Shown here piece by piece: positions 1 through 64,000 of a stretch of DNA of 64,000 bases. Positions within the stretch are counted from its first letter, which is position 1; every line of letters begins with the position of its first letter. Below the pieces are notes generated by a model. That model saw only the letters and a list, made by a program, of their open reading frames with translations, made no database searches and had not been told where the DNA came from. The position numbers were made by a program, and so were the translations under genes. Source of the stretch: Pararhodobacter sp. (GTDB lineage Bacteria; Pseudomonadota; Alphaproteobacteria; Rhodobacterales; Rhodobacteraceae); contig JAFIEK010000003.1 in assembly GCA_020832545.1 (NCBI GenBank), positions 62,001 through 126,000 of the forward strand, written 5' to 3'.

Positions 1-390
1 CCATTGCTGGCGGGTCTCAAGCGGCGGGCCGTCCAGCTCCGGATCGCCTGCGCGATTGGTGTGCCGGTGATGGGCAAAGTGGAAGTGGCGGAACCACAGA
101 AAGGGATTCAGGATCACAAGTCCGATGACATGGCCCACGAAATCGCACAGGCGGTCGCTGGCAAATGGGGTTCGGTGGGTGCATTCGTGCTGGAGCGTAA
201 ACAGGAACACGATCAATATGCCATGAACGGGCAGCGCCAGCCACCACAGCGGCGGTTGCAGCACAATCAGCGTGCCGGTCGCCAGGATCGCGCCCAGATG
301 ACCAGCCAGATGCCGCAACCCCGGCACAGTTGCGCGCATGGCCAGCGTGGCGCGGGTCTGGTGGGGCAGATCGGCAAGCGGAGTGCTCAT
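1..390 (-). CDS. Fatty acid desaturase, N-terminal part (cut by window edge)
   Basis: The minus strand reads open from an ATG at 390 to the window edge, giving the first 130 residues. Two histidine boxes of membrane di-iron desaturases are visible: HECTH at residues 68-72 and HFAHH at 104-108. They are separated by a hydrophobic stretch, with another membrane segment at about 30-65. An AGGAG-type ribosome binding site lies just upstream of the ATG. The third box would lie outside the window. The family inserts double bonds into, or hydroxylates, lipid chains in the membrane; the actual substrate cannot be told from this piece. The relative carotenoid hydroxylases share the fold. Confidence 0.85.
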   Translation of the reverse strand, partial: MSTPLADLPHQTRATLAMRATVPGLRHLAGHLGAILATGTLIVLQPPLWWLALPVHGILIVFLFTLQHECTHRTPFASDRLCDFVGHVIGLVILNPFLWFRHFHFAHHRHTNRAGDPELDGPPLETRQQW

Positions 391-2073
391 ACAGCTCCTG
401 TCATGTTAGCCGGCAATCGCCAGATGGACTGCGGCTTTTGGGCAAGATCGCCTGTTGATGTTCGCGTGGCTCGGTGGCGAAATCAAGCTCACCCGCGAAC
501 AGCGTGAGTGTCGCACTCGTTTGAGAATGGGCCCAGTCATGACCCTTCCGCTGCAAGTGCAAAGGCACCTCCAACACTGCGGCGTCCCAAATATCCGGTG
601 TCAAACCTTCGTGCACGCCCTCGCCACCTGCCAGCAACCCATACGGTGCCGCCCGAACCAGTGAGCGTCACGTCCCGCCGCTATCACTTGGTCTTCCATG
701 ATGACTTACTGCAGCATTGAGTCCTTAGCTTCCGGGGGCAGTCCCTATTTTCTGTATCTTTTCGTCGAAAGTGCACGGGTCCGGCGCGCCAGCAGCCGCA
801 CCGCCTCCTGGATCGGCGCGCGAGGCGGCGGGGATCAGACCAGTTGGAAGCCAGAGCCGTCGCCCATTGCAATGTGGTGCAGACCAGTGAGTTCGAACAC
901 GGGTGGCTGGTGGTGACCTAGCCGCTGTCATATCGCTTTGCGCGGCGGTCTCTGGCGGCCTTAAGCAACACACCCGTCACCCTGACTATCTTTCGTGGCC
1001 CTGAACAGGTTCCGGGCGAGACAGTCGCGCATTGGAAAGGCCGTGGTGCAGGGGCTGAGGTGGAGGGGCAGCGCATCCTGCTGCAGGCCTATTCCGTCTT
1101 CAGCGCCCTGCGCCAAGCGTGTGTCCACGCCAAGTACCAGCGCCTTTGCCGCCACGCGTTTTGTGGGCATGATTGCAGACTGACATCCGGCTGCACTGGC
1201 AGTCCGGAACGGTGACAGCCGCCGCCGAAACTCCGCTCGCGAGGTTCTGTCGCAGTGCCGCACGCTGAGTGGCTCTGGTGCGGTCGTGGTCTCAACCGTT
1301 TTCGCCGCAGGTATTGAGGTTGCACATGAGGTGCTGGCCAAGGCGCAGGGCACGGTCCTGCCACTGATGCCGTATTTCGATACCCAGCGTTGGGTGTTGA
1401 ATTCCCCCTCGCTGGGCGGGATTGCCCTGCCGGCTTGGGCGCGAGTCGATAATGTGGGTTACCCCTCTGGTTAGGATTCTTGCACGGCCACCCCACCCGA
1501 AAGACACAAACCGTCAGGATCACAGTCAGTCCGCCCGGTTTCCGAAATCACGCTGTCCCGGTGGTGACTTGACGTCCATTTGCCCGCCATTCGGGGAGAC
1601 CACCGTCAAGGCGGTGCGCTAGCAAACCACTCGCACGCAGCGTCGCGACAGCTTGCTGTACTTAAATGCAGCAAGATACCACAGGTCACTCCCTACACGA
1701 TGAGTTCTATTGTACCCTCTCCAATGATCGACAAGAGTCGCATGGGGATTCCGTTAACTGGAAGGTCAAGGACAAGCCATTCTCCCAGCGAGGAAACACG
1801 CGGACATGAAAGAGAATAGCCAGTCATGCAAAAACGGGCGGCGTCCGGCAGGCCTGTCTCAACGATCTGGAAGACGTTCGATTCGGGCAGGCCGAGCTTC
1901 GAAGATGTGCGAAGCGATGCCGAGTTAAGCGCAATCCTGGCCTTCAACCGCTCGACATGGCCTGAGCGGATACGCGAGTTTCAGGCGATGCGTACTGAAG
2001 CAGAAGGCATGGATTAGGCACGAAACACACCGGGGTAGGGGCGTGGGGCGACTCAAGGTAGGAGTGCAACGAT
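391..2073. other. Gene-poor stretch, probably decayed
   Basis: No convincing gene is visible in these 1.7 kb. On the minus strand 401-664 stays open and ends 10 bases before the desaturase start. It reads like a protein tail (runs such as GLLAGGEGVHEGLTPDIWD) but I do not recognise it and it has no clear start. On the plus strand, 1286-1474 and 1826-2017 are open short frames, and 1666-1809 is a 47-codon frame starting ATG; none has a good ribosome binding site or a known motif. The pattern of short protein-like pieces in changing frames suggests old, degraded genes, but this is inference. Confidence 0.4.
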
Positions 2074-2733
2074 ATGGCGACGGAGCCCGCGACTGATGTG
2101 CTCGCCTGGCTCGACCGGCATTTCTCGGTCGAGCTGCCCTTCCTGCATTTCGCCCGAAACACCCTTCTGCTCAGTCTGGCCGGACTTGCGCCAACGCTCG
2201 CGCTCTATATCGCGATGTCGTTGGGGCTCTGGGCGCATCTGCTGACCATTGACGCCGCACTGGCGCGCCTTGCGCGTCAGATCGCAATCAATGGCGTGCC
2301 GGTGATCTTTGTCGTGAATGCGCTTGGCCTTGTCCTCTATGCGCAGTTGCGGGCCAACCGGATTTCCCCCGGGCATTGTCTGGCCATCGACATTCCTGCC
2401 CGCATCGGTGCCTTCATTGCCCTGCATCTGGTGATTTACCCAGCCTCGGCGCTCCTGTTCGGTTCCTTCGGGGGCGACCCGGTGCAAGGGCTCCGCGTGG
2501 TCGGACCAACGTTGGCGCAGTCGGCAGCCTTCGCGAACCTCTCTGGTGTCTATCTCTACGCCACGCTTGTCAGCGCCATTCCGCTGCATATGGCCCTGCT
2601 CGGCGGGGCGTTGCGCAGACACGGCCTGCGGGTGCCGTCAATGCCGGTGCTGATGCTTGCCGCCCTCGCGGTCTTCTGGGTGCAGGCGCTGCTGATCACC
2701 GGTATAGCGATGCTGCCGGGCCTGCGCTTCTGA
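2074..2733 (+). CDS. Polytopic membrane protein of unknown function
   Basis: This 219-residue protein has about five strongly hydrophobic segments (roughly residues 25-50, 70-95, 105-130, 150-175 and 190-215) and no soluble domain, so it should be an inner-membrane protein. The start is supported by an AGGAG box about 9 bases upstream of the ATG. I do not recognise the family. It converges on the next membrane protein with a gap of 63 bases, so the two are not an operon. Regular coding composition and the good start make it a real gene. Confidence 0.7.
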   Translation: MATEPATDVLAWLDRHFSVELPFLHFARNTLLLSLAGLAPTLALYIAMSLGLWAHLLTIDAALARLARQIAINGVPVIFVVNALGLVLYAQLRANRISPGHCLAIDIPARIGAFIALHLVIYPASALLFGSFGGDPVQGLRVVGPTLAQSAAFANLSGVYLYATLVSAIPLHMALLGGALRRHGLRVPSMPVLMLAALAVFWVQALLITGIAMLPGLRF

Positions 2734-2796
2734 TCCCATGCCTTGCGCCGCGACCGAGCGAGCTGCCCGCTGGTCGGCGGCCGGTAGCCCAAAACC

Positions 2797-3336
2797 TCAG
2801 TCCCCCCGCATGCGGGAATGGATGAAACTCAGCGCAAGACTGAAGGTCGCCAGCATCGGAAACATGAATGCGGCAGGCCATAGGCCATAGCCCAACCGCA
2901 GGCCCAAAACTCCATGCCCCGCAAGCAGGAAGAAGCCCGTACACATGACAACCCATGCGATGAGCGCGAAGCCGAGACCCTTTGCCCAGACACTCTGGCC
3001 GGGAAGATACGCATGCAGCCGGGCATAGAGAAACCCCCAGATCATGGCGCCGGTCAGATAGGGCACGAAACCGCTCAGCTGTTCGTCGGCCCATGCGCCG
3101 AGCAGGCGCTGAAAGTCCTCATAGGGTCGGAACCGCGGCAGGATGCCGAAAGCGTCTTTCGCCAACATCAGCATGCTGTGGATGGCGAGACTCGCAAGTC
3201 CGGCGACAATCACAGTAGCCAGCGGCCAGGGCACACCAAACATCGCCACTCGCGCCTTGGCTGACAGACGCCGGACGAGTTCGCCAAGACCTTTGCCTCG
3301 CAATGGGTAAAACTCAAACACAGTGTCTCTGTTCAC
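2797..3336 (-). CDS. Small membrane protein of unknown function
   Basis: The 179-residue product has four hydrophobic segments at about residues 38-60, 92-110, 120-142 and 150-172. It carries the charged turn 'RFRPYEDFQRLLGAWADEQ' between the first two. The layout resembles small DUF-type four-helix membrane proteins, but no family can be named with confidence. It is transcribed toward the preceding membrane gene and away from the AraC gene. The roughly 180 bases upstream (3337-3518) are AT-rich and hold no gene; they may carry its promoter. Confidence 0.65.
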   Translation of the reverse strand: MNRDTVFEFYPLRGKGLGELVRRLSAKARVAMFGVPWPLATVIVAGLASLAIHSMLMLAKDAFGILPRFRPYEDFQRLLGAWADEQLSGFVPYLTGAMIWGFLYARLHAYLPGQSVWAKGLGFALIAWVVMCTGFFLLAGHGVLGLRLGYGLWPAAFMFPMLATFSLALSFIHSRMRGD

Positions 3337-3518
3337 GCCGGAAAATAATTGGGGGCAACATCAGTTGGATGACACTCTCGGTATCTTGACAAACGCGCGA
3401 TGCCGGAAGAACCCATGATAAATTATGCACGCAATAGCTTCCTGTTTTTCATAAATTCTCTCGTCACAGTTTATACGACTCTCAGCTAACTGAAAATAAT
3501 AAATTCACATCTGAAGCA

Positions 3519-4592
3519 TCACTTTTTATATCGCCTTGTCTCTGAGGGAAGCTCGCCGTATCGCTGTCGATAAAGCCCCGAGAACCGACCAAGATTGTTG
3601 AATCCCCATTTTATAGCAATATCTGCAATCGTTTCTGAGTTGTTGGAGTCAAGAAGGTCCTTCCTGGCACTCTCTAATCTGCACTTTCTCAAAAATTCCA
3701 TCGGCGTAGTTTGTCGAAAACGGCGAAAGCTGTCATAAAGGCTTCGGGCACTTGTTCCCGTCATCGCCGTCAGATCTGCGACCGATATGTCGGAATCTGC
3801 ATGGTTCCGCATATACTCTTCAGCGAGCCGCACAGATCTCGGAGCTATTGTTTGGGCAGGAGCAAGCAGGCGATCGGAATAGTTATGTGGGAAACGCATC
3901 AACAGAAGGTTCATGACGGTTTCTTCCAGTTGCTTCTTTCCGATCCGACTTCTGAAGAATGAATCCCCCTGCTCGATCTCCTTACTGGCAAACTGGAGAA
4001 TGCGATGATACTCGGCACTTACATCCGACAGAGCATCGGGGTCGAGCAGAAATTCGATGGGTTCCCTGACCTCATCATGCAACAGGTGGGAAAGTTGTTG
4101 CACCAGGGCGGCACGCTCAATCTTGGTCACGAACTGGCCGCATTCAGGTGTCCAGCGCATGCGCAGATGCAACGTGGGTGAACTGATCGCCGTCAAACCC
4201 GGCGAGACTGCAACCTCGTTGCGGCCGATCATGGTGCTGCATGGCCCCCCCTGTGCCGTATGAACCATGAACCAGCGTTCCGGTTCTCCAGCATCGATTG
4301 TGACGGCCTCTCCGTAGGTCACGTAGCTGTAGGTTATCCGGTCCAGCGCTGCGAGAGTCTGAAGAAACGACAGTTTCCGCCCACGCCCAGTGTAGTTGAT
4401 CGTATGTTGGCAGAACACCTTTCCAACCCGCTCACAGGCCTCATCAATATCGCTTGTCGAAAAGTGGAGATGCCGCGACAGGGGCAGTGACGCGTCCTCT
4501 TCGCGGGGCCTTGTGGGAATGAGGTGACTTTTCTGCACGATCGGAACACTCACTGCGGAGAATGGATAGACCGCGAAACACTGCTCGCGCAT
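3519..4592 (-). CDS. AraC/XylS-family transcription regulator
   Basis: This 357-residue protein has an AraC-binding-like sensor domain (about residues 60-230) and a C-terminal double helix-turn-helix (about 255-355). The latter holds the hallmark second helix region 'IADIAIKWGFNNLGRFSGLYRQRYGE' in pieces and ends 'GELPSETRR'. The architecture matches regulators such as those of aromatic and amine catabolism that bind an effector N-terminally and activate a neighbouring operon. It faces the cupin-to-flavin-reductase operon across 167 bases containing repeated sequence, so it is probably that operon's activator. The effector is unknown. GC content here is lower than in the flanks. Confidence 0.9.
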   Translation of the reverse strand: MREQCFAVYPFSAVSVPIVQKSHLIPTRPREEDASLPLSRHLHFSTSDIDEACERVGKVFCQHTINYTGRGRKLSFLQTLAALDRITYSYVTYGEAVTIDAGEPERWFMVHTAQGGPCSTMIGRNEVAVSPGLTAISSPTLHLRMRWTPECGQFVTKIERAALVQQLSHLLHDEVREPIEFLLDPDALSDVSAEYHRILQFASKEIEQGDSFFRSRIGKKQLEETVMNLLLMRFPHNYSDRLLAPAQTIAPRSVRLAEEYMRNHADSDISVADLTAMTGTSARSLYDSFRRFRQTTPMEFLRKCRLESARKDLLDSNNSETIADIAIKWGFNNLGRFSGLYRQRYGELPSETRRYKK

Positions 4593-4619
4593 CCTTTCCC
4601 AAGAGCAGGCACGGATAAA

Positions 4620-4719
4620 TGCTGTCTGTCAAGAAAAATGAATCTGATCCGTATGTCTTGATAATCTCGCAACGGGATTTTCAAGAAAGGGATCATGCTG
4701 TCTGAAAGTATCAGATCCG
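4620..4719. promoter_or_regulatory. Direct repeats in the AraC/operon promoter region
   Basis: The sequence TGCTGTCTG occurs at 4620-4628 and again at 4696-4704. Each is followed by a related element, TCTGATCCG at 4643-4651 and TCAGATCCG at 4711-4719. TCAAGAAA is also repeated (4629-4636 and 4681-4688). AraC/XylS proteins typically bind direct repeats, so these are candidate binding sites for the divergent regulator. The second copy lies about 40-60 bases from the operon's first start codon, where it could overlap the promoter. That it is an operator is inference. Confidence 0.45.
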
Positions 4720-4759
4720 AATTAAAATGAGCACAACAAGAGAAATAGGGAGATACAAT

Positions 4760-5188
4760 ATGGAATTCAGCAAAGGTCTGGTGACGGCTGATAAAAGCTT
4801 TCGGGATCAGGCGTGGAACATTCTGGGTGAACCCTACAGACCCATTCAGATGACGCCTTCATCTTTCATGTTTCATGCCGAATTCGCGCCCGGCAGCGGC
4901 GTTCCCGCCCATGTCCATGAAACACAAGACGAAATATTGCATATTCTTGAGGGGGAACTGCAATTCGAGATGGAAGGACAGACTATCATCGCAGGCAAGG
5001 GTGATACGGTGACCCTGCCTATGGGCATTGCGCATGCGCTGTTCAACCGCGCGACAACCCGCGCAGAAGCGCTGGTTGTCGTTTCACCGACTGGGAAATT
5101 CCATGATTACATGGCCGCAATCTCTGGCCTGACGGACCCGGCAGAAGTGATCCGCCTCGGCGCTGAACACGAGATCACCTTCGTCTGA
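4760..5188 (+). CDS. Cupin-domain protein
   Basis: The product is 142 residues if started at 4760, chosen because AGGGAG sits 8 bases upstream; an ATG 33 bases earlier lacks a ribosome site. It is a single small beta-barrel cupin. The metal-binding motif appears as H51, H53 and E57/E58 (HVHETQDE), followed by a glycine-rich turn, and a second histidine motif near H92 (GIAHALF). Such cupins act as dioxygenases, isomerases or sugar/ligand-binding proteins. As first gene of an operon with a flavin monooxygenase it is likely a metal-dependent enzyme of the same pathway, but the reaction is unknown. Confidence 0.85.
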   Translation: MEFSKGLVTADKSFRDQAWNILGEPYRPIQMTPSSFMFHAEFAPGSGVPAHVHETQDEILHILEGELQFEMEGQTIIAGKGDTVTLPMGIAHALFNRATTRAEALVVVSPTGKFHDYMAAISGLTDPAEVIRLGAEHEITFV

Positions 5189-5293
5189 GCAATCCGACTT
5201 CGAAACCACCCTGAAAAACAAGACACACCTCGGCGTGCGGCAGCTGACTGCTGTGCGCGGGTGCTGTCTGGCAAAAACCAACAGGAGAAGAAC

Positions 5294-5695
5294 ATGAGTG
5301 TAAAGAGCGTCACCGAAAGTTTCTGGAAAGCTCACAATGCAGGCGATCACGCCGCGCTGAAAGAGGTCATGGCCCAGAATGTGACATGGACCGTGGTGGG
5401 CGGCACCTGCCCTATCGCCAAGACTTATGAGGGCTGGGAAGGTTTTTTTGGCGAACTGCTGGGCGGGCTTGGCGCTGCGTTCAAACCCGGCACGCTGAAG
5501 ATGCACCTCAAGGGGCTTTATGCCGACGAGGAACAGGGCACCGGCATCCTGCATCTTGAAGAAACCGCCACTTTGCAGAACGGCAACGAGATCGCGCTGG
5601 AAATAGTCGATGTGATCACGGTGCGCGACGGCAAGATTGTCGCTGTGCGCGAGGTCATGGACCTTGCCGCCGTGAACAACGCGTTCGGCTTCTGA
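5294..5695 (+). CDS. SnoaL/NTF2-like protein
   Basis: The 133-residue product starts at the ATG that follows CAGGAGAAGAAC; an earlier in-frame ATG has no ribosome site. Its pattern fits the NTF2-like cone fold: an N-terminal helix 'FWKAHNAGDHAALKEVMAQNV', then 'WTVVGG', and a C-terminal beta sheet ending 'IVAVREVMD'. Members include SnoaL-type cyclases, ketosteroid isomerase-like enzymes, and many small ligand-binding proteins. It lies between the cupin and the monooxygenase (11 bases from the latter), so it probably acts on an intermediate of this pathway. No catalytic residues can be assigned by eye. Confidence 0.8.
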   Translation: MSVKSVTESFWKAHNAGDHAALKEVMAQNVTWTVVGGTCPIAKTYEGWEGFFGELLGGLGAAFKPGTLKMHLKGLYADEEQGTGILHLEETATLQNGNEIALEIVDVITVRDGKIVAVREVMDLAAVNNAFGF

Positions 5696-5706
5696 GGGGG
5701 GATGTC

Positions 5707-6900
5707 ATGACCATTGCCTTTCGCCATACCGACGCCGCCACGCTGATGGCCCGTGTTCATGAAATTGGCCCGGTGCTGCGCGACAATGCCGCTCAGGCCG
5801 ACCGCGACCGCCGCGTGCCCGAGGTCTCGATCACCGCGCTTGATCAGGCCGGGGTGTTCGGCATCAACACGCTGGCCGTGAACGGCGGGCATGAGGCAGG
5901 CGCGCGGGCGCTGCTGGATGTGACCACCGCGATTGCCACCTATTGCCCCAATGCCGCCTGGATCACCGTCATCTCAAGCGTGTCATCCCTGCTGCCGATG
6001 CGCTTTCCGGCCTCGGTGCAAGAGCGGATCTTCAAGGACCGCAAGCCGGTGCGTATGGCCTCGGTCATCGTCAGCGCCGGGAACAGCGTGGCGCTACGTG
6101 ATGGCGAGGGCTATCGCATCACCGGCGAATGGCCCTTTGGCTCGAATATTCTCAATTCCGACTGGGCCATCGGCGTCGTGCAAATCAAGGAAAGCACAGA
6201 TGCCGAGCCGCAGCCCGGCTTCATGGTGATGCACCGCGACCAGTTCACCATCAAGGACACCTGGTTCACGATCGGCATGCGCGGCACTGGCAGCAACAAT
6301 TTTCTGGCGCAGGATCAGTGGGTGCCCGCCGATCAGGTTGTCGGGGCCGGGGCGCTGGTGGGGCCTGCAATGGAAAGCGCAGCGGATGCCCATTTCCTGC
6401 AACGTCTTACACCGTTGTCGATGTTCCCCACGGTCATTCTGTCCGGCCCGCTGGGGGCAGCGAAAGCGGCGCTGGCACTGACCGCGCAAGCGGCGGAAAA
6501 GCGTGGCATCACCTATTCGAAATACCATCCGCAGAACACGTCGGGGGTGTTCGTGCATGGTGTCGGCGCTGCACGCGCCAAGATCGAAGCCGCCGAGATG
6601 AGCCTGCAGCGCGCGGCGGACATGATCGACACGGCTGCAGCCGGAACTGTGCCGCTGTCGCCGGCTGACCGCGCGCATATCCGCAACCTGTGCGCCCATG
6701 CCTCGCATGCTCTGGCCGATGCAATGAACGATATCGCCTGGCTGCACGGCACCGCCACGTTCTCCGAGTCCAATCCGATCGGTCGGTTGTGGCGCGATGT
6801 GAATACCGGTGTGCGCCATGCCATCGCGGCCAGCCCACTGGGCTATGAGATCGGCGGCGCGGGCTATCTGGGAATCGAGCCGCCTTCGCCGCTGGTCTGA
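5707..6900 (+). CDS. Acyl-CoA-dehydrogenase-like flavin-dependent monooxygenase
   Basis: This 397-residue protein has the acyl-CoA dehydrogenase fold in the variant used by two-component monooxygenases (group D, HsaA/HpaB/DszC type). These take reduced flavin from a separate reductase and hydroxylate or desulfurise aromatic or heterocyclic substrates. Visible marks are the N-terminal helical domain with 'RRVPEVSITALDQAGVFG', the middle domain 'GYRITGEWPFGS' and 'DTWFTIGMRGTGSNN', and a C-terminal helical domain ending 'GGAGYLG'. No acyl-CoA dehydrogenase catalytic glutamate could be assigned. The flavin reductase three genes on is its expected partner. The substrate is unknown. Confidence 0.88.
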   Translation: MTIAFRHTDAATLMARVHEIGPVLRDNAAQADRDRRVPEVSITALDQAGVFGINTLAVNGGHEAGARALLDVTTAIATYCPNAAWITVISSVSSLLPMRFPASVQERIFKDRKPVRMASVIVSAGNSVALRDGEGYRITGEWPFGSNILNSDWAIGVVQIKESTDAEPQPGFMVMHRDQFTIKDTWFTIGMRGTGSNNFLAQDQWVPADQVVGAGALVGPAMESAADAHFLQRLTPLSMFPTVILSGPLGAAKAALALTAQAAEKRGITYSKYHPQNTSGVFVHGVGAARAKIEAAEMSLQRAADMIDTAAAGTVPLSPADRAHIRNLCAHASHALADAMNDIAWLHGTATFSESNPIGRLWRDVNTGVRHAIAASPLGYEIGGAGYLGIEPPSPLV

Positions 6901-6904
6901 GATC

Positions 6905-8311
6905 ATGAGCGAGAAAAGTCACTTTGCGCGGGGAGGAGCAACCACCCCGCGCGGGGCTGTTTTGCGACGAGAGGGATGGCGCGGCCAACTGCTGGACGGT
7001 GTCGAGTGCTGGTATGGCCTGCGCTATGGCCGTTTGACCGATCCTGCCAATCCGCGCGCGGCACTGGCGTCCTGCTCGGGACAGATCGCGGTCGAAGACC
7101 TGACGGAGGTGCCGGTTTTTCCGCAACTGCCGAGCAGGCTTGAAAGCCTCATGGGTCCCGGCATCAGGGACAACCCGCAACACCGGGAGGCGTTCTTTCT
7201 GAACGTCTGGGCACCTGCGGGGGCCGAGAGCCTGCCAGTTCTGGTATTTCTTCACGGCGGTGCCTGGGCCAGTGGTGGCGGGTCTGCGCGCTGGTATCGC
7301 GGCGCGCAGCTGGCCGAGGAAAGGGTGGTTGTTGTCACCCTGAACTACCGGCTGGGGCCAGCGGGGCACTTTGCGGATAAGCCCGATGACGGCCTGCACC
7401 GCCCTATGGGGGATTTGCTTGCCGCGCTGCACTGGGTTCAGGACCGAATTGCCGGTTTCGGCGGTGACCCTGCGCGCGTCACACTTGCAGGCCAGTCAGC
7501 AGGGGCCTGGTATGTCTGGGCACTGGCCGGCTATGTGCCGGCAAGGGGGCTGTTCGACCGTGCGGCACTTCTGAGCGCGCCAAAGATCACCCCATGGACC
7601 CGCGCCGAGCGTCTGGCAATTACCGGGAACGCCGAGCGGTATGCGACGGCGCTGATCCAAAGTGGAACCGTCGCTGCGCAAGCCGAACTTCAGGCCGGTG
7701 CCCGTGCGCTGTCAGAGCGGCCACACCGGCCGGGCAATATTCCACCCATGTACCTGCCAACCTTGCCCCATGGCTTGGGGCAGGTCGATACCGCGCGGCA
7801 TGTTTCGGCGGTTTATACGCGCACGACGACACATGAGATGTCGGTCTTTCTGCCACCCCGGTTTACACCAGAGCAGGAGGTCGCCATCCTGGCGGATTTG
7901 CGCGAAAGCACCCCCACCGACCTGCCAATTGCACACGGCACGCTGGGTCGGTCAGCGGCGCACACCGAGATCGTAGCGCGTGCGACATGGAAAGGTTTCG
8001 GATGCTTCGCCGCTGAAGTAGGCAAGGCAGTGCAGGGACGGTACACGCTGGTCCAGCGGGGCTTTGCCGCGCTTTCCGGCGGGGCTGACAGCCTTGGCGC
8101 CACCCATTGCCTTGATCTGCCGTTTCAGTTCGGAAACCGGGAAGACTGGCATGATGCACCCATGCTGAACGATTGGGACCCGGTGCAGTTTGAAACCCTG
8201 AGCCGGCAGCTTCGCAAGGATATTGCTGACTTCGTGAAGGGATATGCACAAGCTTCGTGGGTAAGGCATGGCGAAGGCTTCGGCCCGATAGAGAAACAGG
8301 ATCTCGCGTAA
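6905..8311 (+). CDS. Type B carboxylesterase
   Basis: The 468-residue product is an alpha/beta hydrolase of the carboxylesterase type B family. The oxyanion-hole motif is at about 117-120 (FLHGGAW), and the nucleophile elbow GQSAG puts the catalytic serine at residue 198. The start at 6905 is chosen because it lies 4 bases after the monooxygenase stop; an upstream in-frame ATG would overlap that gene by about 90 bases. No strong ribosome site precedes it, so coupling to the upstream gene is likely. It may hydrolyse an ester, for instance one formed by the monooxygenase if that acts as a Baeyer-Villiger-type enzyme; this is a guess. Confidence 0.9.
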   Translation: MSEKSHFARGGATTPRGAVLRREGWRGQLLDGVECWYGLRYGRLTDPANPRAALASCSGQIAVEDLTEVPVFPQLPSRLESLMGPGIRDNPQHREAFFLNVWAPAGAESLPVLVFLHGGAWASGGGSARWYRGAQLAEERVVVVTLNYRLGPAGHFADKPDDGLHRPMGDLLAALHWVQDRIAGFGGDPARVTLAGQSAGAWYVWALAGYVPARGLFDRAALLSAPKITPWTRAERLAITGNAERYATALIQSGTVAAQAELQAGARALSERPHRPGNIPPMYLPTLPHGLGQVDTARHVSAVYTRTTTHEMSVFLPPRFTPEQEVAILADLRESTPTDLPIAHGTLGRSAAHTEIVARATWKGFGCFAAEVGKAVQGRYTLVQRGFAALSGGADSLGATHCLDLPFQFGNREDWHDAPMLNDWDPVQFETLSRQLRKDIADFVKGYAQASWVRHGEGFGPIEKQDLA

Positions 8312-8847
8312 TGGCTTTTGAGAATGATCTGACCGCCGCATTCTGTCAGGCGTTCAGGATGCACCCGGCAGGGGTTGTCGTTATCTCGGCCATGACCGAG
8401 GATGGCCCGCAGGCACTGACCGTAAGTTCCCTGATCTCGATAAGCGCCAAGCCGCCGGTTGTTGCGTTTTCCCTGTCCGGCCATTCGGCCCGGTCTGCAG
8501 CAATACTGACAGCTGAAACGGCCGTGCTGCATTTCCTGAAGCCCGCTGATCAACAGCTTGCGCAAGTCTGCGCGACACCGGGTGCCAATCGTTTTGATGG
8601 CGCGCACCCATGGGAGATTCTGGAGACCGGAGAACCCAGATTCACTGCGGTGGCAACTTGGTTCCGCGCCAGACTTGACAGGCGAATGCCGCTGGAAGCA
8701 GCGACCCTAGTTGTTGCCACACTGCAGAATGGAACGGTTCCTCCTTCAGACCTGTCGGCAGGGGAGGCCGTGTTGGTCTATGTAGACAGAGGTTGGCATG
8801 AGGTAGCCTCCGATCATGTGCAAGTGCTGAAAGAGCCCACTCGTTAA
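8311..8847 (+). CDS. Flavin reductase-like protein
   Basis: The 178-residue product begins at an ATG overlapping the esterase stop by one base, so translation is coupled. It has the FMN-binding split-barrel pattern of the flavin reductase (HpaC/StyB-like) family: 'MHPAGVVVISAM', 'ALTVSSLISISAKPPVVAFSL' in parts, 'FLKPADQQLA' and 'FDGAHPWE'. The family reduces FMN or FAD with NAD(P)H and passes it to a monooxygenase, here most likely the acyl-CoA-dehydrogenase-like enzyme of the same operon. It is the last gene; the next gene converges 66 bases downstream. Confidence 0.88.
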   Translation: MAFENDLTAAFCQAFRMHPAGVVVISAMTEDGPQALTVSSLISISAKPPVVAFSLSGHSARSAAILTAETAVLHFLKPADQQLAQVCATPGANRFDGAHPWEILETGEPRFTAVATWFRARLDRRMPLEAATLVVATLQNGTVPPSDLSAGEAVLVYVDRGWHEVASDHVQVLKEPTR

Positions 8848-8912
8848 CTCTTCCCCGCTCCAGAGCCGACAGCTCCGCTATGGGCAATGGAGATCACCGG
8901 TCCAGATCATCC

Positions 8913-10214
8913 TCAACTACTCATCCACATGGTCACAACCCCCGGAAAGGCGATCAGCAGCGCCAGAACCACCAGATCCATGATCAGAAACCAGAATATC
9001 CCTTTGAAGATCGCAGCAGTGGGAACGGTCTTGCCGACAACACCCTTGATGACAAAGACATTCATCCCAATCGGCGGCGTGATCATGCCGATTTCCAGCA
9101 TCTTTGTCAGGATGATCCCGAACCACAAAAGGCTCAGGCCAAGTTCGGACACGACAGGCAGCATGACCGGCAAGGTCAGCAACATGGCGCCAATCGGCTC
9201 AAGGAACATGCCCAGCACCAGATAGATCACCACGATCATCAGCAGGATCAGCACAGGTTCAGAGCCGATGGAAAGCAACGCATCGCTTAGGAACGCGCCT
9301 GTGCCGGAAAGCGCCAGAAACCGTGTCAGCAGGCTGGCGCCGATACCGATCACGATCAGCGCGCTGGTGGTGGTCATGGTGTCCAGCACCGCCAGACGAA
9401 AGGCATTCCAGGTCAGGCTGCGTTTTATCAGGCCGACGAGGCAGGCCAGAAAGGCGCCGACAGCCCCGGCCTCGGTTGGTGTAAACAAGCCAGAGAACAG
9501 ACCGCCAAAGATGCCGACAAGGATCACCAGAATGGGCCAGGTGTCTTTCAGGGCGACAATGCGCTCGGCCCAGGTGAAGTGCTCGGTGTGTTGCGGCGCC
9601 AGCGCAGGGTTCAGCCAGACGCGGATCAGCACGACCAGCACATACGAAACCGCCGTGATCACCCCCGCCGCGATGCCACCAAGAAAAAGCTGAGTCACCG
9701 AAACTTGGGCAAATACGCCATACAGGATCAGGATGACCGATGGTGGGATCAACGCACCGATTGTGCCCGCCACAGCCACGGTGCCGGTCGCCAGTTCCGG
9801 GTGATAGCGCGCCTTCAGCATTTCCGGAATGGCGATCCGCCCCATGGCGGCGGAACAGGCGATAGACGAGCCCGAGACAGCAGCAAAGCCAGCGGAGCCG
9901 AAGATCGCCGCAATCGCCAGCCCGCCGGGCAGCGCCGACAGCCACAACCGCGCGGCGCGAAACAACCCCTGCGTCAGTTCCGCATGATACGAGACATAGC
10001 CCAGCAGCAGAAACATCGGCACGGAACTGAGCACCCAGTTGGCCGAAAACTGATAAGGAATGATGCCAATCGCGCTCCAGGCGACGCGCAGGTCAATCAG
10101 CACCCAGAGCCCTGCAAAGGACACGCCAATCAGCGCAAGCCCGATGGGCACCTTGATGGCCAGCAACGCCATCAGAATGCCAAGCCCCGCGATTCCGATC
10201 TGGATATCCGTCAC
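8913..10214 (-). CDS. dctM: TRAP transporter large permease (DctM type)
   Basis: This 433-residue protein is almost wholly hydrophobic with about a dozen membrane segments, the size and pattern of the large TRAP subunit. Family marks include 'PSVILILYGVF', 'FTPTEAGAVGAFLACLVG' and the C-terminal 'GMITPPIGMNVFVIKG'. It forms the ion-driven translocation channel. The start is GTG after an AGGGG box. It is the last gene of the minus-strand operon that begins with the acyl-CoA ligase at 15066. The symbol is used at family level; the substrate is not known to be a C4-dicarboxylate. Confidence 0.95.
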   Translation of the reverse strand: MTDIQIGIAGLGILMALLAIKVPIGLALIGVSFAGLWVLIDLRVAWSAIGIIPYQFSANWVLSSVPMFLLLGYVSYHAELTQGLFRAARLWLSALPGGLAIAAIFGSAGFAAVSGSSIACSAAMGRIAIPEMLKARYHPELATGTVAVAGTIGALIPPSVILILYGVFAQVSVTQLFLGGIAAGVITAVSYVLVVLIRVWLNPALAPQHTEHFTWAERIVALKDTWPILVILVGIFGGLFSGLFTPTEAGAVGAFLACLVGLIKRSLTWNAFRLAVLDTMTTTSALIVIGIGASLLTRFLALSGTGAFLSDALLSIGSEPVLILLMIVVIYLVLGMFLEPIGAMLLTLPVMLPVVSELGLSLLWFGIILTKMLEIGMITPPIGMNVFVIKGVVGKTVPTAAIFKGIFWFLIMDLVVLALLIAFPGVVTMWMSS

Positions 10215-10248
10215 CCCTGCCCCTTTCCGCCGGTTGTGCCCGCGCGTG

Positions 10249-10752
10249 TCATGCTCTTGCCCGGATCAGGCCATCAACATATTTGATCAGCCCAATCGCC
10301 ATGATCATCGTTGTCAGGGCCAGACCCGCAAAGACGATGAAGTAACCCGGCCAGGTGGGAATGATGTAAGAGCCGTCCATGGACGAGGCCCCCCTTGCCA
10401 TACGCGACATGGCCTCGCCTAAGGCGCGATGCGACATGAAGCCGAAAATCACCACACCCAGCAGGTCGGCAAAGCCGGAAAGATGTTGCTGCACAACCGT
10501 ATTGAAGCGGTCGTAAAACAGCTCGACCGCAACATGCCCCTTCTTCAGTTCGGTATAGGCAAGCGGCAGAAAGGCGGCGGCGACCATGTAATAGGACGAC
10601 ACGATGGTGATCGTTCCCGGAAGCGGTAAGTTGAAAACCGAGCGCGCGATGACATCAACGGTGACATGCACCATCATCGTCACGATCATCACGCCACCGA
10701 TGATGGCCATCACCCCGGCCAGCATGTCTGACAGGCGATATACCGCTTGCAT
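10249..10752 (-). CDS. dctQ: TRAP transporter small permease (DctQ type)
   Basis: The 167-residue product has four membrane helices (about residues 15-35, 50-70, 92-112 and 130-155). Its TRAP small-subunit marks are 'ARSVFNLPLPGT' after the first helix and 'LPLAYTELKKGHVAVELFY' before the third. This subunit pairs with the large permease 34 bases downstream. A GC hairpin separates it from the upstream binding-protein gene, so it may be expressed at a lower level than that gene. Confidence 0.93.
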   Translation of the reverse strand: MQAVYRLSDMLAGVMAIIGGVMIVTMMVHVTVDVIARSVFNLPLPGTITIVSSYYMVAAAFLPLAYTELKKGHVAVELFYDRFNTVVQQHLSGFADLLGVVIFGFMSHRALGEAMSRMARGASSMDGSYIIPTWPGYFIVFAGLALTTMIMAIGLIKYVDGLIRARA

Positions 10753-10778
10753 GAGGTCATTCCATCCGCGTTGTCGTC

Positions 10779-10801
10779 GGGGGCGCGTCCTGCGCGCCCC
10801 C
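10779..10801 (-). terminator. GC-rich hairpin between dctP and dctQ
   Basis: GGGGGCGCG at 10779-10787 and CGCGCCCCC at 10793-10801 form a perfect 9-bp stem with a 5-base loop, in the gap between the binding-protein and small-permease genes. There is no T-run, so it is not a full intrinsic terminator. Such intercistronic hairpins often stabilise the upstream message or reduce read-through, giving more binding protein than permease. The role here is inferred. Confidence 0.6.
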
Positions 10802-10819
10802 TGTCAGTGCGCCGTGCGA

Positions 10820-11965
10820 TTACAGCCCGTAGCTGTTGGTATCGACCTTTGAGAGCACTTCGTTCCAATACAGTTCTGCCAGGGCATCTCTGGTCTCCAC
10901 GCCCTGTGTCAGTTCCGCCCAGCGGGTCATCACCGGGATGAAGCGCGCGATGATTGCGTCGCCGTTTTCAACGCCGAAGGCATTGCCATAGAGTTCAGGC
11001 AAGCCACCGACATTTGCCTCGATGAAGGCAAGCGCCGCCTCGACCATGTCGCCTTCGGCTTGATGGATGGTGATGCCGCGCTCGACAGCGGCATCCAGAT
11101 TGGCCTCGGCCTCGTTTTCATAGTTGAAGATCGCCGCCGCGCTGACATCGGCGGCAGCGCGCAGAAGTGCGCGGCGCTGGTCGGCTGACAGGCGTGCCCA
11201 GGTATCGCGGTTCACATTGGCAACCAGCGCGCCACCATAGATACCAAGCGGCGCGGCGGTGATATCCGTGACGGCATCCATCAGCCCAAGCCCCCGCAAT
11301 TCGGCGCCGTTGGTGATGGCGCAGTCCACAACACCCTGACTGAGCGCCTGCAACACTTCCGAACCCGCCAGCGAGACAGCGCGCCCGCCCAGTTCCTCGA
11401 CCCAGCCGCTCCACTGCGGACCGGCCACGCGAACCCGGCTGCCCGCAAGCTGGTCAAGGTTTGTCACCGGGTTTGTGCAGGTCAGCAGGTAGCGCGGGGC
11501 CCCCATGCCGGCGGTATAAACCTGGTTCATCGCATCAAATTCGCTGACGCATTCAGGGCAGCCATTGATGACGAAATCCATCAGCGCGCCGACAAAGGCC
11601 GGAACGATCGCATCGCCTGCATCCTGAATCTCATAGAGCATGGCGACATCGGACAACATGTTGGTGATCGGATAATCCGAGGGCGCGTAGACTGGCACCA
11701 CACCGCCGATATCTGCGATACCGTCGCGCAGGCCGGAGGGCAGCTCACCCATGCTCAAGAGGCTGCCGGGATAGACGGTCGCTGTCAAAGTACCGTCGGA
11801 ATAGGATTGAAGCAAATCACCCAGCGGCGCGGTCGCCTCGCCAATCGCCGATTGTGCGGGCCAGCCATGCGCATAGCGCAACGTTTCAGCGGCGGATGCG
11901 CCCGCCCATAGGCCCGTTGCCAGTGCCATACCCGTGAAAATTGCCGTGCCTTGCTTCGTCATCAT
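10820..11965 (-). CDS. dctP: TRAP transporter substrate-binding protein (DctP type)
   Basis: The 381-residue protein begins with a signal peptide cleaved about after 'GASA' (residue 25) and continues 'AETLRYAHGWP', typical of periplasmic DctP proteins. Later marks are 'YPGSLLSMGELPSGLRDG', 'GSRVRVAGPQWSGWVEELGG' and 'GVVDCAITNGAELRGLGL'. The arginine of the 'RVRVAGP' strand is where TRAP proteins usually clamp a substrate carboxylate, so an organic acid is likely. Two cysteines ('CPEC' region and nearby 'LLTCT') may form a disulfide. Two adjacent ATG codons follow GGAGGAGG; either could start. Confidence 0.93.
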   Translation of the reverse strand: MMTKQGTAIFTGMALATGLWAGASAAETLRYAHGWPAQSAIGEATAPLGDLLQSYSDGTLTATVYPGSLLSMGELPSGLRDGIADIGGVVPVYAPSDYPITNMLSDVAMLYEIQDAGDAIVPAFVGALMDFVINGCPECVSEFDAMNQVYTAGMGAPRYLLTCTNPVTNLDQLAGSRVRVAGPQWSGWVEELGGRAVSLAGSEVLQALSQGVVDCAITNGAELRGLGLMDAVTDITAAPLGIYGGALVANVNRDTWARLSADQRRALLRAAADVSAAAIFNYENEAEANLDAAVERGITIHQAEGDMVEAALAFIEANVGGLPELYGNAFGVENGDAIIARFIPVMTRWAELTQGVETRDALAELYWNEVLSKVDTNSYGL

Positions 11966-11980
11966 ATCCTCCTCCAGGAA

Positions 11981-12637
11981 CTATTTTGCGATCGTCTTCC
12001 AGACCAGCGGGAAAAACTGATCGAGCTCATCAACCAGCTTTCGCTTCATCCCGCGGAAATACCATTTGTGGATTTGCCGGTAGCAATACATGAAGTATTG
12101 ATCGGCGATATCGGCCGCCGAAACCGCCGGATCGATCTCGCCGCGCGCAACGCCGTATTCCCGCAGATCGTAGATGATGCGCGAGGCATTGTGGCGCGTA
12201 TAGGCACCTGAGCGCATCCAGCTACGCAGCGGTATCGTGATGAAAGCGGTGACCGCAACGCCGGGGTTGCGGTCATAGTAATCCAGCGTCAGCCAGAAGA
12301 TCCGGCGCATCAGCTCGCGCGAGCTTTCGATGCCTCTGGTCTGCTCACGAATGATCTCGGCGATCTCCTGTATCTTCTCTGTCAGCAACGAGAAAACCAG
12401 CTCTTCCTTGGTGTCGAAATAGCGATAGATCGTGCTGGGGCTGACACCGGAGCGTTGATATATTTCACGCAAATTGACCTGGTGAAAATCCTTCTCGGTG
12501 AACAGCTCGAATACAACCGGACAAAGCCTGTCCCTGATCGCATCCGGCAAAGGTGGCTGCGCATCGCGCACAACCATTGAGGTGTCAGGCGTGCTCTGGC
12601 CGGATTGCGGCTCAGCGGCAGAGTTTGAGGTAGCCAT
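11981..12637 (-). CDS. TetR-family transcription regulator
   Basis: The 218-residue product starts at the ATG at 12637, preceded by AGGAG; the frame is open much farther upstream, but that part overlaps the MaoC gene in another frame. The N-terminal helix-turn-helix at about residues 30-75 is clear ('VNLREIYQRSGVSPSTIYRYF' in pieces, 'TKEELVFSL'). The C-terminal ligand domain is helical. It overlaps the MaoC gene by 26 bases and lies 15 bases before the binding-protein gene, so it sits inside the operon it probably controls. The palindrome upstream of the ligase gene is its likely operator; an acyl-CoA ligand would fit. Confidence 0.9.
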   Translation of the reverse strand: MATSNSAAEPQSGQSTPDTSMVVRDAQPPLPDAIRDRLCPVVFELFTEKDFHQVNLREIYQRSGVSPSTIYRYFDTKEELVFSLLTEKIQEIAEIIREQTRGIESSRELMRRIFWLTLDYYDRNPGVAVTAFITIPLRSWMRSGAYTRHNASRIIYDLREYGVARGEIDPAVSAADIADQYFMYCYRQIHKWYFRGMKRKLVDELDQFFPLVWKTIAK

Positions 12638-13493
12638 GTCTGATGATCTCCTGGTGATCTTCTCCGATGAGCGAGAATACCACCTCGGTAAGGGCCTCGG
12701 TATGGGCACAGGCGTGGGCCACCAGCCGCACTTGTGTTTCCGGCAACAGATAGGCGCCGTAATTCGCGGAAATTTCCGAAACCTGGACCTGCTGGTCGCC
12801 GGGCACGAGCCAGTCGACCAGCTTGTCGACACAGACCGCCAGTGTCGCTGATCCCTGCACGATAACCCCCGGCAAGCCCACGTCCGTGGCATAGGCGGGC
12901 GAGGAATGGATGGGGAAGTGAATGTCGGCGCAGCCGTCATAGTGATAGGGCAGAAGGCGTGAGATCGTGAACAGGTTTTCCCAGACCGGCACAGCTTCCG
13001 CTGCTGCGGGAAACCGAGAGGCGCGCGTCGCTTGCGGCGACGGGTCGTCACAGTCGATGCCGCGCAACAAACCTTCAACCATTTCAAGGCAGACAAGCTC
13101 CCCGGACGGGGTTTTCATGCTCACTTCGGTTTCCATCAGGGTTCCGGCACGGTGCCACCGCATGTCTTTCACGCGCGCCTGAACGACAATCTCTTCGCCG
13201 GGCACGAAATCGCGCATGTTGCGGATCTCGGTGCGGTAGTGAACCTGCCGGTCGGCCACTTCGGGCGGACAGCCCTGTTCGTGCAAAGCCGCCCAAAGTG
13301 CCCTGACCGCATGCCAGCTGATCCGCGCGCTGAAGGTCGGAAACGAGGCGATACCGCCCTTTGCACGATCATCGTAATAGGCGCGCCGATGGCTTTGCAC
13401 TCCAGCCGCGAAATTCATCAGATCCCTTTTCCGGATACGCTGGGTGAATGGTGCGGTGCATGCACCCAGCCAGGCCTTGCGAAGTTCAGTCAT
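12612..13493 (-). CDS. MaoC-like (double hotdog) acyl-CoA hydratase/dehydratase
   Basis: At 293 residues this has the length of a two-hotdog MaoC protein. The second half carries the family core 'DIHFPIHSSPAYA' followed by 'GLPGVIVQGSATLA', the equivalent of the (R)-hydratase motif. The usual aspartate sits one residue farther from the histidine than in the common pattern, so activity on a standard enoyl-CoA is uncertain. The family hydrates or dehydrates CoA thioesters. Its ATG overlaps the end of the acyl-CoA ligase by 8 bases, which fits consecutive steps: activation, then hydration or dehydration. Confidence 0.85.
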   Translation of the reverse strand: MTELRKAWLGACTAPFTQRIRKRDLMNFAAGVQSHRRAYYDDRAKGGIASFPTFSARISWHAVRALWAALHEQGCPPEVADRQVHYRTEIRNMRDFVPGEEIVVQARVKDMRWHRAGTLMETEVSMKTPSGELVCLEMVEGLLRGIDCDDPSPQATRASRFPAAAEAVPVWENLFTISRLLPYHYDGCADIHFPIHSSPAYATDVGLPGVIVQGSATLAVCVDKLVDWLVPGDQQVQVSEISANYGAYLLPETQVRLVAHACAHTEALTEVVFSLIGEDHQEIIRHGYLKLCR

Positions 13494-15066
13494 GATCTGA
13501 TTGCAACGCTTTCAGGGCATTGGCACGGATCGACTGCTTGTCAATCTTTCCGTTGGGCAGCATCGGCAACGCGGACTGGATGACAAACCGCTTCGGCAGC
13601 TTGTAGTTCACCAGATGCTCGGCGCAGAGCGCCTTCAGCGCATCGGGGGTAACTTCATGGCCCGGTTTGGGCATGACATAGGCCCAGCCCACCTCCTGAA
13701 AGACCGGGTCCGGGACGGGAACAACGGCAGCCATCAGAACGCTGTCGTGGCGCTCGACCACCTCTTCGACCTCACGCGGGAAAATGTTCTCGCCGCCGCT
13801 TTTATACATCTCGCTCTGGCGGCCGGTGATGTGCAGATAACCGTCGTCATCCACAAACCCGGTATCTGCCGTGTGATACCAGCCATCCTCGGACAGAACG
13901 GCGCGGGTGGCGGCATCGTTGTTCCAATAGCGATCAAACAGGAAATCCCCCCGCACCAGAATTTCGCCGATCTTTGTATCCGCATCGCCCTTCGGCAGAT
14001 CAATCCGCAGATCCCAGCCGCCTGCCATCGCGCCAGCCGTTCGGGTCAGGCGGTCGGGCCCGTCGCCAACGGCGGTATAGGTGACAAAGCCGCAGGTTTC
14101 GGTGCTGCCATAACCGGTGATCAGCTGTGCACCGGTTTTCTGCGCAATCGCGCCCAGAACATCGACCATCAACCGGGGCGCCGGAGACCCCGCCCAGATG
14201 AACGACCGCACAGAGCTGAAATCGGTTTTCGCAAACTGATCGGTGCGGAATTGCAGCAGGAACATCGCGGGGATCTGCCCCAGCAATGTGATCTTCTCAC
14301 GCTCAACCATTTGCAGTGACGCAACCGGGTCAAAACCGTCCATGCAGACAAGGCAGGCCCCGCCATAGACCGAGGCAAAACCGAACTCGACCACCGCAGC
14401 GACATGATTGATCGGGAAATGTAAAAGCAGTCGCGAGCTTTCATCGACCGGGAATTTTTCGCATTCCACGCGCACATTCGCCACGAGGCTGCGGTGGGTA
14501 TGGACCACACCCTTGGGCTTGCCCGTCGATCCGGAGGTAAAGAGGATGATCGCGTCGGTATCATCATCAAAGGCCGGTATCGACTGAAGCACCGATGTGT
14601 CGGCCCCCGCATCCATCGCCGCATCAAAGCTCACCGCGGAACCAAAGGCCTCACCCAGCGTGACGACATTTTGCAGCGCGGGGCTGGCATCGAGCGATGC
14701 CGCGATCTTGTCACGCATATCCTCGCCGCCGAACATGCGGGCTGCGATCAGAACCTTTGGCGTGCTTTCTGACAGCAGGTAGCGAATTTCGGATACCGTC
14801 ATCTTCGGGTTGATACCCATCCAGATCGCCCCGATCCGGTTCACGGCCATAAGGCTGATCACGAATTCCGGGCAGGCCGGGGCCATCATGGCAACCCTGT
14901 CCCCTTTCGAAACCCCCTGCCCAGCAAGATACGTCGCCAGACGATCTACCGCCTGCTTGGTTTGCGCCCAGGAATAGCGCACGGCCCCAGCAACCAGAGC
15001 TTCGGCCTCTGGCTTGCGCGCGGCCCAGTATTCCACCGACTGCCATGTCAAGCCGCGCTCAATCAT
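13486..15066 (-). CDS. Acyl-CoA synthetase (AMP-binding ligase)
   Basis: The 526-residue start at 15066 is preceded by GGGAGG; a TTG ten codons earlier has no ribosome site. It is an ANL-superfamily ligase that activates an acid to acyl-AMP and then acyl-CoA. The phosphate loop 'LFTSGSTGKPKGV' lies near residue 185, the adenine motif 'GYGSTETCG' near 310, the hinge region 'YHTADTGFVDDDGYLHITGR' near 400, and the catalytic lysine motif 'LPNGKIDK' near the C-terminus. It is the first gene of an operon with a hydratase and a TRAP transporter, so it probably activates the imported acid. The substrate (aromatic, cyclic or branched acid) is not determined. Confidence 0.92.
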   Translation of the reverse strand: MIERGLTWQSVEYWAARKPEAEALVAGAVRYSWAQTKQAVDRLATYLAGQGVSKGDRVAMMAPACPEFVISLMAVNRIGAIWMGINPKMTVSEIRYLLSESTPKVLIAARMFGGEDMRDKIAASLDASPALQNVVTLGEAFGSAVSFDAAMDAGADTSVLQSIPAFDDDTDAIILFTSGSTGKPKGVVHTHRSLVANVRVECEKFPVDESSRLLLHFPINHVAAVVEFGFASVYGGACLVCMDGFDPVASLQMVEREKITLLGQIPAMFLLQFRTDQFAKTDFSSVRSFIWAGSPAPRLMVDVLGAIAQKTGAQLITGYGSTETCGFVTYTAVGDGPDRLTRTAGAMAGGWDLRIDLPKGDADTKIGEILVRGDFLFDRYWNNDAATRAVLSEDGWYHTADTGFVDDDGYLHITGRQSEMYKSGGENIFPREVEEVVERHDSVLMAAVVPVPDPVFQEVGWAYVMPKPGHEVTPDALKALCAEHLVNYKLPKRFVIQSALPMLPNGKIDKQSIRANALKALQSDHD

Positions 15067-15092
15067 CCGTATCCTCCCACATTCCAATCTCG

Positions 15093-15145
15093 TCAACGAT
15101 AACGTTGATTCGATTTTTAACTTACTTTGGTAACATCGTTATCGT
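15093..15145. promoter_or_regulatory. Palindromic candidate TetR operator upstream of the ligase operon
   Basis: TCAACG at 15093-15098 and CGTTGA at 15103-15108 form a perfect inverted repeat around ATAA. The nearby AACGATAACG (15096-15105) is mirrored by CGTTATCGT at 15137-15145, making a larger dyad about 40 bases across. The element lies 27 bases upstream of the ligase start codon in an AT-rich patch, where a repressor would block the promoter. The TetR encoded in the operon is the natural candidate ligand; this is inference from position. Confidence 0.55.
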
Positions 15146-15333
15146 CAAGCGAGATGGTGCGACACCCGGTCGAGCGTCCGGCACCGGGCCTGTGCTTCAG
15201 CCGACGCAGAGCAGACGCTCAAACCGATCGCTTGCTGTACGCCGACATTCCTCGAAGCGAACGTCTCATGCGTGAAACCTTTGACCTCATGCACGCTTGC
15301 GCGCTGATCGCGCCTCGACAATGATGAGGCATT

Positions 15334-16902
15334 ATGCGCGCGCCCTTCTCCTTCCGGGACGACCCGGCGGTTCCCGCTTTTGATGACAGCGCCCCGGTTG
15401 CTGTGATGGATGCGGAATGCGCAGTCTGCAGCTGGGGCGCTTGGCTGCGGATGGCTGCGGATGGACCGGAACGGGGACCTGCAGCTGTTGGCAGGACACG
15501 AGGTTGTCGTAGATGCCGCCGGGCCCTTCCATGCCTATGGCGATGACCCTTTCCGGCTGCCCCGCGCCGCGCTCGCGGCTGGCGTGCATTATCTTGATCT
15601 GGCCGACAAAGCCCGGTTCTGCGCGGGAATTTCCAGCCTTGAAGACGAGGCAAGGGCGGCGGGTTGCTGTGTGATTTCAGGCCTTCATCCGTCCCGGGCC
15701 TGTCCAGCGCCGCCGTGCGCACGTTGGCAGGGTCAGACCCGCCGCAGGTGATTGACATCGCGATCCTGCCCGGCAACCGCAGCCCGCGCGGCCTTTCGGT
15801 CATTGCCTCGATCCTGTCGCAGGTCGGCCAGACGATGCAGGTCTGGCGGGGCGGGCGATGGGTGGCCGCGCGGGGATGGTCCGCGCCACGCCGCTACCGC
15901 CTGCCGGGCGGACTGACCCGGCAGGGCTGGCAGATCGAGGTGCCAGACCTGACCCTGTTCCCCGCGCATTTCGGCGCACAATCGGTGCAGTTCCGGGCCG
16001 GTCTGGAACTGGCGGTGATGCGGTACGGGCTGGCCGGCTTTGCGTGGCTACGCCGCTGGCTTCCCATCCCGATCAATGCGCCAGTCCTGCATGTCTTCAA
16101 GCTGGCAGCAGATCTGCTTGCCCCCTTTGGCAGCGGTCGTGGTGGGATGTCAGTCATGGTGGTTTGCGGGCATGAGCGCCGGTTATGGCGTCTATTGGCC
16201 GAAGACGGCGATGGCCCGTTCATTCCCGCCGTTACCACGCGGGCACTGCTCCGGCGCGCGATGCTGCCCACCGGCGCAGGACCGGCGCTTGAGGCGATCA
16301 CACTGGCCGAGGCCGAAGCCGCAATGGCGGATCTGAACGTCCACACCGAACGTGTGACCGAAGCGGCCATGCCGCTGTTTCCCCGAGTGCTGAGTCCGTC
16401 CTTTCAAACGCTTCCCGCGCCCATAAGGTACACGCATCTGACGATGGATATCAGCCATTGGCAGGGTACAGCAGCGGTTGAGCGCGGCACAGGTCTCTGG
16501 GCCGGATTGCTGGTCGGGATCTTCGGCTTTCCGCCGTCAGGACAGGACGTGCCAGTCCAGGTTACCAAGACGGTCACGGAAAGGGGCGAAACCTGGCAAA
16601 GGCGGTTCGGGGGGCGTATTTTCCGTTCTCGCCTCGTGGCGGTCGCAGGCGTTTTGACCGAAAGCTTCGGCCCCATCACCTTCCGGCTTGGGCTGAAGGT
16701 TCAGGACGATGCGCTGCACTTCCCGGTGCTTGCAGGGCGTCTCGGCCTCTTTCCCCTTCCACGCTGGCTGCTACCAGTTTCAATCGCACGTGAGCACGTC
16801 GAGGATGGCCGGTTCTGCTTCGACGTCAGGATCCTTGCGCCGGTGACCCGGGGCCTGCTGGTCCATTATCGCGGATCACTCGCCGCCGCCGGGAGGGTTT
16901 GA
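15334..16902 (+). pseudogene. Broken DCC/saccharopine-dehydrogenase/DUF4166 gene
   Basis: Three pieces lie in order. From 15334 the frame reads like the start of a DCC (DUF393, thiol-disulfide oxidoreductase-like) domain with 'DAECAVCSWG'. From about 15460, in another frame, it reads as the middle of a saccharopine-dehydrogenase-like Rossmann domain ('VVVDAAGPF', 'AGVHYLDLAD'). From about 15685 to 16902, in a third frame, it continues 'SSVPGLSSAAV' into a C-terminal DUF4166 domain. The second junction needs only one missing base near 15685. The first looks like an internal deletion, since most of the DCC domain and the NAD-binding loop are absent. The C-terminal open frame could still be translated, but the gene as a whole is broken. 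Confidence 0.7.
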
Positions 16903-16905
16903 ACA

Positions 16906-17394
16906 ATGTCACGGGCAAGCAAACTTATCATTGCAGCAGTGCTCGCAGCGTTTTGTTCCTGTACCGGAGCCAGCACATCTCAGGCAGGGACTGTCGATAT
17001 CACGGAAAACGGACCAGACGGGTTGCCGGGCATCTTTTGGTTGATCAAGCAGCGCGATCAGGCCGCTGTCGGGGCCTGGCTGGATGCAGGTGGCGATATC
17101 GAAGTGCCGGGCTTTCATCGCGCCACCCCGGTTCTGGCCGCAGCGATCATCGATGACTGGCCGATGGTGCTGTATCTGATCGAGCGCGGCGCACAGATGA
17201 ATGTTTCAGACAGGCGTGGGTATACTCTGGCCTACAGGGCCACCACAACGCGCATCGACCCCGAGGGCATACTGGGCCCGGCACTGCGCATGGTTCTTCA
17301 GAGGCTTGAGCAGGCAAGCGAGATGGAAGAGATTTTCACGCCGACAGAAGTCCGGGAAATGGTTTCTGCGGGACGCTGGCCGCCTGTTCGGTAG
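16906..17394 (+). CDS. Exported ankyrin-repeat protein
   Basis: The 162-residue protein starts with a hydrophobic signal segment (residues 7-22) followed by 'CSCTGAST', so it is exported, possibly as a lipoprotein although the lipobox is imperfect. Residues 40-110 hold two to three degenerate ankyrin repeats ('DQAAVGAWLDAGGDIEVPG', 'PVLAAAIIDDWPMVLYLIERGAQMN' in parts). Its start is 3 bases after the broken DUF4166 gene's stop. Ankyrin repeats bind proteins; the partner is unknown. It converges on the larger SMI1-ankyrin gene 104 bases downstream. Confidence 0.7.
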   Translation: MSRASKLIIAAVLAAFCSCTGASTSQAGTVDITENGPDGLPGIFWLIKQRDQAAVGAWLDAGGDIEVPGFHRATPVLAAAIIDDWPMVLYLIERGAQMNVSDRRGYTLAYRATTTRIDPEGILGPALRMVLQRLEQASEMEEIFTPTEVREMVSAGRWPPVR

Positions 17395-17497
17395 TGCTCA
17401 GCCCTAGTTCGTTCAATACTGCGCTGATCTGGGCAATTCGTTCTTCCGCACCGGAATCGAAAGCGCCTCTCGCCAATGATTCGGATATGTGCCTGAC

Positions 17498-19585
17498 TCA
17501 GCTCTTTGTGTTGTGGCCCTGGCTTGTCGCGCGCAAGGCTGCCCGAACCTTGCGGAACTTGCGCGGCAGGCGGTCCACAGCGCGTTTGCCGTCATTGTCG
17601 CGCAGCGTGCTGTCCGCGCCGCGCGCCAGCAAAAGCTCTATATCGGCGAGAAAGTCCAGCTCTAGCCGAACAACCGCAAGGTGCAGAACTGTCTGGCCCT
17701 GCGCATCTCGGTCGTTGATGTCGATACCCAGCGCCAGAAGGTGATCCAGAAACGCGACCTCATCTGGCCAGCTGGCGCGCGGTGGCGACCCCCGCCTGCG
17801 CAGAAGATTGTGCAACAAAGTATCGCCATTGGGGAGTGGCGCCAAAGGGTCAAAGCCATAGGGCTCGAACAGGGCAAAGGTCTCGCTGTTCAGGCAATAG
17901 GCCTGGGTCGGAAAACCTGCACCATCCGCCTTGCGCGGATCTGCGCCAAGATCGAGCAACACATGAGCTTTGGCAACATGTCCTAAAGAAAGCGCATCTT
18001 GAACAGGAGTGCGGGGAATCGGTTCTGTGTCGGTCGGCTCTGCCAGATCATTCACGTCGGCCCCGTGTTCGACCAGTATGCGCAACTTTTCGGGGTCACG
18101 GGCATAATGCAGTGGTGTCCAGCCCGTTACGGCGCGATGGATTGCGCGCGCGCCGTGGCGCAACAGCACCTTCGCTGCACCTGCATCGCAGACGTAAAGC
18201 GCGGTGGCCCCATGGTCCCCAAGGGCATTTGGATCTGCACCGGCTGTCAAGAGCGCGTCCAGCATCCGCAGATATGTCGGGTGATCGACATGCCTGGCAA
18301 ACAGGGTCTCGGCAATGGCCCGGAAGCGCGGGTCCCCTTGCTCCACGACTGCAAGCGCTGCGTGGTAACGTTTTTGCAGCGTTTCGTCACCAATCTGCTC
18401 CGCATGGGCCAACTGGGTCAAAAGGCGTGCCCGTTCAGCCTGTTGCTGTTGCCGAAGATAAGTTTCCAGAGTGTATTTTGCGTATGTGCCGCGTTTTTGA
18501 ACGAGATCATATAACGGATCATGGCGCTGCCCCTGCCAGCGACTGACGCGCGCGCCGCGGGCGATCAGCCACTCCATCATCTCGGCACTGCCTTCGGACG
18601 CGGCCACATTGAGAGGAAGATGCCGGGTGTCGAGCGTTGCCCCAGCTTGCAAGAGCCTGTCCACAAGCGCCACATCGTCATGGCGCACCGCATAGCTGAT
18701 GGCGGTGAAGAACTCATCGCCCCCCAGCATGTTTTTCATGCGGAAATCAACGGAATACACGCAATCGGGCTGCGCCCCATCAGCCAGCGCGGCAATGACG
18801 CCGTCAGTGCAATGCGCCCGCGCCGCATCAAGCAGCGCGCGATCCGCCGCTGTGCTTTCGACAACAACCGGCGGCGGCTTGTCTCGATGCGCCCGCGCCG
18901 GGTCAGACTTCAGCCATGCCAGCCAGCGCGCGGCACCGGGCCCCTCGGCGCTGAGCGTGAACTTGCCCTCACCCTCATCTGCGCCGAAAAGCATCATCGA
19001 ATGCCACTCGCTTCCGGCATGTCCCAGCTTCGACATTACTGTGATGAAGGATATGAAATCCGGCGCAAGTGCGCGGCCATGCAGTATTTCGAGGTTATAC
19101 GAAAAATAGCGCACAGGCTGGCATGTGGGGTCAGGGTCTGACATGTCGATTGTCAGCATGTCGCCATTTGCCAGCACGCAGAATGCAAATTGGTTGTCCC
19201 ACATCTGCGGCGTGTTCGGTACCTCCGAGAGGTCCTGATGCGAAAGCACATCTTTCCAGCCCAGAAAACTGGGGAGGGCATGATCTGCAACATGGGTGAT
19301 GTCCCAGACTGAGTCATGATGGGTGCTCATGTTCGGCAGGCCATCATTCTCGATCGGCATCAGATGCGACGGCACCGACCAGCCAAAAGACACGCGGGCG
19401 GAAAGGCCGAATACCTGCCGCAGTTGCTCTGGCAAGGTCATGCCATACCCGGCTTCGATCCGGGCGATCTCGGCCTTTGTTGCAGGAGGGGCAATTGCCA
19501 ATGGTGCAACGTCCCAGCCTCGTCGTTGGGCAACGCCCTCCATCCAGCGCCAGTTCTGTTGCCAGTTCTTCCAATGATCCTGCAC
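17498..19585 (-). CDS. SMI1/KNR4-domain protein with C-terminal ankyrin repeats
   Basis: This 695-residue protein has an N-terminal SMI1/KNR4 (SUKH) domain at about residues 25-165, recognisable by 'ATKAEIARIEAGYGMTLPEQL' in parts, then 'FLGWKDVLS' and the acidic/aromatic core 'FAFCVLANGDMLTIDM'. From about 265 to 690 it carries around eight ankyrin-like repeats ('LLTAGADPNALGDHGATALY', 'LVEHGADVNDLAE', 'LLARGADSTLRDNDGKRA'). SUKH domains are common immunity proteins against secreted polymorphic toxins, and ankyrin proteins also serve as immunity partners. No toxin gene is seen beside it, so that role is a hypothesis. No signal peptide; cytoplasmic. Confidence 0.82.
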   Translation of the reverse strand: MQDHWKNWQQNWRWMEGVAQRRGWDVAPLAIAPPATKAEIARIEAGYGMTLPEQLRQVFGLSARVSFGWSVPSHLMPIENDGLPNMSTHHDSVWDITHVADHALPSFLGWKDVLSHQDLSEVPNTPQMWDNQFAFCVLANGDMLTIDMSDPDPTCQPVRYFSYNLEILHGRALAPDFISFITVMSKLGHAGSEWHSMMLFGADEGEGKFTLSAEGPGAARWLAWLKSDPARAHRDKPPPVVVESTAADRALLDAARAHCTDGVIAALADGAQPDCVYSVDFRMKNMLGGDEFFTAISYAVRHDDVALVDRLLQAGATLDTRHLPLNVAASEGSAEMMEWLIARGARVSRWQGQRHDPLYDLVQKRGTYAKYTLETYLRQQQQAERARLLTQLAHAEQIGDETLQKRYHAALAVVEQGDPRFRAIAETLFARHVDHPTYLRMLDALLTAGADPNALGDHGATALYVCDAGAAKVLLRHGARAIHRAVTGWTPLHYARDPEKLRILVEHGADVNDLAEPTDTEPIPRTPVQDALSLGHVAKAHVLLDLGADPRKADGAGFPTQAYCLNSETFALFEPYGFDPLAPLPNGDTLLHNLLRRRGSPPRASWPDEVAFLDHLLALGIDINDRDAQGQTVLHLAVVRLELDFLADIELLLARGADSTLRDNDGKRAVDRLPRKFRKVRAALRATSQGHNTKS

Positions 19586-19720
19586 GTCTACCTAACTTCT
19601 CCTGCGCGTCTCAAACGCGCAGCAAACGTGTCTTGATGAAACGGAAGCAGGCTAACGGAAGTCAGACTCAAGCTCCACAACCAAGTGGTCGTTTGCAAAG
19701 CCGTTCTTTGTTCAGGTCCT

Positions 19721-19855
19721 GATGCGACGCAATTTGCCGCACTTGGCTTCCAACGTCATGCCGCAGCACGGAACTGGTGACCGGGCGATCATCCAGCCGT
19801 GCGGCTTTAGCTGTTCATCTACGGCTGTCTGAACCGGGTCCTCTTCAGCCGCCGA
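19721..19855 (+). pseudogene. Fragment of an IS1182-type transposase
   Basis: In one frame this stretch reads 'ALGFQRHAAA', then a stop, then 'PGDHPAVRL', another stop, and 'LFIYGCLNRVLFSRRS'. That follows the N-terminal conserved block of IS1182/IS5-like transposases (roughly 'PGYHPAVLLKLFIYGYLNRVLSSRRLE', quoted from memory in family form), with two in-frame stops. Only about 45 codons remain and no inverted terminal repeats were found. It is an inactive relic between the SMI1-ankyrin and GIY-YIG genes; the remaining bases of 19586-19855 show nothing else. Confidence 0.55.
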
Positions 19856-20134
19856 TCAAAAGCGCCCCTGTGCGACCTGCGCAAGGCGTCGTCGCAGCGC
19901 GCGATCCCGTTTGAGATGCCATTCGCGGCGCATGGCCTCGATACGTGTCGGCAAGCGTTCGGCATAGATCAGGCACCAGACCCTGCCGCGTGTCGATTTC
20001 GCGCCGAGGCCGGAATTATGCTCGGCCAGCCGGCGGTCAAGATCAAGGGTCCAACCGACATAGGTGCGATAGCCAGATGCGCTGTCGCTGCCGAGCACGT
20101 AGACGAAACCGGGGCTGCCATCATTTGCGTCCAT
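19856..20134 (-). CDS. GIY-YIG nuclease-family small protein
   Basis: Started at 20134 the product has 92 residues. It has the GIY-YIG pattern 'FVYVLGSDSASGYRTYVGWT' followed by 'DLDRRLAEHNSG', 'GRVWCLIYAERLPTRIEAMRREWHLKR' in pieces, as in the short UPF0213/YhbQ-type proteins. These resemble nuclease catalytic domains without a DNA-recognition domain and may act on DNA repair intermediates or RNA. Here 'VYV...YVG' replaces canonical GIY-YIG, as is usual in this subgroup. An upstream 21-codon extension has no better start. 20135-20405 upstream holds only a short hydrophobic minus-strand frame of about 37 residues without a start, possibly another remnant. Confidence 0.82.
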   Translation of the reverse strand: MDANDGSPGFVYVLGSDSASGYRTYVGWTLDLDRRLAEHNSGLGAKSTRGRVWCLIYAERLPTRIEAMRREWHLKRDRALRRRLAQVAQGRF

Positions 20135-20405
20135 GAACGGCCAGGTTTCCTTTGCTGCAAGGTCTGAACAGTATCGGAACTGCCCGCGCCTGTGCAATCT
20201 CTGGCGAGGACGCCAGAACAGTGGATTGCGGCGCCGTCAGGCAAAGGCGATCCACAGGGCACCGGCGGCTACGATCACCGGCATATCCCGGACAAGAAGC
20301 GCGCTGGCGACATCTCGCAACGGATATGGGCACCACAACACAATCGACGGGTTAGCTTTCGGTTTCAAGCAGTTCGGGCCGCGTCACGTCGACCTCACGG
20401 GCGTC

Positions 20406-21794
20406 TCATGCTGACCTGCGCGCAAGCGGGTGGTCGGACCTGGGCAGACCCAGGACTTGCCTGATCTGTCCTTTCGCGATCTTCAGCTTGTTCCCCAGAT
20501 CTACCCGCGCCGCCTTGCCTCCGCTGATTTCATTGACATACGCAAGGGCTGCTGCCTCATCTTGCAACTGCGTGGTCAACAAGTTGGGATCATCAAAATT
20601 GTTGCAAAACGCGTTGGCGATTGACTGCTGTACCGACGCGGTTTCGGCCTTGCCGTCGCTGCCATACTGCGCGATCAGCACCCGCTGTGCGGCGGGGGTG
20701 ATCTTTTCCAAGAGCAGGTTGTTGAAGGCGTTGGTCGCCTTGCCGATCCGCTCGAAGTACGTGTCGAACGTGGCGGTCATCCAGTCTTCGCCGAAATCGC
20801 CTTTGGGGTTGGCTTTCACGGCCTCCAGCAGCACACGGATCTGGCGGTAGCAGTTGTTCGCCCCCTGCCCGCCGATCGGGTCCATGGTGTTGGCCGTGTC
20901 CCCAAGCGCCATCACCTTCGCACCTGACGGCAGGGTACCAACCGGCTTTTTCACACAAGGCCGAACGCTGCCCCGCAGCCAGCCCTTCTCGTCGGCCAGT
21001 TCGGCATCCTTGATCCAGTCATAGTCCCAAGGGATATGCTGTTTGAACAGCTCCTTGACCCGCGCCAGCACCTTTTCGCCGGTGTCACAATCGCCGAACT
21101 TGTCGAACGCGCCGCCGGGCCGGGCCTCGAACAGCGCGTTCCAGCACTGATAGCCATCCTTGTGCCAGTATGGGATCGAGAATTGTTCGCCCTCGGTGGC
21201 GAAGAAGTTGAACTTGATACCATGCACGAAGGGAATGCCGTCCTGACGGCGGTCCATGCGCACGTTGCGAAACACGAACATCGTCAGGTTTCGCTGTGCT
21301 TTGTCATAGACGCTGCGGTCCTCGTCCACCTCGAACAACTGCCCGATTGCGGCTTTGCCTGCGGCCACCAGTGTCAGATCGGCCTCGGCGGCGATTTCCT
21401 CCAGTTGCGGGATGTCGACATTGCCGATGATCACCTTGCCGCCCAGTGCCTCAAAGTCATGAGTCCAGCGGTGGGACTGGGCGCGCACGTCGATGGCCAG
21501 CGCCATCCGGTCAAAGCGACCCATCAGGTCGATCAGTTGCCTTCCAAGTTTGGGGCTGAAGGTCAGGTGGATACCGTGGATCGGGGTCGAATCTTCCCAG
21601 TGGTTCACGCCCAACTCGCGCTCCAGATCCAGCGACGAGGCAAAGCGACAGGCGGTGCCGGTGGGCGGAACCTTCGTCAGCCAGTCCTCGGCGCTGAGTG
21701 CCGAATAGATGGTAACGTCGTGCCCCTGCTGGCGCAGACCGATGCCAGCGATCAGACCAGTCACGCCCGATCCGATGATCGCGATCTTGCTCAT
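20406..21794 (-). CDS. StyA-like FAD-dependent monooxygenase
   Basis: The 462-residue product starts at 21794 after AGGGAG. The N-terminal dinucleotide-binding loop 'IAIIGSGVTGLIAGIGLRQQG' (given in part) is at residues 4-20. A later FAD motif 'VMALGDTANTMDPIGGQGANN' (in part) lies near 325. The spacing and the substrate-domain segments 'IHLTFSPKLGRQLIDLMG' match the styrene monooxygenase StyA/indole oxygenase group rather than ordinary PHBH enzymes. Those enzymes use FADH2 made by a separate reductase; no StyB neighbour exists, the nearest flavin reductase being 12 kb away. It lies downstream of an AraC gene with a shared promoter motif. An epoxidation or hydroxylation is expected. Confidence 0.8.
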   Translation of the reverse strand: MSKIAIIGSGVTGLIAGIGLRQQGHDVTIYSALSAEDWLTKVPPTGTACRFASSLDLERELGVNHWEDSTPIHGIHLTFSPKLGRQLIDLMGRFDRMALAIDVRAQSHRWTHDFEALGGKVIIGNVDIPQLEEIAAEADLTLVAAGKAAIGQLFEVDEDRSVYDKAQRNLTMFVFRNVRMDRRQDGIPFVHGIKFNFFATEGEQFSIPYWHKDGYQCWNALFEARPGGAFDKFGDCDTGEKVLARVKELFKQHIPWDYDWIKDAELADEKGWLRGSVRPCVKKPVGTLPSGAKVMALGDTANTMDPIGGQGANNCYRQIRVLLEAVKANPKGDFGEDWMTATFDTYFERIGKATNAFNNLLLEKITPAAQRVLIAQYGSDGKAETASVQQSIANAFCNNFDDPNLLTTQLQDEAAALAYVNEISGGKAARVDLGNKLKIAKGQIRQVLGLPRSDHPLARRSA

Positions 21795-21899
21795 GTGTCG
21801 TCTCCCTGTCGTGCGGCCCGTGTCGGTGCCAGTGCGACAATCGCGATGACACGCCGACCGCTTCATTCAGGAGACTTTTGCCCGGACTGCCCCCCCGAT

Positions 21900-21930
21900 C
21901 TATCCGCATCGTGGCCAGGCTATCCGTATA
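21900..21930. promoter_or_regulatory. Direct-repeat candidate AraC site upstream of the StyA-like gene
   Basis: CTATCCGCATCGTG at 21900-21913 is followed 20 bases later by CTATCCGTATA at 21920-21930, a spacing of two helical turns. The same CTATCCG-ATCGTG element recurs at 23138 ahead of the divergent SDR gene. It sits about 105-135 bases upstream of the StyA-like start codon, between it and the AraC gene. Confidence 0.55.
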
Positions 21931-21972
21931 CTGCGCGAACCGCGCGCTGTGACCCGCGACGCGGGGGGGCCA

Positions 21973-22947
21973 TCAGGTGCTCCGGCGTCGCCCGCGCCGC
22001 AATGTCTGCGATGGGGCCTCGCCAAAGGCTTCGCCATAATCGGCAGCGAACCGGCCCAGATGCTGGAACCCCCAGCGCAGGGCCACATGAGTGACAGCTG
22101 TTCCGGGTTCGGGGTTCTCCAGCGCCGCGCGCGCCTTGATGAGGCGCTGCTGGCGGATAAAACGCATGGGCGTCATGCCGCGAAACTGCCGGAAGCCCTG
22201 AAACAACGACCGCGACGAGCCGCCGGACACGGCAATCAGATCAGAGATCGAGATCGGCTGGTCCAGATGCGCGCGGATGTATTCCTCGGCCCGGTGTACA
22301 CTCGCCGGACAGGCCGTGGACACCCGGCCCGCTGCGATCGGCCCGGCGTAATCGCTGGGCTGCATGACCAGCAGCGAATAGAGAAATGCCTCTTCTGCAC
22401 TGGCGGAAATCAGTTCATGCCCCGCCGCCTTTGCGGTCCGCGCCAGACTGGCCAACACGCCCATGGCATGACGCAATGCACCATACTGGGGGCTGGACCA
22501 GTCCATATGCATCTGAAAATCGGGCGCGCGGCTGATCTCGCTGCCCAGATGGGTTTCCAGACAACGCAACAGTTTGCGCCGGTCAATGCGCACGATCAGT
22601 TGGCGGGCGTTGTCTGACCAGCGGGTGCGGAACTGGCGCTCGGCCGGGATGAGTACCGCCGCACCGGGGCCGACATCAACCTGCTCCTTGCCGCTGACCA
22701 CGCTGACTTGGCCATCAATCGGAACGACCATCAGGTAATAGTGGCGCAGCTGATCCGGCAAGATCGTCACCTCGCGCCCATAATCGAAATAGCACAGCGA
22801 CAGCGCGTCAAAGCCGCGATGACTGACGGTCACGGGGCGAAAGTTTCGCCGTGAAGGGGCGTTCAGGCGATGATCGACAAAGATGCGCGACACCTGCGCG
22901 CGCGCCTCGTCCAGATCGCCCGCGTCCACCAGCAGGTTGCGGGCCAC
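21973..22947 (-). CDS. AraC-family transcription regulator
   Basis: The 324-residue protein starts with GTG at 22947; a stop lies 18 codons upstream and no ATG intervenes. The sensor domain (about 1-210) resembles the AraC-binding-like domain of XylS-type regulators ('VTVSHRGFDALSLCYFDYG', 'PIDGQVSV', 'LIPAERQFRTRW'). The C-terminal double helix-turn-helix (about 220-318) has 'ISISDLIAVSGGSSRSLFQGFRQFRG' in pieces and 'VALRWGFQHLGRFAADYGEAFGE' in pieces. It stands between the StyA-like gene and the divergent SDR, both preceded by the same repeat, so it probably regulates both. Confidence 0.9.
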   Translation of the reverse strand: MARNLLVDAGDLDEARAQVSRIFVDHRLNAPSRRNFRPVTVSHRGFDALSLCYFDYGREVTILPDQLRHYYLMVVPIDGQVSVVSGKEQVDVGPGAAVLIPAERQFRTRWSDNARQLIVRIDRRKLLRCLETHLGSEISRAPDFQMHMDWSSPQYGALRHAMGVLASLARTAKAAGHELISASAEEAFLYSLLVMQPSDYAGPIAAGRVSTACPASVHRAEEYIRAHLDQPISISDLIAVSGGSSRSLFQGFRQFRGMTPMRFIRQQRLIKARAALENPEPGTAVTHVALRWGFQHLGRFAADYGEAFGEAPSQTLRRGRRRST

Positions 22948-23273
22948 GAGATCGCAGCCGGGTGTGATCGCTTTGGGATCAAGTCGCGCTTCCAGAATGT
23001 GTCACCCCCGGTCTGTGGCAGTGCACCAGCGAGCAAGACGCCCCATTTTTCAGGGCAGTCTCAAACGATACAGTGTTCAGGATACATTTCAAGCACGAAG
23101 TAACTTGCCCCGTTTTCGTCTTGTCGTGCCCGGCAGACTATCCGGATCGTGTCGCGAAGTGTCCGGATAGCGCGGCAAAGCGCGCAACAGGTACACCGGC
23201 GACGGTGCAACGGCTAGCCGCGCGGGATCGAACGCGCCAGACTGCGGTCAAACATCCGCAGGAGGGACTTCAC
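22948..23273. promoter_or_regulatory. AraC/SDR divergent intergenic region
   Basis: These 326 bases between the regulator and the SDR hold no gene. They contain the CTATCCGGA repeat element at 23138-23170 (annotated separately) and a GGAGGGA ribosome site just before the SDR start. No clear -35/-10 pair could be picked by eye. Confidence 0.5.
23138..23170. promoter_or_regulatory. Candidate AraC operator upstream of the SDR gene
   Basis: CTATCCGGA at 23138-23146 and TCCGGATAG at 23162-23170 form a perfect inverted repeat. TATCCGGAT (23139-23147) and TGTCCGGAT (23160-23168) are also direct repeats 21 bases apart. The stretch CTATCCGGATCGTG matches the site at 21900 in 13 of 14 positions. A shared site in front of both flanking genes points to regulation by the AraC protein between them. 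Confidence 0.6.
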
Positions 23274-24062
23274 ATGACAGATTTCACCAACAAGGTTGCC
23301 ATCGTTACCGGCGCATCCACGCTGATCGGCGCGGGCGTCGTGCGTGCCTTTGCCGGGGCCGGGGCCCGCGTGGTCATGGCCGATATCAATGAGGCCGATG
23401 GCAAGAAGGTCGCAAGTGAGCTCGGTGATGGCGTGGCGTTTCGATTTACCGATGTCACCAAGGACGACGACATCGACGCCTGCATCGCCTTCGCGGAAAA
23501 GCAGTTCGGCGGTGTGGACTACCACGTGAACCTCGCCAGCACCTACCTGGACAACGGTATTCATACCTCGCGGGAAGACTGGCTGACCTCGCTCAATGTC
23601 AATCTGGTCAGTGCGATGGTGTTTGCGGACAAAGTCGCGCCGGTGATCGCAAAGCGCGGCGGCGGTGCGATCGTCAATTTTGCGAGCATTGCCGGCAAGG
23701 TCGCGCAGCCAGGCCGGATGACCTATTCCGCCGCAAAGGCCGCAATGTTGCAGGTTACACGGAACGCGGCGATGCAGCTGCGTCCGCGGAACATCCGCGT
23801 CAATTCGGTATCGCCGGGCTGGACGTGGTCAAACATTATGGTGCAACTGACTGAAAACAAACGTGAGAAGGCCGACAGCGTCGCCAAGCCGTTTCATATC
23901 ATTGAACGCACAGGCGACCCTGCTGAAGTCGCTGCGGCGGTGCTTTTCTTGTGCTCGGATCAAGCCAGCTTCATCACCGGAACGGATATCGCTGTCGATG
24001 GCGGATACACCGCGATCGGGCCGGAAGGGATGGTGGATGCGGTGGCCATGCTTGCAGAGTGA
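23274..24062 (+). CDS. Short-chain dehydrogenase/reductase
   Basis: The 262-residue product starts after GGAGGGACTTCAC. It has the SDR cofactor loop 'TGASTLIGAG' near residue 12, an acidic 'MADINEAD' after strand 2 that favours NAD(H), the catalytic serine in 'VNFASIAG' and 'YSAAK' as the YXXXK pair near residue 150. The motif after strand 4, normally NNAG, reads 'NLAST', an unusual change. It is divergent from the AraC and StyA-like genes and shares their promoter repeat, so it may oxidise the alcohol or diol product of that pathway. The substrate is unknown. Confidence 0.9.
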   Translation: MTDFTNKVAIVTGASTLIGAGVVRAFAGAGARVVMADINEADGKKVASELGDGVAFRFTDVTKDDDIDACIAFAEKQFGGVDYHVNLASTYLDNGIHTSREDWLTSLNVNLVSAMVFADKVAPVIAKRGGGAIVNFASIAGKVAQPGRMTYSAAKAAMLQVTRNAAMQLRPRNIRVNSVSPGWTWSNIMVQLTENKREKADSVAKPFHIIERTGDPAEVAAAVLFLCSDQASFITGTDIAVDGGYTAIGPEGMVDAVAMLAE

Positions 24063-24114
24063 CCAGCAAGCTTGTGGTGTTCGTTCACCCAGGCCACGGC
24101 GCTGCCCGCAATGC

Positions 24115-25353
24115 TCAGAGCGTGATCAACCCGCGTGCCAGGCGGTTCATCGACACCGGGCCGCCCTCGGTAATCTCGATCTGGTCCTCGATGATGAAAC
24201 CGCCAAGCCCGGTGATATACCAGGGACACTCGAATGCCAGCACCATGCCCGGGGTGACGCAGATATCAGCGTCGGCAGAGATGAAGGGCCATTCCTCGCT
24301 GCCCGGGCCTGTGCCCAGACCATGACCGAAATGGCCGCGCGCATAGCCGGTAAAGCCACGCGCGCGGATGGCTTCGGTGGTGGTGCGATGAACCTCGGCC
24401 AGTGGCGTTCCCGGGATCAGCCGGGCGAAACCGGCCTCGAACCCGGCCATCAGGGCTGCATGGATTTCGGCTACTGCACGCGGCGGCTGGCCGAGAGAAA
24501 AGGTGCGACCGGTGTCCGAGGTATAGCCCTCGATCAGGCAGCCAACATCGACCTTGATCAGATCGCCGGGTCGCGCGCGGGCGTCACCGCCCCAGGGGTC
24601 AGCCCCGACCGAGATATACTCCCAGCTTCCCGTCAGCGCCATGTCACCCGCCGCCGCACCAATCGCCGCCTGCCACGCCCCAGCCAGTTCGCTGCGCGAT
24701 ACATCAGGCGCAATGGCATCGCGCACAGAAGCAATACCATGCTCAGCCAACCCCACGGCTTGCCGCAGAAACCCGATCTCGGCGGGGGATTTGATGGCGC
24801 GCAACTCGCGCGCGATCCGCGTGCCATCAACCAACGTTGCCGGGGCCAGACCGGCCTGTAGCGCGGCCCAGTCGCTGGCGGCAACGGCTGACATTTCCAC
24901 GCCGATCCGGGCATTCTGCAAACCGCGCTCAGCCAGTGCATCGCGCAGATGCTGCCAGGTGATACCCGCATCAAAGGTCGTTGGGCGACGGAAATCACCT
25001 CCCCGCCCCTCGGCCTGCCAGAGCGCGTGCATCTGCGCCACAGCATCGCCCTGCGCATCGAGATCAGAGGCCGCGCCCGCCTCGACCCAGATGGGGCTGA
25101 TGCGCAGATCGGTGATGTGGCTGGCCTGTCGAAAGGCCGGGGCGAACAGATCGCTGGCGACTGCCACCTCGTTTATGCCGGCATCCGCGGGGACCAACAC
25201 CGCCACCGCCCCCGCCCGCCGCCACATCGTTGCCACGCCGGGGGGCGCGCCGGTCGCATGGCGAAAGGCCTCGGGCGAGAGCAGAAGCAGCGCCTCCAGC
25301 CCAGCCGCCTGCATCAGGTTCTCAGCGAGTTTGCGGTCAAGATGGGCTGTCAT
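24115..25353 (-). CDS. M24-family (Xaa-Pro aminopeptidase/creatinase-fold) hydrolase
   Basis: The 412-residue product has an N-terminal creatinase-like domain (1-170) and a C-terminal pita-bread catalytic domain. The five metal ligands are recognisable: two aspartates in 'KVDVGCLIEGYTSDTGRTF' (in part), a histidine in 'ARGHFGHGLG', and glutamates in 'LAFECPWYI' and 'FIIEDQIE'. The family contains Xaa-Pro peptidases, creatinase and ectoine hydrolase. Being first downstream of, and same-strand with, a TRAP transporter (13 bases), it likely cleaves an imported amide or dipeptide-like compound. A GGAGGAG site precedes the ATG. Confidence 0.88.
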   Translation of the reverse strand: MTAHLDRKLAENLMQAAGLEALLLLSPEAFRHATGAPPGVATMWRRAGAVAVLVPADAGINEVAVASDLFAPAFRQASHITDLRISPIWVEAGAASDLDAQGDAVAQMHALWQAEGRGGDFRRPTTFDAGITWQHLRDALAERGLQNARIGVEMSAVAASDWAALQAGLAPATLVDGTRIARELRAIKSPAEIGFLRQAVGLAEHGIASVRDAIAPDVSRSELAGAWQAAIGAAAGDMALTGSWEYISVGADPWGGDARARPGDLIKVDVGCLIEGYTSDTGRTFSLGQPPRAVAEIHAALMAGFEAGFARLIPGTPLAEVHRTTTEAIRARGFTGYARGHFGHGLGTGPGSEEWPFISADADICVTPGMVLAFECPWYITGLGGFIIEDQIEITEGGPVSMNRLARGLITL

Positions 25354-25365
25354 GGCTCCTCCGGT

Positions 25366-26658
25366 CTAAAGCATCATCATGCCGGGTAGCCACAGCACGA
25401 TACCAGGCATGGCCACGATCAGCGCGATCAGGGTCAGAAGCGCCAGCCAGTACGGCAAAGACGCCCATGCCGCCTGCCCCAACTTGACCTGTCCACCAGT
25501 CATGCCAGTCAACACGAAGATATTCATGCCCACCGGCGGGGTCAGCATGCCGATCTCGATCAGAAGCGTGATCAGCACACCCAGCCAGACCGGGTCATAC
25601 CCCAGCCCCACCAGCAGCGGAAAGACGATGGGCAGGGTCATGATCATCATCGACAGCCCATCAAACATCGTGCCCAGCACGATATAGACCGCCACCACGA
25701 TCAACAGCACACCCAGCGGACCGATCCCCAGCCCGGTGATCTGGCGCAACAGTTCTTGTGGCAGGCCCAAAACACTGATCGACTGCGCCAGCACCACTGC
25801 GCCCATGAACACCATGCCGATCACGCAAAAGGTGACCAGCGTGCTCATCAGCGCCTGAAGGACACCGCGCCAGGTCAGCTCTCCAGCCCAAAAGCCGATG
25901 ACGATCGCCGCCGCAACGCCGACGCCCGCAGATTCCGTCGGCGTGGCAAGACCCGCGAACAGGCTGCCCAGAACCGCGCCGATCAGCGCCAGTAGCGGCC
26001 AGATCCGGCCCAGGCCCAGAAGTGCCCGGCCAAGGCTGATTTCGGGTTTGGCCTCGGGTGCAAGGCGCGGGTTGCGCCAGACCATGAAGGCGATCCAGAG
26101 CATGAACAAAAGGGCCGCCAGCGCGCCGGGCACAATCCCGGCCAGAAACAGCTGACCGATCGAGGTTTCCGTGAAGGCGCCGTAAATCAGCAGGCTCAGG
26201 CTGGGCGGAATCAGCAGCCCCAAAGTGCCGCCCCCTGCCAGACTGCCCACCACCACCGCGCGGTCATATCCGCGCCGCGTCAGTTCCGGGTAAGCCACCG
26301 ACCCCACCGCCGCCGCCACAGCCATGGACGAGCCGCTGACCGCCCCGAACATGCCGCAAACGGCGATATTGGTATGCAACAACCCACCCGGAAGCCGGGC
26401 AAAAACCGGCGACATGGCGCGGTAAACGCTGCGCGCCAGACCTGAAGCCACCAGCAGCTCGCCCAGCAGGATGAACAGCGGAATGGCCGTCAGGGTGAAG
26501 CTGTTGAACGTGTTCCAGACCGCCTGCACGCCCAGACTGGTGGCGCCGCCGGACCAGAAATGCAGGATCGCGAAACCTGTCAGCCCCAGCGCCGATCCCA
26601 GCACCGCGCCGGTCAGCACCGTGCCCAGAAGCGTGCCACCCATCGCCAGCCAGATCAT
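25366..26658 (-). CDS. dctM: TRAP transporter large permease (DctM type)
   Basis: Started at 26658, where ATG overlaps the small-permease stop (ATGA) and GGAG precedes it, the protein has 430 residues and about twelve membrane helices. TRAP large-subunit marks are 'PPSLSLLIYGAFTETSIGQLF' in parts, 'ATPTESAGVGVAAA' and 'GMLTPPVGMNIFVLTG'. It differs clearly in sequence from the large permease at 8913, so it is a separate system. The downstream M24 hydrolase suggests the cargo is hydrolysed after uptake. Confidence 0.95.
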   Translation of the reverse strand: MIWLAMGGTLLGTVLTGAVLGSALGLTGFAILHFWSGGATSLGVQAVWNTFNSFTLTAIPLFILLGELLVASGLARSVYRAMSPVFARLPGGLLHTNIAVCGMFGAVSGSSMAVAAAVGSVAYPELTRRGYDRAVVVGSLAGGGTLGLLIPPSLSLLIYGAFTETSIGQLFLAGIVPGALAALLFMLWIAFMVWRNPRLAPEAKPEISLGRALLGLGRIWPLLALIGAVLGSLFAGLATPTESAGVGVAAAIVIGFWAGELTWRGVLQALMSTLVTFCVIGMVFMGAVVLAQSISVLGLPQELLRQITGLGIGPLGVLLIVVAVYIVLGTMFDGLSMMIMTLPIVFPLLVGLGYDPVWLGVLITLLIEIGMLTPPVGMNIFVLTGMTGGQVKLGQAAWASLPYWLALLTLIALIVAMPGIVLWLPGMMML

Positions 26659-27185
26659 TTGTCGAACTCCGGCGGGGTTTCGGGCAGCACGGCCACGGCT
26701 TCGGGCGGTGGGCGCAGCATCTGCCATGCCGCGACAAGGCCAGCCACGGCAATGCCCGCCGCCATGCCGATCACAAAGGGCGCAAGCTGGATTCGCGCCA
26801 CTTCCGAGCGCAGGTTGAGCATCAGGGTAAACCGTGCATCGGCCAGCGCATCACGAAAAAAAATCGCGGCAAAAGCCACGAAAACCAGTTGCCCCAGCAC
26901 CCAGAAAATCCGGCGCAGCCAGCCGCCGGTCCGCTCATACAGCAGGCCCACACGAATATGGGCATGCGTCGCCAGCACAAAGGGCAAGCCCAGAAAGATG
27001 CAGCTGACCATCATGAGGCCCGCCAGTTCCTCAGTAAAGGCGAAGGGGGCGCCGAAGGCATAGCGCATGACCACCGCCATCACGACAAGCGCAGCCATTC
27101 CCGCTACGCAGGCCGCGCCGAGTGCCGCGAGGGCCCGGGTCACCCAGAAGATGACCCGGTCAGTTCCGGCAGCGAACCGCTCCAT
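26655..27185 (-). CDS. dctQ: TRAP transporter small permease (DctQ type)
   Basis: This 176-residue protein has four membrane helices and the family's short signature 'MRYAFGAPFAFTEELAGLMM' (in parts) after helix 1, then 'FVLATHAHIRVGLLYERTGG' in parts before helix 3. It overlaps the large permease by 4 bases and lies 17 bases after the binding-protein gene, a tightly coupled arrangement unlike the hairpin-separated one of the first TRAP operon. Confidence 0.92.
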   Translation of the reverse strand: MERFAAGTDRVIFWVTRALAALGAACVAGMAALVVMAVVMRYAFGAPFAFTEELAGLMMVSCIFLGLPFVLATHAHIRVGLLYERTGGWLRRIFWVLGQLVFVAFAAIFFRDALADARFTLMLNLRSEVARIQLAPFVIGMAAGIAVAGLVAAWQMLRPPPEAVAVLPETPPEFDK

Positions 27186-27201
27186 CTCTGCCCCGCCTGC
27201 C

Positions 27202-28215
27202 TTAGTCGCCGATCAGCTCTAGAATACGCGCACGGTAAGCCACAGCCGCCTCGCCACCCTCTTCAGACAGGGTCAGCCAGGTTTGTGCCGCAGCGTCGCG
27301 GATGGCGTCCTGATCAGCGTCTGCAAAGTCATCGTACCAGGTTACGCCGGCTTCGGTCAGTTCAGCGCGGGCAGCGGCTTCGGCCTCGGCGTCGCCGTCG
27401 AACTGAAACGATTCCTCCTCCAGCACGTCCAGCGCGCGGTCCAGCGCCTCGCGGTGCTCGGTACTCAGCGCCTCAAGGGTGCGCGCATGGGCGACGATGG
27501 CATAAGGCGCGGGCGGGAAAGGGAAACCCGTATAGACAGCATGCCGTGCCACTTCCTGCAATGAGATCGAGCGGGCAAAGCGTGCGGCGTAAAGCGCACA
27601 ATCGACCACACCGGTCTGAAGCGCCGAATACAGTTCATTCTGCGGGATGATCTGCGCGGCGACGCCCAGTGCGGTGAAGGTTTCCACCTGCTCGCGCGAG
27701 CCGACACGCAGGCGCAGGCGGCGCAGTTCATCAAGACTGCGCACTGGCTCGCGACAGAACAGCGAGGCGTCGATGATCGGCAACGCCATGAACCCCACCA
27801 CCGGAATATTGCGCTGCGCAAAGCCGTCGGTCAGGGCCTCCTGCACGGCCGGAAGAGCGCGCAGATGTTCCTCAGCCGTTGAGACCGAGCCATAAACGTA
27901 AAGGTTCGCCAGATCCGGTGCATCGCGGCCAATGAATGTCGGCCAGATAAAGGCTATCTCGGGCGTGCCGGTCTGCATCCAGCGCAGCGCATCGGCGTCC
28001 TGCAGGTTCATTCCGCCGCCTTCGATCACGTTGATCGTAAAGCTGCCACCCGAGAATTCGGCAACGTTTTCCGCGAGATTGCGGATATGCGCAGATTCGG
28101 GCCGGGTCGGCGCGTAGTTGTTGTTGAAACGCCAGGTGACGTCCTGGGCAAGAACGCCGGTGCTTGTGATGGCGAGGATCGCCGCACCGGCGGCGAGGGT
28201 TGCAAGGTGTTTCAT
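27202..28215 (-). CDS. dctP: TRAP transporter substrate-binding protein (DctP type)
   Basis: The 337-residue protein has a signal peptide ending about 'GVLA' (residue 23), then 'QDVTWRFNNNYAPTRPESAHIRNLAENV' in pieces, the usual DctP opening. The substrate-clamping arginine region appears as 'LRRLRLRVGSREQVETF', and 'ALQTGVVDCALYAARFA' is the following family segment. An AGGAG site precedes the ATG. It starts the TRAP operon that continues into the M24 hydrolase. The cargo probably carries a carboxylate; identity unknown. Confidence 0.92.
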   Translation of the reverse strand: MKHLATLAAGAAILAITSTGVLAQDVTWRFNNNYAPTRPESAHIRNLAENVAEFSGGSFTINVIEGGGMNLQDADALRWMQTGTPEIAFIWPTFIGRDAPDLANLYVYGSVSTAEEHLRALPAVQEALTDGFAQRNIPVVGFMALPIIDASLFCREPVRSLDELRRLRLRVGSREQVETFTALGVAAQIIPQNELYSALQTGVVDCALYAARFARSISLQEVARHAVYTGFPFPPAPYAIVAHARTLEALSTEHREALDRALDVLEEESFQFDGDAEAEAAARAELTEAGVTWYDDFADADQDAIRDAAAQTWLTLSEEGGEAAVAYRARILELIGD

Positions 28216-28337
28216 GGGATCTCCTGCTGTTGGGAATATGTGAATGCGCTATGGCCGGTTTGCCGTGGCTTTGCGTCACGCGACGGTTGCTGCGTTTGGC
28301 ACTTATGGTGGAGCATTCTAACCGCCGCCGCAAGGGC

Positions 28338-29777
28338 TTACGCGGCCCGCCCGCCCCCCGCCAGCGGTGTGAAAATGGCGCGCGACGGGTCGCAGCGGTA
28401 GTGATGCATCAGGTCCGGCGCGGCATCGGCGAGGGCGGCGACGCTGTCAAGAATGTAGTCCACCTTGTCGTCACTCATCAGAACACTGAGGTTAAGGCGC
28501 GTGAACCCCGGCTTGGCCATTTCATCACCTGCAAGAATGGCGGCGCGCAGCCGGTCTGATTGCGCCGGGTCGATATCCAGCAGCCGGTGCACGTAAGGCC
28601 CGGCGCAGGCACATCCACCGCGCGCCTGAATGCCATAGAGGTCGCTCAGCATCCGGGTGACAAGCTGCTGATGGACATACCCGCCCCGCCCGTCGCGCAC
28701 CCGGAACGAGGCCACCGGCAGCCCGGCCAGCCCCGGCGCCCCCAAGAGCGCGATACGCGGGTGACCGCGCCAAGCGCCTTCGATCCGGGCGCAAAGGGCG
28801 GTATAGCGGCGATCCATATAGTCCTGCCCGATGGCTTGCTTGACCATAAAGACCAGTGCAGCGCGGATATCGCCAGGCACATTGGGCGTGCCGGCCTCTT
28901 CTCGGGTCTCAAGGCTGGCAACGTAATCATGCCCGCCCGGCGAGACAAAGCGCACGGTCCCGCCACCGGGCTGGCTGGGGCTGGCTCGTCGCACCGCGTC
29001 ATGGCGCAGGATCATCACGCCTGATGCCCCCGGCCCGCCCGGAAACTTGTGCGGCGACAGGGCGATGGCATCAATCTGCGCATCCGGGGCCGGGGTCATG
29101 GCGATGGGCAGATAGGGCGCGCCGCCCGCGTAATCCCAGACCATCAACGCCCCGGCGGCCTTGACCTGCCGGGTCAGCCCTGTGACATCAGCCACGATCC
29201 CGGTGATGTTCGATGCCGCCGAGAAAGCGCAGATCACCGGGCCATCGCTGATCAGCAATTGCGCCAGTTGCGCTCTGTCCGGCCCGCCATCGGGCGCTTC
29301 ATCCAGCGCGATCACCTCGGCACCGCTTTCGCGCCACGGCAGGATGTTGGAGTGATGCTCATACGGGCCCAGCAGCACCCGCACCCCAGGCCCCGCCCCC
29401 AGAAGCGCCACCAGCCGGTTGATCCCGGCCGTCGCCCCTGCCCCGCAAAACACCACCGCATGATCATCGCCCGCGCCGCACGCCACGGCCACCACGGCCC
29501 GCGCGGCACGCCGAAGCCGGGTCATGAAGGCACCGCAATACGAGGCCTCGGTATGGCTGTTGGCGTAGTAGGGCAAGACATGCTCCAGCATGAAGCGCTC
29601 AACCGGCATCAATGCGCGCCCTGACGCCGTGTAATCGGCATAGACCAATGGGCGCGGGCCGAACGGGCCATCGATCATCACACCGTCACCGATCAGCCCG
29701 CCTTGCAGGGTGGCCAGCGGGTCGTCGGTGGACAGCATAGCATGGAAGGCGGCGAAGGGGTTTTGGGTGTCGAGCAT
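28338..29777 (-). CDS. Class V aminotransferase / cysteine-desulfurase-like PLP enzyme
   Basis: A 479-residue PLP-dependent fold-type I protein. The PLP lysine is in 'ALSPHKFPGGPG' (about residue 240) and the cofactor-binding aspartate in 'LMVWDYAGGAP'. A cysteine-rich loop 'GGCACAGPYVHRLL' near 400 resembles the active-site cysteine region of desulfurases. 'SHTEASYCGAFMTRLR' marks the subgroup. The start is taken at ATG 29777; a TTG at 29810 is possible. It is divergent from an Lrp-type regulator and runs toward the TRAP operon, 122 bases away. The amino donor or sulfur role is undetermined. Confidence 0.82.
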   Translation of the reverse strand: MLDTQNPFAAFHAMLSTDDPLATLQGGLIGDGVMIDGPFGPRPLVYADYTASGRALMPVERFMLEHVLPYYANSHTEASYCGAFMTRLRRAARAVVAVACGAGDDHAVVFCGAGATAGINRLVALLGAGPGVRVLLGPYEHHSNILPWRESGAEVIALDEAPDGGPDRAQLAQLLISDGPVICAFSAASNITGIVADVTGLTRQVKAAGALMVWDYAGGAPYLPIAMTPAPDAQIDAIALSPHKFPGGPGASGVMILRHDAVRRASPSQPGGGTVRFVSPGGHDYVASLETREEAGTPNVPGDIRAALVFMVKQAIGQDYMDRRYTALCARIEGAWRGHPRIALLGAPGLAGLPVASFRVRDGRGGYVHQQLVTRMLSDLYGIQARGGCACAGPYVHRLLDIDPAQSDRLRAAILAGDEMAKPGFTRLNLSVLMSDDKVDYILDSVAALADAAPDLMHHYRCDPSRAIFTPLAGGGRAA

Positions 29778-29884
29778 GGCTTGATCCACAAAAAAAGGGT
29801 GATGCGGCAAGATTACCCTGTTTGCTGCGGAGAATTATCCCAAACTTCTTGAACGATCGCCCTTGTTGTTGTCATATGATCGGT

Positions 29885-30358
29885 ATGAGCGAAAAAATAG
29901 ATGAAATTGATATTCGCATCTTGAACACCCTTCAAGGCGATGCCAGCCTGTCCCAGCGCGAACTGGCTGAGCGGGTGGGCCTGTCGCAGAACGCCTGCTG
30001 GCGGCGGTTGCAGCGGTTGCAGGGCGCGGGTGTGCTGAAGGGCACACGGGCGCTGGTCGACCTGGGCGCGCTGGGGCTGGACCTGACGATCTTTGTGATG
30101 ATCCGCACGCGGCACCATTCGCGCGACTGGTCGGACCGCTTTGCGCGTCATGTCGCCAGCCTGCCCGAGGTGATGGATTGCCACCGCATCGGCGGGGATT
30201 GGGATTACATGCTGAAGGTCGTCACCCGCGGCATGGCAGGGTATGACAGCTTTTATCAGCGACTAATCACCGGGTTTGAGTTTGACACAGTGACGGGGCT
30301 GTTTTCCATGGAAGGAATTCTGGAAAACCGCGCCGTCGATCTGAATCGCGTGCCCTGA
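29885..30358 (+). CDS. Lrp/AsnC-family transcription regulator
   Basis: The 157-residue product has the N-terminal helix-turn-helix of Lrp proteins ('EIDIRILNTLQGDASLSQRELAERVG' in parts, then 'LSQNACWRRLQRLQGAGVLKG') and a C-terminal RAM effector domain ('GGDWDYMLKVVTRGMAGYDSFY' in parts). Two ATG codons nine bases apart are possible; the second gives the standard family length. It is divergent from the PLP enzyme, across about 100 bases, so it most likely controls that gene in response to an amino acid. Confidence 0.92.
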   Translation: MSEKIDEIDIRILNTLQGDASLSQRELAERVGLSQNACWRRLQRLQGAGVLKGTRALVDLGALGLDLTIFVMIRTRHHSRDWSDRFARHVASLPEVMDCHRIGGDWDYMLKVVTRGMAGYDSFYQRLITGFEFDTVTGLFSMEGILENRAVDLNRVP

Positions 30359-30451
30359 GCGCGCGCATCACGGCCAGCCAGCCCGACTTGCGCAACCAGA
30401 TCCAGCCGCAAGGGAAACCGCCAGCATAGTCGCGCAAGGACGCAATCAACG

Positions 30452-30625
30452 CCGTTTGGCTATGGCGTGGTGATCACCAATCTGGGCAGGGTACTGGCTC
30501 CTCCCGCCATTGGGCAGCTGCCTGATCTCAGCGGCAGCTTTGCGCTGGTCCTGATAGTCACAGCAGCAACAAGCTGACTGGCATGGGCATTGCTGCGGCT
30601 TGGTCGCTTCAAAGCAACTGACGGT
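30452..30625 (+). pseudogene. Possible C-terminal remnant of an MFS-type transporter
   Basis: In the 316-base gap between the Lrp gene and the methyltransferase, one frame reads 'FGYGVVITNLGRVLAPPAIG', 'QLPDLSGSFALVLIVTAATS', a stop at 30575, and then 'LAWALLRLGRF'. This has the look of the last one or two helices of a major-facilitator protein, but no start or earlier helices remain. The identification rests on hydrophobicity and phrase-like similarity only. Confidence 0.35.
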
Positions 30626-30674
30626 CCGGTTAAGCCCCCGCGCGCAACGGCCCGGCGATGTGAACCCAAGCAGA

Positions 30675-31313
30675 TCATACCTTTCGCGCCACAATGAACG
30701 GGCGGGCGTCCTTGCCCTTGGTGGCATGGGCCTCGGTGGTCAGGATCTCAAATCCCGCCCCCTCGATCAACCGGGCCAGCCTTTCGCCATCCAGCACCGT
30801 GACATGCGGTGCCAGCCCCACCGCACGCATCACCGGCAACATGACACTGCGGATGAGGATGTTCATCTCGCCAAGGCAGGGGGTCTTGGTGATGAACAGT
30901 CCCCCGGGGCGGATCAGAGCATGGATCTGGCGCAACGTGTCCTGCGGCCCCCGGACGAGATGCAGATAATTGAACCCGAGGACGGCATCATAATCGGCGG
31001 GTTCAGCGGCGATGCTTTGCGCCGTCGCCGCCTGAAAACTGAGGCCCGAAACCGGGCTGGCCATGGCCTTTTCTTGCGCGATGGCAATCATTTTCGGCGA
31101 CAGATCCGTGGCGAGGTAGCTTTGCACGCCCGGCGCAAGCCGCAGGGCGGTTGATCCGGTGCCGCAGCCCAGCTCTAGCACCCGGTCGCCTGCGTGCAAT
31201 AGCGCGCGCGTGCGCTCCAGAGTGCGCTCATACCCGCCTTGATCCGAAATCTTTGCCTTCGCATACCGGCGTGAAACCCGGTCCCAGAAACGGGCATCTC
31301 CTGTCGTGGTCAT
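30675..31313 (-). CDS. Class I SAM-dependent methyltransferase
   Basis: Started at 31313 after AAGGAG, the protein has 212 residues. Motif I is 'VLELGCGTGSTALRLAPG' near residue 45, followed by 'YLATDLSPKMIAIA' (motif II acidic region) and 'PADYDAVLGFNYLHLV' (motif IV). The frame is open far upstream but that part is opposite the LysR gene. The closest general type is the UbiE/arsenite- or small-molecule methyltransferase group; the acceptor is unknown. It is divergent from a LysR regulator with an 11-bp inverted repeat between them. Confidence 0.88.
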   Translation of the reverse strand: MTTTGDARFWDRVSRRYAKAKISDQGGYERTLERTRALLHAGDRVLELGCGTGSTALRLAPGVQSYLATDLSPKMIAIAQEKAMASPVSGLSFQAATAQSIAAEPADYDAVLGFNYLHLVRGPQDTLRQIHALIRPGGLFITKTPCLGEMNILIRSVMLPVMRAVGLAPHVTVLDGERLARLIEGAGFEILTTEAHATKGKDARPFIVARKV

Positions 31314-31343
31314 CTGGCAGTCTCCTTTTCGCTCTTTGGCATA

Positions 31344-31400
31344 GCATATGCGTAAGAGCAGGCAATTGCCGAAAAACGGAACCATGATATACGCATATGC
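31344..31400. promoter_or_regulatory. Inverted repeat between methyltransferase and LysR genes
   Basis: GCATATGCGTA at 31344-31354 is perfectly mirrored by TACGCATATGC at 31390-31400, 35 bases apart, and each arm contains the palindrome GCATATGC. The second arm ends directly at the LysR start codon and the first lies 31 bases upstream of the methyltransferase start. Placement suggests autorepression and divergent control by the LysR protein. Confidence 0.65.
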
Positions 31401-32279
31401 ATGAGAGAGGTTGATTGGAATCAGCTCCGTGCATTCCATGCGACGGCGACGACCGGGTCGCTGTCGGCGGCAGCGCGTCAGCTTGGCCTGACGCAGCCCA
31501 CCATGTCGCGCCAGATCGCCGCACTTGAGGCCGGTCTGGGCGTGGATCTGTTTGACCGGGTGGGCCGCAAACTGGTGCTGACGCTGATCGGCGCAGAGCT
31601 GCGCGACCGCATTGCCATGATGGCCGATGCGGCAGAGTCCGTGCCACTGGTCGTCAATGGCCGTGTGGATGAGATCAGGGGCCGGGTCTGCATCTCGGCG
31701 ACCGACACCTATGCCGCGTATATCCTGCCTGAAATGGTGCAACGTATCCGGGCTGAGGCGCCTGAAATCACCATAGTTATCGCCGCGTCGAACGAGGTGA
31801 GCGACCTGCACCGCCGCGAGGCCGATATCGCGATCCGCCACCTGCCGCCCGCGCGCCCCGGGCTGGTCGGGGATCATCTGTGCGACACACAGGCGTATTT
31901 CTACGCAGCCGAGGCATGGATCGCACACAACGGCCACCCGTCCAGCCCCGCCGATCTGGCGGGCATGGGCATGATCGCGATGGACGATGCCGCGCGTTTT
32001 GCCAGCTATCTGCAAGACATAGGCATTCCGATGGAGGTGGCCGATTTCAGGCTGGTGTCAGATTCGTCCGTGGTGATCTGGGAGATGGTCCGGCGGGCGA
32101 TGGGCGTTGCACCGATGCTGCGCGAAGTTGCCGAACGGACGCCGGGTGTGGTGCGGCTGCTGCCCGGTATGCCGCCGATTGTGGTGCCGATATGGTTGGT
32201 GACACATGAAGATCTGCAACTCAGCCCGCGAATCCGCGTGGTCCAAAGGATACTGGCTGAAGGCCTGTCGGGCGTGTAG
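31401..32279 (+). CDS. LysR-family transcription regulator
   Basis: The 292-residue protein has the LysR helix-turn-helix in the first 65 residues ('LRAFHATATTGSLSAAARQLG', 'TQPTMSRQIAALEAGLGVDLF' in parts) and a periplasmic-binding-like effector domain after it. The start ATG directly abuts a repeat arm and lacks a clear ribosome site. The 'RAFHATATTGSLSAAA' wording fits the subgroup that controls adjacent oxidoreductases or methyltransferases. It probably regulates the divergent methyltransferase and itself. Confidence 0.92.
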   Translation: MREVDWNQLRAFHATATTGSLSAAARQLGLTQPTMSRQIAALEAGLGVDLFDRVGRKLVLTLIGAELRDRIAMMADAAESVPLVVNGRVDEIRGRVCISATDTYAAYILPEMVQRIRAEAPEITIVIAASNEVSDLHRREADIAIRHLPPARPGLVGDHLCDTQAYFYAAEAWIAHNGHPSSPADLAGMGMIAMDDAARFASYLQDIGIPMEVADFRLVSDSSVVIWEMVRRAMGVAPMLREVAERTPGVVRLLPGMPPIVVPIWLVTHEDLQLSPRIRVVQRILAEGLSGV

Positions 32280-32294
32280 CGCCGCACGGGGCGC

Positions 32295-32972
32295 TTACAG
32301 CCGGGCCAGGTAGTTCTGGAAACGTCGCCCTTGCCTGAGGCGGAACCTCTCGCCAGTGTCATCCAGCGCGCCTGTTCTGTCCAACCGGAAATTGCGGAAG
32401 TCATCTGCGGTTTCACACCACGCTGTCAGCAACCACACATCGTCAAACAGCGTAAGCCCCAGCGGATGAATGCGTCGCGTACTCTTGCGCCCGTCAAGGC
32501 TGCGATAGGCAAGCTGCATGATCCGGCGCTCACGTATCGCAGCGCGGGCAATAGACCCCCACTGATCCGCCAACCCGTCAGCCGACCGGTTGCGCGCCAC
32601 GGCCAGAAGGGTCAGGTTCTGAAACCGCGCGCCCTCCTCGTCCCCCAATGCCGCAGCCACCTTGCCGATCACGCGCTCGGCCGGTTCGCGCAGCCCGCCA
32701 CCGCGTCGGGCCATCAGCAGGCGCAGACCCAGCATGATTGCCTCCATCTCCTCAGCGTCGAACTGAAGCGGGGGCAGGAAATACCCCGGCTCAAGCTGAT
32801 ACCCAATGCCGGATTCACCCCTTACCGGTGCGCCCATTGCCTGAAGGCTGGCAATATCCCGATAGATGGTGCGCGGCGATACCCCCAGCCGCTGCGCCAG
32901 TACCTCGGCCGAGACGGGCAGGCGGGCCGTGCGCAGGTGATCCAGTAGGGCAAACAGACGAAGGGTTTTCAT
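32295..32972 (-). CDS. YafY-type HTH/WYL-domain transcription regulator
   Basis: The 225-residue protein opens with a DeoR-like HTH ('ALLDHLRTARLPVSAEVLA', 'RLGVSPRTIYRDIASLQAMG') and continues into a WYL ligand-sensing domain ('RERRIMQLAYRSLDGRKSTRRIHPLG' in parts, 'VWLLTAWCETADDFRNFRLDR' in parts). Here the WYL strand reads 'WLL'. Such proteins repress or activate neighbouring genes on binding a small molecule or nucleic acid. It is divergent from the next gene, with a large perfect inverted repeat 13 bases ahead of its start codon. Confidence 0.92.
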   Translation of the reverse strand: MKTLRLFALLDHLRTARLPVSAEVLAQRLGVSPRTIYRDIASLQAMGAPVRGESGIGYQLEPGYFLPPLQFDAEEMEAIMLGLRLLMARRGGGLREPAERVIGKVAAALGDEEGARFQNLTLLAVARNRSADGLADQWGSIARAAIRERRIMQLAYRSLDGRKSTRRIHPLGLTLFDDVWLLTAWCETADDFRNFRLDRTGALDDTGERFRLRQGRRFQNYLARL

Positions 32973-32985
32973 GCGGTCGGTCTAT

Positions 32986-33020
32986 ACCACACCCCTGACA
33001 TGATCTGTCAGGGGTGTGGT
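32986..33020. promoter_or_regulatory. Perfect 15-bp inverted repeat, likely operator of the WYL regulator
   Basis: ACCACACCCCTGACA at 32986-33000 and TGTCAGGGGTGTGGT at 33006-33020 match in all 15 positions with a 5-base centre. The element occupies the short divergent promoter gap between the YafY-type gene and the gene at 33063. A dimeric repressor controlling both directions is the simplest reading; an RNA hairpin in either leader is also possible. Confidence 0.7.
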
Positions 33021-33062
33021 GCAGGAAAGGCGACACGACCAGCACAAAAGGAACCACCTGCA

Positions 33063-33659
33063 ATGACTCAACCCTGTCTCGAAATTGTAACCTACAAAGT
33101 CAGCGCCGGCGATGAGGCCGATCACCAGCGCGAACAGGCTGCGCAGCGCGCCGCCCGGCTGGCGGGCTTTTCCGGCTGGCTGGCGCTCAGCGGCGGGACA
33201 AACCGCGAGGCGCGCGCCGACATGGTTGTCTGGCGTAGCCGGGACGCTGCCGAAGCGGCGGCAAAGGTTGTCGGTGACGGCGATGACTTTGCAGACTTCC
33301 GCGCCACCATTACCGAATTCGGGGGCATGGGGCATTTCGCGCTGCCCGCCGGGGCGCTGGCGTTTATGCAGGCCGGGGACGGGATGGAACTGGGGCGCTT
33401 CCGGTTGCGCCCGGGCGTAACGGACGCGGCAATCAGGGCGGCGCATACACGGATGGTCACGCAGCATCTGTCGCAGCAACCGGGCTGGCGCGGGCAGCGG
33501 CTGGTGCATTTGCAGGATGGCACCTGGCTCGACCTCGCTTTCGCGGCAAGCGAGGCCGAAGCGCAGGCCATTTGTGCAAGCTGGACTGGCAACCCCGAGT
33601 GTGATGCGTTTCTTGAGTTGATCGAGCCATTGAGCATGGAGTTTGGCACCGTGGCCTGA
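33063..33659 (+). CDS. Hypothetical protein, possibly dimeric alpha/beta-barrel-like
   Basis: The 198-residue product starts after AAGGAACC. It consists of two similar halves, each with 'EIVTYKVSAGDEADHQREQAA' / 'ELGRFRLRPGVTDAAIRAAHTRM'-like openings and a later 'DMVVWRSRDAAEAAAK' / 'LDLAFAASEAEAQAI'-like segment (all given in part). This looks like a tandem ferredoxin-fold (ABM/dabb-type) repeat, a fold that binds small hydrophobic molecules or haem. Placed divergently from the WYL regulator, it is the likely target of the inverted repeat. Function unknown. Confidence 0.75.
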   Translation: MTQPCLEIVTYKVSAGDEADHQREQAAQRAARLAGFSGWLALSGGTNREARADMVVWRSRDAAEAAAKVVGDGDDFADFRATITEFGGMGHFALPAGALAFMQAGDGMELGRFRLRPGVTDAAIRAAHTRMVTQHLSQQPGWRGQRLVHLQDGTWLDLAFAASEAEAQAICASWTGNPECDAFLELIEPLSMEFGTVA

Positions 33660-33708
33660 CAGGTCGGTTGATCAGGCTGGGACAACGCCCGTCAGCTCAA
33701 ATGCGCAA

Positions 33709-34446
33709 TCAGCCCGCGATCACGTCCCGAAACGCGCGGCGCAGTTCTGCCGTGCCGTCGCGCGCATACCAGCGGCCATGCGCCATGATCACGCGCTCGG
33801 GGGCCCAGCCGATCATAGTGTCGACCATTTCGCGCAGATGCGCAGGCCGCCGCCGAAAACTTGCTGCGATGTCGCGCGGCATCCGGCCATCGGGATCGCG
33901 CACACGCCCCAACCTCAACAGCGGGCGCATCCACCAGGGCACCTTTCCGGCTTCGAAATTCTCGATCAGATCGGTGAGAATCAGGGTCCGGCTGGCGTTG
34001 TGATGAAAGACCACCTCAGAGTGAAAGCCCGACACGGCCAGCCGCTGGTCGATCTGGCCTGCCCAGTCATCGGGGGCGATGTCGGTGAGCGTGTGATCAA
34101 GATGCAGTTGCACCCGGCGGCTGGCGGCACGCGCCACCACGCCCGGGCTGCCCCAGGTGCGCGCCTGCTTAAACCGCGCCTGCCACTCGGGCACCCAGGC
34201 ATAGTGGATCCAGTTCGGTGCGATCAGGTGGCGCACAGGGCCAAGTTCGGCCACGGCATCGGCCAGCCCGCCCGAGTCCGCGATCGGCGAATGTACCCAA
34301 ATCCCGCCATCGGCCAGCCGGATCACCGTCATACGTGTCGGAAACGGCAGCCCGTAAAAGCGGATCCAGCCGCCGTCGGCGATCCACAGATCAGGGGCGA
34401 CGGGCTTGAGGGTATAGAGCGGTTCATATCCGGTGGGGCGGGTCAT
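33709..34446 (-). CDS. DUF4336-family protein
   Basis: At 245 residues (ATG 34446) the product opens 'YEPLYTLKPVAPDLWIADG' (in part) and continues 'GLPFPTRMTVIRLADGGIWVHSP' in pieces, 'HLIAPNWIHYAWVPEWQ' and 'VVFHHNASRTLILTDLIENF' in pieces. This is the recognisable DUF4336 pattern, a metallo-beta-lactamase-related fold that has lost most metal-binding histidines. No activity has been assigned to the family as far as I know. It converges on the gene at 33063 and is not in an operon. No good ribosome site is visible; an upstream frame extension of 18 codons exists. Confidence 0.8.
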   Translation of the reverse strand: MTRPTGYEPLYTLKPVAPDLWIADGGWIRFYGLPFPTRMTVIRLADGGIWVHSPIADSGGLADAVAELGPVRHLIAPNWIHYAWVPEWQARFKQARTWGSPGVVARAASRRVQLHLDHTLTDIAPDDWAGQIDQRLAVSGFHSEVVFHHNASRTLILTDLIENFEAGKVPWWMRPLLRLGRVRDPDGRMPRDIAASFRRRPAHLREMVDTMIGWAPERVIMAHGRWYARDGTAELRRAFRDVIAG

Positions 34447-34647
34447 GGGCGCACTATAAGGGCGCAGCGCTTTCCACGGCAAGCCTTTGGCGGCGCCCAC
34501 GTTCCAGCGATGCTGGGCCGGTTACCGACCGGCCAGCTTTTGTACGCGCATTCACGCCCTTGCAGTCGCTGCACGGATCGTGGCTCTCCACTGGTTCTTC
34601 CGAGGGATCACGCTGCACGGTGAAATAGTTTCTCCAGTCAACAAGCC

Positions 34648-34678
34648 TTGACCTTCCCGCTACCGGAAGCCCTATCTC
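34648..34678 (+). promoter_or_regulatory. MerR/CueR-type metal-responsive promoter
   Basis: A -35 TTGACC at 34648-34653 and a -10 TATCTC at 34673-34678 are separated by 19 bases, the abnormally long spacing typical of promoters that MerR-family activators twist open. The spacer holds the dyad CCTTCC...GGAAG (CTTCC at 34653-34657, GGAAG at 34665-34669), closely like CueR copper operators. It lies 28 bases upstream of the copper-chaperone start. No MerR-family gene is in the window, so the regulator must be encoded elsewhere. Confidence 0.75.
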
Positions 34679-34705
34679 TCTCAAATCATGGATACGGAGA
34701 AAATG

Positions 34706-34903
34706 ATGGAACTGTTTGTGAAACAAATGACCTGTGGCCACTGCGAGTCTGCGGTGGCCCGCGCAGTCAAGGATGCTGCACCACTGGTTGAGGTCTTGGT
34801 CGACCGGGCGCGCTCCAGGGTGGAGATCACCGGGAATGCAGATCCGGATAAGGTGATGAGCGCGATCCGCGCTGCCGGGTTCGAGGTTGCGCGCGCCGGC
34901 TGA
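34706..34903 (+). CDS. Heavy-metal-associated (CopZ-like) metallochaperone
   Basis: A 65-residue HMA-domain protein. The metal-binding motif 'MTCGHCESAVARA' lies at residues 8-20, followed by 'VDRARSRVEITGNADPDKVMSAIRAAGFEV' in pieces, the usual beta-alpha-beta-beta-alpha-beta fold. The start at 34706 sits six bases from GGAG; an ATG three bases earlier is possible. The family carries Cu(I) to P-type ATPases or regulators. The CueR-like promoter ahead supports copper; a mercury or zinc role cannot be excluded. Confidence 0.9.
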   Translation: MELFVKQMTCGHCESAVARAVKDAAPLVEVLVDRARSRVEITGNADPDKVMSAIRAAGFEVARAG

Positions 34904-34940
34904 CACCTGCGACGACATATAAAACCAAGAGGCGACGATT

Positions 34941-35372
34941 ATGAAAAAATCAACGAAGATCATTCTGGCAGCAACGCTCGCAGCAGGGGTTGGTGGCGTA
35001 GGGGCAATGTCCTGGGCCAGCTCACACGGAGCGCATGGCGGTCACGGGCACGCCGGCCAACACGCCACGCATGGCATGGGTCACGGCGAGCACGCTGGAG
35101 TCCCAGAAGATGCCACCCCCTCGACGCGCGCTTTCATGGCAGCCAACGCAGCAATGCACGAGGACATGGATATCGATTACACAGGCGATGCGGATGTCGA
35201 TTTCATGCTTGGGATGATCCCCCACCATCAAGGTGCTATCGACATGGCGCGCGTAGTTCTCGAACATGGCAGCGACCCCGAAGTGCGGGCGCTGGCGGAG
35301 GCGGTTATCGAAGCTCAGGAAACCGAGATCGCCATGATGCACGACTGGCTGGCCGCGCGCGGCGTCAGGTAA
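34941..35372 (+). CDS. Exported DUF305 protein (CopM-like)
   Basis: The 143-residue protein has a signal peptide (residues 1-27) and then a histidine/glycine-rich segment '[19 protein letters not shown]' (in part), and a DUF305 four-helix domain with '[19 protein letters not shown]' and '[10 protein letters not shown]'. The methionine- and histidine-rich motifs bind Cu in related periplasmic proteins. It follows the metallochaperone by 37 bases under the same metal-type promoter, so periplasmic copper binding is likely. Confidence 0.88.
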
Positions 35373-35441
35373 ACCGGCACGGCGGCAGGGCCATCCCAAA
35401 GCTCCGTCACAGTCATGACAAGAGCCAGAAAGGAGACCGAA

Positions 35442-36209
35442 ATGCCCGATGGCGCATCTCACCGCGCCGAACTTCACAGGATGGAGACGGCCGAGCACAT
35501 CTGCCCCTTCGGCCTCAAGACCCGCGATCTGCTACAGCGCGCGGGATATGAGGTTGACGACCATATTCTTGCCTCGCGTTCCGCGATTGACGCCTTCAAG
35601 GCCCACCACAATGTGGAGACAACGCCGCAAGTCTTTATCGACGGCAAGCGCATTGGCGGCTACGAGGATCTACTCCGTTTCCTGGGCAAAGAGGTAAAGG
35701 ACCCCGACGCTGTCACCTATGCCCCGGTCATCGCGCTTTTCGCCATGGCCGCGGCAATGGCATTGGCAACCAGCTGGGCCACTTACGGCAGTATCGTTAC
35801 CGTGGCAGCGGCCGAGTGGTTCATCGCCATCGCGATGTGCCTGCTTGCGCTTCAGAAGCTCAAGGACATTGAGGGCTTCGCAACCATGTTCCTGAACTAT
35901 GACTTGCTGGCGCAGCGTTGGGTTCGATACGGCTACGTCTACCCCTTCGCCGAAGGGTTGGCGGGCGTCTTGATGGTTGCAGGCGCGCTCATGTGGCTAT
36001 CAATCCCGGTTGCACTTCTGATCGGCACAATCGGCGCGGTCTCGGTTTTCAAGGCGGTCTATATCGACCGGCGCGAGTTGAAATGCGCCTGCGTTGGTGG
36101 CGACAGCAATGTGCCGTTGGGCTTTGTCTCGCTCACCGAAAACCTGATGATGATCGCCATGGCGCTCTGGATGCTTTTCAAGCCGGCGGGTATCGGCATC
36201 GGGCACTGA
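35442..36209 (+). CDS. Glutaredoxin-MauE fusion membrane protein
   Basis: The 255-residue product starts after AGGAGACCGAA. Residues 15-85 are a glutaredoxin domain ('EHICPFGLKTRDLLQRAG', 'TPQVFIDGKRIGGYEDLLRFLG' in pieces). The active site reads CPFG, a single cysteine instead of CXXC. Residues 95-250 carry four membrane helices of the MauE/DoxX type with the conserved 'LKCACVGGDSNVPLGFVSL' (in part) loop, whose cysteines could take part in thiol exchange. As third gene of the copper-type operon it may maintain thiols in the envelope or handle copper thiolates; that role is inferred. 36210-36448 downstream shows no certain gene. Confidence 0.85.
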   Translation: MPDGASHRAELHRMETAEHICPFGLKTRDLLQRAGYEVDDHILASRSAIDAFKAHHNVETTPQVFIDGKRIGGYEDLLRFLGKEVKDPDAVTYAPVIALFAMAAAMALATSWATYGSIVTVAAAEWFIAIAMCLLALQKLKDIEGFATMFLNYDLLAQRWVRYGYVYPFAEGLAGVLMVAGALMWLSIPVALLIGTIGAVSVFKAVYIDRRELKCACVGGDSNVPLGFVSLTENLMMIAMALWMLFKPAGIGIGH

Positions 36210-36448
36210 CTCCGGGGCGGCCCGCCGCCGCACCCGCCGTCACCACCCACGCTGAAGGTGCAGACCTGTTTGACAGCACCGTGGATGATGCGGTCATTCT
36301 GGTGGTCTTTGTCATCAGCCTTGCCCGTGCCCTTCTCTCCCGCGCAACCGGGCAACATCTTGCATATGAACATTCACAGGCTGAACGCTCTGACTGGCAG
36401 TGAACACGTTGTCATTCCAGCCAACCGGCTTGCGCGAGCAGGTATGTG

Positions 36449-37645
36449 TCAGAAGGCCGCCGTATAGATCTCCAGCGCATCGGCCTGCGTCACCGGGCGC
36501 GGGTTGTTGACCAGAAGGCGCGTCTGATTCATCGCGTCACTGGCCAACCGTGGCAGGATGGCGCGGTCGATCCCCATGTCGCGCAGGCGTTGCGGCAGGC
36601 CACAGGCCGCTGACAGATCGGCCAGCCGGTCGCATAACGCCGTCGCGCATTCCTGACCGTTCAGCCCGGCAAGATCAGGGAACAGATGTGGGGCAAGTTC
36701 GGCATAGGGCTGTGGCGCCACCACCGCGTTGAAGCGCAGCACATGCGGCAGAACCAGCGCGTTCGACAGACCGTGCGGAATATGGAAATGCCCGCCCAGC
36801 GGATAGGCCAGCGCATGTACCGCAGCCACCGGCGAATTGGCGAATGCCTGCCCTGCCAGCATCGAACCCAGTAGCATATCTGCCCGCGCGCCCGTGTCGC
36901 TGCCGTCCTGCACCGCGCGCAGCAGTGCCCGCCCCATCAGTTGCAACGCCTGCACGGCCAGCGCCTTTGAGAGCGGGTTGTTGTTTGCATTGGCCGATGC
37001 ATAGGCCTCGATCGCATGGACCATGGCATCGATCCCAGTTGCGGCGGTCACAGGGGCGGGCAGGCCAAGTGTCAGTTCGGGGTCAAGTAGGGCCAGATCC
37101 GGCAGCAGGATCGGTGACACGACACCCATCTTTTCCTGCGCCCCGGTGGTGACGATCGAAATCGGCGTAACCTCGGACCCGGTTCCGGCGGTGGTGGGCA
37201 CCAAAACAAGGGGCAGGCGCGGCCCGGTCGCGTTGCCCACGCCATACATCTGCGCCAGCGTCTGATGGCCCGGCACCAGCGCCGCCACCAGCTTGGCCAC
37301 ATCAAGCGACGACCCGCCGCCAAGTCCCAGAATGATACCTGCCCTGGCCGCCTGCGCGGCATCCACTGCCGCCAGAATGACGGTCTCAGGCGGATCGGCC
37401 TGTACATCGGAAAAAACCGTGACCGACCGCCCCGCTGCAGCCAGCAAGGCGTTGACCCGGTCTACGATCCCGGTGGCAAGGAGGCCCGGGTCGGTTACCA
37501 GAAACACCGCCCCCGGCGCGATCATGTCCAGAAGCGTCGGCAGTGCCGCCAGCTTGCCATGCCCGAACTCCAGGCTTTTGGTTGTGTTGAAGGTGAAGGG
37601 CGACACGAGGGTGTCTGTGCTGCTTGTTGCGTCTCTATCCTGCAT
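36449..37645 (-). CDS. Iron-containing (group III) alcohol dehydrogenase
   Basis: The 398-residue product (ATG 37645 after GGAGCTTC) has the NAD-binding 'GLGGGSSLDVAK' near residue 100, 'PTTAGTGSEVTPIS' near 150, and the iron ligands in 'GIDAMVHAIEAYAS' (Asp, His) and 'HALAYPLGGHFHIPHGLSNA' in part (two His). These enzymes reduce or oxidise small alcohols, lactaldehyde or maleylacetate. It is the final gene on the minus strand of the sugar cluster, 321 bases beyond the isomerase, so it may act on an aldehyde released by aldol cleavage there. Confidence 0.93.
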   Translation of the reverse strand: MQDRDATSSTDTLVSPFTFNTTKSLEFGHGKLAALPTLLDMIAPGAVFLVTDPGLLATGIVDRVNALLAAAGRSVTVFSDVQADPPETVILAAVDAAQAARAGIILGLGGGSSLDVAKLVAALVPGHQTLAQMYGVGNATGPRLPLVLVPTTAGTGSEVTPISIVTTGAQEKMGVVSPILLPDLALLDPELTLGLPAPVTAATGIDAMVHAIEAYASANANNNPLSKALAVQALQLMGRALLRAVQDGSDTGARADMLLGSMLAGQAFANSPVAAVHALAYPLGGHFHIPHGLSNALVLPHVLRFNAVVAPQPYAELAPHLFPDLAGLNGQECATALCDRLADLSAACGLPQRLRDMGIDRAILPRLASDAMNQTRLLVNNPRPVTQADALEIYTAAF

Positions 37646-37646
37646 T

Positions 37647-37802
37647 TCAGAAGCTCCATGCCTGAATCGTGCCAATCCCGGCCGCACTCAGCACCGCAAC
37701 AACCACCGCAAGCAAATGTTCACACTCCGCGCGGTCCTGATCCGGGCGCAGAACGGGCGGTGGGTCATAGCGGACAACCGATTGGCGCAACGGCACGGCC
37801 AT
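37647..37802 (-). CDS. Possible 51-residue single-helix membrane protein
   Basis: An ATG at 37802 opens a 51-codon frame ending TGA at 37647, one base before the alcohol dehydrogenase ATG and containing that gene's ribosome site, as in coupled genes. The product is basic/polar at first ('VVRYDPPPVLRPDQDRAEC') then has one hydrophobic helix 'HLLAVVVAVLSAAGIGTIQ'. No ribosome binding site is visible ahead of it and the frame carries a stop just upstream, so it could be a decayed tail. The other bases of the 37646-37966 gap show nothing recognisable. Confidence 0.35.
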   Translation of the reverse strand: MAVPLRQSVVRYDPPPVLRPDQDRAECEHLLAVVVAVLSAAGIGTIQAWSF

Positions 37803-37966
37803 GCCCGGACGGTAGGCCAGAAATCAGCCAAGTCCAAGCCCGGGAATCCGGTTCAGCACGCAGACCAGGGCTTCGAGCAATCTGGTGCTCGTAGAATGCT
37901 GTCTGCGGATGACACCCCAGCGTCTGACCTGCGCAGACGCCATATTTTTTTGGACGCAAGGCTTGG

Positions 37967-38806
37967 TCAGCTCTCGGGGGCGTTCACCAGTGCAGCAAAA
38001 CGTTCCTTGCAGACCGCCAGAACCTCTTCGCCCGGGCGTTTCCACCAGTTCTGCGCCGAGAATATCTCAACCTCCTGAGGGCCGGAATAGCCCGCGGCCT
38101 CGATCATCGCGCGGATGCCGACAAGGTCGATCACACCGTCCCCCATCATCCCGCGATCCAGAAGCAGGTCTGTTGTCGGCACCAGCCAGTCGCAAATGTG
38201 ATGGGCTAAGATCGCGTTCATCCGCCCGGCGCGAGCAATCGCTTCGGGCAGGCCCGGGTCCCACCAGACATGATAGACGTCTATCGCCACGCCCAGCCCG
38301 TCACCCAGCAACTCGCACAGATCGAGCGCCTGATCGAGCGTGTTCACACAGGCCCGATCAGCCGCATACATCGGGTGCAGCGGTTCGATGGCCAGCGGCA
38401 CGTTGCAGGCCCGCGCATGTGGCAGCATGGCAGCAATACCCTCGGCGACCTGTTCGCGTGCGGCCTTGATATCGCGCGAACCATCGGGCAGGCCGCCGAC
38501 CACCAGCACCAGGCAATCGGCGTTCAGTGCCGCCGCCTCGTCAATGGCGCGCAGGTTGTCGTCAAGCGCGGCCTTGCGCCCGGCGATATCGGCGGCGGGG
38601 AACATGCCGCCCCGGCACAGCCCCGTCAAACGCAGCCCGTTCGACCGGACGATGTGCGCAGCTTCAGCCAGTCCTATCGCTTCCACCTGATCACGCCACG
38701 GCGAGATTGCTGTCACGCCTTGTGCAAGACACCCCTCGACCGCCTCTTTGAAGCCCCAGACCTGACGCGTCGTGGCAAGGTTGAGGGAAAGAATGTTGTC
38801 GGTCAT
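37967..38806 (-). CDS. Sugar phosphate isomerase/epimerase-type TIM barrel
   Basis: A 279-residue AP-endonuclease-2-like TIM barrel. Metal-site segments are 'VPLAIEPLHPMY' (Glu near 148), 'GVAIDVYHVWWDPGL' (Asp/His near 180), 'AHHICDWL' and the C-terminal 'QEVEIFSAQNWW' (Glu). This is the pattern of hydroxypyruvate isomerase, IolE/IolI and xylose-isomerase-like enzymes. Its ATG overlaps the enolase-family gene's stop (ATGA). It is likely a step in sugar or sugar-acid breakdown, acting between the oxidoreductase and the aldolase-like protein. Confidence 0.88.
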   Translation of the reverse strand: MTDNILSLNLATTRQVWGFKEAVEGCLAQGVTAISPWRDQVEAIGLAEAAHIVRSNGLRLTGLCRGGMFPAADIAGRKAALDDNLRAIDEAAALNADCLVLVVGGLPDGSRDIKAAREQVAEGIAAMLPHARACNVPLAIEPLHPMYAADRACVNTLDQALDLCELLGDGLGVAIDVYHVWWDPGLPEAIARAGRMNAILAHHICDWLVPTTDLLLDRGMMGDGVIDLVGIRAMIEAAGYSGPQEVEIFSAQNWWKRPGEEVLAVCKERFAALVNAPES

Positions 38807-40215
38807 GGCGTCGTGTCCTCCGAAAGCGGCGAAAGAGAGTCGATCTGCGGGCTCAGCGCACAGCCAAGCCCGACAGCCGCGAATGTGCTGGCCAGTGCGA
38901 TCTGCCCGTCCTGAATGCGCAATCGCGTCTGGCCCTGTACCTCATCGTAAAGATCAGGATGCGCGCGGGCGTAGCTTGCCTGTTCCTCCGCCGTCGCCCG
39001 CCCCATGCCGCCAGCGAAATGGTGGCCATTGCGCTCCACATGGGTGTTACCAGTGATCGCCGCGAGCACAAGATCCTGTTGCAGGGCAAGGCCCGGTTGC
39101 ACAGTCAGATCCTCGGCGGACAAGAACAACCCGTCGCCATTGGCCACCCGCGCTGCATTCAGTAGCGCGCGGTAAACCCCCTTGCAGGATTTCGAGGAAA
39201 CGCCGGTATACCCCAGCTTCTGCGCCTGAACGAATGCGTCAATATCGGCATCAGATTCGTCGATTTCCAACGCCACCCTTGCCGCGAGCGCCGAGACATC
39301 GGCTGTCAGCGCCTGTGCCCGCGCAATGGGCTGTTCGACGAACAACAACCCGCTGTGCAATGACGCGAGCGCAGGTTGGGCTGCAATGCCGTCCAGCAAC
39401 TCTGCCAGCGGCGCAGTGCCGGTATACTGCTCATTCCCGTCCAGCGTGGCGCGATAGCCCGGCGCATGGGCATCAAGCACGGCGACTATCCGGGCAAGCC
39501 GCGCTAGATCAGCTTGCGGATCGCCAGACAGCTTGAGCTTGAAATACCGGTGCCCATAAGCCGCAATCACGTGTTCAAGGCTTTGCGGCAGGCCGTCGTT
39601 CAGCGGTTCAGCAATCTCTGCGGTATCAAGCGCATCGCCCAGACCCACGGTATGACGCGCCGCAATGCTGTCCGGTGCGGGAAGCTGACGCAAAAAGGCG
39701 CTCAGATCGAACCCCGCCAGATCAGGTGTCGTGCGTGCATCAATCCCCGCAAGATTGGTGCGCAATGCAGCGATGGCCGGCAGCCCTGACATCCGGCACA
39801 AAGCATCAAGCACAGCACGATCCGCCAGCGCCAGCCCGAAGGATGCAATCAGACCGTTCAGCCCTTGCCCTGCGCAGGTTGCATAATGCCAGGGCTGCGC
39901 ACGTGCGTGCAGACCAAAAGCCGTGTCAGTACCGGCGTCGCCCAGTGCCTTCAGCCCCAGTCGCAGCGCCGCGCGCAACTGGTCGATATTCTGCGCGACA
40001 CTCAGATCGGGCGATTTGTCGAACCAGCGAGGCATCATCATCTCGGCGGCCCAACCGTCGGCGCGGCGGCCTTGCGCATCCTCGATCGTCACACGGACAA
40101 AGGCCTGCGGTGCCGCCGAAACTTCGGCGGCACCGAAGCGGAAGGGAAAGCGGAAGGTCACTGGCCGCTCGAATGCCGCCCAGTCGACGACGCGCAGGTT
40201 CGGCGCGTCGGTCAT
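38803..40215 (-). CDS. Atypical enolase-superfamily protein
   Basis: 470 residues, longer than the usual 370-400 of mandelate-racemase-like enzymes. Enolase-superfamily marks are 'YFKLKLSGD' (KXK, first base), then acidic residues in 'LDGNEQY', 'FVEQPI' and 'LEIDES' as the three metal ligands, and 'SSKSCKG' where the second lysine base would stand. C-terminal 'SAEDLTVQPGL' completes the barrel. The N-terminal domain is unusually long ('FRFPFRFGAAEVSAAPQAFVRV' in part). Superfamily members remove a proton next to a carboxylate and dehydrate, racemise or cycloisomerise acids. It overlaps both neighbours by 4 bases, so it is fully operonic. The exact reaction is unknown. Confidence 0.8.
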   Translation of the reverse strand: MTDAPNLRVVDWAAFERPVTFRFPFRFGAAEVSAAPQAFVRVTIEDAQGRRADGWAAEMMMPRWFDKSPDLSVAQNIDQLRAALRLGLKALGDAGTDTAFGLHARAQPWHYATCAGQGLNGLIASFGLALADRAVLDALCRMSGLPAIAALRTNLAGIDARTTPDLAGFDLSAFLRQLPAPDSIAARHTVGLGDALDTAEIAEPLNDGLPQSLEHVIAAYGHRYFKLKLSGDPQADLARLARIVAVLDAHAPGYRATLDGNEQYTGTAPLAELLDGIAAQPALASLHSGLLFVEQPIARAQALTADVSALAARVALEIDESDADIDAFVQAQKLGYTGVSSKSCKGVYRALLNAARVANGDGLFLSAEDLTVQPGLALQQDLVLAAITGNTHVERNGHHFAGGMGRATAEEQASYARAHPDLYDEVQGQTRLRIQDGQIALASTFAAVGLGCALSPQIDSLSPLSEDTTP

Positions 40216-41381
40216 TCCGTCACGCCATGCACGGCCAGAACGCGCGCCATCCGCGCCACGGCCTCGTCAGGGTCAGCCAGACAGCCTGCGGCATCAGCCA
40301 GCCGGAACAGCTCAGCCAGATGCTGCAACGAGCGCGCGCTTTGTTGGCCGCCGACCATAGTGAAATGGTCCTGCAAGCCGTTCAGATAGGCCATGAAGAC
40401 CACACCGGTCTTGTAGAACCGGGTCGGAGCCGCAAAGATATGGCGCGACAACGGCACGGTGGGTGCCAGCAGCGCATGAAACGCGCTGTCATCACCGCGA
40501 CCCAGTGCCTCCAGCGCGGCAGAGGCCGCAGGAGCGATGGCATCAAAAATACCCAGCAACGCATCCGAATGCCCGGTGTCGTCGCCCGCGATCAGTTCGG
40601 CATAGTTGAAATCGTCACCGGTATACATACGCACGCCATCAGGCAGGCGACGACGCATGGCAATCTCTTTCTCCTTTGACAGAAGCGAGATCTTGATGCC
40701 ATCAACCTTGTCGGCATGCGCGCCAATCACGTCCAGCGCCACATCCATCGCGGCCATATGGTCATGGTGACCCCAGTAGCCTGCCAGAGCGGGGTCAAAG
40801 TTTTCACCCAGCCAGTGGATGATGACAGGCTCCGCCGCGTTTGACAGCACATGGTCATAGACGCGGGCGTAATCATCCGGGCCGCGGGCTGCGGCGGCCA
40901 GCGCCCGGCTGGCCATCATGATGATGCGCCCGCCATAACCCTCGATCACCTCGAACTGTTCGTCATAGGCGCGCAGGATGTCATCAATCGTCACGCCATC
41001 GCCCGGCGACAGATGGTCGGTTCCTGCCCCGCATGCGATCAGCGCGTCATCGCGGCCTGCGGCCTCGGCCAGTGCGCGGCGAATCAATTCCTGCGCCTCA
41101 GGCCAGCCAAGGCCCATGCCGCGTTGCGCAGTGTCCATCGCCTCGGCGACGCCAAGGCCCAGATCCCACAGCCGATGACGGAACGCCAGCGTGCGCTCCC
41201 AGTCGATCGCAGGCGACAGCCATGGGTCATGGACGGCCAACGGGTCCGCCACAACATGTGTGGCGGCATAGGCGATGCGCGGAAAATCGGCGGCACGGCG
41301 GCGGGCCAGCGGCACCGGTGTGCCGGTCAGCCGGTAGCCTTGCAGTCCACCTTCGGGGGTTGGCAGTATGAGCGCGGCCAT
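40212..41381 (-). CDS. DUF993 (dihydrodipicolinate-synthase-like) protein
   Basis: The 389-residue product starts at 41381, 4 bases after the oxidoreductase stop. It reads as a TIM-barrel of the DapA-like DUF993 family: 'RIAYAATHVVADP', 'DLGLGVAEAMDTAQRGMGL' in parts, 'GAGTDHLSPGD', and near 225 'KVDGIKISLLSKEKE', in which the lysine of 'GIKISLL' is positioned like the Schiff-base lysine of class I aldolases. I infer an aldolase or dehydratase on a keto-sugar acid. The family has no well-defined reaction that I know of. Confidence 0.82.
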   Translation of the reverse strand: MAALILPTPEGGLQGYRLTGTPVPLARRRAADFPRIAYAATHVVADPLAVHDPWLSPAIDWERTLAFRHRLWDLGLGVAEAMDTAQRGMGLGWPEAQELIRRALAEAAGRDDALIACGAGTDHLSPGDGVTIDDILRAYDEQFEVIEGYGGRIIMMASRALAAAARGPDDYARVYDHVLSNAAEPVIIHWLGENFDPALAGYWGHHDHMAAMDVALDVIGAHADKVDGIKISLLSKEKEIAMRRRLPDGVRMYTGDDFNYAELIAGDDTGHSDALLGIFDAIAPAASAALEALGRGDDSAFHALLAPTVPLSRHIFAAPTRFYKTGVVFMAYLNGLQDHFTMVGGQQSARSLQHLAELFRLADAAGCLADPDEAVARMARVLAVHGVTE

Positions 41382-41385
41382 GGCG

Positions 41386-42537
41386 TCACACGTCCAGCGC
41401 GGGCACGTCAAGCCAGCGGCGCTCTTTCCAGGATTGCAACCCAAGCGAGGCAAGCTGCACGCCCTTGGCACCCGCTTCCATCCCGTATTCCCACGGCGCA
41501 TCTTCGGCGATGTGGCGCAGGAACATCTCCCACTGGACCTTGAAGCCGTTGTCTGCGGGCCAGTTGTCAGGCACTTCTTCCCAGTCATCAAAGAAATTCA
41601 TGGTCTGCGGCTGATCAGGGTTCCAGGTCGGTTTCGGGGTATTCACGCGGTGCTGCGTGAAACACTTGTGCAGCCCCGCAACGGCCGAACCATGCGTGCC
41701 ATCCACCTGAAACGTCACCAGATCATCGCGCCGCACACGCACGGCCCAGGATGAATTCAACTGCGCGATAATCCCGCCTTCCAGCTCGAACGTGGCATAA
41801 GCCGCGTCATCTGCATCGGCGGCATAGGCATTCCCTGCCTCATCAACGCGCGACGGGATATGGGTGGCACCAAGGCAGGACACGGCGCGCACCTCGCCGA
41901 ACAGATTATCCAGAACATAGCGCCAGTGGCACAGCATATCGAGGATGATGCCACCGCCATCATTCAGGCGGTAGTTCCATGATGGGCGCTGCGCCTGCTG
42001 CCAGTCGCCCTCGAACACCCAGTATCCAAACTCGCCACGGACCGACAGGATCTTTCCGAAGAAGCCCGAATCACGCAACATCTTCAGTTTCATCAGTCCA
42101 GGAAGGAACAGCTTGTCCTGCACCACTCCGTGCTTGAGCCCTGATGCACGCGCTTTCTTCGCCAGCGCCACCGCGCGGTCCAGATCATCGGATGTGGGTT
42201 TTTCACAATAGACATGCTTGCCTGCGTCCAGCGCCTGTTCCAGCAGGCCCGCGCGCATCTGCGTTGTGCCTGCATCGAAGAACAGCGTGTCATCGGGATT
42301 GGCCAGCGCACCGGCAAGGTCATCGCTCCAGCGTGCGATGCCGTGCTTTTCAGCCAGCGCGCGCACCTTGTCGCCGTTGCGGCCAACAAGGATCGGGTCC
42401 GGCATCAGACGGTCGCCGTTCTTCAGCGCAACACCGCCCTGCTCACGGATGGCAAGGATCGACCGCACCAGGTGCTGGTTGTATCCCATCCGCCCGGTGA
42501 TGCCGTGCATGATCAGTCCAAGACGTTGTTCGGCCAT
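41386..42537 (-). CDS. Gfo/Idh/MocA-family oxidoreductase
   Basis: The 383-residue product starts after GGGGGGAGG. It has an N-terminal Rossmann fold ('GLIMHGITGRMGYNQHLVRS', in which the usual GXGXXG is replaced by 'HGITGRMG') and the family's 'AGKHVYCEKPTSDD' with the conserved EKP near residue 125. The C-terminal domain follows with 'NDGGGIILDMLCHW' holding the catalytic Asp/His. The family oxidises hydroxyl groups of sugars, inositols and sugar acids with NAD(P). First gene of the minus-strand half of the sugar cluster, with a palindrome 50 bases upstream. Confidence 0.9.
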   Translation of the reverse strand: MAEQRLGLIMHGITGRMGYNQHLVRSILAIREQGGVALKNGDRLMPDPILVGRNGDKVRALAEKHGIARWSDDLAGALANPDDTLFFDAGTTQMRAGLLEQALDAGKHVYCEKPTSDDLDRAVALAKKARASGLKHGVVQDKLFLPGLMKLKMLRDSGFFGKILSVRGEFGYWVFEGDWQQAQRPSWNYRLNDGGGIILDMLCHWRYVLDNLFGEVRAVSCLGATHIPSRVDEAGNAYAADADDAAYATFELEGGIIAQLNSSWAVRVRRDDLVTFQVDGTHGSAVAGLHKCFTQHRVNTPKPTWNPDQPQTMNFFDDWEEVPDNWPADNGFKVQWEMFLRHIAEDAPWEYGMEAGAKGVQLASLGLQSWKERRWLDVPALDV

Positions 42538-42586
42538 TGTCGTCCTCCCCCCTCTTCCGCATCTGAAAGCAGAGCGGAATGTGTAT

Positions 42587-42602
42587 GTAACCTGTTAGTT
42601 AC
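42587..42602. promoter_or_regulatory. Palindrome upstream of the oxidoreductase operon
   Basis: The 16-base element GTAACCTGTTAGTTAC is a near-perfect inverted repeat (GTAAC/GTTAC arms). It matches 11 of 16 bases of the element at 44333, upstream of tctC on the other half of the cluster. Size and symmetry suit a TetR-family repressor, and one is encoded at the end of the TTT operon. Confidence 0.6.
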
Positions 42603-42644
42603 TTAGCCGGGTGGTGGCGTATCGGTCAAGCGCGAATGCACGTT

Positions 42645-43385
42645 TCAGAAGCCAAGCGCCATCCCGATACCCGCCACGCACAGGAAAACCAGGATCAACC
42701 GGTCAAACAATTTGGGGCTGGCGCGGCGGCCGAGCCAGTCACCCACCGGCATGAACAACATGATGGGAAGGCAGGCAAACAAGCCCTGCCACACCCATTC
42801 GGGCTGGTAGATTCCGGCGAAAATGAGGGCCGGGAACTGGACAGACGCAAACCCCAGAAACATCACCGACACAGCCAGAACCGAGGCGCGCCGCTCCAGC
42901 CCCAGCGCGTGAATGAAGGTCACGCCAATCGGAGCGGCAATACCCGTGGCGCCCATCAATGTGCCCGCTGCCAGCCCGACCGGGGCAGACATGCGCCGGG
43001 CGATCACTGCTGAAAGGGCGAACTCGGGCCGCGCCAGCCGCAGCGCGACATAGCTCAGGAGCATCGCGCCCAACCCCATTTCCAGCATCCGTTCGGGCAG
43101 CGAATCCAGCGCCCATGTGCCCAGCACAATCCCCACAGCACCGCCCAGAAGAAACCGTGGTAGGAACGCAAGGCCCGGCAATGCCCGGGCGTCGCGATAG
43201 GTCCAAACCTGATAGACGTTGCTCAGAATTATGGGAATCATGATGACGCCGATGGCCTGTTGCAGTCCCACGCTCGCCGCCAGCAAGGGCAGCGCAATCA
43301 GCGGCAGGCCCAGCCCGGTCGCCCCCTTGGCGATAGCTCCGGCGCCTAGTGCGAGCGTCAATAATAGTAGCGTTTGCAGTTCCAT
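42645..43385 (-). CDS. TauE/SafE-family permease
   Basis: Started at 43385 after a strong GGAGGAG site, the protein has 246 residues and about seven to eight membrane helices. It has the family repeat 'GAGAIAKGATGLGLPLIALPLL' in parts near the N-terminus and its counterpart 'LAAGTLMGATGIAAPIGVTF' in the middle. TauE/SafE proteins export or import sulfite, sulfoacetate and other small organic acids. It faces the isomerase gene at 43480 and sits inside the sugar cluster, so it may move an organic acid intermediate. Confidence 0.9.
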   Translation of the reverse strand: MELQTLLLLTLALGAGAIAKGATGLGLPLIALPLLAASVGLQQAIGVIMIPIILSNVYQVWTYRDARALPGLAFLPRFLLGGAVGIVLGTWALDSLPERMLEMGLGAMLLSYVALRLARPEFALSAVIARRMSAPVGLAAGTLMGATGIAAPIGVTFIHALGLERRASVLAVSVMFLGFASVQFPALIFAGIYQPEWVWQGLFACLPIMLFMPVGDWLGRRASPKLFDRLILVFLCVAGIGMALGF

Positions 43386-43479
43386 TGATGCTCCTCCGCG
43401 CGCCGCCTGCATTGACAGCAGCCCGGCCAGGCCCGACGATCGACTGTCAAAAAAACGTCCGTCAGATGTGGAGTTAGCC

Positions 43480-44331
43480 ATGGAATTCGCCCTTTGCAAC
43501 GAAGTTGTGAAAGAGATGCCGCTGCCTGAACAATGCCGCTTTGCAGCTCAGCTGGGGTATGCGGGGCTGGAAATTGCGCCCTTCACGCTGGCCGAAGACC
43601 CCACACGGATGACCTCGCGCCAGATCGCCGAGACCCGTCGCATCGTCGAGGATCACGGGCTGCGCGTAACAGGGTTACACTGGCTTCTGATCGCGCCCGA
43701 GGGGCTTTCGATCACCGATTCAGCTGCAGACATGCGCCAGCGAACCGCCGATGCGCTGGCCACTCTCGTCGATCTTTGCGCGGAACTTGGCGGGCGCGTT
43801 CTGGTCCATGGTTCGCCCAAGCAGCGCCGACTTGGCGATGACCCCGCACGCGCCCGGGCGACGGCGCTGGCGCATCTGGCAGCGGCGGGAGCACGGGCGC
43901 GTGCGGCCGGGATAACCTATTGCATCGAGCCGCTTTCAGCAGACGAATCCGATTTCATCAACACTGTGGCCGAAGCCGCCGCGCTGGTCCACGAGGCCAA
44001 CGAACCCGGACTGCGAACGATGATCGACACCGGACATGCGCTGCGTGGTGAGGGCGAAACGCTGGCGGACCTGGCCGCGCGCTGGCTACCCACAGGGTTG
44101 ATCGAACATGTCCAGTTCAATGACAGCAACCGGCGCGGCCCCGGGCAGGGTGAGGACCGGTTCGGCCCGCTGATGGCACAGCTCGTTGCGGCGAAATGGG
44201 CGCATCCACTGGCGATCGAGCCGTTCGTCTACACCCCCGACGGCGCAACCACTGCGGCGCAATCCATTGGACATTTGCGGGGCGTTCTGGACGGGTTGAG
44301 TACCGGAGCATCTGCCCCCGCAAGGCATTAA
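43480..44331 (+). CDS. Sugar phosphate isomerase/epimerase-type TIM barrel
   Basis: The 283-residue product (ATG 43480 after GGAG) is a second xylose-isomerase-like barrel, distinct from the one at 37967. It opens 'FALCNEVVKEMPLPEQCRFA' in part and 'GYAGLEIAPFTLAED', typical of the family. Metal-site segments are 'ITYCIEPLSADESDF', 'GLRTMIDTGHAL', 'IEHVQFNDSNR' and 'PLAIEPFVY'. It precedes tctC by 104 bases on the same strand. Having two such isomerases in one cluster suggests a multi-step interconversion such as keto-sugar isomerisation or 3-keto-sugar handling. Confidence 0.88.
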   Translation: MEFALCNEVVKEMPLPEQCRFAAQLGYAGLEIAPFTLAEDPTRMTSRQIAETRRIVEDHGLRVTGLHWLLIAPEGLSITDSAADMRQRTADALATLVDLCAELGGRVLVHGSPKQRRLGDDPARARATALAHLAAAGARARAAGITYCIEPLSADESDFINTVAEAAALVHEANEPGLRTMIDTGHALRGEGETLADLAARWLPTGLIEHVQFNDSNRRGPGQGEDRFGPLMAQLVAAKWAHPLAIEPFVYTPDGATTAAQSIGHLRGVLDGLSTGASAPARH

Positions 44332-44332
44332 T

Positions 44333-44348
44333 TGAACCGTTTGGTTAC
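44333..44348. promoter_or_regulatory. Related palindrome upstream of the TTT operon
   Basis: TGAACCGTTTGGTTAC at 44333-44348 has the arms AACC/GGTT and resembles the element at 42587. It begins one base after the isomerase stop and lies 8 bases before a -35-like TTGACA (44356-44361), so a bound repressor would cover that promoter. No matching -10 could be placed with confidence. Confidence 0.5.
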
Positions 44349-44435
44349 TTTGCGCTTGACAGAAAGCCCTTCGCCGCCTCAGGCTTGGGGCAGTGCTGCC
44401 TGGTGAGGAGGCAGCGGTCAGGGAGGACATTCGAA

Positions 44436-45470
44436 ATGAAGAACAGTATCCGGACAAGACTCGTGGCTGGTGCGTTTGCAACCATCGCGCTGTCGACAGG
44501 TGCGCTTGCACAGGACTGGACGCCCAGCGGCCCGATCAACATCATCGTGCCCTGGGGGGCAGGCGGATCGACCGACCAGGTCGCGCGCGTCACAGCACCG
44601 ATCATCGCCGAGGCGCTTGGCGTCAACGTTGTGATCGTCAACCAACCCGGCGCTTCGGGTTCGATCGGAACACAGGCGGTGCTGGACGCGCCACGCGACG
44701 GCCTGACATGGACCGCGAACGCCATCAAGAACAACGCCACCTATTCGGTCAGCGGTCTGATCGAGGATACATCGATCGATGACTGGCACATCTACCTTTC
44801 GGTCGCCAACGCGCCGATGGTGAGTGTGCCTGCGGACAGCGAGTTTCAGGATTTCGGCGAATTGCTTGAGGCTTTCCGCACCCGCGGCAGCGAAATCACG
44901 GTGGCTACTGCCGGTGGCACATCGTCAGGTGGCACGGCGATTGCCAGCCTCGCTTCGGCGGGGGATTTCGAGTACCGCATGATCACCTATGACGGCGGTG
45001 CACCTGCTGCCATTGCAACGGCAGCAGGCGAGGCGATGGTGACAACGCAGCTGGCCGTCGAACAGACAGAGCTGGTGCGTGGTGGTCGTCTGCGCGCACT
45101 TGCGATCCTGTCGGATCAGCCATTGATCGTCGAGGGCGCTGACCCGGTTCCGCCGATCACCGACTGGCTGGATATGCCGATCACGCCGGACTACTTCGGC
45201 ATCTTCATCCCGCGCGGCGTGCCCGACGAAGTCATCGCGACGATGGACCGGATCTGGGAAGAGCGCGTGGCGACCTCAGACAGGCTGCGCGAATACGCCG
45301 AAACCTTCGGCGCCGTTCTGGCACCGTCCTGGGGTGAGACTGCGCGCGAACGCTCAATGCCAATCGCCATCGCCGACGCCTGTGGCAAGCATGCGCGGGG
45401 CGAGGCCGTGATTGAACCCTCTGAACTTGGCTTCGATTGCGACACCATGTCGGAGATCGACTCGCAGTGA
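44436..45470 (+). CDS. tctC: TTT-family periplasmic binding protein (TctC)
   Basis: The 344-residue protein starts after GGGAGG and has a signal peptide cleaved after 'GALA' (residue 22). 'PINIIVPWGAGGSTDQVARV' (in parts) is the first TctC signature, followed by 'VVIVNQPGASGSIGTQAVL' and 'TAGGTSSGGTAIAS'. TctC proteins capture carboxylates in the periplasm for the TctAB permease encoded next. In this cluster the ligand is probably a sugar acid or related carboxylate. Confidence 0.94.
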   Translation: MKNSIRTRLVAGAFATIALSTGALAQDWTPSGPINIIVPWGAGGSTDQVARVTAPIIAEALGVNVVIVNQPGASGSIGTQAVLDAPRDGLTWTANAIKNNATYSVSGLIEDTSIDDWHIYLSVANAPMVSVPADSEFQDFGELLEAFRTRGSEITVATAGGTSSGGTAIASLASAGDFEYRMITYDGGAPAAIATAAGEAMVTTQLAVEQTELVRGGRLRALAILSDQPLIVEGADPVPPITDWLDMPITPDYFGIFIPRGVPDEVIATMDRIWEERVATSDRLREYAETFGAVLAPSWGETARERSMPIAIADACGKHARGEAVIEPSELGFDCDTMSEIDSQ

Positions 45471-46051
45471 GCCAACCTAAGAGCGGACGACCCGCGAAAA
45501 GCGAATCGCAGGAAGACCCTGGGGGGCCGTCCGCTCCAGGCCAGGACCCCGGCATCATGACCCGTGCCGATCTGTTGTCGGGTATCGTGTTTCTGGTGCT
45601 GGGTGTTGCTGTCGCCTGGATGTCATGGGAAATGCCGCGCCTTGAGGTGCGGCGCATTCATCCGGCCACAGTGCCGGGGCTGGTGCCGGGCATACTTGGC
45701 CTGGCGCTGGCATTTTGTGGAACACTGTTGGCTGTGCGATCGGTGCGTGCATCGCGTGATCGCGAAGGGTGGCATGCCTTCGGTGCGATCTTCGTGTCGC
45801 CTGAGACTGGTCGCGCAGGCGTGACCCTGGCGCTGGCACTGATCTACGCGCTGGGGCTGGTGGGCCGGATGCCGTTCTGGGCCGCGACGATGCTGTTTGT
45901 TTTCGCCTTCATCATGGTTTTTGAGCGCTGGCTGTCGGCCCCCGAACATCCGCTCTGGCGGACTGCCCTGGCAGCCGCGGTGCAGGCCGTCATTGTGGGC
46001 GCAACGGTTTCGCTGGTGTTCCAGCACGGTTTTCTGGTGCGGCTGCCATGA
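45467..46051 (+). CDS. tctB: TTT-family small permease (TctB)
   Basis: The GTG at 45467 overlaps the tctC stop (GTGA), which argues for this start and a 194-residue product; ATG 45557 is the fallback. After a polar 30-residue head there are four membrane helices ('LLSGIVFLVLGVAVAWMS', 'GLVPGILGLALAFCGTLLA', 'TLALALIYALGLVG', 'AVIVGATVSLVFQ'). 'HPATVPGLVPGIL' is the usual TctB loop. It works with TctA. Confidence 0.88.
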   Translation: MSQPKSGRPAKSESQEDPGGPSAPGQDPGIMTRADLLSGIVFLVLGVAVAWMSWEMPRLEVRRIHPATVPGLVPGILGLALAFCGTLLAVRSVRASRDREGWHAFGAIFVSPETGRAGVTLALALIYALGLVGRMPFWAATMLFVFAFIMVFERWLSAPEHPLWRTALAAAVQAVIVGATVSLVFQHGFLVRLP

Positions 46052-46087
46052 GGCATGCCGCTTATCTCGGGCTGATCGGGGCGCGCA

Positions 46088-47614
46088 ATGTTTGACGGTT
46101 TTGTGCTTCTGGGCAACGGGTTGGCGCATTTCATGACGCCAACTTCGTTGTTCAATGTCGCCTGGGCAACGCTTCTGGGTATCATGATCGGGGTGCTGCC
46201 GGGCTTGACGGCGACCATGGGCGTGGCGCTTCTGGTCACTCTGACCTACCCCATGCCCCCTGATCAGGCGATCCTGTGCCTGATGTGCATCTATGTCGGC
46301 GCCATCTATGGCGGCAGCCGCACCGCAATCCTGCTGGCCATTCCCGGCACCCCCGCAAGCGCTGCGACCACGCTTGACGGCTATCCGCTGGCATTGGCAG
46401 GCAAAGGCGGGCTGGCAATGGGGCTGGCCACGACCTCGTCGGCGATCGGTACTCTGGTGGGCATTCTCTGTCTTGCGCTGCTGGCACCACTGTTGGCCGA
46501 AGCCGCACTGAATTTCGGCTCCTATGAGTTCTTCTGGCTGGCGCTGTTCGGGGTGGTGGTCTCAGGGCAGTTGACGGCGTTCGACGACCCGATCAAGGGC
46601 TATGTTGCCGGCATTCTGGGCCTGCTGGTCGCCATGATCGGGATGGAGGGGTTGCACGCCTATCGTCGCTTCACCTTCGGCGTACCCGCGCTTGGCGGCG
46701 GTATTGACCTGATCCCCGCGATGGTGGGCGCGTTCGGGTTGGCCGAGATCCTTGTGGTGATGAAACAGCGCGCAAAGGCTCGTATCATTGATGCCTCGGA
46801 CAGAGTGGTGCCGCGGCTGGCCGAGATCTGGAAATACCGCCGCACGACAGTGCGTTCAGGGGTGATCGGCACATTGGTCGGGATCATTCCCGGCGTGGGC
46901 GAGGATATCGGCGCATGGGGGTCATATGCGGCGGCGCGCCGCAAAAGCCCTGAGCGAGAGCAATTCGGAAAGGGCAGCCTGGAAGGGTTGATCGCCGCCG
47001 AAACCGGCAATAGCGCTGCCATCCCGGGGGCGATGATACCCACGCTGACACTGGCGCTGCCGGGCTCGGCGGCGGCGGCGGTGCTGATCGCGGCCATGTT
47101 CATCCACGGTATCCGCCCCGGACCGATGCTGATGATCGAAAACGCTCCCTTCCTCTATCAGGTGATCTCGATGCTCGTTCTCGCATCGCTGGCGATTACC
47201 GTCTACGGGCTGCTGATCACGCGACCGCTGCTGAAGCTGATGAGCGTCCCGCGCGAGCGGCTTATGCCGGTGGTCTATGTGTTGTGCGTCATCGGCGCGT
47301 TCGCAATCACGCAGCGGCTTTTCGACGTCTATGTGATGATCGCCTTCGGGATCTTCGGTTTCGTGCTGCGCGAGATGCGCTATCCGATGGCGCCGCTGGT
47401 GATGGGGATCATTCTTGGCACGCTTCTAGATGTGAATCTGCGTCGCGGTCTTGCAATCTCGGATGGAGATCTGACCCCCTTCTTTACCCGGCCGGTTTCA
47501 GCGGTTATCTGCGCCCTGATCATTCTGACGATCCTTTTCAGCATCCCGGTGGTAAAACGACGTGTCACAAGTCTCTTCTCGAAAACCGACAACGCAGCGC
47601 CCGGTGAGAACTGA
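46088..47614 (+). CDS. tctA: TTT-family large permease (TctA)
   Basis: A 508-residue membrane protein with about twelve helices. TctA signatures are 'GIMIGVLPGLTATMGVALLV' (in parts) near residue 28, 'YVGAIYGGSRTAILLAIPGTPASAATTLDG' in pieces near 75, and the second half's 'GTLVGIIPGVGEDIGAWGSY' with 'PGAMIPTLTLALPGSAAAAV'. The two PG-rich half-repeats are characteristic. It provides the channel of this transporter, and its 3' end overlaps the TetR gene. Confidence 0.95.
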   Translation: MFDGFVLLGNGLAHFMTPTSLFNVAWATLLGIMIGVLPGLTATMGVALLVTLTYPMPPDQAILCLMCIYVGAIYGGSRTAILLAIPGTPASAATTLDGYPLALAGKGGLAMGLATTSSAIGTLVGILCLALLAPLLAEAALNFGSYEFFWLALFGVVVSGQLTAFDDPIKGYVAGILGLLVAMIGMEGLHAYRRFTFGVPALGGGIDLIPAMVGAFGLAEILVVMKQRAKARIIDASDRVVPRLAEIWKYRRTTVRSGVIGTLVGIIPGVGEDIGAWGSYAAARRKSPEREQFGKGSLEGLIAAETGNSAAIPGAMIPTLTLALPGSAAAAVLIAAMFIHGIRPGPMLMIENAPFLYQVISMLVLASLAITVYGLLITRPLLKLMSVPRERLMPVVYVLCVIGAFAITQRLFDVYVMIAFGIFGFVLREMRYPMAPLVMGIILGTLLDVNLRRGLAISDGDLTPFFTRPVSAVICALIILTILFSIPVVKRRVTSLFSKTDNAAPGEN

Positions 47615-48248
47615 ACCCGTCTCCCGGCGTCGCAATTCGGAAAAGACCAAGGAGCAGATCCTTGCCGCCGCGCGGGCAGAGTTCTGCAAACACGGGCTCG
47701 CGGGCGCACGTGTCGACGCCATCGCAGAACGTGCAAAGGCGAACAAGCGGCTGCTGTACCATTACTTCGGCAACAAGGAAGAGCTGTATCGCGCGGTGCT
47801 GATGGATGCCTATGCCGAGATCCGCGCAGGCGAACGCCAGTTGAACCTTGACGCCTTGTCGCCGGATGAGGCCATGGACCGGCTGGTGCGCTTCACATTC
47901 CGGCATTTTCTGGCGCATCCCTGGTTCACCAGCCTGCTGTCCACAGAGAATGTTCAGAATGCCGCCTTTCTCAAGACGCTGCCTGACATTCCTGCGCTGC
48001 ACTCCCCCCTCGTCGGCCAGATCGAACGAATTCTGGAGAACGGACACCGCGAAGGAATATTCAGAGACGGTATTGACCCTGTGCAGCTCTATATCTCCAT
48101 CGCTGCATTGGGGTATTTCTATGTGTCGAACATGAAAACCCTCTCGGTCATCTTTCAACGCGACCTGAGCGCGACATCCCCCGTGCAGGAACGTGAGGCC
48201 CAGATCGTGCAGATGGTGCTTCGCTATCTGTGGAAACCGGGCGCGTAG
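47562..48248 (+). CDS. TetR-family transcription regulator
   Basis: The 228-residue protein has a basic head, then an HTH at about 30-75 ('TKEQILAAARAEFCKHGLAG', 'VDAIAERAKANKRLLYHYFGNKEELY' in pieces), and a helical effector domain with 'FRHFLAHPWFTSLLSTEN', as in RutR-like TetRs. The 'KRLLYHYFGNKEELY' wording is that subgroup's. The start is uncertain: GTG 47562 overlaps tctA by 53 bases, GTG 47607 by 8. As last gene of the operon it is the likely owner of the palindromes at 42587 and 44333. Confidence 0.85.
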   Translation: MSQVSSRKPTTQRPVRTEPVSRRRNSEKTKEQILAAARAEFCKHGLAGARVDAIAERAKANKRLLYHYFGNKEELYRAVLMDAYAEIRAGERQLNLDALSPDEAMDRLVRFTFRHFLAHPWFTSLLSTENVQNAAFLKTLPDIPALHSPLVGQIERILENGHREGIFRDGIDPVQLYISIAALGYFYVSNMKTLSVIFQRDLSATSPVQEREAQIVQMVLRYLWKPGA

Positions 48249-48280
48249 TGATCCCGCGCTGCGCAGTTTTCCTGCGTATC

Positions 48281-49192
48281 TTATGACGTGGCGCGAAAGG
48301 CCGCGATTGTACGCCGCGTCCCCTCTTCCAGTGACAGTGCCTGCCAGTCGCCCAACAGCGCCCTGAGGGGTGCGTTGTCCATCTCTTCTGGCGCGGGGCG
48401 GAAGTTTTGCGCGGCGGTGATGCGGGCATCCGGCACGACAAGGCGGATAGCAGCAATCACTTCATCGGTGGAACGTGCATCGGTGGTCAGATCGCTGACA
48501 ACCGGATGGTCAGGACGGGCGGCCAGACAACGCATGAAGATTTCGGTCACCTCGTCGATATGCTGAAAGCACATGACGCTTGAAAACGGGATCTCGTAGG
48601 CCTCGCCACGCGCGGCGGCGCGCATCGCCAGCGTAATTGCCGCCGTCTCGCCCGTATCACGGCCCGGCCCGTAGACGACATTTGGCCGCAGCCCGACCGA
48701 GGCGATGCCGTGGTCAAGAAAGTAGACCTTGGCGATATCCTCGCCGCAGCGTTTATAGACACCATAGAGGTTGGTTGGTGATTGCAGTTCGCCGCGCGCG
48801 CGTGCAGCAAGCGAACTGGTATAGACCACCCGCGAGATGCCAAGCTCACGCGCCAGTTCCATCACGTTGATCTGGCCGATCACATTCACCTCGGCCCCAA
48901 GAACGGGGTGCTGGCGGCAGACCGGTATCACCAGCCCGGCCAGATGCGCGATGGCGTTCACAGCATGGTCCTCGGCAATGCGGCGCAGGGCGGGCAGATC
49001 GCGGATATCGGCCTGCGTATAGCTGACCCCGTCCAGTCGGTCGCGCCCTTCGGGTAGGGTCAGATCGGCCACCACAGCCCGGTGCCCGGCGTCGCGCAAA
49101 GCCACGGCGAGCGCCCGGCCCAGAAAGCCGTTCCCCCCGGTCACCAGCACTGTCAGTCCTTGCCCCGCCTGTTGCCCGTTCTGCACCTGCAT
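48281..49192 (-). CDS. NAD-dependent epimerase/dehydratase
   Basis: Started at 49192 after GGGAGGG, the product has 303 residues. It is an extended SDR: 'VLVTGGNGFLGRALA' with the GXXGXXG loop near residue 18, 'AIAHLAGLV' after strand 4, serine in 'VVYTSSLAAR' and 'YGVYK' as the YXXXK pair near residue 145. 'VGLRPNVVYGPGRD' follows. Such enzymes act on sugar nucleotides or on lactone/uronate substrates. It lies 127 bases after the IclR gene on the same strand and has its own candidate operator, so it probably belongs to the second TTT regulon. Confidence 0.9.
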   Translation of the reverse strand: MQVQNGQQAGQGLTVLVTGGNGFLGRALAVALRDAGHRAVVADLTLPEGRDRLDGVSYTQADIRDLPALRRIAEDHAVNAIAHLAGLVIPVCRQHPVLGAEVNVIGQINVMELARELGISRVVYTSSLAARARGELQSPTNLYGVYKRCGEDIAKVYFLDHGIASVGLRPNVVYGPGRDTGETAAITLAMRAAARGEAYEIPFSSVMCFQHIDEVTEIFMRCLAARPDHPVVSDLTTDARSTDEVIAAIRLVVPDARITAAQNFRPAPEEMDNAPLRALLGDWQALSLEEGTRRTIAAFRATS

Positions 49193-49208
49193 CCTCTGTC
49201 CCTCCCGA

Positions 49209-49250
49209 CTTTGCTGTGCAATAATTCTGCTATACGCAACTAACTTGCGC
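49209..49250. promoter_or_regulatory. Candidate IclR operator upstream of the epimerase gene
   Basis: The minus-strand reading AATTATTGCACAGCAAAG (49209-49226) resembles AATAATTGCACATAGCAAAA at 55095-55114 in the promoter of the TTT operon. Beside it, CGCAA (49235-49239) and TTGCG (45-49 of the same stretch, 49245-49249) form an inverted repeat around five bases. Both lie directly upstream of the epimerase start. IclR proteins usually bind short AT-flanked palindromes, and an IclR gene is adjacent. Confidence 0.5.
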
Positions 49251-49319
49251 AATGCACAATTAACAACAGCGCCACGCTTTCTCACGATGCGCAGGTTGCA
49301 AAGGCCTGAATCAGTAAGA

Positions 49320-50195
49320 CTACGCGCCGGGGTTGCTGGCGAAGGAGCTTCCACTAAGCGTGGATATCTCTCGCGAGGCGTTCAGCAAGAGCGGCAGATG
49401 CTCTTTCAACATCGTCTCTCGCGAGACGTTCGCCGAATTGCAGCCCACGCTGATGGTAAAAATATCGCGGGTCAGCGGGTCCAGGATTGGCACGCCAATG
49501 GCGATATGTCGGGGCTGCCATTCGCAAAATGACGACGAATACCCCTCACGCGCCATGCGCTCCAACGCGGCATCCAGCGCCGGGCGCTTTTCTCGCTCCC
49601 ATGCGTCGCCATGCAGGGTGGCGAGCATCTCATAAACCTCGGCGCGGTCTTGCGGAGACAGTGCAAACAGATAGGCCCGTCCGGGCGCAGATTCCGCCAG
49701 TGGAATGCGCGAACCGACATTGAGGTTCAGCACAACGGCTGTCGGCTTGCGGATCAACTCGACAAACATCATGTGGCTGCCATCGCGAACGCTCAGCGCC
49801 GCCACACAATCACCCCGGCCCGCAATCGCCTCCAGATGGGTGCGCACCATCTCGCCAAAACCATGCCGCCCCAGCGCGGCATAACCCAGCGTCAGAACCT
49901 GGTTCGACACCGCGTATTTGCCGTATTCAGGCAGGTAACGCAGATATCCCAGTTTGGTCAGTGTGCCCAAAAGACGCGAAACGGTGGTCTTGTGCAGGCC
50001 CGTGCGTTCCGCCAACACCTGCGTGCCAAGCACCCGGTCTTCAGCCCGAAACGCCCGCAGAATGGCCATGCCCCGCGCCAGAGAACTGACAAAAGGACGG
50101 TCATCATTGATCGCCGCCGCGCCGATATCATGGCGTGGACGGCCCCGCCTGCGGGCGGGTTTCTCGGGCGGTGTCTGGTCTTCGTCGCTGTTCAC
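49320..50195 (-). CDS. IclR-family transcription regulator
   Basis: A 291-residue protein beginning with GTG at 50195. After a basic 'RRRGRPRHD' head comes the IclR winged helix ('SLARGMAILRAFRAEDRVLG' in parts, 'RTGLHKTTVSRLLGTLTKLGYL' in pieces) and a C-terminal GAF-like effector domain ('GSRIPLAESAPGRAYLF', 'GCNSANVSRETM'). It lies 51 bases downstream of the TPP-enzyme gene, at the end of the TTT operon, and probably senses its substrate and controls it. Confidence 0.93.
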   Translation of the reverse strand: MNSDEDQTPPEKPARRRGRPRHDIGAAAINDDRPFVSSLARGMAILRAFRAEDRVLGTQVLAERTGLHKTTVSRLLGTLTKLGYLRYLPEYGKYAVSNQVLTLGYAALGRHGFGEMVRTHLEAIAGRGDCVAALSVRDGSHMMFVELIRKPTAVVLNLNVGSRIPLAESAPGRAYLFALSPQDRAEVYEMLATLHGDAWEREKRPALDAALERMAREGYSSSFCEWQPRHIAIGVPILDPLTRDIFTISVGCNSANVSRETMLKEHLPLLLNASREISTLSGSSFASNPGA

Positions 50196-50246
50196 GTCAC
50201 TTCTGTTCCAGTTTGCCGGATGCCTTGAGTCGCATTTTTGCCTCTG

Positions 50247-51941
50247 TCAGTCCAGCGCCCCATAGTCCGAGCAGTCGCGGTGGCTGGCAGCCGGATCAAC
50301 CTTGACATCAATGACCACCGGCCCGCCCATCTTGTGCGCCTCGCGCAGGGCGTCGTCCATCTCGCCCTTGTCAGTTACGGTCAGCCCGCGCGCACCCATG
50401 CCTTTTGCTATCATCGCGTAGTCATGATCGGCGTAATCGACACCAATGGCCTGATTGCCCAGATTGTCGCGCACCATGCCAAGGCCTGCATTGTTGGCCA
50501 CGACATAGACGGCATCCAGCCCCCGCTCGGTGGCGGTGGCCACGGCGTCCATGGTCATCATGAAGCCGCCATCGCCGATGATGCCGGTCACGCGTTTTTG
50601 CGGGCATACGATCTTGGCGGCGGTCACGGCGGGTGGGCACCAGCCCATGCCACCGATCCCGCCGGGTGCCACCAACTGATGCGGATGGCGCAGCGGCATG
50701 CGCGTGGTGGCCCAGATGCGGTTGGTCCCGGCATCAAGCATCAGCAAGTCATCGGCGGTCAGAAATCCTGAAAGGCTGCGCATGATATCGGCATAATGCA
50801 GCGTTCCCGGACGGGTGGGAAAATCGGGCAACAGGCCGTAGCTGTTCGCCGTCCGGATCTGCGCGATCTTTGCCTTGCGGGCGTCGGCCTGCGCCGGGCG
50901 GGCGGGGCTGGTGCCCAGCAGGTAATCCAGCACATCGCCCGCATCCGCCGTCACCGCCTGATCGACCGGCACCACCCAGCCCGCATGCAGCGGGTCGATA
51001 TCGACCTGAATGATGGTCTGATCGCCCGGCCTGATCATCTGCGCATCGCGAAAGCGCGTGTATTCGGGGCCAAGGCTGCAACCCAGCACCAGAATGGTAT
51101 CGGCGGCCTGCACCATCCGGTTCGCCGCCGCGGACCCCCAGGTCCCCATCATGCCCACCGCGATCTCGCAGCTCTCATCAATCACCCCCTTGCCGTGATA
51201 GCTGGAGGCCACGGCGATACCGTCGCGCTGCGCGAATTCCTGAAGCTTGCCGCCACTCCGGCTCATGTAAACGCCATTCCCGGCAATGATCACCGGGTTC
51301 ACTGCTGCCTGCAACGCCTGCGCGATCTGGTCCAGCGCGGCGGTATCAGGGCGCATGGGCGTGTGGCGCAGATAGCCTGCGGTGGGGTAGAGCGTGGCGC
51401 GGGGGTTGTCCGGCACCTCTTCCTTGATGATGTTGGTGCGCATCACCACAGCGGCAGGCCCCTGCCGTGGGGTGGCGGCGTGTTTGATGGCAAGCTGGGT
51501 GCCGTAGATCGCTTCCGTAGGCGTGGTTGCCAAGGTGGCGTATTTGGTCATGGTTTTCAGAACGCCGAACGTATCACCCGCGCCATAATCGCCGGTCATC
51601 GTCTGATAGACGCCATGCTGCGCGAAACCGTCGTAGCACGAGGTATCGGTCAGCACGACCATCGGCGAGGATGAGAAATACCCCTCCAGTATGCCGAACC
51701 CCGCCGTAGTCGCCGCCCATGGCCCCTGCACCATCAACAGGCCCGGTTGGCCTGTGATTTTGCCCGCCACCTGCGCCATGACCGAGGCCGATTGCTCGCT
51801 GTGCGCCAGCACCAGATCGAAGTCATCCTTGCGGTCAAAGAAGGCAGGCAGCGACCAGGTGATGCCCAGCCCGGGAAGGGTAAAGCCGCGGGTGATCCCG
51901 GCCTCGATGAAGGTGTTGATCACGCCCTCGTTGGTTTTCAT
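50247..51941 (-). CDS. Thiamine-pyrophosphate-dependent enzyme (acetolactate-synthase-like)
   Basis: Started at 51941 after GGAGCAAGAC, the product has 564 residues with the three-domain layout of TPP decarboxylases/carboligases. The N-terminal Pyr domain has 'LAHSEQSASVMAQVAG', in which E marks the catalytic glutamate. A middle domain near 230-360 has 'NPVIIAGNGVY'. The C-terminal PP domain has the TPP motif 'GIIGDGGFMMTMD...NN' with GDG near 455 and the two Asn 27 residues on. It follows a TTT transporter, so it likely decarboxylates or condenses an imported 2-oxo acid or its product. Sulfopyruvate, benzoylformate and oxalyl-CoA decarboxylase-type roles are all possible. Confidence 0.88.
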   Translation of the reverse strand: MKTNEGVINTFIEAGITRGFTLPGLGITWSLPAFFDRKDDFDLVLAHSEQSASVMAQVAGKITGQPGLLMVQGPWAATTAGFGILEGYFSSSPMVVLTDTSCYDGFAQHGVYQTMTGDYGAGDTFGVLKTMTKYATLATTPTEAIYGTQLAIKHAATPRQGPAAVVMRTNIIKEEVPDNPRATLYPTAGYLRHTPMRPDTAALDQIAQALQAAVNPVIIAGNGVYMSRSGGKLQEFAQRDGIAVASSYHGKGVIDESCEIAVGMMGTWGSAAANRMVQAADTILVLGCSLGPEYTRFRDAQMIRPGDQTIIQVDIDPLHAGWVVPVDQAVTADAGDVLDYLLGTSPARPAQADARKAKIAQIRTANSYGLLPDFPTRPGTLHYADIMRSLSGFLTADDLLMLDAGTNRIWATTRMPLRHPHQLVAPGGIGGMGWCPPAVTAAKIVCPQKRVTGIIGDGGFMMTMDAVATATERGLDAVYVVANNAGLGMVRDNLGNQAIGVDYADHDYAMIAKGMGARGLTVTDKGEMDDALREAHKMGGPVVIDVKVDPAASHRDCSDYGALD

Positions 51942-51975
51942 GTCTTGCTCCGATAGGGGGTGTTGGTTGAAAGGG

Positions 51976-53457
51976 TCAGGCCCGGCGGCTGCGCAGCCAG
52001 CGCAACATCGGCCACAACAGGACGAGGGCGGTGATGATGAACAGGACCAGCGCGATCGGCCGCTCAAGAAAGGCCAGAAAGCTGCCCCGCGTCAGGATCA
52101 ACCCCTGACGGAGCGACAATTCCAGCATCGGGCCGAGGACAAGGCCGATAACGATGGGCGCGACCGGAAAGGCGAAGTACCGCAGCAAAGCGCCCACAAC
52201 CCCTGCGCCAAAGGCGATCCAGACATCAAAGGTGCTGCCACTCACGCCATAGGCACCGAGCGTGGAGATGATCATGATCAGGCCAATAAGGATCGGCTCG
52301 GGCACGCGCAGAATGCGGGTGAAAACAGACGCCCCCAGCGCGCCCACGGCGAACATGACAAAGTTCACCAGGATCAGCGCCATGAACAGTGCATAGACGA
52401 TATCCATGTGATTGGCGAAAAGCTGCGGGCCGGGCGCGATACCTTGAATGACCAGCGCGCCCAGCATAACCGCCGTAACCGGGTCGCCCGGAATGCCCAG
52501 CGACAGCGTGGGCACCAGCGCGCTGCCGGTCACCGCATTGTTGGCGCTTTCACAGGCGACGATGCCATCGGGTTCACCCTTGCCGAAATTCTCGCGCCGT
52601 TTCGAGGTGCGGCGCGCTTCGGAATAGGCAATGAATGACGCAGTCGCCGCCCCCGTACCCGGCAGCGCCCCGACGAAAGAGCCGATCATCGAGCCGCGCA
52701 CCAGCATACCGATGCGGCTGCGCCACTCAGACCACGGCGGCAGGCTGAACCCCACTTTCATCGTGGTGCGGTCCATCCCCGGCTCATCCAGCTTGAGGAT
52801 CCGCAGGAACATCTCGGAGAACGCAAAGAGGCCCACCACCACCGGGATCAGCCCGATACCGGCGGTCAGCATGAAGCTGTCAAAGGTAAAGCGCAGCGCG
52901 CCGGTCACCGGGTCCGAGCCGATGGTCGCCAGCAGCACGCCCAAGGCGCCGCCCATCAACCCCTTGGCCAGCGCCCCCGCCGACACGCCCGCAATGCAGG
53001 TCAGCGCAAAAAGGCCCAGGGCAAAGTATTCGATCGGCGTGAACATCAGCGAGAACTTCGCCAGTGCCGGACCCACGATGATCAGCACCGTGACTGAAAA
53101 CAGCCCGCCGATCATCGACGACATGGTGACCCAGCCGATGGCCCGGCTGGCCTCGCCGCGCATCGCCATCGGAAACCCCTCAAGCGCGGTAGCCGCCGAT
53201 TGCGGTGTGCCGGGGGTGTTGAGGATCGTGGCAGTGACGGACCCGCCGTAGACCGAGCCGCAGTAAACACCCAGCATCAGCGCAATCGCGGGCACCTGCG
53301 GCAGGCCAAAGGTGAAGGGCAGCACCATCGTCAGCCCGATGACCGAGCCGAGGCCGGGCAGCACACCCACCATCACACCAAAGGCGGTGCCCAGCACGAT
53401 GCACAGCAGCGTCAGCGGCGTGGCCACCTGCGTGGCGGCCAGAATCAGAAGGTCCAT
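51976..53457 (-). CDS. tctA: TTT-family large permease (TctA)
   Basis: The 493-residue protein has about twelve helices and TctA signatures: 'GVMVGVLPGLGSVIGLTMVL' (in parts) near residue 28, 'YCGSVYGGSVTATILNTPGTPQSAATALEG' in pieces near 75, and later 'GSFVGALPGTGAATASFIAYS' with 'ALVPTLSLGIPGDPVTAVML' in pieces. An AAAGGAG site precedes the ATG. It sits 34 bases before the TPP-enzyme gene. It is only distantly similar to the tctA at 46088, so the two transporters are separate systems. Confidence 0.95.
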   Translation of the reverse strand: MDLLILAATQVATPLTLLCIVLGTAFGVMVGVLPGLGSVIGLTMVLPFTFGLPQVPAIALMLGVYCGSVYGGSVTATILNTPGTPQSAATALEGFPMAMRGEASRAIGWVTMSSMIGGLFSVTVLIIVGPALAKFSLMFTPIEYFALGLFALTCIAGVSAGALAKGLMGGALGVLLATIGSDPVTGALRFTFDSFMLTAGIGLIPVVVGLFAFSEMFLRILKLDEPGMDRTTMKVGFSLPPWSEWRSRIGMLVRGSMIGSFVGALPGTGAATASFIAYSEARRTSKRRENFGKGEPDGIVACESANNAVTGSALVPTLSLGIPGDPVTAVMLGALVIQGIAPGPQLFANHMDIVYALFMALILVNFVMFAVGALGASVFTRILRVPEPILIGLIMIISTLGAYGVSGSTFDVWIAFGAGVVGALLRYFAFPVAPIVIGLVLGPMLELSLRQGLILTRGSFLAFLERPIALVLFIITALVLLWPMLRWLRSRRA

Positions 53458-53482
53458 GCCGATGCTCCTTTGGTGCGTATTC

Positions 53483-53980
53483 TCATGACCACCAGCTTCC
53501 GGCAGGCAGAATGATCAGAAACGCGCGCTCGAACAGCAGCCAGACCACCAGCGCATAGACCACTGCAACTGGCACCAGCAGCCACAGATCCCGCCGCCCC
53601 AAAAGCAACGGAATGGCCAATGCGTAGACGATACTGGACGCTACGAAGCCAATGCGCTCCAACCCGGCGATATAGAGGGCGGTCAGCGCGATGACGGCAC
53701 CAAGCCGGATCATCGGCGCGCGCTCTGGCAGGGTGCGCGTAGAGCGTACGAGGCGCAGCACCAGAAACGGCAGCAACAGCGCCATGACCCCCAGCACCAG
53801 CCGCGGAAAGAAATAGGGGCCGCGCCCGTGGCCAGAGCGAGCAAAAGCACTGACCTCGGCAAAGCTGGCCCAGACGAAGGCGACGATGAGCACCAAAAAC
53901 CCGGCCAGCAAGGTCGCTTCCAGCCAACGCGCGCCCATCGCACCCGCCGCCTGAGCTGACGGTTCCGGATTGTCCTGCAT
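53483..53980 (-). CDS. tctB: TTT-family small permease (TctB)
   Basis: A 165-residue protein with four hydrophobic segments ('LLAGFLVLIVAFVWAS', 'YFFPRLVLGVMALLLPFLVL' in part, 'AVIALTALYIAGLERIG', 'LVPVAVVYALVVWLLFERAFL' in part). The end 'FERAFLIILPAG' is typical of TctB. GGAGG precedes the ATG. A strong hairpin lies between it and the upstream tctC. Confidence 0.9.
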   Translation of the reverse strand: MQDNPEPSAQAAGAMGARWLEATLLAGFLVLIVAFVWASFAEVSAFARSGHGRGPYFFPRLVLGVMALLLPFLVLRLVRSTRTLPERAPMIRLGAVIALTALYIAGLERIGFVASSIVYALAIPLLLGRRDLWLLVPVAVVYALVVWLLFERAFLIILPAGSWWS

Positions 53981-54003
53981 GACCCCTCCTGCAAACCTGA
54001 TCA

Positions 54004-54043
54004 GGGCTGGCCCGGCCCCTGCATTTCAAGGCCGGGCCAGCCC
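54004..54043 (-). terminator. Strong hairpin between tctC and tctB
   Basis: GGGCTGGCCCGGCC at 54004-54017 and GGCCGGGCCAGCCC at 54030-54043 form a perfect 14-bp stem with a 12-base loop in the 82-base gap after the binding-protein gene. It lacks a T-run. A partial terminator or RNA-stabilising element that lets tctC message exceed the permease message is the likely role, as for the dctP-dctQ hairpin at 10779. Confidence 0.65.
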
Positions 54044-54062
54044 GTGTGTTGGCGGTCGTTGC

Positions 54063-55040
54063 TTACTCTGAAATCAGGCCAGCGGCCTCAAGCAGCGTGC
54101 GGTTTGTGGCATAAGTTTCGCGCACAAAGGCCTCAAACTCGGCAGCACCCATATAGGCGGGGGGCTGGCGCAAGGCCTCCATCCGGTCCTGAAACCCGTC
54201 TGACTGAATGCCCGCATCACAGGCCGTTTCCAGCCGCTCCAGCGTGTCAGAGGGCGTGTTCGCAGGCGCGACAAGCCCGCCCCAGATCGGAAAATCCAGA
54301 TCATAGCCCTGCTCTGCGGCAGTTATCAGATCCGGCTGTTCGTCCAGCCGTGTGCGCTGTAGCAGCGCCAGCGATTTCAGTTGATCGGCATTGGTCGAAT
54401 AGAACGAGACATGCGGGATGAACAGATCGGCGCTGCCATCCAGAAGTGCGCGCAGGGCCGGGCCGTCGCCGTTGACGGGAAGATAGGTCATCTCGATCTC
54501 GGCAGCGGCGGCAAGGCCCAGCCCCGCGACATGCGGAATTGAGCCGATGGCCTGAACCGCAAAGTTCAGCTCGCCCGGATTTGCGCGCGCGTACTCGACC
54601 ATGTCAGCGAGTGTCTCGAACGGCGAATCCGCGCGCACGGCAATGACCGTAGGGGCCGAGTAGGCCAGGCAAACGTAGCTGAAACTGTCGATGTCATAGG
54701 GCAACCGGTTCATATGCGGCTGCGTGGTCAGCGGGCCGACCGGGGCCATGGCGACGGTCGTGCCATCGGGGCGGGCACGCGCCACCTCGGCCACGCCGAT
54801 GGTGCCGCCTGCCCCTTCGGCATTGCGAACGACCACATCGACACCCAGGCTTTCGCCCATACCCTGCTGCATCGCGCGGGTGGTGATGTCGGTACCGCCG
54901 CCCGCTGCAAAGGGCACAACGATGGTGACGGGCCGGTTCTGTGCCTCGGCCATCTGACTTCCTGCGGCCATTGCGACGGCCATGGCAGCTGCAGCAACCG
55001 CTGTTGTGCGCACCGCGCGCTTGTTCCTGATTCGCGTCAT
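54063..55040 (-). CDS. tctC: TTT-family periplasmic binding protein (TctC)
   Basis: Started at 55040 after AGGGAGG, the product has 325 residues. The signal peptide ends near 'QMAEA' (residue 33), and 'PVTIVVPFAAGGGTDITTRA' (in parts) is the TctC opening signature. Later come 'VVVRNAEGAGGTIGVAEVA' and 'IWGGLVAPANTPSDTLERLE' in parts. It is the first gene of an operon that runs through tctB, tctA, the TPP enzyme and IclR. The ligand is presumably a carboxylate. Confidence 0.94.
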   Translation of the reverse strand: MTRIRNKRAVRTTAVAAAAMAVAMAAGSQMAEAQNRPVTIVVPFAAGGGTDITTRAMQQGMGESLGVDVVVRNAEGAGGTIGVAEVARARPDGTTVAMAPVGPLTTQPHMNRLPYDIDSFSYVCLAYSAPTVIAVRADSPFETLADMVEYARANPGELNFAVQAIGSIPHVAGLGLAAAAEIEMTYLPVNGDGPALRALLDGSADLFIPHVSFYSTNADQLKSLALLQRTRLDEQPDLITAAEQGYDLDFPIWGGLVAPANTPSDTLERLETACDAGIQSDGFQDRMEALRQPPAYMGAAEFEAFVRETYATNRTLLEAAGLISE

Positions 55041-55094
55041 ATTCGCCTCCCTCTGCAAAAACAGCACCTTCGGGCTTTCCTCCTTGCCCACATC

Positions 55095-55114
55095 AATAAT
55101 TGCACATAGCAAAA
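55095..55114. promoter_or_regulatory. Candidate IclR site in the tctC/SDR divergent promoter
   Basis: AATAATTGCACATAGCAAAA lies in a 121-base AT-rich gap between the divergent tctC and SDR genes. It resembles the element read on the minus strand at 49209-49226 before the epimerase gene, differing mainly by two extra bases in the middle. A shared site ahead of three transcription units suggests a local IclR regulon. Confidence 0.5.
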
Positions 55115-55161
55115 TTATATTCCATTATTAATTTAATCCGGCAGCAGGAAAAGGAACCAGG

Positions 55162-55929
55162 ATGAAACGGATGGAGGAACGCACAGCCCTGATCAGCGCC
55201 GCCGCAGACGGGCTGGGGGCCGCCGTTGCGGCGCGGCTGGCGCTGGAAGGGGCCAGAGTCACTGTACTTGATCGAAGCCATGAAGCCATCTCGGCGGCGC
55301 GCGAACAACCCGGGATGGCCGGTATCCGTTTTGAGCAGGTTGATCTGACTGACGCCAAGGCAACCGACACACTGCTGGACCGGCTTGTTACCGAAACCGG
55401 CGGCTTTGACATTCTGGTCAACAATGCAGGCGGCTCATTGCACACGCCTGCCCCGTTTCTGGATGCGTCCGATAGTGACTGGGATCGCGTGATGGCCCTG
55501 AATGTCACCGCCGCGGTCCGCCTGACCCGCGCGGTGTTGCCCGCAATGATGGCGCGCGGCTGGGGGCGGATTGTCAACATGGGCTCAAAGGCCGGGCGCT
55601 ATGGCTCGCTGTTTACCGGGGCCAATTATGTCGCCGCGAAAGGCGCGGTCCAGTCAATGACCTTGCAACTGGCGCAGGAGTTCGGGCCCCATGGCATCAC
55701 AGTGAATGCGGTCTGCCCCGGAGCGATCCTGACACCGCGCGTCGAAAGCCTGCTGGCAGAACGGATGAGCACCGAAGAGCGCGCCGCTGTCATCGCCACC
55801 ATTCCGATGCGCCGCAATGGCAAAGCTTCGGATGTGGCGGCTGCGGTGGCCTATCTGGCATCGGACGAGGCAGGGTTTGTGACCGGCCAGTTGCTGGATG
55901 TGAACGGCGGTCAGGGCATGGCGTCCTGA
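55162..55929 (+). CDS. Short-chain dehydrogenase/reductase
   Basis: The 255-residue product starts after AAGGAACC. The cofactor loop is degenerate ('ISAAADGLGAA' in place of TGXXXGXG), but 'ILVNNAGG', the serine region 'VNMGSKAGR' and 'NYVAAKGA' (YXXXK) are intact. The C-terminus is 'GFVTGQLLDVNGGQGM', typical of the classical family. It is divergent from tctC with a shared candidate operator, so it likely oxidises or reduces a hydroxy/keto acid handled by the TTT/TPP pathway. Confidence 0.9.
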   Translation: MKRMEERTALISAAADGLGAAVAARLALEGARVTVLDRSHEAISAAREQPGMAGIRFEQVDLTDAKATDTLLDRLVTETGGFDILVNNAGGSLHTPAPFLDASDSDWDRVMALNVTAAVRLTRAVLPAMMARGWGRIVNMGSKAGRYGSLFTGANYVAAKGAVQSMTLQLAQEFGPHGITVNAVCPGAILTPRVESLLAERMSTEERAAVIATIPMRRNGKASDVAAAVAYLASDEAGFVTGQLLDVNGGQGMAS

Positions 55930-56135
55930 CGGCAGGACCAGGATGGCCGCTGGTAACCGGCAAGACCTAAAACTCTCAGCCGCGGCAGCGCGGTTGGGCC
56001 GGACGCCTGCGCGACGAGACCGGACCATAAAGCAGGGTAACTCCGTCGGCGATCAGCGGCCGCTCTACGCAAAATCCGGTAGCAAAACAGCTGCACCGTC
56101 GTATAGGTTGGGCCGAAACGAGGAGAAAACCGGTT

Positions 56136-57356
56136 ATGGACGACGACAATGCGGTTGGTCCGCCTGTCGCTCCGGAGCAGGGCGGCGGAGCCCCTGAGGA
56201 ACTTGCCTACCGCCTCCGGCAGCAACAGCTAACCGCTGATTTCGGACGATATGCGCTCAGAACCCACGACACCCCTACACTGCTTCAGGAAGCAACGCGG
56301 GTCTGCGCCCTTGGCCTGCACAGTGACTTGTGCAAGGTGATGGAATACCTGCCCGACGAGGAGCAATTCATTGTGCGCGCCGGGGTCGGCTGGAACCCCG
56401 GGGTGGTTGGTCACGCGCGGATGGGCGCCGATACGGCAAGTCCGGCAGGATATGCGTTTCAGACCGGCGAACCGGTCATCTCGAACCACCTGGCGAATGA
56501 AACCCGCTTTCGCACCCCGACATTGCTTTCGGAACACGGCGTCAGGAGGGCGATCAACGTCCTCATTCAGGGTGATGGTGGACGCTATGGCGTACTTGAA
56601 GTGGACAGCCCGACCGAGGGGCGGTTCACCGAGGCAGATCGGGCGTTCCTTCAGGGATTCGCCAACCTGCTTGGCGTTGCGATCGAACGCCAGCAAGCCG
56701 AACATTCCTTGCGGGCGCGGGAAGAGCAGTTGCAGGAAGCAATAGCGCATCAGGAAGTCCTGACGCGAGAGATCAGTCACCGGGTCAAGAACAGCCTCGC
56801 CATGGTCGCGAGCCTCTTGAGCATGCAGCGGCGAACAGCGTCTGATCCGGCTTTGCAGCGGGCCCTTGATGACGCCCGCGCCCGCGTGACAACCATCGCG
56901 CAGTTGCATGATCGCCTGTGGCGCGTCGATGAGGTTCACACGATCAATCTTGCCGAGTTCATGGGCGAATTGTGCGAGCAGATTCAAGCCTCCGCCGCCC
57001 CCGGCCAAACGCTCAGCTGCAAGATCGTACCAATCATGGTGCCCACCGATCAGGCTGTGCCCCTGGCACTTCTGGTAAACGAGCTGATTACCAATGCCTT
57101 CAAATACGCTTACCCCGATGGCGAGGGTGAAGTGCATCTGGCGATCGAGTCTGACGAGCCGGGGCACCTCCGCCTGACCGTCTGCGACAACGGTCAGGGC
57201 CTGCCGCCGGGTTGGGAGGCAACGAATTCCGAGAGCTTCGGCATGAAACTGATCGCCAGCCTTGGTGATCAACTGGGCGGGCAGCCGATGTGGCAGGATG
57301 CCGAGCCCGGCACACGTTTTGTACTGGATTTTGATGCGCAGGAGCCGCGTGAGTAG
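56136..57356 (+). CDS. GAF-domain HWE/HisKA_2-type sensor histidine kinase
   Basis: The 406-residue protein has no membrane segment. A GAF sensor domain covers about 45-187 ('YLPDEEQFIVRAGVGW', 'RYGVLEVDS', 'FANLLGVAIERQQAE'). A short coiled linker and the phosphoacceptor 'REISHRVKNSLAMVASLL' (in part, His 215) follow, as in the HisKA_2 group that pairs with light/stress signalling. The ATP-binding region has 'LVNELITNAFKYAYP' (N box) and 'VCDNGQGLPPGW' (G1 box). AGGAG lies upstream of the ATG. No intact response regulator is adjacent, only a decayed fragment downstream. Confidence 0.92.
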   Translation: MDDDNAVGPPVAPEQGGGAPEELAYRLRQQQLTADFGRYALRTHDTPTLLQEATRVCALGLHSDLCKVMEYLPDEEQFIVRAGVGWNPGVVGHARMGADTASPAGYAFQTGEPVISNHLANETRFRTPTLLSEHGVRRAINVLIQGDGGRYGVLEVDSPTEGRFTEADRAFLQGFANLLGVAIERQQAEHSLRAREEQLQEAIAHQEVLTREISHRVKNSLAMVASLLSMQRRTASDPALQRALDDARARVTTIAQLHDRLWRVDEVHTINLAEFMGELCEQIQASAAPGQTLSCKIVPIMVPTDQAVPLALLVNELITNAFKYAYPDGEGEVHLAIESDEPGHLRLTVCDNGQGLPPGWEATNSESFGMKLIASLGDQLGGQPMWQDAEPGTRFVLDFDAQEPRE

Positions 57357-57405
57357 CGCCAACCGAAACCGCGTTCGACCCTGCCTTCACATCGGTGGGA
57401 CTTGC

Positions 57406-57630
57406 TCATCCATGTGACAGGTGATCAGGCGCTGGAAACAGTTGCGCGACCGCCCGCCTCATGTTGATCGACGCACCGAGGCGCGGGACCGCAGCATAAC
57501 CGCCAGCGACAGACGCCTTTCTCTCGCTGCTTGCGAACACGGTGGGCACACTGACGTCCTTCAAGATATCGCACAACGGATAGGCCAGCCAGCGACCGAT
57601 CCGGATGTTGAGGGTGCCGCCGTCCGGCCT
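57406..57630 (-). pseudogene. Decayed response-regulator receiver fragment
   Basis: On the minus strand the last about 74 codons before a stop at 57406 read like the second half of a single-domain receiver: 'GGTLNIRIGRWLAYPLCDIL', 'VSVPTVFASSERKAS', 'GYAAVPRLGASINMRRAVAQL'. The phosphoacceptor position appears as Asn ('LNIRIG') and the invariant Lys-Pro before the last helix has become 'ASI', so it could not be phosphorylated normally. The N-terminal half is missing. It lies 50 bases after, and opposite to, the histidine kinase. The rest of 57631-57853 shows nothing recognisable. Confidence 0.5.
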
Positions 57631-57853
57631 GCCTCTGCCTGCCCGAAGAAGGCGGGGCCTGTCGTACTTTACACTCGCCATCGTGTTTCTGTGGCGACGG
57701 CATATGTCGCCGCGCGTTACGACCGGAAAGATGGACCCGGCTTGATGGGCAGACCGCACAGACGCTGAGCGTTGCCCCGCCCAGTGCGGTGCAGAATCTA
57801 TGAGGGCTATACATTTTGTGATATCTTGGATGTGTCTTTTGGAGGACCTGCAC

Positions 57854-59035
57854 ATGGCATCAGATGGCATTGTGATCCTCGTCGCGACGACGAAAGGTGT
57901 GTTTCTCATCGCTGACACGGGCAAGCAAAGGGGCTGGCGCGTGACAGGCCCGTTTTGCGACGGCTGGCCGATCAACCATGTGATCGGCGATCACGACACC
58001 GGAACGCTCTGGGCGGGTGGCGGGGGCGAATGGCATGGTGCTGGCATCTGGCAGTCTGAGGATGGCGGGCAGCACTGGAAGCTGACGCGGCTCACCAAAG
58101 GCACAATGGACAACTGGGCTGCCAACGATCCAGGCTTTGCGGACATGATCGGCTGGACGGATGAGGCACTGCCGTTTGGCGACAAGTTCTCGCAGATCTG
58201 GTCGCTTGGCTACGCCCATGGCACGCTCTATGCCGGGACAAAGCCGGCAAGCCTGCTGCAAAGCCGCGACATGGGAAAATCCTGGGCCAGGGTTGACGGT
58301 CTGACAGAGCACCCCTCTGCCACCGGCTGGACCCCCGGTGCGGCAGGCCTCGTTTTGCACACCATCGTGGCCGACCCGGCCGACCCGCAGAAACTATGGG
58401 TCGGTATCTCCGCCGCAGGTGTGTTCGGGACTGAGGACGGCGGCAAGACATGGGAGCGCCGCAACCGCCTGTCGAACGCGGGCACCCAGTGCCAGCATGA
58501 CCATCCGGCCGGACCACGGGACGGCGAAACCGGGCATTGCGTGCATAACATGGTGCGCGCGCCCGGCAGCGAAGACCTGCTATATCAGCAAAACCATCAC
58601 GGCGTCTGGCGCTCGGCGGACGGAGGGCGCAGCTGGGACGACATCTCAGCGGGCCTGCCCTCGACCTTCGGTTTTCCGATCCGGGTGCACCCGCGCGACG
58701 CTGATACGATCTGGACGCTACCGCTCAACGGCGACATGGCAGGACGCTTCCCCCCTGATGCCGCCGCCGCCGTCTGGCGGTCGCGCGATGGCGGCGAGAG
58801 CTGGCAGGATCTGCGCGAGGGATTGCCGCAGACGTCATGCTTTTTCACTGTGCTCCGACAGGCGATGGCCGGGGACACGCGCGAACCGGCGGGGCTCTAT
58901 TTCGGGACCAACAGCGGCTCGGTCTTTGCCAGCCCCGATGAAGGCGACACATGGCAGGAGATCGCGCGCCACCTGCCAACCATCTTGGCGGTTGAGGTAC
59001 TGGACCGCGCCAAAGGACAGGCGGCAGCTGACTGA
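57854..59035 (+). CDS. Six-Asp-box beta-propeller (BNR/VPS10-like) protein
   Basis: The 393-residue product starts at ATG 57854 after GGAGG; an open extension upstream is not needed. It has no signal peptide. Six Asp-box motifs (SXDXGXXW) are spread along the chain: 'SEDGGQHW', 'SRDMGKSW', 'TEDGGKTW', 'SADGGRSW', 'SRDGGESW' and 'SPDEGDTW'. That is a full sialidase-type six-bladed propeller. The catalytic arginine triad and Tyr/Glu pair of sialidases are not evident, so it is probably a binding or scaffold protein, or a hydrolase of unknown kind. No operon partner is visible. Confidence 0.85.
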   Translation: MASDGIVILVATTKGVFLIADTGKQRGWRVTGPFCDGWPINHVIGDHDTGTLWAGGGGEWHGAGIWQSEDGGQHWKLTRLTKGTMDNWAANDPGFADMIGWTDEALPFGDKFSQIWSLGYAHGTLYAGTKPASLLQSRDMGKSWARVDGLTEHPSATGWTPGAAGLVLHTIVADPADPQKLWVGISAAGVFGTEDGGKTWERRNRLSNAGTQCQHDHPAGPRDGETGHCVHNMVRAPGSEDLLYQQNHHGVWRSADGGRSWDDISAGLPSTFGFPIRVHPRDADTIWTLPLNGDMAGRFPPDAAAAVWRSRDGGESWQDLREGLPQTSCFFTVLRQAMAGDTREPAGLYFGTNSGSVFASPDEGDTWQEIARHLPTILAVEVLDRAKGQAAAD

Positions 59036-59195
59036 CAGCGCCGGATGCGCAGCGTGCCCGCGACCGCGATCAAACCAGCGCCACTGAAACCCGGCGCGGG
59101 CACTTCATATCCAGCGCCTGAGCGGCCCATACGGGCCGCCCAACGCGCAGTCACCCGGCCCTTCGAAAACGAGAGCACGGTTGCCGCACTGGTGT

Positions 59196-60911
59196 TCACC
59201 ACGCGGCATGAAGGCTTTCCAGGTCAGTGCTGCTGTCTTGCCAGGCCGCGCGGGCTCTTGCCGCCACACCCTCGGCGGCATCGTTCTCGCCCTGCGCCGA
59301 CAGGCTGGCGTGCAGGCCATGAAGCGCCCAGCCGTTCTCCGGATACTCCAGCATATCGGCCTCAAATACCTCAGCCGCTTTCTCGGGTTCACCGGCGGCC
59401 AGATGAGCCCGGCCCAGATTAAGGCGGGCCGAGTTGAACCAGTAAGGCGGCTCCATATAGGGCAGCGCGTCCTGCAACTCCACCGCGTGCTGAAAATGCG
59501 CGACGGCAGCAGACGGGTCGCCGCCGACCAGCGCGATTTCGCCCGCCAATGTGGCATCGGCGATCCGCAGGATGGTGTGCGCCGGGAAGAAGGCCTCCGG
59601 CATCTCCATCGCGGCGGCGGCGTCAGAGGCGGCGAAAGCTGCGAGCGCCTCGGCCTTGTCCTCAGCAGCATTCAGATCACCGCGCGCGGCATGGGCCATT
59701 CCGCGGGCAAAGCCGTGCAGATGCGCGACATAGGGCAATTCCGTGGGCGCATCACTGGCAAGCACCGCGTCCCAGTCGGCAAAGCGCACCTCCACCAGAA
59801 CCGGCGCAACGAGGAAGTTCTGCAGAAACGGCACATCAGCGGCCAGACCCGCTGGTGCGGCTTCCAGCAAGCTTTCAGCGGCACTGCGCGCCAGCTCGTG
59901 CCGTCCCTCGACTGAGGCGGTCCATGCAAGGAAGTGGTAGTTGTGCGGGTGGTAGAGGACCGGCACCAACCCCTCGACCTCATAGGCGGACAGATAGGTG
60001 GCATCCGCCGCCACCGCAGCCTCGTTGGCGCTTGAGGCATCGTTCCAGCGCCCGATCCGGGCGTAGATATGCGACGGCATGTGAATCATGTGCCCGATCT
60101 GAATATCGAGATCGCGCAGGGTGTCGGCTGCGGCCTCGGCGGCCTCGGGTGTCGGTGAGTTTTCCATTGTGTGAATATAGAGATGCGCGGCGCCCGCATG
60201 GTCAGGGTTGCGCGCCAGCACGCGCTCCAGCGCAGCGACCAGTCGCTCGGTCTCCGTGCGGGGGTAACCGTCCGCGTCCCAGTAGTTCCACGGCACAAGG
60301 TTCATCAGCGCCTCGGCATAAAGGGTCCAGGCATCTGGGTCGCTGGGGTGATCTTCGGCCACGGCGCCCATCGCCTCGGCATAGCTGCGGTCAAGGTCGC
60401 TGCGATCTTCTGGCGCGTTTGCCGCGTAGCGCTCTGTCAGTGCGGAAATATAGGCCTGCTCGCGCTCAGTGGCCGTGTCAGCCAGTTCCTGAGCGCGGGT
60501 GATGGCGGCGTGAGCGGGCGCGGCTGCTGATGGGTCCATCGGCGCGTTGATATGCGGGCCGAGCGCAAGCGCGATGCCCCAGTGGCACATCGCGCAACCA
60601 GGGTCATGGCGCGCAGCTTCCTCGAACGAGCGCACCGCCTCGAAATGGTTGAAGCCATAGGTGAACATCAGGCCCTGATCGAAATAGGCCTGCGCCTCCG
60701 GTGAGCCGGTGGATATCTCGAAGCGATGATCACCAAGGCCTTCAAAAAGCGGCACCGCGGCGTCAGCGGGAATGTCGAGGGCATGGGCATGGCCATTCCC
60801 GTGGTCATGATCATGGGTGTCATGGGCCATGGCACCGCTGGCAAAAAGCAGCGCGGTGACGGCGACGGATGCTGACAGTCGGGCCAGCGTCTTTGGATGA
60901 CGGTGTGTCAT
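59196..60911 (-). CDS. Exported TPR protein with His-rich N-terminus and CXXCH
   Basis: Started at 60911 after AGGAG, the product has 571 residues. The signal peptide ends after 'GAMA' (residue 29) and the mature chain opens with 'HDTHDHDHGNGHAHA', a likely metal-binding stretch. From about residue 60 on it is helical tetratricopeptide-like ('FDQGLMFTYGFNHFEAVRSFEEA' in parts, 'LERVLARNPDHAGAAHLYIH' in parts, 'NLGRAHLAAGEPEKAAEVF'). 'CAMCHWGIALALGPHIN' contains CXXCH, the c-type haem attachment pattern, at about residue 100. Haem is possible but this position is a family-conserved TPR loop, so a structural or metal role is also open. Confidence 0.85.
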   Translation of the reverse strand: MTHRHPKTLARLSASVAVTALLFASGAMAHDTHDHDHGNGHAHALDIPADAAVPLFEGLGDHRFEISTGSPEAQAYFDQGLMFTYGFNHFEAVRSFEEAARHDPGCAMCHWGIALALGPHINAPMDPSAAAPAHAAITRAQELADTATEREQAYISALTERYAANAPEDRSDLDRSYAEAMGAVAEDHPSDPDAWTLYAEALMNLVPWNYWDADGYPRTETERLVAALERVLARNPDHAGAAHLYIHTMENSPTPEAAEAAADTLRDLDIQIGHMIHMPSHIYARIGRWNDASSANEAAVAADATYLSAYEVEGLVPVLYHPHNYHFLAWTASVEGRHELARSAAESLLEAAPAGLAADVPFLQNFLVAPVLVEVRFADWDAVLASDAPTELPYVAHLHGFARGMAHAARGDLNAAEDKAEALAAFAASDAAAAMEMPEAFFPAHTILRIADATLAGEIALVGGDPSAAVAHFQHAVELQDALPYMEPPYWFNSARLNLGRAHLAAGEPEKAAEVFEADMLEYPENGWALHGLHASLSAQGENDAAEGVAARARAAWQDSSTDLESLHAAW

Positions 60912-60981
60912 GTAAGTCTCCTGTTCAGGGTTATGGGTGGCGCTCGCCTGCGTTGCGGCAGCGCCGTATTTATGCTGCCCG

Positions 60982-61848
60982 TCAGCCGGGCTTGCGCGCC
61001 GAGACGCGCCAGGATGCGGACGGCAACACGATGCTTTCGCCCTGCTGATACGGGGCAAGTGCATCGCGCAGCGCCGTTTCGATCTCGTCGCGGCGTTCTT
61101 CGGCCAGCGCACCGGCCTCTCGGAAAACCTCGCCCGCCGGGCCGAGGGCAAGCTGGAAATCGATGGCGTTGCGCAGCGATCCGCCGACCGTAACCGGCCC
61201 GTCAGTGGCCTCGAAGCGGATGTCGTCGAACCCTGCGATTTCGAGCTGTTTGCGCACCACATCGGGTTCAGACATCGAGAACGGGCCCGGTCCGCAGGTG
61301 CGTGCATCCTCACCCGGAAGCGGCAGAAATTCCTTCACGACGGTTTCCGGCACATAAGCCCAGACGTTCTCGGCCTTGCTGCGCCAGACAATAAAAACCA
61401 GCTCCCCGCCGGGTTTCAGGGCGCGCAGGATGTTGCGCATGGCGGCCACGGGGTTTTCAAAGAACATCATCCCAAAGCGCGAGAAGCACATATCGAAGGA
61501 CGCATCGAAGGGGTAGGTCTGCACGTCGGCGGCCACGAAGCTCACGTTGTCCAGCCCTTCCGTTTCAGCGTCAGCTCTGGCTCTGCGCAGGAATTGTTCA
61601 ACACAGTCCAGCCCCAGAACGTGGCCCTTCGGCCCGGTCTTGCGCGCCAGCGCGCGGGCCGTATCTCCCCAGCCGCAACCGACATCGACAATTTTAGTGC
61701 CGGGTGCGATCTGCACCTCGTTCAGCCAGACCTCGCTATGATGGCTCAGCCCGTTCATCAGAATATCGCGGTAGCGCTCAAACTTGTCCGCCAGCGTGTC
61801 ATTCCAGAAAGCGACAAACTCTGTCGGTGGGTCTGCGGCAAGGGTCAT
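60982..61848 (-). CDS. Class I SAM-dependent methyltransferase
   Basis: The 288-residue product starts after AAAAAGGAG. Motif I 'IVDVGCGWGDTARALARK' lies near residue 53, with 'LGLDCVEQFLRRARADAE' next, 'FDMCFSRFGMMFFENPVAAM' in parts (motif IV) and 'GGELVFIVWRSKAENVW' (motif V/VI). The pattern is that of ubiquinone/menaquinone- or small-molecule methyltransferases. It is divergent from the GlxA-type regulator with 221 bases between. The substrate is unknown. Confidence 0.9.
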   Translation of the reverse strand: MTLAADPPTEFVAFWNDTLADKFERYRDILMNGLSHHSEVWLNEVQIAPGTKIVDVGCGWGDTARALARKTGPKGHVLGLDCVEQFLRRARADAETEGLDNVSFVAADVQTYPFDASFDMCFSRFGMMFFENPVAAMRNILRALKPGGELVFIVWRSKAENVWAYVPETVVKEFLPLPGEDARTCGPGPFSMSEPDVVRKQLEIAGFDDIRFEATDGPVTVGGSLRNAIDFQLALGPAGEVFREAGALAEERRDEIETALRDALAPYQQGESIVLPSASWRVSARKPG

Positions 61849-62069
61849 GTCTGTCTCCTTTTTCCGTTTGAATATGCGCAGCGGGGCACGCCCTGCAGGC
61901 GCGGCCGGTTTGCCGTGAAAGGGGTTTTGCTATATCCTTGCGCACGAGATCGCGCTGCGCGAGCGCAGGCCAGAACCGCCTTGCGCAGCTCATATGGTAG
62001 GGTCGCGGCACACACCCCGCCAGAGCCGTTCTTCGCACGAGCGGTCCATTCTGATCACCGGAGGCTGCT

Positions 62070-63122
62070 ATGCAGGCCACCAGCGCAACCAAGCATGTGA
62101 GCATCATGGCCGTTCCGGGCATGTCCACTGGCACTCCGATCAACGGCCTTTACGAGACACTGGCCTTGGGTCAGGCCCTCTTGAATGGCGAGCGGCCCGA
62201 TGCTCCTGCGCTTTTCGAGGTCGAGATCGTGGGAGCGCAGGCCGGTGGTTTCGTCGGTGCCTGCGGGCTGCCGTTGCAGGTGCATCGTAGTGTGGCGGAT
62301 GTCGCGCAGACCGATATCGTTCTTATCCCTTCAATGTTTCTGGCCGAGGAGGGCTGGGTGAAGGGCAGGCAACCCGAGGTCGTCGACTGGCTGCGTCGCC
62401 AGCATGAAGGCGGCGCTGATCTGTGCACGGCCTGCGCCGGGGCGCTGTTGCTGGCCGAGACAGGACTTCTGGACGGTCGCGAAACCACCACACACTGGGC
62501 CTTCGCTGATACGTTCCGGCGCAATTTTCCACAGGTTCGGCTGCGGCTGGAGGAATTGCTGGTGGTTGGTGGCCCGCGCGGCGAATTTGTCATGAGCGGC
62601 GCGGCCAGTTCGTGGCAGGACCTGATCCTTTATGTGATTGCCCGCCATGTCAGCCCGCGTGCGGCGCAATCGGTGGGCAAGTTTCTGCTTTTCCAGTGGA
62701 ATACGCCAAGTCAGGTGCCGTTCATGCCCTTTACACCGCAGACCGATCACGGCGACGGGGCCATCCGGGCGGTGCAGGACTATCTCAGAGGCGATGCACG
62801 GCTCGATCATTCGATTGATGACCTTGCCGAGAAGGCCGGGCTGCCACGGGCCACTTTCAACCGGCGGTTCGCGCGCGCCACGGGTCACGCGCCGATCGCG
62901 TATTTGCAGCGACTGCGGGTGGAAAAAGCCAAGGCGCTGCTGGAAGAGACCGGACAGGCGATCGAGGAGATCGGTTGGCAGGTCGGCTACGAAGAGGCCG
63001 CCGCGTTTCGCCGCATCTTTCGCAAGGTCACGCGGCTGACGCCCGGCGAGTACCGTCGCAAGTTCCAGCTCATCCGCGCCGACCGTTCCCTGCCTGCGGG
63101 CGAAGCCGCCGCCACCGCCTGA
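62070..63122 (+). CDS. GlxA-type AraC regulator with DJ-1/PfpI domain
   Basis: The 350-residue protein starts after CCGGAGG. Residues 10-200 form a DJ-1/PfpI-like domain with 'LCTACAGALLLAETGLLDG' in part (the nucleophile-elbow cysteine region) and 'TTTHWAFADTF'. A C-terminal AraC helix-turn-helix follows at about 235-335 ('SIDDLAEKAGLPRATFNRRFA' in part, 'EEIGWQVGYEEAAAFRRIF' in part). GlxA-type proteins commonly control catabolism of choline, carnitine, arginine and related compounds. It is divergent from the methyltransferase and may regulate it. Confidence 0.92.
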   Translation: MQATSATKHVSIMAVPGMSTGTPINGLYETLALGQALLNGERPDAPALFEVEIVGAQAGGFVGACGLPLQVHRSVADVAQTDIVLIPSMFLAEEGWVKGRQPEVVDWLRRQHEGGADLCTACAGALLLAETGLLDGRETTTHWAFADTFRRNFPQVRLRLEELLVVGGPRGEFVMSGAASSWQDLILYVIARHVSPRAAQSVGKFLLFQWNTPSQVPFMPFTPQTDHGDGAIRAVQDYLRGDARLDHSIDDLAEKAGLPRATFNRRFARATGHAPIAYLQRLRVEKAKALLEETGQAIEEIGWQVGYEEAAAFRRIFRKVTRLTPGEYRRKFQLIRADRSLPAGEAAATA

Positions 63123-63276
63123 TCACCATACTGGCCCTGCGGTCTGTTTCTCAGCCTGACCGCGTTTGGACTGATTCATCGCAAAGAAGTGGTCCGGTTG
63201 ATCTGAACTGTTTCCAGGCCTTGTCCAAGTGGTTTTCCGCCTCGTTTGCGCCGCCTCAGCACAAGTAATGGAACAC

Positions 63277-63353
63277 TGGCGACCCCGGAAGGAATCGAAC
63301 CCTCAACCTGCCGATTAGAAGTCGGCTGCTCTATCCAGTTGAGCTACGGGGCC
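63277..63353 (-). tRNA. tRNA-Arg (anticodon TCT)
   Basis: The minus strand folds as a complete 77-base tRNA with encoded CCA. The 7-bp acceptor stem GGCCCCG/CGGGGTC has one G-U, the D arm GCTC...GAGC follows, and the anticodon stem GCCGA/TCGGC encloses the loop CTTCTAA (anticodon TCT, reading AGA). The T arm contains TTCGATT. It reads codon AGA, rare in GC-rich genomes. It lies between the GlxA-type gene and dnaE2; 63123-63276 shows nothing else. Confidence 0.95.
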
Positions 63354-63445
63354 ACGTTTGCCGGTGATAGCGGTGGTGGGAGGCAAGATAAAGTCTGTTT
63401 TTGGACATCGTGCGCCCTGTGTTGCCGGGAAATCCAACGGCCCGC

Positions 63446-64000
63446 TCAGTGGAAATCACGGCTGGGGAACAGCACTTTTGCCTGATCTCGGGGGTGGCGG
63501 GCGCTTTGGCGGGGCGTGCGCAGCGGATGATGGGCAGGCAATTCGCGCAAGGGGACGGGGCGGCGGGCCTCGTCGCCGCGGCCCTCGGTCGGGTCAATGG
63601 CGCGTGGTCCCGGATCGCCCAGCATCGACAGGCGGTGCGACAGATCCTTGACCTCTTCGGCGATCAGATGGATCACGCCCTGATCGCGCTGCAACCGCCC
63701 GGTGACGCGCAGCAGCCGCCCGCCGATCACCACGCGGCGAAAGCGCTCGTATACCTTGGGCCAGACGATCACGTTGCACACGCCGGTTTCATCCTCCAGC
63801 GTGATGAAAATCACGCCTGAGGCCGTGCCGGGCCGTTGCCGGGTGATCACCAGCCCGCAGACCGATACGCGCGGTGGCGCGGCGGGCAGCGCGCCATGCG
63901 CGGTCAGGCCCGGCAGATGGGGGCGCAGCAGTTCCATCGGATGCGCGCGCAAGCTGAGGCGCAGCGACAGGTAATCGTCGATCACCTGCTCACCCAGCGT
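63446..64000 (-). CDS. dnaE2: Error-prone DNA polymerase DnaE2, C-terminal part (cut by window edge)
   Basis: The minus strand stays open from the window edge to a stop at 63446, giving the last 184 residues. It reads 'DDYLSLRLSLRAHPMELL', 'GLVITRQRPGTASGVIFITLEDETG' in pieces, 'NVIVWPKVYERFRRVV' and ends with 'KVLFPSRDFH'. This is the OB-fold and tail characteristic of DnaE2/ImuC rather than the replicative DnaE1. DnaE2 carries out DNA-damage-induced mutagenic synthesis with ImuA/ImuB, which would lie upstream beyond the window; LexA control is expected but cannot be seen here. Confidence 0.92.
   Translation of the reverse strand, partial: TLGEQVIDDYLSLRLSLRAHPMELLRPHLPGLTAHGALPAAPPRVSVCGLVITRQRPGTASGVIFITLEDETGVCNVIVWPKVYERFRRVVIGGRLLRVTGRLQRDQGVIHLIAEEVKDLSHRLSMLGDPGPRAIDPTEGRGDEARRPVPLRELPAHHPLRTPRQSARHPRDQAKVLFPSRDFH

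Follow-up and report, generated by a model that had tools for sequence, protein, structure and literature searches.

A widely shared, apparently unstudied DUF993 gene cluster in Pararhodobacter sp., proposed to act on a sugar-acid-like substrate

Gene content and conservation of the locus

Nine of the eleven genes located between positions 36449 and 48248 of the window (the whole stretch of 64,000 nt that was analyzed) form one catabolic system, and this gene set is real, widely shared among bacteria and apparently unstudied. All eleven genes listed in an earlier note on this DNA are present in that interval. The core operon lies on the minus strand and starts with a Gfo/Idh/MocA NAD(P)-dependent dehydrogenase (Gfo; 41386-42537; PF22725/PF02894/PF01408), followed by DUF993, a DHDPS-fold protein proposed to be a Schiff-base lyase, either aldolase or dehydratase (40212-41381; PF06187, 612.9 bits), an enolase-superfamily protein, proposed as an epimerase or dehydratase feeding the core (38803-40215; PF13378, 38.7 bits), and isomerase 1, a metal-dependent xylose-isomerase-like TIM barrel (37967-38806; PF01261, 126.7 bits). 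These genes, described earlier as overlapping or nearly touching, indeed do so, with a 4-nt gap between Gfo and DUF993 and overlaps of 4 nt at each of the two following junctions. The plus strand carries isomerase 2, which is ketose 3-epimerase-like (43480-44331; PF01261, 121.4 bits), a complete TTT carboxylate transporter with all subunits above the Pfam cut-offs, namely the periplasmic binding protein TctC (44436-45470, start read from the sequence; PF03401, 63.1 bits), the small membrane subunit TctB (45557-46051; PF07331, 46.5 bits) and the large membrane subunit TctA (46088-47614; PF01970, 450.7 bits), and a TetR-family regulator proposed to repress the cluster (47562-48248; PF00440 and PF17938).

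The linkage of the core genes is not due to chance: among 80 fetched loci carrying the enolase gene, whose neighbors were sought within 9.5 kb, 74 had all four on the same strand in a span of at most 6 kb, in support of the earlier view that the genes form one functional unit acting on a sugar- or sugar-acid-like compound. The proposed check by comparison of DUF993 neighborhoods (39 loci) also returned recurrent partners, the most constant being isomerase 1 (33 loci) and Gfo (29) rather than the enolase (19), followed by isomerase 2 (12) and TctA (7). The enolase, absent from 20 of these 39 loci, is hence an optional component. In two Xanthobacter loci it occurs alongside DUF993, but neither Gfo nor isomerase 1 is present.

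In Nitratireductor all nine cluster genes form one run on a single strand, which indicates that the opposite-strand isomerase 2, TTT transporter and TetR belong to the cluster, as the note had assumed and as the comparison of loci bears out. Isomerase 2 was found near the core in eight of the 80 enolase loci and in 12 of the 39 DUF993 loci, and in the latter only where the enolase was present (12/12; p = 1.3e-5, uncorrected for kinship); it accompanied TctA in eight of the ten enolase loci carrying the latter, and all seven TctA-bearing DUF993 loci had both enolase and isomerase 2. In 68 of the 80 enolase loci, a TetR homolog was encoded no further than 9.5 kb from the enolase gene. The remaining two genes, both on the minus strand, behave differently. 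The TauE/SafE-type permease, a possible exporter (42645-43385; PF01925, 85.2 bits), does lie between the core and isomerase 2, but is conserved at the locus in only two of 80 enolase loci, both from Rhodobacteraceae, and its membership is doubtful. The iron alcohol dehydrogenase (Fe-ADH; 36449-37687; PF00465/PF25137), which the note had counted in, is present 279 nt downstream of isomerase 1 but is probably not part of the cluster, a homolog being found no more than 9.5 kb from the enolase gene in one of 80 loci (just past this limit in two more, L061 and L085) and near DUF993 in one of 39.

DUF993 was detected in 38 of 386 searched genomes of the class to which the window belongs, its own genome included. 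Among 72,556 plasmid records, 147 carried it; Sinorhizobium, Rhizobium and Ensifer together accounted for 93 of these, with many near-identical strains. A literature search found no paper naming DUF993 or PF06187.

Folds and conserved residues of the core proteins

For three members of the four-protein core, the PDB contains a structure of the protein itself or of a close relative. DUF993 matches structure 4dnh (SMc04132 of Sinorhizobium meliloti) with 661 bits and has the DHDPS TIM-barrel fold, with a structure comparison (Foldseek) probability of 1.00 to DHDPS structures among the matches listed; the 49 listed matches besides 4dnh gave TM-scores to the targets of 0.64-0.83 at about 12-17% identity. 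PF00701 (DHDPS/N-acetylneuraminate lyase) gave no match at E ≤ 0.01. DHDPS/NAL enzymes carry a pyruvate-binding motif, GTTGE, and a tyrosine in strand 5. DUF993 shares with this superfamily, which includes L-KDA dehydratase, the barrel and a conserved strand-6 lysine, Lys225 (numbering from base 41366; strand 221-227), invariant in 36 sequences, whereas the invariant MDTAQRGMG and HWLG occupy the motif and strand-5 positions (lysine and motif positions being assigned by strand order), so that DTAQRG is read for GTTGE and His-Trp replaces the tyrosine. The fold and the conserved lysine lead us to propose DUF993 as a Schiff-base lyase acting through that residue, and since its substrate motif differs from that of DHDPS, its chemistry may differ too.

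The model of the enolase-like protein (pLDDT 92.1) shows the enolase-superfamily fold with capping domain and barrel, and the best 50 of its 251 PDB matches at E ≤ 0.001 all belong to this superfamily, at 13-21% identity. The superfamily relies on lysines for acid-base catalysis and on three acidic residues that bind the metal. Judging from alignment and model, the full catalytic set of the muconate-lactonizing (MLE) type is retained: K226 and K228 (KxK), D259, E294, D319 and the strand-6 lysine K342, at the predicted ends of barrel strands 2-6, are invariant in 46 sequences. The protein also resembles MLE-type enolases in a weak sequence match to dipeptide epimerase, and differs from them in that its N-terminal Pfam domain is not recognized. 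The structural matches are generic as to reaction (OSBS, MLE, epimerase, sugar-acid dehydratase), and NCBIfam gave no specific match (OSBS, 15.1 bits vs. a cut-off of 288).

Gfo matches 3oqb, deposited only as "Oxidoreductase", with 618 bits, and keeps Lys113 of the EKP motif, Asp200 and His204 in at least 97% of 86 sequences, while isomerase 1 scores 447 bits to 3qc0 and 3ju2 (SMc04130). For ten window proteins plus TetR, every NCBIfam match listed stayed below its own cut-off, in line with the earlier statement that the cluster matches no named pathway.

Regulation, proposed pathway and alternatives

A palindrome, GTAACYNNNNRGTTAC, occurs upstream of many of these operons. Its one exact match in the own 4.37-Mb genome, GTAACCTGTTAGTTAC (42587-42602), lies 49 nt before Gfo and is proposed to be the TetR operator of the core operon. 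Exact matches numbered 64, in 54 of 120 loci (the other 66 carrying none), against zero in five order-1 Markov nulls, and of the 63 sites outside the window, 57 preceded a reference-set gene by no more than 400 nt. All 17 exact sites in 12 genomes, selected for carrying the motif at this locus, fell at or near it. A reversed control pattern gave nine exact matches over the same genomes, and in the own genome, with up to one mismatch, it was commoner than the motif (20 vs. 4); in those genomes the motif is therefore backed by position and not by number. A second operator-like site upstream of TctC (44333-44348) has two mismatches and is weak by itself, as about six such matches are expected by chance in the window, and no match, even with two mismatches, was found in the interval between TauE and isomerase 2. 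On these sequence grounds TetR is the predicted ligand of GTAACYNNNNRGTTAC, whose specificity for the locus makes the effector, and hence the substrate, directly testable.

We infer from these data a pathway, in its substrate, its order of steps and each of its reactions, to which we give an even chance: a TetR-controlled cluster importing a polyhydroxylated sugar-acid-like carboxylate, oxidizing it to a ketone, isomerizing it and cleaving it with DUF993. TctABC would import the polyhydroxy carboxylate, and TetR, bound at its operator, would keep the cluster repressed as long as neither the substrate nor an early product is present. Gfo would convert a secondary alcohol into a ketone, the metal-dependent isomerase 1 (with isomerase 2 where present) would move the keto group or epimerize the compound, and DUF993 would form a Schiff base on it through the strand-6 lysine, followed by cleavage or dehydration. 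The product may be a C3 unit, as suggested by the glycerate kinase located nearby in some lineages (annotated in seven of 16 hand-picked regions, with gene names taken from annotation, and near DUF993 in just two of 39 loci). The enolase-superfamily protein would abstract the alpha proton of a carboxylate, giving the pathway access to a further stereoisomer or precursor, in many cases jointly with isomerase 2. The sequence "oxidise, isomerise, dehydrate, cleave, reduce", once regarded as complete, is not sustained, as Fe-ADH is not a conserved partner and the optional enolase may dehydrate or epimerize. Furthermore, the transporter varies by lineage (carboxylate-type TTT, NMT1-type ABC, sugar-type ABC), with NMT1-, SsuA- and TauB-like components at cluster loci of other lineages, so that a carboxylate substrate is not certain. 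More tentatively, and with the odds somewhat against it, DUF993 might be a new class I lyase acting on a keto-sugar acid and not on a pyruvate-type substrate, the hub of one operator-defined regulon in which lineage-specific importers (TTT, NMT1 ABC, sugar ABC) and feeders (enolase with isomerase 2, a PhyH dioxygenase, a second DHDPS-like protein, a CoA-transferase set) converge on one intermediate.

A 3-keto deglycosylation as for levoglucosan or phlorizin appears unlikely. Gfo would there oxidize C3 of a glycoside or anhydrosugar, one PF01261 enzyme would catalyze beta-elimination and another hydration, and DUF993 and the enolase would handle the freed 3-ketosugar. The adjacency of Gfo to one or two PF01261 genes in the operons described in passages of PMC10628242 and PMC10066097 is in its favor, as are the three extra Gfo genes and sugar ABC transporter of the Sinorhizobium versions, but those same passages mention neither DUF993 nor an enolase. 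Gfo reaches just 52.3 bits against the levoglucosan dehydrogenase equivalog (cut-off 650), it is the single Gfo among the cluster genes of the window, and no second oxidoreductase that would reduce 3-ketoglucose occurs there, Fe-ADH not being a conserved partner. TTT and NMT1 transporters are, moreover, unusual for glycosides. No eliminase structure is named among the matches listed for isomerases 1 and 2 (E ≤ 0.001), an absence in sequence that weighs little since AtOGE is described, in the source passages, as without similarity even to CGEs.

Quite improbable is a cyclitol or cyclic polyol-acid (inositol-like) pathway, in which Gfo would make a ring ketone, a PF01261 enzyme would dehydrate it like inosose dehydratase and DUF993 would open or cleave the product: IolG is the best NCBIfam match of Gfo and of two of three neighboring Gfo representatives, isomerase 2 is IolO-like and scyllo-inositol dehydrogenase is among the solved relatives of Gfo, but the equivalog cut-offs are missed by far (60.7 vs. 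355 bits for IolG, 74.2 vs. 300 for IolO), and the annotation of the 16 regions names no inositol-pathway hydrolase or isomerase. We regard as very improbable a sulfosugar or sulfonate pathway with TauE exporting sulfite or sulfonate, Fe-ADH as a sulfoacetaldehyde-type reductase and the NMT1/taurine-like ABC of other lineages importing a sulfonate. Its basis would be the TauE gene at the locus, those transporter components and SarD as second-best NCBIfam match of Fe-ADH, yet SarD scores 273.8 bits against a cut-off of 700, TauE and Fe-ADH recur in two and one of 80 loci, and no sulfonate lyase or monooxygenase is named in the annotation of the 16 regions. That the two strands are unrelated transcripts, neighbors by accident, is hardly credible: the cluster of the window is indeed spread over both strands, and for Fe-ADH and TauE, which are not conserved partners, the objection may hold, but for the other nine genes it is contradicted by the Nitratireductor run, by isomerase 2 in eight of ten and seven of seven TctA-bearing loci and by the shared motif.

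Comparison with known systems

The preferred reading, import followed by oxidation, isomerization and cleavage by DUF993, shares its oxidize-first logic with the levoglucosan LgdA-B1-B2-C and Agrobacterium GlycDH/AtOGE/AtHYD operons, where, in the passages available, a Gfo oxidoreductase likewise adjoins PF01261 isomerase-like enzymes and the levoglucosan system has a dedicated ABC transporter (PMC10628242; PMC10066097). Those operons contain two oxidoreductases, whereas the window has one Gfo together with a TTT transporter and TetR.

The orthologous core is found in S. meliloti SMc04130-SMc04139, the source of structures 4dnh (SMc04132) and 3ju2 (SMc04130), which differs by additional Gfo genes and by a transporter of the sugar ABC type. 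The corresponding locus of S. meliloti 4H41 (L034) has an exact GTAACYNNNNRGTTAC before Gfo and gave no TTT or isomerase 2 match. The literature passages found give these genes no function; according to one of them, SMc04132 (DUF993), SMc04133, SMc04135, SMc04138 and SMc04139 were detected, a phaR phbC mutant showing lower levels than a phbC mutant (PMC12542648). The sugar cluster of plasmid pAO1 of Paenarthrobacter nicotinovorans is unlike the window in encoding a GntR regulator together with an aldehyde dehydrogenase and a GMC oxidoreductase, and in an annotation without isomerase and enolase. It resembles the window in having Gfo followed by DUF993, there with a glycerate kinase next in order and a transporter of the sugar ABC type, and its DUF993 is 50% identical to that of the window.

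Gene layout and shared neighbourhood

The minus strand carries a tight block of four genes, which starts with Gfo/Idh/MocA (Gfo, 41386-42537), continues with DUF993 (PF06187, 40212-41381) and an enolase-superfamily protein (38803-40215), and ends with a PF01261 protein (isomerase 1, 37967-38806). Gfo and DUF993 are separated by 4 nt, and the DUF993/enolase and enolase/isomerase 1 junctions are each a 4-nt overlap, as anticipated by the earlier note, which had these core genes overlapping or nearly touching; such junctions suggest translational coupling. All the eleven genes it had claimed for 36449-48248 were found. A TauE/SafE-type permease (TauE, minus strand, 42645-43385) lies between this block and the plus-strand genes, namely a second PF01261 protein (isomerase 2, 43480-44331) followed by TctC, TctB and TctA, together a TTT transporter, and a TetR regulator, and an iron alcohol dehydrogenase (Fe-ADH) is placed 279 nt beyond isomerase 1. 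A 7-bp hairpin (GCGTCTG...CAGACGC, 37920-37940) occurs directly past isomerase 1, with a T-run on the plus strand. None of the NCBIfam matches shown for ten cluster proteins and TetR attained the curated score.

A query of genomes with the enolase protein gave 88 confirmed places, of which the best 80 were fetched as loci (L-numbers). In 74 of the 80, tblastn placed Gfo, DUF993 and isomerase 1 on the strand of the enolase gene and no more than 6 kb from it. Four of the six others were cut by contig ends (L010, L011, L067, L072), and the remaining two, from Xanthobacter (L077, L081), had adjacent enolase and DUF993 genes, with neither Gfo nor isomerase 1 matched on that strand inside 6 kb. A TetR homologue was recovered by tblastn up to 9.5 kb from the enolase gene in 68/80 loci, TctA in 10/80 and isomerase 2 in 8/80, all eight being among the ten loci with TctA.

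DUF993 was present in 38 of the 386 genomes of the class that were searched, including the window's own. The comparison of DUF993 neighbourhoods, proposed in the earlier note as a check, covered 39 regions (38 places outside the window's genome and one from another search). By tblastn, isomerase 1 was no more than 8 kb from DUF993 in at least 33 of them, Gfo in 29, enolase in 19, TetR in 18, isomerase 2 in 12 and TctA in 7, all lower bounds because several regions end at contig ends. In these regions isomerase 2 was always accompanied by enolase, and all seven with TctA had both enolase and isomerase 2; the Fisher tests of co-occurrence carry no correction for kinship. In Nitratireductor, TctC-TctB-TctA-TetR-isomerase 2-enolase-Gfo-DUF993-isomerase 1 form a single run on one strand. 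The co-occurrence counts and this run therefore indicate that the nine corresponding genes make up one system even though the window has them on both strands, and the inclusion of the opposite-strand isomerase 2, TTT transporter and TetR as cluster members was well founded.

The same did not hold for Fe-ADH, which had been cast as the reducing end of a sequence of oxidation, isomerisation, dehydration, cleavage and reduction. None of the four nearest loci (L010-L013) matched it, and a homologue lay within 9.5 kb of the enolase gene in 1/80; against its rejection, Fe-ADH proteins 61 and 36% identical were encoded slightly outside 9.5 kb in L061 and L085, and one 34% identical in L159. Overall, Fe-ADH is probably outside the system. 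TauE does lie between the two strands' genes, as had been described, but a homologue was found within 9.5 kb in only 2/80 loci by tblastn, which makes its membership of the core doubtful.

A palindrome upstream of Gfo

The palindrome GTAACCTGTTAGTTAC is located at 42587-42602, between the Gfo gene and TauE. In the form GTAACYNNNNRGTTAC it gave 64 exact sites in 54 of 120 loci vs. none in five replicates of order-1 Markov resampling, a count that is not independent of the motif, as the latter was read from the same 120 loci; the other 66 had no exact site. Outside the window, 57 of 63 exact sites were at most 400 nt before a gene of the reference set, most often Gfo. The window's 4.37-Mb genome contained one exact match, the 42587-42602 site, and three matches with one mismatch, vs. 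20 for the reversed control pattern when up to one mismatch was allowed. In 12 genomes selected for an exact site at their locus, 17 exact sites were counted (one or two each), vs. nine for the control, and 16 of the 17 fell inside the cluster, the other being about 9 kb, by coordinates, from the cluster's own site. The motif is therefore not merely rare but concentrated: in the window's genome and the 12 selected ones it is nearly confined to this locus.

In Sinorhizobium and its kin a one-mismatch copy stands between TetR and a divergent sugar ABC operon, and such copies are weak evidence, plain shuffling of the first 60 loci giving an expectation of 12. Allowing up to one mismatch, the Azospirillum group (L046-L072) gave a single match, in L058. 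The conserved TetR would be the candidate binder of the palindrome.

Enzymes and a candidate pathway

A relative of DUF993 has been solved as 4dnh (S. meliloti SMc04132), and the predicted DUF993 model (pLDDT 84) matched DHDPS structures with Foldseek probability 1.00 among the matches listed, at 12-17% identity. The Schiff-base lysine of the DHDPS family is on strand 6; in DUF993, Lys225 (numbered from base 41366) is on strand 6 of eight and invariant in 36 aligned sequences (the window protein and 35 of the 80 loci, excluding rows with stop codons, truncated or redundant). No usable sequence-profile alignment with a DHDPS-family protein was obtained, and Lys225 is therefore assigned by the order of the strands and the match in fold. 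DHDPS binds pyruvate through a GTTGE motif, at the position of which DUF993 has an invariant DTAQRG, with His-Trp in place of the strand-5 tyrosine. The strand-6 lysine and the altered substrate motif together suggest that DUF993 is probably a Schiff-base lyase handling its substrate differently from pyruvate.

For the enolase protein no close relative is solved, the only structure matched in sequence being a dipeptide epimerase (E 4e-4); the superfamily fold is seen in the model of the protein (pLDDT 92). KxK, D259, E294, D319 and K342, which we take to be a catalytic set of the muconate-lactonizing type, were kept in 46/46 sequences (the window protein and 45 of the 80 loci, with the same exclusions), and the protein is probably catalytically active. 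The EKP lysine and Asp200/His204 of Gfo were conserved in at least 97% of 86 sequences, and E141, D176, H203 and E247 of isomerase 1 in at least 97% of 89; these are presumably the functional residues.

Beside the linkage, the motif and the catalytic residues, which are observed, we infer a pathway in its substrate and its every reaction. TctABC would import a compound that Gfo would oxidise to a ketone, the isomerases, as metal enzymes, would isomerise the ketone, and DUF993 would perform a Schiff-base cleavage or a dehydration, a C3 product perhaps passing on to glycerate in certain lineages. The enolase protein could act as an optional feeder, frequently alongside isomerase 2, and convert a second stereoisomer or a precursor.

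Variable surroundings and relation to known systems

The core genes keep company while transporters vary by lineage: the TTT transporter accompanies them in Rhodobacteraceae, Chelativorans, Pelagibacterium and Nitratireductor; Azospirillum, Microvirga, Ancylobacter and Chelatococcus have an ABC transporter of the NMT1 type, and Sinorhizobium, a Devosia and Pelagibacterium lentulum one of the sugar type together with additional Gfo genes, the ABC families being assigned from one representative each. Clustering of ORFs from the 39 DUF993 regions, called with a simple codon-usage method that overlooks some genes and named by one representative's Pfam match, yielded a PhyH dioxygenase in five loci, a second DHDPS-family protein in ten and an HpaI-type aldolase in three. 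In L132, L141 and L148 a PhyH-type dioxygenase gene begins right past an exact motif, with an NMT1-type transporter and TetR nearby, and the reaction of this enzyme may hint at the substrate.

Among 16 annotated plasmid regions picked by hand, non-randomly, from 147 records, glycerate kinase was annotated in seven and CoA-transferase in eight, six of the latter having enoyl-CoA hydratase and five a 3-ketoacyl-ACP reductase (SDR); glycerate kinase was near DUF993 in only 2/39 regions (a lower bound). On the nicotine plasmid pAO1 (L095, 54380-83570), Gfo-DUF993-glycerate kinase stand in a sugar gene cluster. A second kind of locus combines DUF993 with CoA-transferase, most with isomerase, enoyl-CoA hydratase, SDR and acyl-CoA dehydrogenase and sometimes glycerate kinase; L009, L097, L100 and L168 have an exact GTAAC-N6-GTTAC site, and L091, L093, L096, L163 and L164 have none free of mismatches. 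In L143, L146 and L157, of one genus, DUF993 is near boxB of the aerobic benzoyl-CoA pathway, the usual partners being absent within 8 kb.

DUF993 was absent above cut-off from the 17 further genomes searched in the window's genus (G001-G017, some incomplete), one of which gave a weak sub-threshold match. The cluster has a patchy distribution and may have been acquired horizontally; a search for empty sites in the genus gave no clean case, the only two genomes that matched both flanks well, G002 and G010, having them on different contigs.

According to PMC12542648, the S. meliloti DUF993 protein SMc04132 and its neighbours SMc04133, SMc04135, SMc04138 and SMc04139 were detected in complex medium only and were lower in phaR phbC than in phbC (log2FC -1.69, -3.65, -1.23, -1.31, and -1.07, respectively), in a table confined to module proteins beyond log2FC 1 that shows other cluster proteins neither way. 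By gene order, SMc04133 would be the Gfo, SMc04135 the binding protein and SMc04138/SMc04139 the Gfo pair of the locus; SMc04132 and SMc04130 are identified by name in PDB entries, and an SMc04134 tag is mentioned among network regulators in PMC11387232. No paper naming DUF993 or PF06187 was found in a search that left most subscription journals and bioRxiv outside, so that a description may exist elsewhere, and searches on enzyme names, the pAO1 cluster and PDB codes gave nothing relevant among the matches listed.

The sulfonate, inositol and levoglucosan pathways were rejected, family scores being far under the cut-offs, in keeping with the earlier statement that the cluster matches no nameable pathway. 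The cluster is real, conserved and dedicated to catabolism; its general kind is familiar, but it is apparently uncharacterised and centres on one unassigned, lyase-like family. The nearest described systems are the levoglucosan and plant O-glycoside operons, in which, according to their descriptions, oxidation is followed by elimination and hydration by PF01261 enzymes and by reduction through a second oxidoreductase; their enzyme families overlap with those of the window cluster, but its membership among them is unsupported.
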